From a virus, in the IMG/VR virus record IMGVR_UViG_3300035703_000316, positions 1 to 31,224 of that record: a stretch of DNA of 31,224 nucleotides. The stretch is one strand, 5' to 3'. The stretch's first letter is position 1, and each line of letters begins with the position of its first letter. The notes below the pieces were generated by a model. That model was not told where the DNA came from and did not search any database. It was given only the letters and a program-made list of their open reading frames with translations. Positions 1-31,224 of the stretch are shown here, one piece after another. The position numbers and the translations under genes were made by a program.

Positions 1-598
1 TGTAGAACGCCATCTGCCGGTGATAACCAAACTTGACGATTGACCGTTCAAACTCGCCCGCATCCATCGTGGTTTTCAGGTCCGCCATGATGCCCGGTTT
101 AAGCCAGTCTGCTCGAGCTTTGCACCGAAGGCCTGTTTCTGGATCGTCCCAAACCAATGAGACTTCAGCCCTGCCATCCTGCAGCAACTGCTTTGCTTTT
201 TCGTTTTCAGCTAAGGCGGTAGCCATTCCGACCATCGTGTTGTACTGGTCTTCTGTGACGATCTCTTTATCAAAATTCAGCTTGCGAAAGTTCTCTTCCA
301 TCTGCTTGACGAAATCCGTCGTTTTCGCGAAGGACCGCTCGCCGTTCTTTGTCTTGTTTTCCGGATGCTTGCCATAATCCGGCATGAAGACATATCGCTT
401 TGCAATTGCCAACGGCTCCAACACTCCACTGTGAACCAATGAGCCCAACTGCATCGCGGGAGTTGCCTCATTGAAGCCGTGCTGATAATGTCGCGGCGAT
501 CGTTTCAGCAGACTCAGCTTCGAGTTGCTGACAGCCTCCCACGCAAAGTAATCCTCTGCAGGAACGTTTTCATACACACCCGGTTCCGGACACTTCAC
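1..598 (-). CDS. RecE/exonuclease VIII-like PD-(D/E)XK nuclease, C-terminus cut by window edge
   Basis: This frame stays open from a GTG at 598 to the left edge (199 codons), so the gene is partial. The protein reads KCPEPGVYENVPAEDYFAWE at the start, then a conserved LGSLVHSGVLEP helix near residue 65 and RADWLKPGIMADLKTTMDAG near residue 175. The second stretch has the D...D-x-K layout of the nuclease core of the exonuclease VIII PDDEXK-like family (DUF3799 type). Such enzymes resect double-stranded ends for single-strand annealing recombination in phages, normally beside an annealing protein, which would lie left of the window. The GTG start is chosen because AGGTGA sits 5 bases before it and an in-frame stop lies just upstream. 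A later in-frame GTG (codon 8) is possible. Family assignment is confident; substrate is inferred. Confidence 0.82.
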   Translation of the reverse strand, partial: MKCPEPGVYENVPAEDYFAWEAVSNSKLSLLKRSPRHYQHGFNEATPAMQLGSLVHSGVLEPLAIAKRYVFMPDYGKHPENKTKNGERSFAKTTDFVKQMEENFRKLNFDKEIVTEDQYNTMVGMATALAENEKAKQLLQDGRAEVSLVWDDPETGLRCKARADWLKPGIMADLKTTMDAGEFERSIVKFGYHRQMAFY

Positions 599-606
599 AA
601 CTCACC

Positions 607-762
607 TCACTGTCTGCCTCTGGTTATTCCGCTTGACTCAAAATGTTCGGTTGCTGAGTGCCGCACAGCCTGCCGAACGCAGCCGGGAGTTAACGCGATT
701 GGCCGAGGCCCACCTGCACCCGGAAAGGTGTTCTCATTGTTCTCTTCGCGGCCATCTTTCAT
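607..762 (-). CDS. Possible 51-residue protein of unknown function
   Basis: A short frame starting MKDGREENNENTFPGAGGPR and ending ESSGITRGRQ fills the gap between csrA and the exonuclease gene. Its stop lies immediately before the Shine-Dalgarno of the exonuclease, a spacing usual in this operon. The ribosome site before the ATG is weak (GGGAAAAG). I recognise no family and see no membrane segment. Just upstream a 21-residue frame (849-784) begins on the last base of the csrA stop codon (TAATG), so translation could also re-enter there. Either, both or neither may be expressed. Confidence 0.35.
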   Translation of the reverse strand: MKDGREENNENTFPGAGGPRPIALTPGCVRQAVRHSATEHFESSGITRGRQ

Positions 763-848
763 TCTTTTCCCAATCCGGCCGCTTCATTCGTTCCTGCTCA
801 GCCAACCCACCGGGCCCCCAAATTTCTTCGGGAGTCGGATCGTTGGCA

Positions 849-1055
849 TTAGGCTTCGGTTCCGACCGCTGCTTCAATCTGTGTTTCTGCAACGTCCGTT
901 TGCGTACCATCGATCAGTTCCTTTCTCACGATGTTGAAATCTCGCGGCGCTTTGATGCCGACCCTGACCGAGTTTGGCCCGATCCTGACAATCATGATTT
1001 CGATGTCTTCACCAATCACAATCACTTCTTCTTGACGTCGACTAAGTACAAGCAT
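849..1055 (-). CDS. csrA: CsrA/RsmA-family RNA-binding translational regulator
   Basis: A 68-residue protein that aligns without gaps to CsrA over its first 47 residues: MLVLSRRQEEVIVIGEDIEI, then RVGIKAPRDFNIVRKEL. CsrA is a dimer of intertwined beta strands that binds GGA motifs in mRNA leaders and blocks or alters translation. The key RNA-contact residues of the family, Leu4 and Arg44, are present, as are Arg6, Gly15, Arg31, Gly33, Ala36 and Pro37; the usual Gly9 is Glu. The acidic tail (DVAETQIEAAVGTEA) is variable in the family. A GGGAGGAACGAA ribosome site precedes the ATG and itself contains a GGA core, so self-regulation is plausible. It lies inside a phage early operon, after a structured leader, and is surrounded by small phage genes. 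Likely target transcripts (host or late phage) are unknown. Confidence 0.93.
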   Translation of the reverse strand: MLVLSRRQEEVIVIGEDIEIMIVRIGPNSVRVGIKAPRDFNIVRKELIDGTQTDVAETQIEAAVGTEA

Positions 1056-1080
1056 TTCGTTCCTCCCTGAAGAATCTCCA

Positions 1081-1140
1081 CCAGCGAGCGGCCAACGGTG
1101 ACCCTTACACCATCCAACCTCTTGGACGGCCGCTCGCTGG
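1081..1140 (-). promoter_or_regulatory. Three-way-junction RNA leader in front of csrA
   Basis: A perfect 13-bp inverted repeat (CCAGCGAGCGGCC at 1081-1093, GGCCGCTCGCTGG at 1128-1140) encloses two smaller perfect hairpins: GGTG/CACC (1097-1100 with 1108-1111) and TCCAA/TTGGA (1113-1117 with 1122-1126, four-base loop). On the transcribed minus strand this makes a cloverleaf-like three-way junction ending about 25 bases before the csrA start. The loop of one arm reads GAGG. No T-run follows, so it is not a simple terminator. The stretch 1056-1220 otherwise holds no convincing gene. A riboregulatory role, perhaps CsrA autoregulation or mRNA protection, is an inference from position. Confidence 0.6.
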
Positions 1141-1220
1141 ATTCAAAATCAACTGGTCGCGAATAGTTCGCACCGGAGATCAGCCGCCCCGCTTTGATCC
1201 ATGCGGAACCAGTTGTGTAT

Positions 1221-1337
1221 TCAACGTGTCGGGTTTTGCTTGTCGAAAACAACCTGCAAAAACACGACGATCCCAAGTGCTAATGTGATGCCCAGAGGAA
1301 TCAACAGGTCGCGAATTTCTTCAGGTTGTGGATTCAC
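1221..1337 (-). CDS. Small single-pass membrane protein, 38 residues
   Basis: The frame could be read from farther upstream, but the best start is the GTG at 1337, preceded by AAAGGAG at 8 bases. That gives a 38-residue product beginning MNPQPEEIRDLLIPLGITLA and ending FDKQNPTR, with one hydrophobic helix (about residues 11-31) and a charged tail. It overlaps the end of the zinc-ribbon gene by 17 bases in another frame, as many gene pairs here do. Function unknown; small membrane peptides in phage early regions can be exclusion or host-interference proteins, but nothing here shows that. Confidence 0.6.
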   Translation of the reverse strand: MNPQPEEIRDLLIPLGITLALGIVVFLQVVFDKQNPTR

Positions 1338-1611
1338 TCCGCTCTCTCCTTTTTCTGCACTGTTCTGAGTAAGCTGCCCTTGCGATTGCTGCTGTTGCCA
1401 ATCCTCGAAGTCGGGCCTTTTCACGTCGCAAACATCCGCACGATTTTGTGGTTCCTGATTCCAACCTGTGCAACCTGACTCGATGGTTGTTGCCACAGGT
1501 GCAACGACAGATCCAGACCTCATAACGTTTCCCAATCCGTGTCACGTCGTCTTCTGTTTGCCACATCGGAGTGAGTCTCGAATCGGGTGGAACTCGTGGA
1601 ACAAAACTCAT
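1321..1611 (-). CDS. Zinc-ribbon phage protein, 96 residues
   Basis: The protein contains RYEVWICRCTCGNNHRVRLH followed by RLESGTTKSCGCLRREKARL: four cysteines as C-x-C...C-x-C with the SGxTKSCGCL signature of small phage zinc-ribbon proteins that often resemble the DNA-binding part of HNH/homing endonucleases. The basic tail is consistent with nucleic-acid binding. There is no HNH core, so I call it a binding protein of unknown function rather than a nuclease. The start ATG has GAGGTGA three bases upstream, immediately after the stop of the preceding gene. Confidence 0.7.
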   Translation of the reverse strand: MSFVPRVPPDSRLTPMWQTEDDVTRIGKRYEVWICRCTCGNNHRVRLHRLESGTTKSCGCLRREKARLRGLATAAIARAAYSEQCRKRRERSESTT

Positions 1612-1614
1612 TGA

Positions 1615-1977
1615 TCACCTCGCCCTAAACAATTGCCCGCCGTTCCGTTCCTCTTCCAACTTCTCACACAGATCCGTGTTCCGTTTGATCTCGTCCGCTC
1701 GTTTCCGATAGTTGTCGAGCTTTGCCGCGTATGCTTCCCGATCGTTAATCAGATGACTGCAGTATTCATCGCAACAAGCCTTTGCCAATTCCTTCGCGGT
1801 CATTGGTACACCGCGACGTTTCAGCACAGCCAGCACCAGAGCGTGTTGTGCAGTCACAACCTTTTCGATCTTCGCCGCGGCCTTGTGGCTCGTTACCGGA
1901 TCACTCCTGCGAGCAATCGGAGCGACAGCAACCGGCTCGAATTCATCGAAAAAGGTTTTCTGTTTGAGTGCTGCCAT
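1615..1977 (-). CDS. Winged-helix-like phage protein, 120 residues
   Basis: Residues about 25-70 read RRSDPVTSHKAAAKIEKVV and then QHALVLAVLKRRGVPMTAKE, the DPxTSHxAA...VL..L...G.pmTakEla pattern of small phage proteins with a winged helix-turn-helix fold. The C-terminal part is a charged helix (YRKRADEIKRNTDLCEKLEE). A DNA-binding role is likely; the target is unknown. The ATG at 1977 is preferred over the TTG two codons earlier, which would overlap the preceding stop. It sits in a run of small genes downstream of the HNH nuclease. Confidence 0.68.
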   Translation of the reverse strand: MAALKQKTFFDEFEPVAVAPIARRSDPVTSHKAAAKIEKVVTAQHALVLAVLKRRGVPMTAKELAKACCDEYCSHLINDREAYAAKLDNYRKRADEIKRNTDLCEKLEEERNGGQLFRAR

Positions 1978-1979
1978 GA

Positions 1980-2219
1980 TCAATACTCACTGTTTCGATC
2001 CCAGTTCATCAGTGAATCGTCGTTCAAGTCGATTGGCTGCTTCGGATCACCGAGTGACAGGCTTTTCGGAACCACGACCACCGCTCCAGCTTCGACAAGC
2101 CGAACAGCCTTCCGGATCTTTTCCAGCGACTGCTGAGCAATGTCGATTGGCATTGGGCTGCCGACTTTTTTCCGCCACCGTGCCATCAGGCTTTGAATTT
2201 CTTTGCGGTCGCTGCTCAT
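1980..2219 (-). CDS. Conserved-looking small protein of unknown function, 79 residues
   Basis: Starts MSSDRKEIQSLMARWRKKVG at an ATG overlapping the HNH gene's stop (TGATG) with a strong AGGAGG ribosome site, so it is almost certainly translated. It is predicted helical in the N-terminal half, then a short hydrophobic strand (EAGAVVVVPKSLSLGD). No cysteine cluster, signal or membrane segment. I do not recognise the family. The coupling to the HNH gene suggests early expression. Confidence 0.7.
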   Translation of the reverse strand: MSSDRKEIQSLMARWRKKVGSPMPIDIAQQSLEKIRKAVRLVEAGAVVVVPKSLSLGDPKQPIDLNDDSLMNWDRNSEY

Positions 2220-2656
2220 CAAAACTCCTCCTGAGTGACTAAATCGCTTTTCAAATATTCCTCAATGAGCATTTCACGCCGCTGGTTGTTGTGGGCGCGG
2301 CACTCAATCTGGCAGTTTTCCACTGTCATTCCGCCGCCCTTCGAACGTGGCACCAGATGGCCGCATTCCGCCTCTGAGCAGCACGGACCTTTGCCGCGAT
2401 TGCTGAAAAAGCATCGCACGCCATGAGCGATTGCGACCTCGACTTTTGTTTTCGTGTTGGTGTTCTTTCGCACGCTCAGCCGCATTCGGTCGATGTCGTC
2501 CGGAGTAAATGGAAACACCGTTTCGTCGAAGTGCATGACCCACTCGGCATAGATCAGGCACGCCGCCTCTTTCCGTTCTCGATCAGTCACGAGATCACGC
2601 CCGCCAAGCTGAGCTTTCTGTATCGCAATGGCCAGCTTCAGTTCGTTGAAAGTCAT
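2219..2656 (-). CDS. HNH endonuclease
   Basis: The 145-residue protein ends with an HNH/beta-beta-alpha-metal module: CCSEAECGHLVPRSKGGGMT, then VENCQIECRAHNNQRREML (residues about 95-135), with the H of GHLVPRS, the N of VENCQ and the closing HNN. The N-terminal two thirds are helical and may give DNA specificity. It begins on an ATGA overlap with the stop of the methyltransferase gene, so the two are translationally coupled. A nuclease beside a DNA methyltransferase could form a restriction-modification-like pair or be a free-standing phage nuclease; the sequence does not decide. Confidence 0.82.
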   Translation of the reverse strand: MTFNELKLAIAIQKAQLGGRDLVTDRERKEAACLIYAEWVMHFDETVFPFTPDDIDRMRLSVRKNTNTKTKVEVAIAHGVRCFFSNRGKGPCCSEAECGHLVPRSKGGGMTVENCQIECRAHNNQRREMLIEEYLKSDLVTQEEF

Positions 2657-4041
2657 GAAATCACCAGCCGTTTCTGAGCGAGATCAATGAACGCTTCGCT
2701 CTTGTCGATGCCGATGTATTTCCGGCCGTTTCGAACACTGGCAACGCCTGTAGTTCCGCTTCCGTTGAACGGATCAACAACCAAGTCGCCGGGCTCACTC
2801 GCACACAGCACAATCGGTTCCACGAGTGCCAACGGAAGTTGTGTCGGAAACGTCGGAATCCGTTCTTCGCATGAGCCTGTAAGTCGCGGAATCTGCCAAA
2901 CGTCGTCCCAGATTTTCCCGCCTGCTGCCGCTCGCTTGTCGTTGTACTTCGCTTGACGATCAGACGGCCGCGACACAGGTTCGGCATTCCAAACCATCGC
3001 CCGCTTGTGCATCGTTGCATAGAAGATGTGGCGACTTGTTCGATTAAACTTCCCAGAGCAGTTGACGCCGAACGTTTCGTACCATTTGATCCAGTTCCGA
3101 ATGTTAAACCCAAGATCCTTCAAGATCAGACAGGACTCTGCAGCAACCTCATCGCAGGTCATTAACCAGAGACTGCCATCATCGGTCAGGCATTCCTTGC
3201 ACAGTGCAATCCAGTCTTTGCACCAGCCAATAAACTTGTCATGAGGAATTGAATCTGCCTCAGCGCCGTCGCCGTAATCGACGCCAATGTTGTACGGTGG
3301 ATCTGTAAAAATGAGACGGGCAGGCCCGTGATTGTCGCGAACCGACTCCAGACCTGTCATCACGTCATCATTGATTAGAGTCCACAAAGGCTGATCGTTA
3401 CTGAGTTCCGCGACCGCGTCAGCCTTCTGCTTGATCTCTGCGGCCTTTTCAGTTCGCTTGATTTCTGCCGTTGCCTGTGGAATCGTGAGCTTGCCCTGTT
3501 CAATCTTTTCGGCAAGGTCAGGGCGCGTGGCGACGATCTTTTCTGCTGGCTTGATGTACTTGCGATTCGTACCAGCCGCTTCCGCTCGCTTTGCCTCTGT
3601 ACGAGTTGTATCGTCTCGTTTGCTTGGGGAATTATTTCCCCTAGCAGATTGTTTCTGATGTTGATTTTTCGGTTGTGCCTTAGCGGTTTCAGCGATTGCC
3701 TTCTGATACTCTTCGTCGAGTTGAGCCCGCTTTGCGTCCGCAATAGCCGCCTGGCTTGATGTGAGATGCCTGCGAGTCCGATTCTTTGACCAGACAAAAG
3801 CGAGGGCATCGGCAGCTGTTCCGTTGAACTCGATTGTCTTTGGCTTTACCTGAGCAATCGCACAAGCAGCACTGCGGTTTCGACCGTCCAAAACCTTTCC
3901 GTCAAACATGACGACAGGTTCCCGGAGTCCGTGCTTTGCGATATCGTCTGCAAGGGCCTGCAGATCTTCATCTGGCATCATCGGAAAAATGCAGGCCGCT
4001 GGATGCCAAGACAGGCTGGCAGTATCGCCGCGCGTACCCAT
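2653..4041 (-). CDS. ParB-like domain fused to N4/N6 DNA methyltransferase
   Basis: A 462-residue two-domain protein. Residues about 10-110 are a ParB/Spo0J nuclease-like domain (LADDIAKHGLREPVVMFDGK, then LDGRNRSAAC). A charged linker follows (110-215). Residues 240-462 are an amino-DNA methyltransferase: catalytic TDPPYNIGVDYG with DPPY at 247-250, and the SAM-binding DPFNGSGTTG near 425. Motif IV before motif I gives the beta-class order. These fusions are common in phages and methylate adenine or cytosine amino groups, often to protect phage DNA. I start at the second ATG (4041) because GGAGG lies 8 bases before it; an ATG five codons earlier is in frame but has no ribosome site. Confidence 0.92.
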   Translation of the reverse strand: MGTRGDTASLSWHPAACIFPMMPDEDLQALADDIAKHGLREPVVMFDGKVLDGRNRSAACAIAQVKPKTIEFNGTAADALAFVWSKNRTRRHLTSSQAAIADAKRAQLDEEYQKAIAETAKAQPKNQHQKQSARGNNSPSKRDDTTRTEAKRAEAAGTNRKYIKPAEKIVATRPDLAEKIEQGKLTIPQATAEIKRTEKAAEIKQKADAVAELSNDQPLWTLINDDVMTGLESVRDNHGPARLIFTDPPYNIGVDYGDGAEADSIPHDKFIGWCKDWIALCKECLTDDGSLWLMTCDEVAAESCLILKDLGFNIRNWIKWYETFGVNCSGKFNRTSRHIFYATMHKRAMVWNAEPVSRPSDRQAKYNDKRAAAGGKIWDDVWQIPRLTGSCEERIPTFPTQLPLALVEPIVLCASEPGDLVVDPFNGSGTTGVASVRNGRKYIGIDKSEAFIDLAQKRLVIS

Positions 4042-4056
4042 GCCGCAAACCTCCAT

Positions 4057-4079
4057 GAGTAGACTCCGTCCGTCTACTC
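4057..4079 (-). promoter_or_regulatory. Perfect inverted repeat in front of the methyltransferase gene
   Basis: GAGTAGAC and GTCTACTC form a perfect 8-bp inverted repeat around a 7-base spacer, ending 15 bases before the chosen start codon. There is no T-run, so it is not a terminator. It may be an operator or an mRNA hairpin near the ribosome site. Autorepression by a methyltransferase through its leader is known for several restriction-modification systems, but no direct link is visible here. Confidence 0.5.
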
Positions 4080-4144
4080 CGTTGCGTCACCAACCATCAA
4101 GCATCTCTTGAAAGTTCGACCGGGGATCGGTCTGCGGTGACAAG

Positions 4145-4186
4145 ATCAAAATAAAACCCCGCTGAGCTTTCTACGACTCAACGGGG
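4145..4186 (-). terminator. Rho-independent terminator of the repressor transcript
   Basis: On the minus strand CCCCGTTGAG...CTCAGCGGGG (4157-4186, one mismatch) is followed directly by GGTTTTATTTTGATC. The stem plus T-rich tail fits an intrinsic terminator, placed 35 bases after the repressor stop codon. It separates the repressor from the methyltransferase operon. Confidence 0.8.
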
Positions 4187-4195
4187 CAAACTCTA

Positions 4196-4213
4196 TTTGT
4201 TGTATCCAACAAA
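4196..4213. promoter_or_regulatory. Operator-like palindrome, left copy
   Basis: TTTGTTGTATCCAACAAA: 7-bp arms TTTGTTG/CAACAAA around TATC. It lies between the repressor stop codon and its terminator, and matches the reverse complement of the palindrome at 4477-4494 at 17 of 18 positions. The pair is most simply explained as binding sites of the XRE repressor encoded between them. Confidence 0.7.
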
Positions 4214-4220
4214 TGCAATA

Positions 4221-4457
4221 CTAGGCGGCTGAAATTTTATTCCTTTTTTTCAGCTTGATGGAAAGCGTTCCACCGAACGCGTTTGCGATTTTTTCCGCAC
4301 GCTCAATCGTGACTCTTTCTTTTCCGTTCAGAATGCGAGACAGATTGCCCGGATCCAGTCCGACAGACTGCGCGGCGGCACAAACGGTCATACCGCTGGC
4401 TTCGATCAGCTTTTTCAATTGGTCACAGAAGTCATTCATGGCGACTGATTCTGACAT
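4221..4457 (-). CDS. XRE-family (Cro/CI-type) helix-turn-helix repressor
   Basis: A 78-residue single-domain HTH protein. Residues 10-65 carry LIEASGMTVCAAAQSVGLDP then GNLSRILNGKERVTIERAEK: helix 2-turn-helix 3 around residues 25-43 with the typical N-L-S-R-I-L-N-G recognition helix end. There is no C-terminal cleavage or dimerisation domain, so it resembles Cro or a short plasmid/phage repressor. The ATG at 4457 has GGGG eight bases upstream; an in-frame ATG six codons later lacks a ribosome site. It is divergent to the plus-strand genes at 4608 onward and is flanked on both sides by matching palindromes, so it probably controls both itself and the divergent promoter. Confidence 0.88.
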   Translation of the reverse strand: MSESVAMNDFCDQLKKLIEASGMTVCAAAQSVGLDPGNLSRILNGKERVTIERAEKIANAFGGTLSIKLKKRNKISAA

Positions 4458-4476
4458 TATCTTTGCCCCGCGTCAA

Positions 4477-4494
4477 TTTGTTTGATACAACAAA
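4477..4494. promoter_or_regulatory. Operator-like palindrome, right copy in the divergent promoter region
   Basis: TTTGTTTGATACAACAAA, in inverted orientation relative to the copy at 4196-4213 and identical to it at 17 of 18 positions. It lies 20 bases before the repressor start codon in the 150-bp region between the repressor and the plus-strand genes. Binding here would repress the repressor promoter and probably the divergent one. I could not choose convincing -10/-35 boxes in this interval. Confidence 0.72.
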
Positions 4495-4607
4495 CCTGAT
4501 GCAGCCGTTAGAAACCCCGGATCTTGTCGTTTCAGGGCCTTGCACCTCACGGCTGCAAGCGACTGCATCAGTTTTTTCACACCTTCACACCCAACAAGGC
4601 CCAATCC

Positions 4608-4778
4608 ATGAACCTACTTAGCCGCCTGTTTGCTCGCCTGTTCCGTCGCCAGCCTGATCCTGTAGTTGATGCGACGAGTGCCCAGACTCAGCGTTTGATT
4701 GCAGAGTGGCGAAGACGCAGCGAAGAAGTTCAGCATGCTCACCGACTAAATGCTCCCTGCCGACCGTCTGCGGAGTGA
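4608..4778 (+). CDS. Small basic protein, 56 residues, function unknown
   Basis: Starts MNLLSRLFARLFRRQPDPVV at an ATG with AAGG eight bases upstream. The first 15 residues form an amphipathic, arginine-rich helix; the rest is polar and charged (QTQRLIAEWRRRSEEVQHAH). No known family. The frame is open for another 28 codons upstream (from 4524), but the ribosome site supports 4608. An opposing minus-strand frame (4618-4851) is also open; I prefer the plus gene because of its start site and its place as first gene divergent from the repressor. Confidence 0.5.
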   Translation: MNLLSRLFARLFRRQPDPVVDATSAQTQRLIAEWRRRSEEVQHAHRLNAPCRPSAE

Positions 4779-4874
4779 CGTTCATCATCACCAGTTGGCC
4801 GTGGGCTATTACCTTCAACAGTTCAATCACCGTGTTTTGAAACTCAGTCATTTTTGTTTCCCAGGGGAATCACC

Positions 4875-5249
4875 ATGAACCGCCGCGAACTCCTTGCCTC
4901 ATCACTTGCCGCAGCACTTTCTGCATTCACTCCACGCCTGTCAGCGATGGCCGATGCCGGAACTTTGCAGCCGTCCGTTTCGCACTCACCAAACTCAATG
5001 ACCGTCAATCTCGATTGCGACCCAAAACCGCTCATCGTTGCGTTAGACGAAGCATCCGCATTGCTGGAATCAGGTCGCCTTCCCGAGTCGCTTTGCAGCG
5101 AGTTTCAGGCTTTGGCTAATAACCCTGACCAAATCGTCCGAATCGACAACAACCCGCTGTCCGCAGGTGCATACAAAGTGATCGTGCGTCTTTATCCATC
5201 GCAGAGATTTGTTGAGCTTCTTTGCGCAGCCAGGGCATTCGAGCGATAG
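4875..5249 (+). CDS. Protein with Tat-type signal sequence, 124 residues
   Basis: Begins MNRRELLASSLAAALSAFTP, a twin-arginine signal (RR-x-L-L, hydrophobic core, A-x-A-like site LSA-MA near residue 31), so export in folded form is predicted. The mature part (about 93 residues) has no recognised domain. The ATG at 4875 follows CCAGGGGAATCACC. Placed between repressor and integrase, it could be a cargo gene expressed from the prophage. The last 180 bases overlap an opposing zinc-ribbon frame (5070-5273); codon quality does not clearly separate the two, so one may be spurious. Confidence 0.5.
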   Translation: MNRRELLASSLAAALSAFTPRLSAMADAGTLQPSVSHSPNSMTVNLDCDPKPLIVALDEASALLESGRLPESLCSEFQALANNPDQIVRIDNNPLSAGAYKVIVRLYPSQRFVELLCAARAFER

Positions 5250-5273
5250 TGTTTGGTCATCTAGTTTTTTCAT
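5070..5273 (-). CDS. Zinc-ribbon-like small protein, 67 residues
   Basis: From the ATG at 5273 (GGTGGGGGGGAAT just upstream) the frame reads MKKLDDQTLSLECPGCAKKL, then RWIKTHDHFVCTCGQRVVVD. The CPGC...CTC arrangement (residues 13-16 and 36-38) is a likely zinc knuckle, followed by a helical basic tail. The same frame is open farther upstream but the ribosome site supports this start. It lies on the opposite strand to the end of the Tat-signal gene. Function unknown; the domain looks more protein-like than a chance antisense frame. Confidence 0.5.
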   Translation of the reverse strand: MKKLDDQTLSLECPGCAKKLNKSLRWIKTHDHFVCTCGQRVVVDSDDLVRVISQSLKLAAKRLGKAT

Positions 5274-5517
5274 ATTCCCCCCCACCTGGATTCCCTGAGC
5301 TTTTTCCTTGCCCTCTACGCTACCCGCTGTGCAGTATAGCCGTCCCGAAGATAGGCATTCCGGCAGCAATAACACAGCAGATGTGCGTAGGGGCGGACCC
5401 TGTTCAGGTGGGGAAACACAGCAGAAAAACGCGCGTGCAACGGGTGAACGTTTTCATATTGTTTCACCACGATGGAGCTGATACGAATGGAGTCGAGCAA
5501 TCAGAAAGGCTCGACAA
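5274..5517. other. Intergenic region before the integrase gene
   Basis: About 240 bases without a convincing gene. It holds a G-rich stretch and an imperfect inverted repeat, GGTGAA/TTCACC (5443-5448 with 5463-5468), 50 bases before the integrase start. A 20-codon frame (5472-5534) overlaps the integrase start but has no ribosome site. The integrase promoter and possibly part of attP should be here, but I see no strong promoter boxes. Confidence 0.4.
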
Positions 5518-6396
5518 ATGGCACAGTTGATTGACTTGGCCGTGCGGCATGTCCGCGAAAACAATCTCAAGGGACGAACGCCGATCTACTCGGCCGCGAG
5601 GTTCGTCCGGTTGGTAGGTGATGTGGCTCCGGAATCAATCACGACGGACCATCTCAACCAATACCGTCAGGCCTGTGCAGGCCTCTCGCCAAAGACCATC
5701 GAAAGCAGTATCGGAAACATTCTTACCATCGTGTCAGAAATGACCGGCCGCAAGATTCCGGCAGGGAAACGGCTGAAACTGAAAAAGCCCGTGCCGCGTC
5801 CGGTTCCTGATGATGCCGTCAACGCGGTCTATGAGCTGGCTCCGCAATGGCTGAAAGGCTGGATCGCACTAACAGTCTGGACCGGTCTTCGAGTCGGTGA
5901 CGGAGTGGAGCTAATGTGGGAGATTGCCGGAACAGATCCCGGCTCAGTGCTGCGGACAAACGCGGGCAAAACTGGAAAGCAGCACGTTTTCCCCATGCCC
6001 GACTGGCTTCGTCAGATCGTCGCTGATTCGCCGTTCCCTCGTGAATACTGCCTTGAAAACACAAAGAAATATGTGCGAGCACAAATCTACTTGTGCTGCG
6101 AATCGGCAGGCATCCGCAAATGGGGGCCAAAGAACCTACGGCAAAGAGCAATCACGGAATGGAGCAAAGCCAACGCGACTGCTGGAGCCATTCTGCACGG
6201 GTGCGGCCTAGGCGTCATGCACCACTATTTAGACCCGCTATCAGTGCTCGAATCGGCCATGCACCGCGTCCGCGTTCCATCCTGCTTCGGGGCTGTCGTG
6301 TCTTCCGAGGATTCGCTGCTGTCGGCTTATCGTCGGCTCGATCCGGCGGCACAGGGGCTGGTGAGTATGACGGCGGAGAGGTTGGCGGCTGGTTGA
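5518..6396 (+). CDS. Divergent tyrosine recombinase (phage integrase)
   Basis: A 292-residue protein with a short N-terminal SAM-like DNA-binding half (residues 1-90) and a tyrosine-recombinase catalytic half. Candidate active residues: Arg125 in WTGLRVGDGVEL, Lys151/154 in NAGKTGKQHVF, Arg208 in GPKNLRQRAITEW (the family's HxLR box has Lys in place of His), His227 in ILHGCGLG, and Tyr237 in MHHYLDP. The enzyme would integrate or excise the phage, or resolve multimers. AAAGG lies nine bases before the ATG. The protein is divergent, and its C-terminal tail after the tyrosine is long (about 55 residues). It is followed by a strong terminator. Confidence 0.82.
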   Translation: MAQLIDLAVRHVRENNLKGRTPIYSAARFVRLVGDVAPESITTDHLNQYRQACAGLSPKTIESSIGNILTIVSEMTGRKIPAGKRLKLKKPVPRPVPDDAVNAVYELAPQWLKGWIALTVWTGLRVGDGVELMWEIAGTDPGSVLRTNAGKTGKQHVFPMPDWLRQIVADSPFPREYCLENTKKYVRAQIYLCCESAGIRKWGPKNLRQRAITEWSKANATAGAILHGCGLGVMHHYLDPLSVLESAMHRVRVPSCFGAVVSSEDSLLSAYRRLDPAAQGLVSMTAERLAAG

Positions 6397-6414
6397 TTTA
6401 CAGCAAAACTGGGA

Positions 6415-6440
6415 GCCGGTCAAAACACCGGCATTTTTTT
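6415..6440 (+). terminator. Rho-independent terminator after the integrase gene
   Basis: GCCGGT-CAAAAC-ACCGGC followed by A and seven T residues. A perfect 6-bp GC-rich stem, six-base loop and T-run, 19 bases after the integrase stop. Confidence 0.88.
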
Positions 6441-6512
6441 AATGCACCACTCAAAAACATTGGCGTTTTTGTTTTAGGGCAAACAATTGAGCGCCGGTCT
6501 CAGCAAACACAA

Positions 6513-6561
6513 AACGCAGCGAGCTATCCCCGATCGAGGATAGCCCTTCCCAGACTGCGTT
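6513..6561 (-). terminator. Nested inverted repeat, probable end of the late operon
   Basis: An outer 7-bp repeat AACGCAG/CTGCGTT (6513-6519, 6555-6561) encloses an inner perfect 7-bp repeat GCTATCC/GGATAGC (6523-6529, 6538-6544). On the minus strand the structure runs into GCGTTTTGTGTTTG, T-rich enough for a weak terminator, 30 bases beyond the last late gene. The interval between integrase and late operon is also the natural place for attP, so a recombination or protein-binding role is an alternative. Confidence 0.5.
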
Positions 6562-6589
6562 GGTCCGGTTCATGACGCCGGGGCCGTAA

Positions 6590-6781
6590 CTATGACTTCA
6601 GCCGTTTCTCCTGCTCCCGAATCTCCTGAGCTTTCCTGATATTCTCAACCGCCTCCTGCCGCAATTCCCGCTCGAACTGTTCCTGCTGGCTTTCGGCAAA
6701 TCCTGTCCCAAGCAACCTTGCGGCACAGACCAAAAGAACACAAACCACGGCACACAAGAAGAGAATTGCAATAGCTTTCAT
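6590..6781 (-). CDS. Small membrane-anchored coiled-coil protein, 63 residues
   Basis: Last gene of the late operon, starting on the ATGA overlap with the preceding large tail-tip gene. One N-terminal hydrophobic helix (residues 3-26, AIAILFLCAVVCVLLVCAAR) is followed by a highly charged helix (QQEQFERELRQEAVENIRKA, then QEIREQEKRLKS). A possible lipobox-like LLVCAA is present. The topology resembles spanin-type or other lysis accessory proteins, but length and position do not settle it. Confidence 0.6.
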   Translation of the reverse strand: MKAIAILFLCAVVCVLLVCAARLLGTGFAESQQEQFERELRQEAVENIRKAQEIREQEKRLKS

Positions 6782-9132
6782 AGTTCGTTGTCCACGATGT
6801 TGCCGTAAGCGTAGACGAAATCGCCTTCAAGCCACGCATAAAGAGGCTGGCTGATCGTCTGAGCGCCTTTCGTGCCCCATGCTCTGGACCAGATCTCGTC
6901 AGCGGTTGCGATGTCGTAACCAGCGATGCCAGGCGTAGCGAATGGAGTTGCCGTTTGAATCTCGATCGACACGTCACCTGGCCGCGTTGAAAAGTACGCT
7001 GCTGGTATGTATCCACTGCCTGACGTGAATCCATTCGTGGTCAAAAATTGGAACCACAAGCCCCGTTCAATCGCAGCAACTGGATTGTTCTCAACTTCGA
7101 TGTCTGAAAAAATCACCTGAACGTTGCTGCCAAAGCCCGGCGGGTCTGAATTCTCGCCGAGCAACGAAAGCAATTCGGTGATTATCTCGGATGTCGTTGC
7201 ATACCAGTCAATCCAGCCTGTTGTGGCATTATTGGCAAATCGAAAACGGAATTGCTGTGGCTCTGCTGATCTAACTGTCGGTTCCGGCCAGAATCGAATA
7301 GTGAAAGTGTGATCAACTTCCGTTTCAGGTACATAGCCAAATCGAGTCACCGCACCGTAGCTAATGCCGAAAACACTGCTGCCATCTGCCCCGAATGCTG
7401 TCGCGCCGAGCCGAAGCAAATCGCCGTTGACATAGGTATCAGAACCGTCCGTGTTTGTTCGAAAGACGTTGTTTGGCCGGTCTGGATCTGTGTATCGGCC
7501 ATCGTACCCCCACGTTAGATAACTGCCGGGGGTTCCATCGTACATCGCCGTTGATGACTTATTGTTTGGGGCTGTGATAGACGAGTATTTCGTTTCAAGC
7601 TCAACGGTCGTCGTGTCTGAAACAGCGATTCTCGCCGCGTTGCGATATCGTGCCCCATCAAACAGCTTTGCATTGATTGGGCAAATGACGTAACCGCTTT
7701 CGCAGGGAATTATCAAAGGCATCGCCATTTCCGCGTTGCAGTAAGTCTGCCAGCCAAATGACCACGCACCGCCTGATATGGTCCACTTCTCGACTACGTT
7801 GGCCTTGATGCTGTCGCCTGTGCCTCTGAGTTGCGGCGTTAGCACGACACTATCAGACGGCCCGGAACCGATTGAGCGAATCCCCAACACGTTGAGGCCG
7901 CTCACCGTTGGATTGCTGCCGGTCTCGGAGAACATTCGCAGCGTTGGCCGATCTGCCGAATAGCCGAACTCATAGCCGACCGCTGATGTCATCGCCCCTG
8001 TGCCGGTATCATACGCCGCCGCACATGATCCCGCCCGGCGGCTGTCCTCGACCGGATCCGCGTTGTCATCGACTGTAACGCGAAGATGCCGAATCGCGTA
8101 GGCATACGTCACATGCAGATTTCCAGCCGTCTCCGTGATAACTGTTGAATCCCAAAACCCATCGGTGCCTTGAGCAGCTTTGAAAACTTCCATTGCCGCT
8201 TCAAGTGCGGTGATGAATGTGGCCGTGTTGTCGGTCGCAGATGTGTAGGTAAACGTTGCACCGCCACCGTCAAATGTAAATGACCAGTCCGAACCAATAG
8301 ACACCGCACTTACCGACAGAATCACCTGAGCGGTCGTGAAGGGAAAGATTGAAAACGTTTCGGTATACGTGTTCGTTGGCGTGACACCGCTTGCCGTGTA
8401 AGTGTCCGTTGCAGAAATGCTGGCGATATCCCCGCCGCTGACACTCCATTCCACGTCAATCGAGATTGGCAGCAGTGGCCACGGTCCGCCCGTTGCTGTT
8501 GCTGCAACACAATCGCTGGTCGCCTCGAACAGTGTTTCCACGGCTGCCGCTGTGGAATTGTACGGAATCGTGATTGTTTCGTTCGACGTGCGAGTCTTCA
8601 GATAGACGTTGCCGTTTTGCTGCCCATGCGCGTGAAGGATGTACTCTTTGTTGACCGTGTTCGTGTTGTAGTCGACAAACTCAATGAATGGCAGCCGTTC
8701 GCCAACGATGACGTAATCCCCACCGGACAGGGCTGCAGCGTTGTCAATCGTCAGCCCTGTCATGAGACCGACGAATGACGTTCCAATCACATCGCAGAAG
8801 AATCCTGCCATTGTCGCCGACTCGACAACCGTTCCGTCAGTGCTGTCGAGCTTTGTGATTGTCAACGCTTCTGCGGAGTTTGGTGCGAGCGTTCCCGAGT
8901 TGCGATTGCCGCAAGCGTTGTAGGCTGGATAGGCTCCGGCAGCGATTGCGTATTTGTTAAGAGTTGCTGAAAGATTTGGAACCACACCGGAGATTGCATC
9001 AAGGCCGTAATGATGTCGCCAGTGTGCTCCCGGCCCGTATTCCCATACAGTTGTGCCGTCCGTCTTGTCGATGCCCTTGATAGTCACCGCTTTGACCTGT
9101 GAACAACAACTGCAGGCGAGTTGCATTTTCAT
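6778..9132 (-). CDS. Large tail-tip or adhesin-like protein with PQQ-propeller-like repeats
   Basis: A 784-residue protein, the last large gene of the tail module. Several stretches resemble PQQ/WD-type propeller blades: IKGIDKTDGTTVWEYGPG near the N-terminus, ITKLDSTDGTVVESATMAG near residue 90, and GYDIATADEIWSRAWGTKG with YAWLEGDFVYAYGNIVDNEL at the C-terminus. The middle is rich in Thr, Ser and Asn with beta-strand patterns. A cysteine cluster (ACSCC) is near residue 6. I start at the ATG at 9132, three bases beyond the preceding stop, rather than ten codons earlier. Role in host contact is inferred from size, position and composition. Confidence 0.65.
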   Translation of the reverse strand: MKMQLACSCCSQVKAVTIKGIDKTDGTTVWEYGPGAHWRHHYGLDAISGVVPNLSATLNKYAIAAGAYPAYNACGNRNSGTLAPNSAEALTITKLDSTDGTVVESATMAGFFCDVIGTSFVGLMTGLTIDNAAALSGGDYVIVGERLPFIEFVDYNTNTVNKEYILHAHGQQNGNVYLKTRTSNETITIPYNSTAAAVETLFEATSDCVAATATGGPWPLLPISIDVEWSVSGGDIASISATDTYTASGVTPTNTYTETFSIFPFTTAQVILSVSAVSIGSDWSFTFDGGGATFTYTSATDNTATFITALEAAMEVFKAAQGTDGFWDSTVITETAGNLHVTYAYAIRHLRVTVDDNADPVEDSRRAGSCAAAYDTGTGAMTSAVGYEFGYSADRPTLRMFSETGSNPTVSGLNVLGIRSIGSGPSDSVVLTPQLRGTGDSIKANVVEKWTISGGAWSFGWQTYCNAEMAMPLIIPCESGYVICPINAKLFDGARYRNAARIAVSDTTTVELETKYSSITAPNNKSSTAMYDGTPGSYLTWGYDGRYTDPDRPNNVFRTNTDGSDTYVNGDLLRLGATAFGADGSSVFGISYGAVTRFGYVPETEVDHTFTIRFWPEPTVRSAEPQQFRFRFANNATTGWIDWYATTSEIITELLSLLGENSDPPGFGSNVQVIFSDIEVENNPVAAIERGLWFQFLTTNGFTSGSGYIPAAYFSTRPGDVSIEIQTATPFATPGIAGYDIATADEIWSRAWGTKGAQTISQPLYAWLEGDFVYAYGNIVDNEL

Positions 9133-9134
9133 GC

Positions 9135-9500
9135 TTAGGCTCTCGCATTCATGGCGTGACAATCGCCAAAAAAGTGCCAGTGGTTATCTATCCACCGGGC
9201 ATACCCAAACGTGTCCACGACGTGATTCGCGTTTTCTGAATGATTCCATACAGTAATCTGCTTGGCCGTTTCCGTGTATTCTTCGTCGGTCGTGCTCCAT
9301 TCGCAGACAGTCGCCGTACAGCTTGTCGGGCCTGTCAATGCGTGTGATGCTGCGGGAAGGTCATCATCAAGAATTACAACAAACTGGCCAACTAATGGAC
9401 GCTGTGCAATTTCTGTGAACGGCTGCTGCCTTGTACCAATCACATGCAGCAGCGATTCTGCATCCTCGCGAGCAAAACCATATGTCCGCTCATCTGGCAT
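9135..9500 (-). CDS. Tail-module protein of unknown function, 121 residues
   Basis: Starts MPDERTYGFAREDAESLLHV with GAGG seven bases upstream. The C-terminal half contains SCTATVCEWSTTDEEYTETA, then ITVWNHSENANHVVDTFGYA and IDNHWHFFGDC, which looks like a small beta domain. It lies between a structural protein and the large tail-tip gene, so it is probably a virion or assembly protein. I know no named family with confidence. Confidence 0.68.
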   Translation of the reverse strand: MPDERTYGFAREDAESLLHVIGTRQQPFTEIAQRPLVGQFVVILDDDLPAASHALTGPTSCTATVCEWSTTDEEYTETAKQITVWNHSENANHVVDTFGYARWIDNHWHFFGDCHAMNARA

Positions 9501-9501
9501 C

Positions 9502-10350
9502 TCAAATCCTCAGAAAATCTGCGAACGCCATTTCTTCGTACTGGTCAAATTCCAACACGGCAGGCTTTGTACCAACAGCCACCTTCGCACCAAGTCCATC
9601 GAGTCCGCCCAGAATCACGTTGCCATTGTCATCTAAATAAGGCTTGTGCTTACCGTCGCTCAAATACACGGTTCCAACATCGAGCCTCTTGTGCTTCCAC
9701 GTCTTTGAATTGTACCGCAACGCATACCGCGTCAACCGTCGTCGATTGCCGTAATAGAATCCGATGACCGATGACATCACCGTGCATAGCAGCGTGTGAA
9801 CGTCTTTGCCTTTGAAAATTGCAGAATTGACGACCTCGTTCCTCTCGAGCACCTGCTCGTCATCGACGCTGGCCGATTCAAACTGGTAGAACTCCCAAAT
9901 CGGAATGAACCGAGAACGAACGATACCCGTTTCAAACGGTTGCCCGGCACTGTTTGCGATTGCATCGCCATCAACGTCTTCCGTTAATATTTCTTGCAGC
10001 CGCTCGAACTTCGTTTCGTAAATTGGAATCCACGCAGTCGGATCTCCAGACACTGCCTGAGTGCCTTGTCGCTCCTCAACTTCGCTGCTAAATGTGGCCG
10101 TCACATCCCACAGCGTGCGTTGATCTTCCCGCCGAACCGCATCCACCGCGCGGCAAACAGCAACACCTCCGGATGACAATGTGATGCCGACCTGCGGCAG
10201 CCCCGCCGTTGACAGAACCGTCAATCTGTCCTCGGCTGCCGATGATGTGCGTACCAGATAGTGATACGTCTCATCCAGCACCGGAACGCCCCCAGACGAG
10301 CGAACCGATGATTTGCCTTGGCTTTGTTCGCCGAGCAGTGTCGCAGCCAT
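9502..10350 (-). CDS. Tail-module structural protein of unknown function, 282 residues
   Basis: Begins on a TAATG overlap with the preceding gene (MAATLLGEQSQGKSSVRSSG). Soluble, no membrane segment or signal. The N-terminal third is beta-rich (ETYHYLVRTSSAAEDRLTVL), the middle contains WIPIYETKFERLQEILTEDV, and the C-terminus has RYNSKTWKHKRLDVGTVYLS then LDDNGNVILGGLDGLGAKVA. Position after the tape measure suggests a distal-tail or baseplate-like component. No family recognised. Confidence 0.65.
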   Translation of the reverse strand: MAATLLGEQSQGKSSVRSSGGVPVLDETYHYLVRTSSAAEDRLTVLSTAGLPQVGITLSSGGVAVCRAVDAVRREDQRTLWDVTATFSSEVEERQGTQAVSGDPTAWIPIYETKFERLQEILTEDVDGDAIANSAGQPFETGIVRSRFIPIWEFYQFESASVDDEQVLERNEVVNSAIFKGKDVHTLLCTVMSSVIGFYYGNRRRLTRYALRYNSKTWKHKRLDVGTVYLSDGKHKPYLDDNGNVILGGLDGLGAKVAVGTKPAVLEFDQYEEMAFADFLRI

Positions 10351-10754
10351 TACGGCACCTGAATCCCTGTGGCCTGAATCGCCAAATCAAGCTGCGTTGT
10401 GGTCGATGCCGTGCCCAGTCGTGTCACGTAGTCGCCAGTTGACCTGTCAGCATTCGGCATTATTCCGCCCGCTGTGTCTGAAACTAGATACGTTTCTCCG
10501 ACTGTCATGGTTGCACCGACAAGAATGATCGACCCACCGAACGCTACGACGCCATACCCGTCTGTAACGCCTGGAGTCATTGCGACACCAGATGCTGCGG
10601 CCAGTGCTGACGAGGCATTTGCGTCGGCGATGACGTATTTGCCAGAACTCAACACGACTGGCTGACCGACACCTACGGTGCCACCGTATTGCACCACACG
10701 CACTTGTGTGTTCGCTGTCGGCCTGACTGCTGTAATGCTGCTAAGATCTGCCAT
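10350..10754 (-). CDS. Small beta-rich virion protein, 134 residues
   Basis: Starts MADLSSITAVRPTANTQVRV on a TAATG overlap with the tape measure stop, with AGGAG eight bases before. The sequence is Gly/Val/Thr-rich and beta-strand-like (QYGGTVGVGQPVVLSSGKYV, then ETYLVSDTAGGIMP), similar in style to capsid-cement/DUF2190-like or head-fibre proteins, although it lies on the tail side of the tape measure. A structural role is likely; the exact one is not. Confidence 0.62.
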   Translation of the reverse strand: MADLSSITAVRPTANTQVRVVQYGGTVGVGQPVVLSSGKYVIADANASSALAAASGVAMTPGVTDGYGVVAFGGSIILVGATMTVGETYLVSDTAGGIMPNADRSTGDYVTRLGTASTTTQLDLAIQATGIQVP

Positions 10755-12505
10755 TATCGAATTCTCCTGAATCCATTTTCACGAGCCTCGCTGAGCAGGC
10801 TTTCCATGAGTGCAATCTGTCGATCAGTTTTTGCGTTAGTGGCTTGCTGCTCTTTAAACATTTTTTCAGCTTGCCACGCTATTTGTGTTTCTCCCGGTGT
10901 CGGCTGCTCTGGTACGGCCGCAACCCCGATCTGTCGATTAACCTGATCGGCTGCAAATTTTACGGCCTCTGCGGAACCAGCCTCGATGCCTACACCGGGG
11001 CCACGCGAAACGTCTTCGCGACGTTTGCGGTTTTTTTCCTCTTGTTGGGCAAAGTAATCTTCTGCGGCTTTTCGAGCAGACTTAAGATCTCGCTGGAATT
11101 GCTCTTCGGCCTGCTGTGCCGCTCGCTCTTGAGCCCTCCGTGCGTCTTCGATAGCCTTCAGCCGCGCTTTCTTTTCGTCTGCGATGCGTTTCTGCTGAGC
11201 CTTCCATGCATCTTCCATTGCTTTCTTTTGAACTTCCATTGCCTTCGCTCGCATGGCAGCTTGTTCTTCAGCCGCCTTGCGTTCGGCTATAGCGACATGA
11301 TTGACGGCAGCCTGCCTTTGCTCGAACTCTGCGTTGACTGCAGCGGCTTTGTCCGCCTCTAGTTTGCGTTCCCGCTCTTCCAGCCGGTCTAAAAACGCAT
11401 TTGTCTTTTCAAAGTTAAACTCGCCCTTTTTAATATTCTCAAAGTCTTGCGTCAGTGCGGTGACAAACGCCATGCCCTTTGCAAACAGGCCAAGCAGCGT
11501 GATCGCATCGTTCAGCAATGGCTTCAAATCTTCCGACGCATCGAGCAATTGCGTTATCAGCGGCCCTAAAGCTTCACCGGCCGCCGCCAACCTCTGTTCC
11601 ATGTCACTCAGCGCGATATTGAGCTTTCCGCTGACTGTCTGTGCCAGTCGATCCGTCATGCCCTCAAACATGCCGCCCTCGGATGTCGCGTCTTGAAATG
11701 CTTGGCGAACTTCCTGTGCGGATATGCCGCCGTCTTCCATTCGCTTTTTCAGCTCAATCATCGTTTCGCCGGTGGTTTTGCTGATCTGCTGAAGCGGATT
11801 GAATCCAGCGTTGACCATTTGCAGCAAGTCTTGACCCATCAGCCGACCGGCTGCCGTCGTCTGGGAAAATGCCAGCGACAGCATTTTGAACCGCTCATTG
11901 TTGCCGCCCGTCACGTCGGACAGCATCTGCAGATTCTTCTGCACGTCCTGAGCCGCTACGCCAAAGCTCATCATTGTTTTTGTGGCTTCGGCCGCGTTGC
12001 TGAATGTCACGGGCGATTCGGCAGCAAACTTGCGAATCTGTTCAAACAGCAACTGGCCGTCTTTTGCACTGCCTGTCAATACTTCAAATGCGATGGTTGC
12101 GTCTTCAACCTGTGATGCCAGATTGATTGCCTTGGCTACGGTTTGCAGTGACAGATACGCCGCTGCTGCGCCTTTTAACGATCCTACGAGAGCCTCACTT
12201 GCCCCGGATGCACTGCTGTTTGCCTTGTTTGTCGCCGCCGTTGTTTTCGTAATTGCCGATGCCGTCTGCTTGTGCTTTTGTTCGAGATATTGCAATGCGT
12301 CAGCGTATTGCTTCGATTTCTTTCCGGCCTCAGAAAACGCACGATTGAGCAGGTCTACCTCATGTTTGTACTTTTCTGCGGGAGGCACTGACTGCCGCAT
12401 GATCGTGGCAACTTTCGTCACCTCGGACTTTGCAAGGTTTGCCCCCTCGCTGAAGTTGGACACGTCCATTCCAAGACGGACATTAAGTGCGGTAATCGTT
12501 GTCAT
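10754..12505 (-). CDS. Tape measure protein
   Basis: A 583-residue protein starting on an ATGA overlap with the tail chaperone. Residues about 95-310 form the conserved tape-measure N-terminal domain (ASQVEDATIAFEVLTGSAKD, FAAESPVTFSNAAEATKTMM, AAGRLMGQDLLQMVNAGFNP). Residues about 365-490 are a long Lys/Glu/Ala coiled coil (RKLEADKAAAVNAEFEQRQA onward). It sets tail length and is ejected with DNA. The protein is short for a siphovirus: at the usual 1.5 angstrom per residue it predicts a tail of roughly 85-90 nm. No long transmembrane stretch is obvious. Position straight after the chaperone pair confirms the call. Confidence 0.92.
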   Translation of the reverse strand: MTTITALNVRLGMDVSNFSEGANLAKSEVTKVATIMRQSVPPAEKYKHEVDLLNRAFSEAGKKSKQYADALQYLEQKHKQTASAITKTTAATNKANSSASGASEALVGSLKGAAAAYLSLQTVAKAINLASQVEDATIAFEVLTGSAKDGQLLFEQIRKFAAESPVTFSNAAEATKTMMSFGVAAQDVQKNLQMLSDVTGGNNERFKMLSLAFSQTTAAGRLMGQDLLQMVNAGFNPLQQISKTTGETMIELKKRMEDGGISAQEVRQAFQDATSEGGMFEGMTDRLAQTVSGKLNIALSDMEQRLAAAGEALGPLITQLLDASEDLKPLLNDAITLLGLFAKGMAFVTALTQDFENIKKGEFNFEKTNAFLDRLEERERKLEADKAAAVNAEFEQRQAAVNHVAIAERKAAEEQAAMRAKAMEVQKKAMEDAWKAQQKRIADEKKARLKAIEDARRAQERAAQQAEEQFQRDLKSARKAAEDYFAQQEEKNRKRREDVSRGPGVGIEAGSAEAVKFAADQVNRQIGVAAVPEQPTPGETQIAWQAEKMFKEQQATNAKTDRQIALMESLLSEARENGFRRIR

Positions 12506-13202
12506 GAAAAACCAAATGCCCGCTTGAGAATGTCGGCTTGTGCCTTTGGATGACTAATGCCGCGTGACCTACGTCTTGTTCGCTTTTGCCACTTCATCGA
12601 ATCTGATGGCATGAAATCAATCACACTCATCGGCTCCATTTTTACGCCTCGTGTCGCAGCCAGCATCGCGTTGCTTGCGTGTACTGTTGCCGCGACTGAT
12701 GCCACCTGTTCCCAATGCGATCCAAACGGCTCGCACTGGTAATAGGCCCACCACAATTCCAGAGTTCGTTCTGAAATTGAATCGAGCCACGCCTCTGGAT
12801 CGTCTATGCCGAGTTCTAAACAGACTCGACAGGCGAATCGGAGACGATGGTTTTTTCGGACTCCCCCAGCATTTCTGATGCCTCGCTGGTCTTGGCAAAC
12901 TCTTGGCAGGCTTCGGAAAGTCGCTGGTAAAATACAAGGTCGATGCTGCCAAGTTCTTTGGTTTCGCTGTCCTTGAACAGCCTCACCCCGTCTTCGTCAA
13001 TCCACATGCGAGCAACAAGCAGCAGAATCGCGTCATTCAGGTTAGTCGCAATCCACTTGCCGTCCTTGTCTACCAGTGACATTTGATACTGCGAGTGCTC
13101 CAACGGTGTCGGCCGCTGAATTCGCACGCTGTGTCCGCAGATTTGAATGTCCTTTGTTGCTCGCTTCGTGAGCTTACCTAAGGTCGCTCTCGTTAGTGTC
13201 AT
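12502..13202 (-). CDS. Tail assembly chaperone, -1 frameshift fusion product (gpGT-like)
   Basis: The downstream frame has no good start of its own and is open through the stop of the upstream chaperone. If ribosomes slip back one base in the run of six A at 12851-12856 (codons GAA AAA ACC), translation continues as NHRLRFACRVCLELGIDDPE, then WLDSISERTLELWWAYYQCE and on to 12502. That gives about 233 residues: 117 from the upstream frame plus 116 new. The new part has the typical look of gpT-type extensions (DDPEAW...WWAYY...EPFG). Its stop overlaps the tape measure start, as in phage lambda's G-GT-H order. The exact slip codon is inferred; transcript slippage on the A6 run would give the same product. 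Confidence 0.8.
12816..13202 (-). CDS. Tail assembly chaperone, short form (gpG-like)
   Basis: A 128-residue protein starting MTLTRATLGKLTKRATKDIQ on an ATGA overlap with the preceding gene and ending SDSPVESV. Residues 20-110 look like the small chaperone that coats the tape measure during tail assembly: beta-rich N-terminus then a helical acidic C-terminus (FYQRLSEACQEFAKTSEASE). Its 3' end carries the A6 slip site that gives the longer fusion product. Normal decoding terminates here. Confidence 0.82.
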   Translation of the reverse strand: MTLTRATLGKLTKRATKDIQICGHSVRIQRPTPLEHSQYQMSLVDKDGKWIATNLNDAILLLVARMWIDEDGVRLFKDSETKELGSIDLVFYQRLSEACQEFAKTSEASEMLGESEKTIVSDSPVESV

Positions 13203-13465
13203 TCGTCATCATCCTCTTTTGGTTGCAGATCTGGATCCACTGGCATAACCACGCCGCCAATTTTCAATGCTGCGGTTTCATTAACTGCCTGAATCAGTTC
13301 CGCTTTGGTTGTTTCATCAAACGAAACGATGCATTGCAGCCACGCCTCTGGCTGTTTGGGCAAGTATCCGACCTGCACATCATCGCAAAACACGATCCAC
13401 TGTTCGTGATCAACTGGCGTTCCGTTTGGAGCCTCTCCAATGTGGTCAATCAGTTTGATTTCCAT
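13199..13465 (-). CDS. Tail-module protein of unknown function, 88 residues
   Basis: The ATG at 13465 overlaps the stop of the tail tube gene (TAATG), with GAGAG upstream; an open extension of 19 codons before it runs inside the tube gene and is less likely. The protein reads MEIKLIDHIGEAPNGTPVDH, then QWIVFCDDVQVGYLPKQPEA, and ends in an acidic KEDDDE tail. It is probably a small assembly factor, since it lies between the tube protein and the chaperones. Confidence 0.68.
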   Translation of the reverse strand: MEIKLIDHIGEAPNGTPVDHEQWIVFCDDVQVGYLPKQPEAWLQCIVSFDETTKAELIQAVNETAALKIGGVVMPVDPDLQPKEDDDE

Positions 13466-13917
13466 TATGTCTCTCGCGTCTGTGATAGGGATTCGCCTGT
13501 CATTTTTAACGTGAATTCGCAATCCATCGTTTCGTTGTTCGCGAGCTGCGGAAACGCTACGCGACTAAAGAATGCTTTGCCTGTAATCGTTCCGCGCGTG
13601 ACACCGCTAGTTGCTGTGCTTAGTTGCGGCAACGTCACCGTAACTGTCGCAACCGTGCCGTCAATTGGCGGTAGCCCCAGAGATGGACTAAACCGAACCA
13701 CGCCGCTAATTTCATTCGGTACGGCGAGATCATGCGGGTCATTTCGCGAAAAACCAGTGTCTGCCAGCAGCGTGACATCACGCTCGCCAAGCGTCCATTC
13801 GCCCGGATTGATTGATACGACATTCCCGGCCCACGCTGTTGTGATACCGGTTGTCTGTGCTCCACCGAGCGTAAGCGTTGCTGTGTTTCCTGTTTTGAAT
13901 CGTGTTCCAGTTGACAT
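13465..13917 (-). CDS. Major tail (tube) protein
   Basis: A 150-residue beta-rich protein: MSTGTRFKTGNTATLTLGGA, then NPGEWTLGERDVTLLADTGF and MDCEFTLKMTGE near the C-terminus. Length, beta pattern and position (after the tail-completion protein and before the chaperone) fit a siphovirus tail tube protein; the assignment rests on context more than on a recognised motif. Two bases separate it from the preceding gene. Confidence 0.72.
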   Translation of the reverse strand: MSTGTRFKTGNTATLTLGGAQTTGITTAWAGNVVSINPGEWTLGERDVTLLADTGFSRNDPHDLAVPNEISGVVRFSPSLGLPPIDGTVATVTVTLPQLSTATSGVTRGTITGKAFFSRVAFPQLANNETMDCEFTLKMTGESLSQTRET

Positions 13918-13918
13918 T

Positions 13919-14347
13919 TTACACGGTTTCCTGATAAGCCATCATGTAATCGAAAATTGTTAAGTAGCGATGTTCCTGAGAGCCATCCGTCGGCCGCTCC
14001 TCCAACGTTTGAATCCCCCCGGTTATCATCACTGACTCTATCCACACTCCGCCCATTGCTCCGGTGTAACCCTGTAAATCACTGTTTCTGACCGCTTCTG
14101 CAATCAGATTTGCTCCTGCCCGCGTTGAGGCAAACGATGTAAACTCAATTCGACTCCGGGCAATGCCTGCAAGTCCGTTGATCAAATGGTCGTGCGTTGT
14201 GCTGATTACTGCATAGGTCAACGCACCGCCAGTTTTGATCGTGTATCCCTGCGGCAGCACGTCGGGGAAAATGCGAGTCGACACGAGTGCAGAAACTCCC
14301 GCATTCGCCGCAAGATATCCCCTGACTGCACTGCCCAAATCCGCCAT
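13919..14347 (-). CDS. Tail completion/terminator protein (DUF3168-like)
   Basis: A 142-residue protein starting MADLGSAVRGYLAANAGVSA. The pattern SALVSTRIFPDVLPQGYTIK, then ALTYAVISTTHDHLINGLAG and ARSRIEFTSFASTRAGANLI matches the DUF3168/gp17-like tail-completion family, which caps the tail tube and joins it to the head. It starts on a one-base overlap with the preceding gene's stop. Neighbours on both sides are connector and tube genes, as expected. Confidence 0.85.
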   Translation of the reverse strand: MADLGSAVRGYLAANAGVSALVSTRIFPDVLPQGYTIKTGGALTYAVISTTHDHLINGLAGIARSRIEFTSFASTRAGANLIAEAVRNSDLQGYTGAMGGVWIESVMITGGIQTLEERPTDGSQEHRYLTIFDYMMAYQETV

Positions 14348-14889
14348 TACTTTTCCATCCGATTCGCTGCTGCTTCAATTCCCGACTTCAATGCCGATGT
14401 GACGGCTGCTGATGCTGCCGCCTTTGTTTCGTCTGCGGTTCTCTTTACAAACTGATTGACCTTGCGAATTGTTCCGGCGTCTCGCCCCCACAATACTTTG
14501 CGTTTGTGATCTTTCGAAAAAAGATTTCCGTGTCCGCCGCCATGACTGTAGGACGGACCAACTAATGCGTAACGCCCAACCAATGTTCCAAACTTTACCC
14601 TCGGCCTGACGACCGAACGAATAGTAGTTTTGAGCCTGTTGGCACCACTCCACCGTCGTTTGGTTTTATCTGATTGCTTATCGCGTGAGCCGTCGCTGTC
14701 TGGCGTATTTGCAATCATCGCTGCTTCTACAGGAACAGCCCCTGCCTGCATTGCGTTTTCGATAACAGTTGTCTGCACCACGTACGACAGGTGTTCCAAC
14801 GCTTTCAAAACCTTATCGCCGTCAATTAGTTCCATTCCGACAGAAACGCCACTTTGCTGCCGGACTGGTCGTGTTCGAGGTCTTGCCAT
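14347..14889 (-). CDS. HK97 gp10-like head-tail/minor tail protein
   Basis: A 180-residue basic protein. The ATG at 14889 overlaps the preceding stop (TAATG). Residues about 20-110 (GMELIDGDKVLKALEHLSYV, then QAGAVPVEAAMIANTPDSDG) fit the HK97 gp10 family, which acts at the head-tail join. The C-terminal helix (TADETKAAASAAVTSALKSG) is typical. Position between head closure and tail completion agrees. Confidence 0.78.
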   Translation of the reverse strand: MARPRTRPVRQQSGVSVGMELIDGDKVLKALEHLSYVVQTTVIENAMQAGAVPVEAAMIANTPDSDGSRDKQSDKTKRRWSGANRLKTTIRSVVRPRVKFGTLVGRYALVGPSYSHGGGHGNLFSKDHKRKVLWGRDAGTIRKVNQFVKRTADETKAAASAAVTSALKSGIEAAANRMEK

Positions 14890-15236
14890 TACAGCACCAC
14901 CGATTTGCAATAAAGTTCGCGATATCTGTCCATTCCCTGCACGGGTTTAACGTACACAATCCAGTATCGCTGCCCGTTGATGTCGATTGCCATTTTAGGC
15001 GTGTAGCCGCTTCGATATCTGACTGTGAATATGGCACTGATTCCGGCCTCCACTTGTCGCCCTCGTGCCCCTTCTCCGCCGGTCGTCGGCTCAAATTTGG
15101 CTGGTTCATCTGACAACCAAGTGCTGAGCGTAACGACCGGCTGCCCGGCGTCGTCCTGTGTGGTCGTTTCGACGCTGACGGTAATGCGATGCCGCATTGT
15201 TCCGAGTCGGAATTTTCGTTCAGGGCGAAACGTCAT
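14889..15236 (-). CDS. Head closure / head-tail adaptor protein
   Basis: A 115-residue protein with LGTMRHRITVSVETTTQDDA near residue 12 and QVEAGISAIFTVRYRSGYTP near residue 65, ending INGQRYWIVYVKPVQGMDRY. This is the pattern of phage head-tail joining proteins (SPP1 gp16-like), which close the portal after packaging. It overlaps the stop of the connector gene by 4 bases (ATGA). Confidence 0.85.
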   Translation of the reverse strand: MTFRPERKFRLGTMRHRITVSVETTTQDDAGQPVVTLSTWLSDEPAKFEPTTGGEGARGRQVEAGISAIFTVRYRSGYTPKMAIDINGQRYWIVYVKPVQGMDRYRELYCKSVVL

Positions 15237-15865
15237 GGATAACTGGCCCTCATTTTCTTCGCCACGAGTGCTTCATAAGCCCGCCGTTCGCCCGATGCCG
15301 CAATCATATCCCGATCTTCAAATCGATTTGCCAAGCTCAGCTTGATCGCCATTCGATCGAGTTCCGGACACGCGCGGGAATCGCTGCCGTATCCTGCCGT
15401 GTATGTGATCTTGACGGCTTCGCTTCTTTCTTGCACATCTGGTTTAACGAACGTGTCAAGAAATCGAACCTCATCGCCGTCGAGGTAATAGTTTGACGAC
15501 GCAACTGTCTGTGTCGTTCCTGTTGTGTCAACGTAGGTCACAGAAGAAATCGCGATTGCTGGCCGCACTGACAAAACAATCGTTGACAGAAACTTTGGCA
15601 GCCGATGTTCCAGCGTCCTCGTAATCAATGCAATTGACGTATCGCGTTCCCATTCTTCACGAGCGGCCGCAATCATCGACGCCAGTTCCGTGTCGTGGCT
15701 ATCGTCGCTTGCCCCGATGCTGAGCTGTGCTTTGGCCTCTGCGATCGTCACTGGCTCGCTCGCTGGTGGCGTCACCACTCGAACCGTATGGCGGATTTCC
15801 TGATCCTTCTCCCGCGTCGCTCGGTCCGGGTAATAATCTTGCCACGTGGTTTCGTTGCAAAACAT
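15233..15865 (-). CDS. Head-tail connector, gp6-like
   Basis: A 210-residue protein whose domain starts RVVTPPASEPVTIAEAKAQL, then MIAAAREEWERDTSIALITR and ends with a helical RMAIKLSLANRFEDRDMIAA. This is the gp6/phiE125 gp8-type connector that forms a ring under the portal. I start at the ATG at 15865, with GGAGG eight bases upstream; the conserved domain begins about 35 residues in. The first 167 bases overlap, in another frame, the small gene at 15699-15950. Confidence 0.82.
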   Translation of the reverse strand: MFCNETTWQDYYPDRATREKDQEIRHTVRVVTPPASEPVTIAEAKAQLSIGASDDSHDTELASMIAAAREEWERDTSIALITRTLEHRLPKFLSTIVLSVRPAIAISSVTYVDTTGTTQTVASSNYYLDGDEVRFLDTFVKPDVQERSEAVKITYTAGYGSDSRACPELDRMAIKLSLANRFEDRDMIAASGERRAYEALVAKKMRASYP

Positions 15866-15950
15866 CAAAGACGCCTCCGCCAATCACTTCCAATTCAAAC
15901 CGAGACCCGACGCGATAACCGCGCCAGTCCTGAATTAATTCGACCTGCAT
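15699..15950 (-). CDS. Small head protein overlapping the connector gene, 83 residues
   Basis: Starts MQVELIQDWRGYRVGSRFEL and continues VFDVLQRNHVARLLP. The first 42 residues resemble the short phage proteins of the form LxDWRGYxxGxxxEL...VLxxxxVAR found beside head-tail connectors. The remaining 40 residues are low-complexity and Gly/Ser/Arg-rich and share their DNA with the connector's N-terminus. It overlaps the glycosyltransferase end by 16 bases. The N-terminal part looks real; the C-terminal part may be unconstrained. Confidence 0.62.
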   Translation of the reverse strand: MQVELIQDWRGYRVGSRFELEVIGGGVFDVLQRNHVARLLPGPSDAGEGSGNPPYGSSGDATSERASDDRRGQSTAQHRGKRR

Positions 15951-16594
15951 GAGTCAATCCATTCGTTCGGGTATGCGTGAACGGCTTCGTATGAAACAGG
16001 GTCGACCATGACGACCATTTCTTCCATGTGTCCGATTCGCGTTTGCGGATCGAGATAAACGGTGTTGCCTGCCGCTTCCCATTGCTTCCAAAACCAAATG
16101 TCATCATCGATGCGAAGGTCGCCCCATTCGCCGCTTTCGTCAGGCTTTGACCAAAACCACGGCTTCGGCACGTCTTTCAGTTTTCTCAAATCGATTGCCG
16201 TGAGCCCGAAGTGTGCTGTTGACACCTGCAACGGCTCGCCGCTGACTTCCGCTGTCGATTTCCCCTTGATGCTCGCCAGCATCGTTTTGTTGCCACGCCG
16301 GATCTGCATGGATGCCAGTGCGTCGATATGTGGATTCGCCTCCAACGTCTGTAACAGCCGCATGATGTCGCGATCTGTAAACAGTGAGTCACCGTCACAG
16401 ATCACCGCAATATCAACGCCTTTTTCAACCGCGTGCTGCAACATTCGTTGCATACACTGTCCGTAAAACACGCCCTGCGAATTCTGCAGCGGGATTTTGG
16501 CCGCCACAAAAGCCGCATCTATGTAGTCACGGCAAAAACAATTAACGTATCGCGGCGATGTCATCATTCCGCACACTTTGATTGATGTGGTCAC
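15935..16594 (-). CDS. GT-A-type glycosyltransferase-like protein
   Basis: A 219-residue protein with a nucleotide-sugar-binding D-x-D in DIAVICDGDSLFTDRDIM (residues 67-69) and a downstream acidic motif RIDDDIWFWKQWEAAGNTVY, then DPQTRIGHMEE, which fits a family-2-like GT-A fold with a metal-binding His. It lies between the decoration-like protein and the connectors, inside the head module, so it may modify virion or cell-surface glycans. The GTG start at 16594 has GGAG seven bases upstream. Donor and acceptor are unknown. Confidence 0.78.
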   Translation of the reverse strand: MTTSIKVCGMMTSPRYVNCFCRDYIDAAFVAAKIPLQNSQGVFYGQCMQRMLQHAVEKGVDIAVICDGDSLFTDRDIMRLLQTLEANPHIDALASMQIRRGNKTMLASIKGKSTAEVSGEPLQVSTAHFGLTAIDLRKLKDVPKPWFWSKPDESGEWGDLRIDDDIWFWKQWEAAGNTVYLDPQTRIGHMEEMVVMVDPVSYEAVHAYPNEWIDSCRSN

Positions 16595-16621
16595 TCGTTT
16601 GCTCCGGGTGTTTATGGGTGA

Positions 16622-17065
16622 TTAGCCAATAGCGACAAAGTCAGCCTGGCCGGTTGTGCCTGATGGCATGGTGTCCATTGTGAGTTCTGCAACTGCAGCA
16701 AGTGACACGACACTGTTAGTCGTGTGGGTTCCAGGTGTCGCAAACAAACGCACATAGCGTTTTCGCGTGCCGTCGTTGTTGATGTGAAACTTTGCGTCGC
16801 GGCCGGTGGCCGTTGACAGCGTCACAGACAACTGCATCGTACTGGTGCTGATGTCGGTAAAGTCGCTGGTGTTCGTCGTGTCAGATTCCTGAATCTTGAC
16901 GACGACTGGAGCCGCGTTCGTGTTAGCTGCGACTGACGTGGTCAGAATGATCGTCGCGTAATCAGCGTTTTTCAGGTCAACAATTTCGCCCGCGACGGTC
17001 GCCGTTGCCGCAGCCGTCTGTGCCGACAGTGCAATGACTGCCTGTGTTCTCTGATTTGGTTTCAT
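16622..17065 (-). CDS. Possible capsid decoration protein, 147 residues
   Basis: Ala/Thr/Val-rich beta protein starting MKPNQRTQAVIALSAQTAAA, with LKNADYATIILTTSVAANTN and VVKIQESDTTNTSDF. Direct position after the major capsid gene and its hairpins fits a head decoration or stabilising protein, but no family motif is recognised. Small proteins of this kind also occur as head fibres. The ATG at 17065 follows an AAGGTG site. Confidence 0.6.
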   Translation of the reverse strand: MKPNQRTQAVIALSAQTAAATATVAGEIVDLKNADYATIILTTSVAANTNAAPVVVKIQESDTTNTSDFTDISTSTMQLSVTLSTATGRDAKFHINNDGTRKRYVRLFATPGTHTTNSVVSLAAVAELTMDTMPSGTTGQADFVAIG

Positions 17066-17107
17066 GTGATCACCTTATAAAAATGTGTGCGATTTGTTTC
17101 GAGAAGA

Positions 17108-17149
17108 CCGGAACGCCAGCAAGCCAGCGTTCCGGCCGGGTCCACCCGG
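17108..17149 (-). terminator. Tandem hairpins after the capsid gene
   Basis: A perfect 9-bp inverted repeat CCGGAACGC/GCGTTCCGG (17108-17116, 17127-17135) and next to it CCGGG/CCCGG around four bases (17136-17149), between the capsid stop (17170) and the next gene (17065). On the minus strand they are followed by TCTTCTCG, only a weak T-run. They may partly terminate transcription or protect the 3' end of the abundant capsid mRNA. Confidence 0.6.
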
Positions 17150-17169
17150 AGCGACGAGTGGGTCAACTA

Positions 17170-18525
17170 TTAACCCATCTGAATCATCAGCAGCGGACCG
17201 GCAACGGAAGCCGTTCCGCGTTCATGGACGTTAATGTCGAATCGTTCCGTAACTCGCAACGCCAGAGCGTCCTGAGCGAAGTAAAGCGATTCGTCGGCCC
17301 GCAGAGTTACGCCGCGACGTGTGCCCATCGTTGCGGCCATTGCGAGATCACCAAAGTAAGCAATCTTTGTTCCGCTGGATGCGGTTGACGGAAGCGTCTG
17401 AATAAACCGCACCGGATAGCCGAGAAACTGAAGCACTGGTCCGTTGCCGAGATCCTGCACAGTGTTTCCACCAGCTGCCATTTGCAGGCGACCCATCGAC
17501 GCATGATAGGCAGCCTTGTGAACGTACCACGCTGGCTGAATGCCTGGAAACTCTGGCAATTTGCCAACCGCTTCCTGAAACGTGCCGATGAGCAGGTTCG
17601 ACAATGCAGTGACGCCAGTTGCCGTAACAACGGAACCCGCTGCCAATGCGTTCGCAACGCCCGTAATACCGCCGTAGGTGCTTGTGCCGTCGCCAAGAAA
17701 CCCGCAGGAGTCTTCGCGAACTGCCAAGGCATAGGCAAACTCACGAGCGTAGTAATCAGCAACCGCAATGATGGAATCCTCATTGAGTTCGCTGGAATAT
17801 TGCGTGAGAGCAGCCAGTTTTTTGGCTTCGAGTCGCACCTGATCCAGTGCCGTCGTTGACGCCGTGATCGTGTCATTCTGGCCCACGAAATACGTGGTGA
17901 ATCCAGACACACGGCGAGGTACGAGCGACACGTCAGAGGTCATCGGCCAGTTCATGGCATAACGCCGGAACATGCCAAATTCTTCCTTGAGGTCAATCAG
18001 GGCATTTTCCAGCACTTCAGGAACGAGATAGCCGCCCTTGCTATTGTCGTCGCTGCTGTGCTGCATCGACACTCCGTGATCTTTCAGCCACATTTTCGAC
18101 TTGTCATCGTTGCCGATGGCTGCCATCAAAAAGCGGCCTGTCAGATAAGCGTTGGCTTCAGCGTCCGGGCCTTTGAAGTGCTTGACAGTGCCGTGACGCT
18201 TGGCTGTCGCTGGCACCTTGACGCGAGGTGGTTCGGTAGTAGCCACTGCAATGCCGCCAGCCTGAGCACCAACATCAATCGCGCCAATCGAGCGAACTCG
18301 CGCGGCTGAGTTCTGCGACATGCGTGCCGCTCGCTTTTCGTCGGCATAAAGTTTCTGCAGAACGCCGGGCTTGTCGTCCGTGCCCTGAATACGGTCGATT
18401 TCTGCAGTTTCGTCTGCCGTCAAATCGCGGTTTTCGTCCTTTGCCAGAGCAACGATGGCGTCAACCTTGGCCAGTTCTTCGTCGATCTGCTCCCGAATTA
18501 CTTTCAGATTCCAAATCATTTTCAT
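17170..18525 (-). CDS. Major capsid protein, HK97 fold
   Basis: A 451-residue protein. Residues 1-75 form the helical delta (scaffold-like) domain (REQIDEELAKVDAIVALAKD); the prohead protease would remove it. The rest has HK97 features: LVPEVLENALIDLKEEFGMF near residue 165, VSLVPRRVSGFTTYFVGQND, then ADYYAREFAYALAVREDSCG and FLGDGTSTYGGITGVANALA, with a C-terminal FGDLAMAATMGTRRGVTLRA. AAGGA precedes the start. It sits after the ClpP-type protease and is bracketed by hairpins on both sides. Function is clear from family and context. Confidence 0.93.
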   Translation of the reverse strand: MKMIWNLKVIREQIDEELAKVDAIVALAKDENRDLTADETAEIDRIQGTDDKPGVLQKLYADEKRAARMSQNSAARVRSIGAIDVGAQAGGIAVATTEPPRVKVPATAKRHGTVKHFKGPDAEANAYLTGRFLMAAIGNDDKSKMWLKDHGVSMQHSSDDNSKGGYLVPEVLENALIDLKEEFGMFRRYAMNWPMTSDVSLVPRRVSGFTTYFVGQNDTITASTTALDQVRLEAKKLAALTQYSSELNEDSIIAVADYYAREFAYALAVREDSCGFLGDGTSTYGGITGVANALAAGSVVTATGVTALSNLLIGTFQEAVGKLPEFPGIQPAWYVHKAAYHASMGRLQMAAGGNTVQDLGNGPVLQFLGYPVRFIQTLPSTASSGTKIAYFGDLAMAATMGTRRGVTLRADESLYFAQDALALRVTERFDINVHERGTASVAGPLLMIQMG

Positions 18526-18715
18526 GGTTCCTTGAGTCGTTGTTATGCCGACTTAGGCCATGAAAAAAGCGGCGCAAAAAGTCGGCGAAGTGATTCGCTT
18601 TGACTTTTCCGGCCGCTAACGAGTTGCTCAGAAAAATTGTGTTCGGTGCGGGATGACTCCCCGCGTGAATGCATCTAAGCAGATGCCGTACTATTTGTCA
18701 ATTACTTTTCTTCGA
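18526..18715 (-). promoter_or_regulatory. Structured leader and possible promoter of the capsid gene
   Basis: A 190-base gap, much longer than others in this operon. It has a perfect TTGACA box (18696-18701) with a weak TAGATG or TTAGAT -10 at 17-18 bases, overlapping the perfect hairpin GCATCT-GCTT-AGATGC (18671-18686); then GCGGG/CCCGC (18648-18664); then a long hairpin with 7-bp AAAAGTC/GACTTTT and inner GCGAA/TTCGC arms (18577-18608) that ends in a T-run. No gene is visible. An extra promoter with an attenuator-like leader for the capsid is the inference. Confidence 0.5.
18577..18608 (-). terminator. Intrinsic-terminator-like hairpin before the capsid gene
   Basis: The 7-bp outer arms AAAAGTC/GACTTTT and inner 5-bp arms GCGAA/TTCGC form a stem whose minus-strand 3' side reads GACTTTTTGCG. 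It lies 52 bases before the capsid start codon, between a promoter-like box and the gene, so it could act as a partial terminator or attenuator rather than a transcript end. Confidence 0.5.
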
Positions 18716-19384
18716 CTAACGCCCAAACATCGCCTTGATCTGCTGCAATCGAATTTCACGCGATGCTAGTTTTGCAGGCGTTCGACTTCCTGCAAATGGC
18801 TGATTTAGCGTCTCACCTTCTGGCTTGCCGCCATACATCGCTTTTGCGAACGATGGTGCATCGACGATGATGTCACCGACTTCGGTAGCGAAGCCAGCCG
18901 CGACCGCTTCCTGTGCTGTGTACCACGTTTCCGCATCCAGAATCGCAACCATCTTCTTGCGGTCTTTTTTTGTCTTGTCCGTGTATGCGTCAATGATTGA
19001 ATCTCGGTATTTGTCGAGAACGTCCGCCGTCTTTCGCAACTCAGCGGCACTGCCAATTGCCATCGTCCAAGGATTGTGAACCATCATCATCGCATTTTTT
19101 GCCATAACGACACGTTCGCCCGCCATTGCGATGTAACTGGCTATGGAATACGCCGACGAATCGACAACTACGTCCACGCCGCCTTGATGCCGCTTCAGTG
19201 CGTTGTAAATTGCTCGCCCCTCGTCAACGCTTCCGCCGGGAGATGAAATGCGAAGCGTGACCTTGCGACCTGACATTTTGGCGAGGTCCGGCAACACAGT
19301 GGCGGCGTCAATCATTCCCCACATAGAGGAACCAATGGCGTCATACAGAAAGATTTCGCCGGTTTCTTGATCAGCTTGGTACAT
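18716..19384 (-). CDS. ClpP-like (S14/S49-type) prohead protease
   Basis: A 222-residue serine protease. The oxyanion and Gly-rich loop VTLRISSPGGSVDEGRAIYN (residues 42-61) is followed by the catalytic Ser80 in DSSAYSIASYIAMAGE, His103 in MMVHNPW, and Asp150 in AILDAETWYTAQEA. This matches ClpP-type phage maturation proteases that cleave the capsid scaffold domain. It lies between portal and capsid genes, with only the FkbM-like gene inserted. It overlaps that gene by 14 bases. Confidence 0.92.
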   Translation of the reverse strand: MYQADQETGEIFLYDAIGSSMWGMIDAATVLPDLAKMSGRKVTLRISSPGGSVDEGRAIYNALKRHQGGVDVVVDSSAYSIASYIAMAGERVVMAKNAMMMVHNPWTMAIGSAAELRKTADVLDKYRDSIIDAYTDKTKKDRKKMVAILDAETWYTAQEAVAAGFATEVGDIIVDAPSFAKAMYGGKPEGETLNQPFAGSRTPAKLASREIRLQQIKAMFGR

Positions 19385-20012
19385 GCTTCGCCACCTTTTC
19401 GACTAAGGAGTCATGAACAAAAATAGAATTGACTCGCGTCGTCCCGAGTCGCGTGTAATTGCACTTCGATGCCATTCGGCGCAATGTTTCAGAGTTATCC
19501 TGTATTGTAAAGCCGTCCATAAGCTTTTCGCCGCGCAGCCAACTAGGGACAGGCTCGTCGCTTATTGCTGTATCATTTGCATGCATTTTGTCGAAGTGCT
19601 CAACTATTAAAATGTAAGGAGTGCGGTCAGAAAGCACCTCGTCCATGATAACGCTATCGTCTCCATCCACGTCAATTACTACAACCAGCGGAAAGTTTTG
19701 TATCGCATGGCCGTTCATGCCAAAGCCTAAAAACATTCCGCGATTTTCTGCAAGCGGATAACGCTGCCTTAACATTGAAAGTGATGCTTCGTCCGCCTCA
19801 AACAAAACGCACGGCAGTCCGTATTGATAAAATGGATCTATTGTTAAAGGCAGCGTTTCGCCGTTTCCCGCCCCGATTTCGACGCACTGGCCCGGCTTGT
19901 TAATTACGTTTGCCAACGCAACCAAAATTCCCTGTTCACCGAACTGCCAGCCGCCTGCCTTTTCCGTGAGCCACTCAAACTCCGGCCGATCGGCCACAAA
20001 TCCTTCAGTCAT
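19371..20012 (-). CDS. FkbM-like SAM-dependent methyltransferase
   Basis: A 213-residue Rossmann protein: SAM motif PGQCVEIGAGNGETLPLTID (residues 40-59), acidic beta-2 end VLFEADEASLSMLRQRYPLA, and post-motif FPLVVVIDVDGDDSVIMDEV with YILIVEHFDKMHAND. This fits the FkbM-type O-methyltransferases that act on sugars and similar groups. It starts on an ATGA overlap with the portal stop and overlaps the protease start by 14 bases, so it is fully integrated into the operon. Its base composition looks more AT-rich than its neighbours, which suggests later acquisition. The substrate is unknown. Confidence 0.78.
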   Translation of the reverse strand: MTEGFVADRPEFEWLTEKAGGWQFGEQGILVALANVINKPGQCVEIGAGNGETLPLTIDPFYQYGLPCVLFEADEASLSMLRQRYPLAENRGMFLGFGMNGHAIQNFPLVVVIDVDGDDSVIMDEVLSDRTPYILIVEHFDKMHANDTAISDEPVPSWLRGEKLMDGFTIQDNSETLRRMASKCNYTRLGTTRVNSIFVHDSLVEKVAKHVPS

Positions 20013-21604
20013 ACTGTCGCTCCAAGTATGTAATCAGCCAAATCCTCAACACGTTCGCCCCACGATGCTGTAAGTTCTCCAACCGCGTCAGGCAGTGCCT
20101 TGGCTGCCGTCTTGCTCATTACCTCAATTAACGCATCCTGCGAAATTCTGCAATGCTCTGCAGCTGCATACGGCGTTCCTCCGAGTTGTTCACACACATC
20201 ACCCAGCGTGTGCTGCCATTTCGCGTAAAACTTTTCAACCGACTGGACCGGCGTTTTTGTTTTGACCGCTGCCGCGACTCGCTGTTGCTCAATCGCCAGC
20301 AGTGGACGCAAACGTGATATGACTGCCATCCGCTGAACGGCTTCCGTCTCTGGATCGTCCTCCGGTTCTGGATCTTCTGGAACGTCTTCAGGTTCCTCGG
20401 CCGGGGTGTCGACCGTAATCGCCGGATTTTTGTATTCGTCGCCACCGTCGTAGGGATTCATTTCAAGTTTTTCGCGTGCCTCGTTTGGGCTCATTACAGT
20501 TGCGGCGATCAGTTTTGTCAGGTACTCCGCCTGTTTTAGTGGGTCCATTCGCATCAGGGCATTGGTGTTGAACTTGAAGTAATGCGTTTCGCTGGTCAAC
20601 TGGCGTTCTGTCAACAGCGAACGATTGCACGCCGCCTCGATGTGTACCAGCCAGCGATTCAGGCAGTTCGTCAGGTATGCCAAGTGCTTTTCTGCGAGAC
20701 TGTTGTAGGACACGCTGGAGTCGTCGCCTAGAATCTCTTCCAAGCAAAACCACATTGCCGCCTCTTGCCGTTGAAACAGGCGTTGCTCGATCCACTGCGA
20801 ATCCTTGCCGCTCATCGACACCATGTTGGCTTTAATGCCCTCTCGAAGCATCGCAGTTTTGCCGGTATTCTCTGCTCCGTCGTGAGCTTCGCGAAACATG
20901 GACAAAAACTTCTTCGCTTCTTCCTCGTTGCGAAACATTCCGCCTGGAGCCTCGAGAATCAGAGACCCGCTAAATCCTTTCTTTGCCAAATTTCTGACCT
21001 GATCTTCGGCCGACAGCCCAGCATCGAGACTGTTGCTCATGACCGCAGAGGCATTCAGGCCGGCAAGCCCGTTAAAACTCAGCCCATGCACAAAAAACAC
21101 GTCCTCATCCGGAAACCATACCGTTTGACTGTCTGACGTGACGCCAAGTTTTTTTGCTAATGGCTCATGCTGGCAAAGAACGGTTCCGTGCCATCGCCTG
21201 CCCTCGTACCATTCCGAGCTGGACCTGTCCGGCAGCAGTGGCCAAAGAGCGACAGGCCGCCCTCCTTCACGTTCTACGACGCATCGCCAGTTCCCATACA
21301 GCAGCAGGCTTGGAGCACCAAACATTTTCCACTCTGGAGCCGTCTGGTAGTCGTTTGGCCGCGTGTGAACAATCTTGTGACCGGGATGCGATCGCTCAAT
21401 ACTGCTGCCGCGTTCGAGTCTGCGGTGACAGTTAATAGGCAGTTGCGAAAAGTGCCCGGCGATCTTGTTGACAGCATACCACACCGGGGCGTATTCGATC
21501 GCGCGACGTGGAGTCAGCTTAGCACTGCCAAATTCTGGCGAAGTGCCGAACAAAGCGCCCAAACCTGAGCCAATTCGTGTCAAAAACCGTCGAAACAGTT
21601 CCAT
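20009..21604 (-). CDS. Portal protein, HK97 family
   Basis: A 531-residue portal. Conserved parts: YAPVWYAVNKIAGHFSQLPI near residue 38, LLYGNWRCVVEREGGRPVAL near 102, LIDG-like VFFVHGLSFNGLAGLNASAV near 170, and RLFQRQEAAMWFCLEEILGD near 285. The C-terminal tail is very acidic (PAEEPEDVPEDPEPEDDPET). It forms the dodecameric ring through which DNA is packaged. It follows the large terminase by 10 bases and precedes protease and capsid, the normal order. Confidence 0.94.
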   Translation of the reverse strand: MELFRRFLTRIGSGLGALFGTSPEFGSAKLTPRRAIEYAPVWYAVNKIAGHFSQLPINCHRRLERGSSIERSHPGHKIVHTRPNDYQTAPEWKMFGAPSLLLYGNWRCVVEREGGRPVALWPLLPDRSSSEWYEGRRWHGTVLCQHEPLAKKLGVTSDSQTVWFPDEDVFFVHGLSFNGLAGLNASAVMSNSLDAGLSAEDQVRNLAKKGFSGSLILEAPGGMFRNEEEAKKFLSMFREAHDGAENTGKTAMLREGIKANMVSMSGKDSQWIEQRLFQRQEAAMWFCLEEILGDDSSVSYNSLAEKHLAYLTNCLNRWLVHIEAACNRSLLTERQLTSETHYFKFNTNALMRMDPLKQAEYLTKLIAATVMSPNEAREKLEMNPYDGGDEYKNPAITVDTPAEEPEDVPEDPEPEDDPETEAVQRMAVISRLRPLLAIEQQRVAAAVKTKTPVQSVEKFYAKWQHTLGDVCEQLGGTPYAAAEHCRISQDALIEVMSKTAAKALPDAVGELTASWGERVEDLADYILGATV

Positions 21605-21614
21605 ATTTCGGCCT

Positions 21615-23324
21615 TCAAACGATGAATAGTGAACCTGTCGGACGCGATGGAGCCAACATAGCCAATCTAATGCCCATCACCAAAGCCACGGCAGCGTCTA
21701 TCTTCTCGCTCGAATTCCGCTTATCTGGCATCATTTTACCTTGTGCGTTGCTGGTTGTCATCATGTTTAGAGCACACCAACGCAGGATGTTGTCAGACTT
21801 TTCTGGCACAAATCTATTTTCTCTAATGGCTGCTGATAGTTCCTGCATTGGCTCGTGGAACTGAAAGCAGTTCTGAGGCATTTTCACCACGTCTAACCCG
21901 GCCTGTGATAGCTCATCTCCCAGCTGTGCGGCGTTGTACGGATCGTATGCAACAGCTCGCACCCCGAGTTCGTCTGCTACTTGTAGAAAGTCGTCTCGCA
22001 ACGCCGCGACCACATACCGAGACACAGTGAGTTCGCCTCGGGCAATCCATCCGGCCCACGGTTGCTTTTTCAAATCACGTTTCGTTTCATCGACGATGAA
22101 AGACCGCGTAAACGCCTCGTACCGCCAAATAGTTTTTCCTTCCTCGTCTTCATCAATAGGAAATCGAGCCACAACAGCAAACGATGCCAAGTCATCACGG
22201 CCGCCGAGGTCAATCCCTGCCGTGATCGCGTCTGCATGTCGCCACGATGACAATGTGTCGGCCATGTCGTCCCAATCTGCAGGCGAAATAAATCGCTCGT
22301 AGGCCGACACTTTGCGATTGCAGTGATAGCGGGTGAATCGATTTAGTTCGACTGGTGATGTTTTCGCCTTGGCCGCTGCTTCTCGCAAAAACTCAAGCCC
22401 GATCGAAACGCCAAGATTCGGATTCGCCTTCGGCCATAGGCTTTCATCAAGCGGATCATCTTGTTCGTCAAGTTCAAAAATATAGGCAAAGTATGACTCG
22501 TCTTTGAAATCGCCGCGAGCTATTGCTGTCGCGTAGTCGTAATCCTCCTGCCAGAGCTGACTGGTGTCGTCTCCGGCCGTTGTGAAGTCAATAATAAGCG
22601 GCTGCGAGCGATTGCCAGAACCCGTCATCATCGTGTCATAGAATTTGCGATGATGCTCCCGCCAAGCGTGCTTTTCGTCCATCAGCACCATGTGCGGATT
22701 CAATCCATCAAATGGTTTGTCGCTGCCGACGCAATGAATATAGCCCTTGTTGTGGCTAAACGTGATTTGCTTATTAATTGGCGTTGAAAGCGCCTTGACG
22801 TGATCGGATTGAGCCCGCATTCGCTCAATTTCCGCGTACATCACCTTCTGTGCCTGTTCTTTTTTTGTCGCACAGAGAACGATTTCAGCTACGTCTTCAG
22901 GTCGTCCGGTGAATGGATTTACGTCTGCCATGCCGCCATCGATCGCGATGCCGGACCCTAGCGTGGATTTTCCATTTTTTCGCGCCATTGTCCAAAACAC
23001 GCGGCGAAATCGCCTTGTTCTGTCTTCGCACCGCTTCCATCCGAAGATGTTCCAAATACCAAACAGTTGCCACGGTTCGAGATTAAACGGCAGCCCTGAG
23101 CTTTTCCCGATCGAATGCTTTAGCACCTCGGGAAAAAAATCACAATGAGCCGAAGCCACATCGAGCGAAAAGTAATACGGAAACTCCGGGCTGTTCTGTC
23201 GCTCCAAATCATCGACGTACCGCTGGACGGCTGCGCGATGCGAAACACACGACACAATGCGACCGCTCAGCACGTCTTTGACGTACTTGTCAACAGATTT
23301 GTGCGTGTCGCTTTTCCTCTTCAT
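21615..23324 (-). CDS. Terminase large subunit
   Basis: A 569-residue packaging motor. ATPase: Walker A ARKNGKST (residues 114-121), Walker B MVLMDE (212-217), then FTTAGDD coupling motif near 248. Nuclease: Asp372 in AGIDLGGRDDLA, Asp in AYDPYNAAQLGDELSQAGLD, and Asp in SEKIDAAVALVMGIRLA near the C-terminus, the three acidic sites of the RNase-H-like domain. It pairs with the P27-type small subunit directly before it (4-base ATGA overlap). Full length for the family. Confidence 0.95.
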   Translation of the reverse strand: MKRKSDTHKSVDKYVKDVLSGRIVSCVSHRAAVQRYVDDLERQNSPEFPYYFSLDVASAHCDFFPEVLKHSIGKSSGLPFNLEPWQLFGIWNIFGWKRCEDRTRRFRRVFWTMARKNGKSTLGSGIAIDGGMADVNPFTGRPEDVAEIVLCATKKEQAQKVMYAEIERMRAQSDHVKALSTPINKQITFSHNKGYIHCVGSDKPFDGLNPHMVLMDEKHAWREHHRKFYDTMMTGSGNRSQPLIIDFTTAGDDTSQLWQEDYDYATAIARGDFKDESYFAYIFELDEQDDPLDESLWPKANPNLGVSIGLEFLREAAAKAKTSPVELNRFTRYHCNRKVSAYERFISPADWDDMADTLSSWRHADAITAGIDLGGRDDLASFAVVARFPIDEDEEGKTIWRYEAFTRSFIVDETKRDLKKQPWAGWIARGELTVSRYVVAALRDDFLQVADELGVRAVAYDPYNAAQLGDELSQAGLDVVKMPQNCFQFHEPMQELSAAIRENRFVPEKSDNILRWCALNMMTTSNAQGKMMPDKRNSSEKIDAAVALVMGIRLAMLAPSRPTGSLFIV

Positions 23325-23815
23325 CCTCTTCCCATTCGTGCCATAATCTTTGCAAACGGATCTTCCTTCTTATCGTCAAGTTTCAAGCTTGTCAGCTTTT
23401 GTCGACTGGCTGGAGTCAAACCTAATTCCGGCAGCAGCTTATTGAGTTGCTCGCGAAACTTATTCATTTCTGACACGTAAGCGTTTCGCGTGATTGTTCT
23501 GTTGCCGTCTTTGTCGAACCCTTCAATGGCAAGTCCCGTGTCTGCAACCTTCTCTCTCGCTTCCATCCATTTCGCATAGGTCGTGCAGTATGCAACAAGC
23601 ACCTCCCGCGTGTCGGATGACAGAACGCCATAGTTGCCAAGGTCGGTAATTAACTCGCTCCACTTTTGTCCCTCAATATCGCCAAACCAATCCGGCATGT
23701 CGGGCGATTGCCCATCCGCCTTTGGTGCCTGCTTGTTTTGACGTTTCGGATTTTTACGAAATGCCCCCGTTGCGTGCTTGACTTCTGCTGCCAGCGGTTT
23801 TCGCCCTCTAACCAT
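23321..23815 (-). CDS. Terminase small subunit, P27 family
   Basis: A 164-residue protein with the family layout: basic N-terminus (MVRGRKPLAAEVKHATGAFR, RKNPKRQNKQ), then DMPDWFGDIEGQKWSELITD, YGVLSSDTREVLVAYCTTYA with W/REK helix, and RNAYVSEMNKFREQLNKLLP followed by GLTPASRQKL. P27-type subunits recognise the packaging site. Starts behind a TTGAGG site; a short frame ends just inside its start. The cos or pac site is expected near here (23816-23908) but I cannot identify it. Confidence 0.92.
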   Translation of the reverse strand: MVRGRKPLAAEVKHATGAFRKNPKRQNKQAPKADGQSPDMPDWFGDIEGQKWSELITDLGNYGVLSSDTREVLVAYCTTYAKWMEAREKVADTGLAIEGFDKDGNRTITRNAYVSEMNKFREQLNKLLPELGLTPASRQKLTSLKLDDKKEDPFAKIMARMGRG

Positions 23816-23912
23816 TGCTCAAAACCTCAATTTTGTGGACATTCGCGTGTGGGTTACAGGGATATCGACGACCGCCAACCTTGGACATTTTGACCACCCC
23901 CCGGCCTGTCAT
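23808..23912 (-). CDS. Possible 34-residue protein between HNH and terminase
   Basis: MTGRGVVKMSKVGGRRYPCN, then PHANVHKIEVLSNG. The start codon overlaps the HNH stop (ATGA) and the stop lies 8 bases inside the terminase small-subunit gene, so translational coupling is possible. The ribosome site is weak. The stretch may instead be non-coding and contain the packaging site. Confidence 0.3.
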   Translation of the reverse strand: MTGRGVVKMSKVGGRRYPCNPHANVHKIEVLSNG

Positions 23913-24238
23913 GCCCCACTACGCCTTGCTTGCTCAATTGCTCTGTGACACGGCACGCAAAGCGACATGAGATTGTTCCATTCAAGTCGTAGCCAGGGAG
24001 CCTCCGCTATTGGAACAATGTGATGCACCTCGCTTGCTTCTGTAGCAATGCCTCGTTTTTTGCATTGTTCGCACAAGGGATTTTCCATTCTGAACCGCAC
24101 ACTCAACCGTTTCCAAGCTCCATCATACCCCGCCTCTGTAGTCTTCACTGATGCGACTTGCTTGCCACGTCCGCATCGCTCGCACTCTTTGCCCTTAGCA
24201 TTCAGCACAGCACCACATGGGCATAATTTCAACTTCAT
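23909..24238 (-). CDS. HNH endonuclease next to terminase genes
   Basis: A 109-residue protein. N-terminal zinc ribbon LKLCPCGAVLNAKGKECERC, then an HNH domain: CEQCKKRGIATEASEVHHIV, ending WNNLMSLCVPCHRAIEQARR. CxxC, H-H, N and CxxCH are all present. HNH proteins immediately before the terminase genes, as in HK97 gp74, assist genome packaging by cos cleavage. The start at 24238 (AGGTGG upstream, ATGA overlap) is preferred to an upstream in-frame extension. Confidence 0.9.
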   Translation of the reverse strand: MKLKLCPCGAVLNAKGKECERCGRGKQVASVKTTEAGYDGAWKRLSVRFRMENPLCEQCKKRGIATEASEVHHIVPIAEAPWLRLEWNNLMSLCVPCHRAIEQARRSGA

Positions 24239-25077
24239 GCGTCCACCTGTGGTGCCCTCACCACACTGCACACGCCTTGGAGGTACATGGTTTTTGGTGC
24301 TGACGCATCACGAATAGCAAACCTCAATGTCCGCTCGCTGGCTGTGACTGTCGATGGATATGCAAACGTCACCACATTGCTGCTTGTGCCACTGATAGTA
24401 ATGTCAGCGGCCTGCACAACAGCCACATCTGCACCGCTCATCGTTTCAAAAATAATGTTTAGTGTCTTACCACTCAGGTTTACTGCAGTCGTGCCATCAG
24501 ACTGGTAAACGGTGATTGCTTGGCTAATTGTTTCGCCGATAACTGGCAACAATGTCACCCCTGCGGAACGATTGGCAACGATTCCAGTGGCCGGCAGCAC
24601 TGTAACGACTGACGTACCACTCGGCCCAAGTTCAAGCATGTTTGCCGTGAACTGAAAAACAGGGCCATCAGCGACGAGGCCACTATCGACTTTGTCAAGT
24701 ATTGTCTTTGCCGCTGCTAACGCTGCTGCTGTGGCTGGTGCGTAATCGGGCTGCGTTGCATCCAGTTTGACACGAGTAGCGGAGTCCAGTTCCGCTAGGC
24801 GCTCTGATCGTGATTGCACGACCTCATTATCTGTTCCCGCCAGCGTCACATAACGGTTAATCGGCTGGCCGCTGATGACTGCCCGGAGTCGATACGTTCC
24901 TGCAGCGATCACTGACGCCTCGTCGAAAACAGCAGCGTAAAGCCCACTATCGGCGGTCACCTCGTTGACACTATCGGCAGTCGCTACAAGCGTATCGTCC
25001 GCGATATTTCGCAGTGTCGCGGATGACAGACTGGCCCCATAGTCGAAGGTGTGAATTTGTGCTGTTTGCGTCGTCAT
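24235..25077 (-). CDS. Beta-rich virion protein, 280 residues
   Basis: Starts MTTQTAQIHTFDYGASLSSA. Two domains: N-terminal beta-sandwich to about residue 85 (DSGLYAAVFDEASVIAAGTY), a short helix (LAAAKTILDKVDSG), then a second beta domain (SQAITVYQSDGTTAVNLSGK). This layout resembles BppU-like or tail-fibre-associated virion proteins that use the vocabulary of dual-purpose structural proteins. Function is not certain. It lies at the end of the tail-fibre group and before the packaging genes. Confidence 0.6.
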   Translation of the reverse strand: MTTQTAQIHTFDYGASLSSATLRNIADDTLVATADSVNEVTADSGLYAAVFDEASVIAAGTYRLRAVISGQPINRYVTLAGTDNEVVQSRSERLAELDSATRVKLDATQPDYAPATAAALAAAKTILDKVDSGLVADGPVFQFTANMLELGPSGTSVVTVLPATGIVANRSAGVTLLPVIGETISQAITVYQSDGTTAVNLSGKTLNIIFETMSGADVAVVQAADITISGTSSNVVTFAYPSTVTASERTLRFAIRDASAPKTMYLQGVCSVVRAPQVDA

Positions 25078-25080
25078 CGA

Positions 25081-25413
25081 CTATGACTCCAGAATCTGAA
25101 CAGAACCAAGAGCTTGTGCGACGGCAGCTTGGGCTTGACTCTGTGCCAACGCTGCTGCTGTTTTCGAAGCGTACGACGCGACAACCTCAGTCATAAACTG
25201 ACGGCATCGATATGACAAATTGCGGTATCCGCTAACCGGCTCGCCATCGACCTCATGTATTCCGTAAGCATCCGCGAACGCCGCGACAAGAGCGTCTACG
25301 ATCGGTGTACCATCCGGCATTAAGCCGAGGACTGCGGCTGCATTATCAACGACATAACCACCGACACCTTGAGCATCACAGCCTCGCGTGATTGTAATTG
25401 TGATCTTGTCCAT
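25081..25413 (-). CDS. Unknown protein in tail-fibre region, 110 residues
   Basis: MDKITITITRGCDAQGVGGY, then AYGIHEVDGEPVSGYRNLSY and a helical Ala/Gln-rich C-terminus (TAAALAQSQAQAAVAQALGS). No family recognised. Its start directly overlaps the stop of the tail-fibre gene, so it may be a fibre chaperone or small virion component. Confidence 0.6.
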   Translation of the reverse strand: MDKITITITRGCDAQGVGGYVVDNAAAVLGLMPDGTPIVDALVAAFADAYGIHEVDGEPVSGYRNLSYRCRQFMTEVVASYASKTAAALAQSQAQAAVAQALGSVQILES

Positions 25414-26465
25414 CAGTTCGGTACCCTCAAAACTTTGTATCCTGTACCACCCGAATCAGACGCACCAATTGAGACACGCTGCAATGTGCCTTTTGCACAG
25501 TCCAATAAGAGCATAGGAGTCTCACCAGATGTTGTGTTTCCATCGCACTGGAGCACGTCGCGCAATGTTTGCACCGTCGTGCCCGACGTGGTAACTGTCG
25601 TCGTGGCAAGTGCAATAATCGCTGGCGTGGCATTGCCTGACGACGCACCAGCAGCCACTGTCAGTTTCGACCCACCGATGTTTGTGCCATTTCCTGATGT
25701 GGCTTGTATGTTTTGGGCAACTGGCGTTGCCGAAAACGCTCTACCGATTCGCAACGCTCGTCCAGATCCGACAGTAATTTCGAGGTCGTCGAAAGCATTG
25801 ATTTCAGGGCTGTACCGAGTTCCTCCTGGATAAGAGGTGCTTCTTGCAATCCAGTAGCCATTGCCATCATGCAGAAAAAAACCGTCGCTGTAGGCATTTC
25901 CTGAAAAACGTGCGGCAGTGAAGGAGCTTGCGACCGCCGCGCCAGATGAAGTTACCCTCGCTAAAATTGTACCACTGCTGTTTTGCCACTCTGTGAGATT
26001 GCCGCTCTGAGATGCTGCCCCTTTAACACACAGCGGAATTGTTGCTGCTGCCTGCGATGTGATCGCGACATGAGTTCCGGTCCCTGCGTAAACCACAGCC
26101 GTCATGCCACCAAAAGCCCCGGCATTGTTGTACTGTACCTGACCGCTGGAACCCGCTGCGGAGGCTGCCACTGTGATATCACCAGACCCGAGCAGCGAAG
26201 TACTGTTAATGGTCTTAATGTTCGTGCCGGAAACTAAGGTGGCTTGCTTTCCATCAATTGCTGTCTGCAGGCCGGTTACGTCTGCAATTGCGTGCGTGTG
26301 AACACTCGCCGCATAGCTGCCGATCGGCTGATACGTTGCTGCGATTTCCGATGATGACAGCAGGCTCAGCAGCGTGCGAACAGCAACAGCATCAGCAGCG
26401 GTCAGGACGTTTCGCCCGATCGTTGTCGCGTCGTAAATTGCTGATGATGGTACTGGATCACCCAC
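25413..26465 (-). CDS. Tail-fibre-like protein
   Basis: A 350-residue Ser/Thr/Gly/Ala-rich protein. Residues about 45-95 read SYAASVHTHAIADVTGLQTA, then IDGKQATLVSGTNIKTINST and LLGSGDITV, a repeat type found in phage tail fibres (HTHxIADVTGLQ, GTNIKTINGxSLLGSGDI). The rest is beta-rich with no enzymatic motif. It starts at GTG 26465 after GGGGGTT. Location among lysis and packaging genes instead of after the tape measure is unusual. Receptor binding is the likely role. Confidence 0.82.
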   Translation of the reverse strand: MGDPVPSSAIYDATTIGRNVLTAADAVAVRTLLSLLSSSEIAATYQPIGSYAASVHTHAIADVTGLQTAIDGKQATLVSGTNIKTINSTSLLGSGDITVAASAAGSSGQVQYNNAGAFGGMTAVVYAGTGTHVAITSQAAATIPLCVKGAASQSGNLTEWQNSSGTILARVTSSGAAVASSFTAARFSGNAYSDGFFLHDGNGYWIARSTSYPGGTRYSPEINAFDDLEITVGSGRALRIGRAFSATPVAQNIQATSGNGTNIGGSKLTVAAGASSGNATPAIIALATTTVTTSGTTVQTLRDVLQCDGNTTSGETPMLLLDCAKGTLQRVSIGASDSGGTGYKVLRVPN

Positions 26466-26474
26466 GTTTAACCC

Positions 26475-26504
26475 CCAAAAAACAATAGCAGCGGATCAAC
26501 GATC
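26475..26504 (-). terminator. Possible weak terminator before the tail-fibre gene
   Basis: CGGATC-GTT-GATCCG (26490-26504) followed on the minus strand by CTGCTATTGTTTTTT in a 45-base gap. The stem is 6 bp with a tight 3-base loop and the T-run is late, so any termination would be partial. Confidence 0.3.
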
Positions 26505-26510
26505 CGATCT

Positions 26511-27395
26511 TCAAAACGTCAACGCTGCTTGTTTTCCATCTGGCACATCATCAGTGCCATTGCCCTGTCTTGCAGCACTGCAAGGGCATTGTCCACATTC
26601 ACAGCTGCCGCATCCAACGCATCTATCTGTAGCTGACAAGGATTTGAACCGTCGCTGACCAACAGACTGCCATTTGATTTCTGTGCCAGCTGGCGTCGTG
26701 ATTTTGTGATCCGTTGAATTAACCACAGTACCAATTTGATTCGCCAATGCTGCATGTGTCGGTTCCTTTTCAATCTTCACTGGAAGCTGTATCAGCCCCG
26801 TTCTCTGAAGCAGTTCCACAACGTTGTTCAGCCCAAAAATCGACAACGCCATGATGATGAAACCGGCTGCAATTTTTGGGTGTCGTTGAACCATTCGAAT
26901 AGTCCCGAGCACAAATCTGTCCTCATCGGTTTGCGTCGTCACCGTCTTGATTTCCGTCGTCATTGCTTCCAGCCTCTTAGTGATTTCACCGTAGTTTTCC
27001 ATTGCCTGCGTGAATGCTGCCGCCGTCCCATTTTTTAGAGGCTCCCAAGTACACAGGCAACATTCGATCGGACCACTGAGCGGATATCTCATAACCGTTA
27101 ACTGCCCCCATTCAGGCTTCGCACCCTTGGGAACATACTGCTTTTTGACTGCATAACTTGGATTGTACGCGTCCAGATTTTTCGCCTCATCAACATCAGC
27201 TTCGAGGTTCTTATCCGGGACACTGATCTGCATCCACGTCAACTGTCGCAACTCATTTAGCGTGTACTGTGACCATTCACAGAACGCCGCATTCGCCCAC
27301 AAAATCCGACCGTCCAAAGTGCTGACCAACTTCATCGCCGGGCAGTGTTTGACCCACGTTCGGAGCTGTTCCTCTTTGGCTTCGTCGATCCACAT
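26511..27395 (-). CDS. PAS-domain membrane protein with apparent C-terminal frameshift
   Basis: Residues about 20-118 are a PAS domain: MKLVSTLDGRILWANAAFCE, WSQYTLNELRQLTWMQISVP and, after a linker, WGQLTVMRYPLSGPIECCLC. PAS domains sense small molecules, redox or other proteins. One transmembrane helix follows (about 176-195, AAGFIIMALSIFGLNNVVEL). As read, the protein ends in an odd Cys-rich tail (CVGCGSCECGQCPC). Dropping one A of the AAA at 26673-26675 joins GTEI to NGSLLVSDGSNPCQLQIDAL and DAAAVNVDNALAVLQDRAMA, ending at 26519, which looks like the genuine C-terminus. No kinase domain is seen. Start: ATG at 27395 with AGGGA nine bases upstream; ATG at 27404 is also in frame. Confidence 0.75.
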   Translation of the reverse strand: MWIDEAKEEQLRTWVKHCPAMKLVSTLDGRILWANAAFCEWSQYTLNELRQLTWMQISVPDKNLEADVDEAKNLDAYNPSYAVKKQYVPKGAKPEWGQLTVMRYPLSGPIECCLCTWEPLKNGTAAAFTQAMENYGEITKRLEAMTTEIKTVTTQTDEDRFVLGTIRMVQRHPKIAAGFIIMALSIFGLNNVVELLQRTGLIQLPVKIEKEPTHAALANQIGTVVNSTDHKITTPAGTEIKWQSVGQRRFKSLSATDRCVGCGSCECGQCPCSAARQGNGTDDVPDGKQAALTF

Positions 27396-27413
27396 CACCA
27401 CCATTCCCTGTTG

Positions 27414-27749
27414 TCAGTCTTGTTGTGTTATTGCCTTTGGATCACCATGAACGTAATCCCACAGCCAGCCAGCAACCTGAATTGCCAAACGATACTGAGG
27501 AAACAAAATCGACAGGGCCATTCCAAGAGCCCCGACGATCATTCTGATTGCTTCGTCTCGTGATTTCGGCGGGCTGTTCGACTCAAGAATTTCAAGGCCC
27601 GTTGCAACCGTCTCACTGATTTGCCGCCGCTTGTGTCGCTGTGCTCGTGATTCCTTCAGCACGCCGGCTGCCAACGGAGCAACGCCGAACTCCCGCCAAG
27701 CGTTAGCCTCGATTGAGTATGCGTCGCGTTGCGTGAATGCTGCTGTCAC
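27414..27749 (-). CDS. Membrane-associated protein of unknown function, 111 residues
   Basis: N-terminus MTAAFTQRDAYSIEANAWRE is soluble; a basic stretch (RAQRHKRRQISETV) follows and residues about 68-100 (MIVGALGMALSILFPQYRLA, QVAGWLWDYV) are hydrophobic enough for one or two membrane passes. It may be part of the lysis or host-interface group with its neighbours. It overlaps the preceding gene by four bases (ATGA). No family recognised. Confidence 0.6.
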   Translation of the reverse strand: MTAAFTQRDAYSIEANAWREFGVAPLAAGVLKESRAQRHKRRQISETVATGLEILESNSPPKSRDEAIRMIVGALGMALSILFPQYRLAIQVAGWLWDYVHGDPKAITQQD

Positions 27750-28009
27750 TCTTCGAACTCCACTCTAACACTTGCCCACGGCCACAACTCAAACTCGATT
27801 CGGTCTCTGTACTGTCTAACTTCTCTCAACCTCGAATCCGGCCCAGGCGTTGACACCTTAACTGGATTTGGAAACACCCAAAGAACGTAATCATCTTTGC
27901 GGACAGCGACCGGAAGGGCAGGATTGTCGAGTCGAATACTTCGTCCGCCCAAAGAAACTGACCCGCTGTGGAAGAGATCGAACAGAAGTGCGTTGACTGG
28001 TGATTGCAC
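27746..28009 (-). CDS. Unknown beta-rich protein, 87 residues
   Basis: MQSPVNALLFDLFHSGSVSL, then PVAVRKDDYVLWVFPNPVKV and RIEFELWPWASVRVEFEE. No known family. It overlaps the lipoprotein-like gene by 119 bases in another frame, the largest overlap of this half of the operon. The frame here reads as a more natural protein than the other one in that stretch. Confidence 0.6.
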   Translation of the reverse strand: MQSPVNALLFDLFHSGSVSLGGRSIRLDNPALPVAVRKDDYVLWVFPNPVKVSTPGPDSRLREVRQYRDRIEFELWPWASVRVEFEE

Positions 28010-28706
28010 TCGTTCGGTTATTCGGAAAGATACCGCCTGTTACTGGCTGACCTCCATTCGTGGCTGTGCCGTCATGAATTGCCGCATGAAGGTCCGCCAT
28101 CTCCTGATGCGTCATACCGTTTGTGTTTATGCCGTGATCCTGTCCGAGATGTGCTGACGTTTCCAGAATCGTCGGATTCCAATTGCCTTCAATGTTCCAC
28201 CGCAGGACCGTCCCGTCTGATGCAATGCGAGAAGAAGTCCCCGGCGTAGCGACTTTGAGAGGATCGGGTGTAGTGTTCGCCTTTGCCGGGGACTCAGGGG
28301 CAGACTGGATCACTTCCTTTCCGTTAGGTTTAGAACTGACGACAGACGCTTCCAGTGTGTCAATCTGGCTTTTGATCGCAGCCAGTGCGGTTGTGTTCGA
28401 TTCGACTGCCTTCAGAATCTCATCCGATTTGGTTTCGACTGTCTTGGATGCTGTCAGCAATGCAGACAGCTCCGCAGCACGGGCTGACACCTGCGGCGAT
28501 GGCATTTCCGCCGCTCCGCAGCCGATCGCAAACAACAGGCAAAAGCCAGCCAGCATCAGATCGCGAATGGTCGATGGGATGTGACCAAGCGGCACTCCAC
28601 GACCAAACCACCTTGCGACGTTCATGCAATCCCACGCTGACACGGTCCACGTTGCCACGACTTCTACGCCGCCGTGATTCGGAGCGTCATCTTTGATTGT
28701 ATTCAT
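27891..28706 (-). CDS. Lipoprotein-like protein, 271 residues
   Basis: Start ATG at 28706 overlaps the peptidase stop. A hydrophobic segment with a lipobox-like end, LMLAGFCLLFAIGCGAAEMP, occurs at residues 50-69, so translation may instead begin at the ATG in it, giving a 220-residue lipoprotein. A helical Ala/Ser/Lys section follows (SARAAELSALLTASKTVETK), then LRWNIEGNWNPTILETSAHL with a His-rich MTHQEMADLHAAIHDG. No enzyme signature is recognised. The last 40 residues share DNA with the next gene and look unnatural. Position beside the lysis genes suggests an envelope role. Confidence 0.6.
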   Translation of the reverse strand: MNTIKDDAPNHGGVEVVATWTVSAWDCMNVARWFGRGVPLGHIPSTIRDLMLAGFCLLFAIGCGAAEMPSPQVSARAAELSALLTASKTVETKSDEILKAVESNTTALAAIKSQIDTLEASVVSSKPNGKEVIQSAPESPAKANTTPDPLKVATPGTSSRIASDGTVLRWNIEGNWNPTILETSAHLGQDHGINTNGMTHQEMADLHAAIHDGTATNGGQPVTGGIFPNNRTSAITSQRTSVRSLPQRVSFFGRTKYSTRQSCPSGRCPQR

Positions 28707-29572
28707 CACGCCACCCCCTTGCTTGGGCTGAAGTATCCACCGCCACTGACGACGCGATTGTGATAACGCTCGACCGGCTTATCAGGCATCAGCAAATAGC
28801 CGCCAAACGGTGCAAACTGATTGCGTTGATACGCTTCGTAATTTGCCCGAGGCATCAACTTAAATCCGTTGCCGTGCGAGTTCCAGACGACCAGATACCA
28901 AATGCCGCTCAGCTCAATCGCCGCAATGATTTCCACTGCATGACCGCCGCCGCTGTTTGCATTCTTCGACCAGCAAGAGTATTTGTTTTGCAACTTTACG
29001 AACGAAGGAGCCCAATAGACTCCGATGTGCCCTGTGCCACCGGCCGACAATGCAATCAACATCTGATCCCACGGAGGCATCGGGCCGTGCTCAGCGACGT
29101 AACTATCCTCAATCGTCAGCCCCTTGGCTCGCTCAACAAAACGACTGGCTTTGGTTTCGTAGGTGCCGTACTTCCATTCGGACTCAAGACATAGTCCAGG
29201 CTTTACTCCGATGTCTGGAATGCCTTTTGTCAGCAGCTTCACGCCGGACTGCATTGATGTTCCAGAATCACGGCCAACGTCGTTCGGGCTGCTCACATAC
29301 TCGCTAGCGTTATATGCGTAGGTATCCGAGAACTGAACCATTTTTCCAACACAATAGCGATGCCTCGCCTCAGTCCCGTTTGCAGTCGCGTTGCCCTGGC
29401 AGTCGTTTTGCGTCTGCCGCTGGTCTCTCATTTCTGCCAGCAAAATCGCGGAATGTGCCCGCAATCGTTCTTCCCATTCGGCGTAATCCTCCGCACGCGG
29501 GGCAGACACTTTTGCAGTGACTTCCAGTTCTTTCCACTCGGCTGCTGTCGGGATTTTCAAAGCGTGTGTCAT
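28706..29572 (-). CDS. Papain-like (C1A) cysteine peptidase
   Basis: A 288-residue protein with the papain order: catalytic Cys58 in QRQTQNDCQGNATANGTE, His211 in NSGGGHAVEIIAAIEL, and Asn231 in WYLVVWNSHGNGFKLM, with a conserved YGGYL-like C-terminus. Between them are typical occluding segments (PDIGVKPGLCLESEWKYGTY). It is predicted soluble without a signal peptide. In the lysis position, after three small membrane proteins, it could be an endolysin-like or virion-associated peptidase acting on the envelope proteins of the host, in place of a muramidase. Not proven. Confidence 0.82.
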   Translation of the reverse strand: MTHALKIPTAAEWKELEVTAKVSAPRAEDYAEWEERLRAHSAILLAEMRDQRQTQNDCQGNATANGTEARHRYCVGKMVQFSDTYAYNASEYVSSPNDVGRDSGTSMQSGVKLLTKGIPDIGVKPGLCLESEWKYGTYETKASRFVERAKGLTIEDSYVAEHGPMPPWDQMLIALSAGGTGHIGVYWAPSFVKLQNKYSCWSKNANSGGGHAVEIIAAIELSGIWYLVVWNSHGNGFKLMPRANYEAYQRNQFAPFGGYLLMPDKPVERYHNRVVSGGGYFSPSKGVA

Positions 29573-29910
29573 CGCACGTACCTCTCAATCCAAGCGGCTT
29601 CTTTCTCTGCCGTCCATTGCTCGCCACCAAATGCCGCCGCTTCCTGAGTCAGCAGTTTCGCCCACTCCGCCTCAAATGCCGGAAGCCAGCGTGATTGCAT
29701 CCATGCGACCGATGCCGCTTCGCTGGTGATTTCGCCCGCGCGGAGTGCTTTGGCTCGCTCTCCGGACAGTTTGCGGAACGTGGCTTCCTGTGCGTCAAAC
29801 ACTGCGGAAACCGCATCGGATGGCGACGGCCCCGGAGCACCCTTGCCGCCATACAGCAGCAAAAGCCCGCCAATCAATCCGCTGGCAATCAGTGCAAGAG
29901 GCAGCTTCAC
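29569..29910 (-). CDS. Membrane-anchored protein of lysis region, 113 residues
   Basis: The GTG at 29910, with GGAGG seven bases before and overlapping the previous stop (GTGA), gives KLPLALIASGLIGGLLLLYG as an N-terminal anchor, then GAPGPSPSDAVSAVFDAQEA and a charged helix rich in Ala/Glu (LLTQEAAAFGGEQWTAEKEA). The frame extends 42 codons upstream inside the preceding gene, but this start is better. Topology fits a spanin or holin accessory protein, without a decisive motif. Confidence 0.65.
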   Translation of the reverse strand: MKLPLALIASGLIGGLLLLYGGKGAPGPSPSDAVSAVFDAQEATFRKLSGERAKALRAGEITSEAASVAWMQSRWLPAFEAEWAKLLTQEAAAFGGEQWTAEKEAAWIERYVR

Positions 29911-30206
29911 GGCTTTGCCTCCAGTTCTGCAATACGCAATTTGCGGGCGTCGTCTCTTGTTGCACCGCCAAGAATTGCTTTGAGCTTTGTTTCTGCTGAC
30001 GCTGCTCCCATCGCTTCGCAAATGTCTACAGCCCAATCGACCGCACCAGCTGGGGCAGGCTCATCGGCAGGACGTGGCGTTTCCTCGCCTGATCTGACCG
30101 GGCGGAATTTCTTCCAGCCTGCAATCGCAGCCCAGATGGCTCCACCAATGCCGGAGCCACCAATCAGAATTGAGCCGATAACCTGCTGCCAGTCGATGGA
30201 AATCAC
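29907..30206 (-). CDS. Membrane protein of lysis region, 99 residues
   Basis: MISIDWQQVIGSILIGGSGI, GGAIWAAIAGWKKFRPVRSG give one Gly-rich transmembrane helix, followed by a Pro/Ala linker and a helical tail (WAVDICEAMGAASAETKLKA). It overlaps its neighbours by four bases on each side. It is a plausible lysis accessory or second holin. Confidence 0.62.
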   Translation of the reverse strand: MISIDWQQVIGSILIGGSGIGGAIWAAIAGWKKFRPVRSGEETPRPADEPAPAGAVDWAVDICEAMGAASAETKLKAILGGATRDDARKLRIAELEAKP

Positions 30207-30391
30207 TTCGCAGCCTTTCCGAAATCGGCAAGACCCTGCGAAACGACATAAGCCGCGATTGCCCCAATGATCTGCGTGACGGCTTCCTCTGGCAGTTGCA
30301 GGCCAATCTTATTCGTGGCCACGATCAAAACGCCCGCCATTGTCGCGATGGCTTTTTTGCTTGTCAGGATTTCCCCAATCAGCTTTAGCAC
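30203..30391 (-). CDS. Holin-like protein, 62 residues
   Basis: Starts at GTG (MLKLIGEILTSKKAIATMAG) with GGTGAG upstream. Two hydrophobic helices: residues 14-30 (AIATMAGVLIVATNKIG) and 37-53 (AVTQIIGAIAAYVVSQG), short charged tail. Size and two-helix topology fit a phage holin that makes the membrane pore at lysis. It is the first gene after a strong promoter. Confidence 0.68.
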   Translation of the reverse strand: MLKLIGEILTSKKAIATMAGVLIVATNKIGLQLPEEAVTQIIGAIAAYVVSQGLADFGKAAK

Positions 30392-30538
30392 AGCTCACCC
30401 CACGACGGAACGCGACCCGCGCACGCTGAGGCGGGTGGTCAGTAGGGTTTTTGGTTAAATGCCAAGAGGTGCCCTGATCTTACCAGGGTTCTGGCCGCTG
30501 TCAATGCCTTCGCGACTATCGGAGTTCCGAACCGATGT
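30392..30538 (-). other. Leader between late promoter and holin-like gene
   Basis: Non-coding on both strands as far as I can see. It contains the promoter at 30477-30504 and, downstream on the minus strand, TTGG-CATTTAA-CCAA (short inverted repeat) and CCCGC/GCGGG arms around CTCAGCGTGC. These may be leader hairpins. Confidence 0.5.
30477..30504 (-). promoter_or_regulatory. Sigma70-type promoter of the late operon
   Basis: A perfect -35 TTGACA (30499-30504) and -10 TAAGAT (30477-30482, five of six) with a 16-base spacer, about 85 bases before the holin-like gene. No comparable boxes or terminators interrupt the following genes until the capsid leader, so this promoter may drive most of the late operon. 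Confidence 0.75.
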
Positions 30539-30736
30539 TTATTTGCCCGACAGAGATGACAGCCAATTTAGAATTCGCGTGGCAAATAGCCTTACGCTTT
30601 CACGGATCGGATATGACGCAACGTCCAATTCAGCGAAAAGCCTGACGTAGGTGCCCTCTGAGCGTTTAAGCACTTCTTCGTCCGACAAATGTTCTGCCTC
30701 CGGAATGCGGAGTCTCAGTGATTCAATTAAACGCAT
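30539..30736 (-). CDS. Small helical protein, 65 residues
   Basis: MRLIESLRLRIPEAEHLSDE, then SEGTYVRLFAELDVASYPIR and ESVRLFATRILNWLSSLSGK. Predicted all-helical, no membrane segment. The frame ends where the late promoter region starts. No family recognised; the ribosome site is distant (GGAAAG twelve bases before). Confidence 0.55.
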   Translation of the reverse strand: MRLIESLRLRIPEAEHLSDEEVLKRSEGTYVRLFAELDVASYPIRESVRLFATRILNWLSSLSGK

Positions 30737-30873
30737 TTAAAATTTCTTTCCGCGCCTATCGGACGTGCTGACCGCTGCTCATGCTGTCGCTATTAAAGAC
30801 AACGGCCATAAATTTGAATAACGCACTGGCGTGTTGAGCTTTATTTCAATGCCAGAGAATTCCGAGTCCGCTG

Positions 30874-31077
30874 TTATTCGTTTCGACGTTGCTGCATTTT
30901 TTTAGCCAACAGGCAAATACTGGCGGCATTGTCGACAATTGCATTTCTGATCTCACCGCGCCCATCGTCCTGTGCCAGTTTCGCTACGAACTCACAGAAG
31001 GCCGCTACCGCCAAGATGCAGAGTATTGCGGCGATTCCCCCCGCAGTGAACTGAAAACCGTTTATGAACTGATCCAT
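30874..31077 (-). CDS. Small single-pass membrane protein, 67 residues
   Basis: AGGAG five bases before the ATG. MDQFINGFQFTAGGIAAILC and ILAVAAFCEFVAKLAQDDG give one membrane helix, followed by a charged C-terminal helix (NAASICLLAKKMQQRRNE). Cys residues are frequent for so short a protein. Function unknown; separated from the late operon by a 140-base gap. Confidence 0.6.
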   Translation of the reverse strand: MDQFINGFQFTAGGIAAILCILAVAAFCEFVAKLAQDDGRGEIRNAIVDNAASICLLAKKMQQRRNE

Positions 31078-31123
31078 GCTTTCTCCTGACTACCGGTATG
31101 GTTATCCGCTGTTGTTTTGTAAA

Positions 31124-31224
31124 CGATTGAGAGGGAATTGAACCCTCTGGCTTGCTGGTCGACCAGCATTGCCAGCTTCGTGATAGATTTCCGCCTATCC
31201 TTCTCCGCTGCGTTTCACCGTCAA
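31124..31224 (-). ncRNA. tRNA-like element with canonical T-arm, cut by window edge
   Basis: On the minus strand GAGGG-TTCAATT-CCCTC (31131-31147) is a canonical tRNA T-arm (T-T-C-A-A loop closed by G-C). It is followed by TCAATCG, whose partner would be CGATTGA: the last four bases TTGA stand exactly at the window end and CGA would lie just outside. Upstream is a long hairpin (CTGGC/GCCAG plus TGCTGG/CCAGCA, loop TCGA, 31147-31175), like a type-II variable arm, and GATAG/CTATC. The anticodon loop and D-arm are not canonical and no CCA follows. It may be a degenerate tRNA, a tRNA-like RNA or chance. Confidence 0.35.

What the first reader, a model, noticed from the sequence alone, without database searches (positions are those of the whole stretch)
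849..1055. Phage-encoded CsrA
A near-canonical CsrA with its RNA-contact residues intact is embedded in a phage early operon, after small phage genes and before a recombination nuclease. Established: CsrA binds GGA hairpins and globally controls translation. Inference: the phage uses it to reprogram host or phage translation, for example to delay late gene expression.
Basis: partly seen in the sequence, partly recalled or inferred. Interest (0 to 1): 0.75.

Follow-up and report, generated by a model that had tools for sequence, protein, structure and literature searches.

The report
Self-regulated CsrA in planctomycete-type phages
[quoted passage not shown] related viruses keep a csrA gene in the same place but swap in different versions, and the sequence suggests the protein switches off its own production.

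Summary
It is not host DNA. Phage csrA as a kind is already published (Sobrero & Valverde 2020; Campa et al. 2021), so this is a new member of a known kind. New here: (1) csrA sits in a conserved slot of this phage group, in all seven contigs where the slot is assembled, but the alleles come from different CsrA subfamilies: the window has a planctomycete 'IVR' type, four relatives (exonuclease 88-91% identical) a classic type. (2) The csrA Shine-Dalgarno lies in a potential ANGGAN hexaloop hairpin, the canonical CsrA site; such hairpins occur in 8 of 11 phage IVR-type csrA leader clusters and 0 of 11 chromosomal ones, so negative autoregulation is the best-supported mechanism. (3) A covarying cloverleaf RNA precedes csrA and matches no Rfam family. 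No other gene in the window has such a hairpin at its start, so delayed late genes are not supported; host mRNAs are likelier targets (inferred). The host is probably a planctomycete (inferred).

The parts
849..1055 (-). csrA, 68 aa, 'IVR-type' CsrA (L4, R6, R7, R44 intact)
   Evidence: PF02599 72.1 bits; alignments
1060..1071 (-). potential CsrA site over the csrA Shine-Dalgarno: UUC-AGGGAG-GAA hexaloop hairpin; a further UUC/GAA pairing (1072-1074 with 1056-1058) is possible across a bulged C
   Evidence: read from sequence; hexaloop test and register control. The single-sequence MFE gives an alternative, slightly shifted hairpin.
1081..1140 (-). perfect 13-bp inverted repeat (1081-1093 / 1128-1140) in the csrA leader; not seen in the four slot relatives
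   Evidence: folds as part of the leader
1146..1219 (-). E1: conserved cloverleaf-like leader RNA (4 helices, invariant complementary loops GGAUC / GAUCU)
   Evidence: alignment A3; 4 pairs with compensatory changes, 99% of cells paired; cmsearch hits only the window and four relatives strongly; no Rfam match
643..736 (-). E2: noncoding element of about 95 nt downstream of csrA, 95% identical to a stretch UPSTREAM of csrA in L139
   Evidence: exact core found in one other viral contig
1..598 (-). exonuclease VIII / DUF3799 (PD-(D/E)XK), probable GTG start at 598, truncated by contig end
   Evidence: PF12684 E 7e-20; PHROG 412; start read from sequence
1221..1337 (-). small hydrophobic (probable membrane) ORF
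   Evidence: read from sequence; small ORFs at the equivalent place in L140-L142
1321..1611 (-). small HNH-like gene of the slot
   Evidence: PHROG 374, E 1.7e-11; syntenic in relatives
1615..1983 (-). conserved early gene 'p1615', usual upstream neighbour of csrA
   Evidence: PHROG 1123; found near csrA in L204-L206, L208-L211, L014, L249-L251
1980..2222 (-). conserved small early gene 'p1980'
2219..2656 (-). HNH endonuclease-like gene
2653..4056 (-). ParB-like + N6/N4 DNA methyltransferase
   Evidence: PF01555 E 8e-48
4221..4457 (-). HTH (Cro/C1 type) regulator at the head of the leftward early region
   Evidence: promoter-like match at 4476-4448 (-), terminator-like match at 4187-4156 (-)
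5518..6396 (+). tyrosine integrase
   Evidence: PHROG 1 E 2e-12

Best explanation
It is a genuine CsrA (translational regulator that binds GGA in RNA), acquired from a planctomycete-like CsrA paralogue family and kept as an early gene by a group of temperate phages. Shown by sequence: intact family residues; a conserved genomic slot; purifying selection on the slot's csrA in relatives; non-orthologous alleles exchanged in that slot; a canonical CsrA-type hexaloop hairpin at the csrA Shine-Dalgarno. Inferred: the dimer binds that hairpin when CsrA is abundant and blocks ribosomes, so csrA translation is capped by negative autoregulation (host CsrA could do the same, tying phage csrA output to the host's free CsrA). 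Also inferred: its main targets are host mRNAs rather than the phage's own late genes.
For: Family and residues. Conserved slot: p1615 - HNH-like - csrA - p78 and/or exonuclease VIII order in G305-G308, G321 and G326, and in the window without p78; G312 breaks exactly in the slot. Purifying selection: identical CsrA in four contigs, 4-8 synonymous and 0 nonsynonymous differences per pair. Allele exchange: a 99/99 branch separates the window's IVR-type from the L139 classic type, and the AU test rejects grouping the two (p 0.018), although flanking genes are 83-94% identical in L210. Hairpin: in 82 distinct csrA leaders, ANGGAN hexaloops with stems of at least 4 pairs occur 9 times against 0.31 expected from shuffles; GGA in other loop registers 1, 2 and 1 times. 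In the IVR family: 8 of 11 phage leader clusters against 0 of 11 chromosomal, Fisher p 0.001. Of seven phage clusters fetched after the idea was formed, four have it; L244's leader contains the exact E. coli SELEX consensus RUACARGGAUGU (consensus from PMC7652899). E. coli csrA is autoregulated through sites in its leader, one over its SD (PMC7652899).
Against: No binding or expression data. The window's own hairpin has only 3 contiguous Watson-Crick pairs (2.8% by shuffling its flanks), and the single-sequence MFE pairs it differently; SELEX ligands with four or fewer contiguous pairs are common (PMC7652899). Three of 11 phage IVR-type clusters (L241-L243), and the classic and divergent alleles in the same slot, lack a canonical hairpin. 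Host targets are inferred only from the lack of canonical sites in the phage; less canonical sites would be missed, and the contig is incomplete. The tree has only 56 columns.
Confidence: 0.62

Rival explanations
1. One reading: phage CsrA represses phage late genes early in infection to time late expression.
For: csrA lies in the early region, and CsrA is mostly a translational repressor. The distant csrA-carrying contig G003 has three ANGGAN hairpins of at least 4 pairs at other gene starts, and G002 one at a large gene.
Against: In the window no late gene has a canonical hairpin at its start. Across 962 non-csrA genes of csrA-carrying contigs the ANGGAN hairpin rate is 1.2% (at least 4 pairs) against about 12% for csrA genes.
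Confidence: 0.12
2. Anti-defence: phage CsrA represses host CRISPR-Cas or other defence mRNAs, as proposed for phage RsmA homologues by Campa et al. 2021.
For: RsmA binds cas mRNAs and lowers interference in Serratia; phage RsmA homologues were found in GenBank and IMG/VR and the idea was put forward (PMC8450108). Swapping of alleles in one slot fits adaptation to host variety.
Against: Host and its defence systems unknown; nothing here tests it.
Confidence: 0.2
3. Sensor: the hairpin chiefly serves host CsrA, so the phage reads the host's Csr state (growth or motility) through translation of its own csrA or early operon.
For: The hairpin should bind any CsrA. One large planctomycete genome (G005) has 8 CsrA copies by Pfam, and other genomes had up to 15 matches.
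Against: Cannot be told from autoregulation by sequence; host not identified.
Confidence: 0.25
4. Lysogenic conversion 'moron': csrA benefits the lysogen (metabolism, biofilm, motility) rather than lytic growth.
For: The phage is temperate (integrase). csrA was called a moron in Burkholderia phage JC1 (PMC9144972).
Against: csrA lies inside the early leftward gene cluster next to recombination genes, not between unlike modules, and is present in all seven contigs with an assembled slot.
Confidence: 0.2
5. E1 is not RNA but the tail of a short peptide gene, or a DNA recombination site that helps alleles swap.
For: An open frame reading GSAWIK..R.IS.A crosses E1 in both lineages, and differences lean to third positions (read). 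The allele exchange boundary lies just past E1.
Against: Four pairs show compensatory changes and 99% of cells pair; slid controls give at most 50% of cells and one such pair. In the window the frame runs out of phase into csrA.
Confidence: 0.2

Closest known systems
CsrA/RsmA family in phages (Sobrero & Valverde 2020, PMC7366521: 30 of 2517 phage genomes; Campa et al. 2021, PMC8450108; PHROG 9500)
   Same: Small phage-encoded CsrA with conserved RNA-contact residues
   Different: Probable planctomycete phage lineage; IVR-type CsrA subfamily; conserved slot with exchanged alleles; leader hairpin and cloverleaf RNA, which I did not find described in the passages read
CsrA of Bcep22-like phage JC1 and relatives (PMC9144972)
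   Same: csrA as part of a temperate phage genome, conserved in a phage group
   Different: There it lies between the portal and capsid genes and may be in the virion; here it is in the early region before exonuclease VIII
E. coli csrA autoregulation (Pourciau et al. 2020 review, PMC7652899)
   Same: CsrA site overlapping the csrA Shine-Dalgarno; GGA in a hexaloop
   Different: Here predicted only; one canonical SD hairpin seen instead of four mapped sites
hcnA ribosome-binding-site stem-loop bound by RsmE (PMC4005645; PDB 2JPP)
   Same: ANGGAN hexaloop over the ribosome-binding site (ACGGAU there, AGGGAG here)
   Different: Different gene and host; not tested biochemically
Chromosomal IVR-type CsrA of Planctomycetota (L026-L041)
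   Same: Shared VRIGPN(S/T)VR and (N/S)IVR(D/E)EL motifs; highest identity to the window 62% (L034)
   Different: Chromosomal leaders show no ANGGAN hairpin of 2 or more pairs (0 of 11 clusters)

Membership tests
CsrA/RsmA (PF02599) | Significant match to the family profile over nearly its full length | tested here: met
   72.1 bits, cut-off 27, profile 1-50 of 53
CsrA/RsmA (PF02599) | RNA-contact residues L4 (beta1) and R44 (beta5) | tested here: met
   ungapped alignment to E. coli CsrA; importance of the residues from PMC7652899
CsrA/RsmA (PF02599) | Interlocked homodimer of the CsrA fold | not tested
   no structure prediction was run; sequence homology to solved CsrA dimers
CsrA/RsmA (PF02599) | Binds GGA RNA and regulates translation | not testable with these tools
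   needs gel shift or reporter
Phage-encoded CsrA (PHROG 9500) | Gene lies inside a phage genome, not in flanking host DNA | tested here: met
   early and structural phage genes around it; same order in other viral contigs
Autoregulated csrA | CsrA-type GGA hairpin overlapping its own Shine-Dalgarno | tested here: met
   UUC-AGGGAG-GAA at 1060-1071; statistics; the MFE alternative is a caveat
Autoregulated csrA | Repression of csrA translation by CsrA | not testable with these tools
   needs leader fusion
Csr sRNA (CsrB/RsmZ type) | Match to a known Csr/Rsm sRNA family or many GGA stem-loops in E1/E2 | tested here: not met
   no Rfam match; E1 carries one ANGGA loop

The most novel reading that the evidence does not exclude
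A group of temperate, probably planctomycete, phages keeps a dedicated csrA slot whose protein-coding allele is repeatedly replaced by other CsrA paralogues behind a conserved cloverleaf leader RNA, and phage copies have gained an autogenous SD hairpin that the chromosomal paralogue lacks: a swappable, self-limiting translational regulator cassette used to retune host translation.
Probability: 0.4. Interest if true: 0.65.

Novelty: new member of a known kind. Interest (0 to 1): 0.5.

Why it matters
Phage CsrA proteins have been listed for years, with hypotheses (anti-CRISPR, host manipulation, virion cargo) but no demonstrated role in the papers read here. A conserved slot with interchangeable alleles and a specific leader hairpin turns this into direct tests: does phage CsrA limit itself, does host CsrA read the same hairpin, and which mRNAs does it bind? 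The contrast between phage and chromosomal copies of one CsrA subfamily is a natural experiment. E1 is a candidate new structured RNA.

Tried and rejected
Plus-strand reading of the coordinates: not CsrA. Window CsrA by tblastn against INPHARED phages: none; against PLSDB: one weak plasmid hit. Known riboswitch, tRNA or Csr sRNA: no Rfam match, no tRNA by ARAGORN. E1 in planctomycete chromosomes: only weak, chance-level hits over 149 genomes. Intrinsic terminator in the window's csrA leader: none reported; one weak match in L139. Prophage of the same phage in planctomycete genomes: TerL at most 37% and exonuclease at most 38% identical over partial alignments, so the host is not proven. Late-gene hairpins: none in the window. 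MGE against chromosome contrast over all CsrA types: not general (some chromosomal csrA, e.g. L050, L054, L055, also have hairpins); it holds only within the IVR subfamily. Absence of csrA in relative G312: rejected, its contig breaks in the slot.

Full report
WHAT IS THERE. The window is an IMG/VR virus record of 31,224 bp. The CsrA gene is on the minus strand, 849-1055, ATG start, with AGGGAGG upstream. The protein scores 72 bits against PF02599 (cut-off 27) and matches PHROG 9500. L4, R6, R7 and R44 are kept; H43 is V. Upstream on the same strand are an HTH regulator, a ParB/methyltransferase fusion, an HNH gene and small genes; downstream is exonuclease VIII (DUF3799), cut by the contig end. 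The integrase is at 5518-6396 (+), and terminase, portal, protease, capsid and tape measure fill much of the rest.

RELATIVES AND THE SLOT. Exonuclease searches gave four contigs at 88-91% identity (L139-L142 = G305-G308). TerL searches gave 39 loci, most at 89-94%. The order p1615, HNH-like gene, csrA, p78, exonuclease VIII recurs in G305-G308, and p1615, HNH-like gene, csrA, p78 fragment in G321 and G326. G312 breaks exactly between the HNH-like gene and p78, so it says nothing about absence. Every contig in which the slot is assembled has a csrA (seven, with the window).

ALLELE EXCHANGE. The slot's csrA is not one orthologous gene. The window has an IVR-type (VRIGPNSVR, NIVRKEL). G305-G308 carry a classic type (RGDKVRLG, HRHEIYDAI), and G318, G321 and G326 a divergent type with an insertion. 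In L210, flanking proteins are 83-94% identical to the window (methyltransferase 88, HNH 94, p1615 83, exonuclease 88), while the CsrAs are 45%. A tree puts a 99/99 branch between the two types, and the AU test rejects joining window and L139 CsrA (p 0.018). The tree has only 56 columns, so finer branching is not trusted. In G305-G308 the CsrA protein is identical while the DNA differs at 4-8 sites per pair, all synonymous: purifying selection.

ORIGIN. The closest chromosomal proteins belong to an IVR-type subfamily of Planctomycetota, typically one strong match per genome, in genomes with several csrA paralogues (G005 has eight by Pfam). This suggests a planctomycete host, but no close prophage was found in 294 sampled genomes, so the host remains inferred.

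LEADER HAIRPIN. CsrA prefers GGA in a six-base loop, with short stems (SELEX consensus RUACARGGAUGU; PMC7652899); RsmE binds such a loop over the hcnA ribosome-binding site (PMC4005645). The window csrA SD can form UUC-AGGGAG-GAA (1060-1071). G001 has AUCGA-AAGGAA-UCGAU, G002 UUGA-AGGGAG-UCGA, G300 UUUC-AGGGAG-GAAA: same loop position, different stems. As a test, 82 distinct csrA leaders were scored in every GGA register. ANGGAN hexaloops with at least 4 pairs: 9 against 0.31 expected from shuffled flanks; hexaloops with GGA in the other registers: 1, 2 and 1. A size-by-register table singles out the same cell. Then a further viral scan fetched new phage IVR-type csrAs. Four of seven new clusters had the hairpin, one (L245) with 8 pairs, one (L244) with the exact SELEX consensus. 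One of these four, L249/L250, groups with G338 (L251), whose hairpin had been seen earlier, so it is not fully out of sample. Overall 8 of 11 phage clusters against 0 of 11 chromosomal clusters of the same subfamily (Fisher p 0.001). Caveats: the window's stem is short (2.8% by shuffling), its MFE fold is a slightly shifted hairpin, and the slot's classic and divergent alleles have only weak pairing.

OTHER TARGETS. Scanning gene starts in the window found no other canonical hairpin. Among 962 other genes with GGA in csrA-carrying contigs, 12 have ANGGAN hairpins of at least 4 pairs, against 6 of 50 csrA genes. So the phage's own late genes are not the obvious targets. The contig is incomplete, and weaker sites would be missed. 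Gene calls in these scans came from a simple ORF picker, so some starts may be wrong.

E1 AND E2. Between the small membrane ORF and csrA lies E1 (1146-1219 minus), conserved in G305-G308 although the csrA alleles differ. It forms a cloverleaf of four helices with 4 compensatory pairs and 99% of cells paired; slid controls give at most 50%. Two invariant loops are complementary (GGAUC/GAUCU). It matches no Rfam family and was found strongly in no other searched locus or viral contig. Only two lineages support it, and a short open frame crosses it, so coding is not excluded. E2 (643-736 minus) is 95% identical to a stretch on the other side of csrA in L139.

LITERATURE. Phage csrA is known: 30 of 2517 phages (PMC7366521), IMG/VR examples and an anti-CRISPR proposal (PMC8450108), and a possible virion-associated CsrA in phage JC1 (PMC9144972). 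In the passages read, I found no report of phage csrA autoregulation, of slot-wise allele exchange, or of planctomycete phage CsrA. These were targeted searches of open-access text only.

VERDICT. A real phage CsrA, a new member of a known kind, with a testable autoregulatory hairpin and an unusual pattern of allele exchange. Steps shown by sequence: family membership, slot, selection in relatives, exchange, hairpin enrichment. Steps inferred: RNA binding, self-repression, host targets, host identity.

Noticed in passing
L011/L012 (G001) 11293 and 22803: One phage contig carries two csrA genes: an IVR-type with the SD hexaloop hairpin and a classic type with a pentaloop AGGGA over its SD.
   Followed up: partly
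G054 (L212, L213, L214): Three related integrated elements in one planctomycete genome, each with a csrA next to an 83-aa gene, two or more with an integrase-like gene upstream (by sequence, not profile-tested).
   Followed up: partly
L217 (G158): csrA in an apparent integrated element (integrase-like and LexA-like genes nearby), with leader hairpin CUGA-AAGGAA-UCAG.
   Followed up: partly
L199, L200, L201 (G326, G321, G318): Divergent CsrA proteins with an insertion after beta1 and a longer C-terminal tail ending near RIG(E/Q)(R/P)LPGE, in phages with 92-93% TerL identity to the window.
   Followed up: no
G003 30615, 39129, 46238: A csrA-carrying contig with three ANGGAN SD hairpins at genes other than csrA, including a trypsin-like protease reading; the best candidate for a phage-internal Csr regulon.
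   Followed up: partly
window 643-736: E2: structured-looking noncoding element of about 95 nt that lies on opposite sides of csrA in two related phages.
   Followed up: partly
window 26511-27404: Protein reading like a PAS domain followed by a membrane segment, unusual in a phage structural or lysis region (read, not profile-tested).
   Followed up: no
Planctomycetota genomes: Some large genomes give 7-15 CsrA matches each; one IVR-type subfamily is typically represented by a single strong match per genome.
   Followed up: partly
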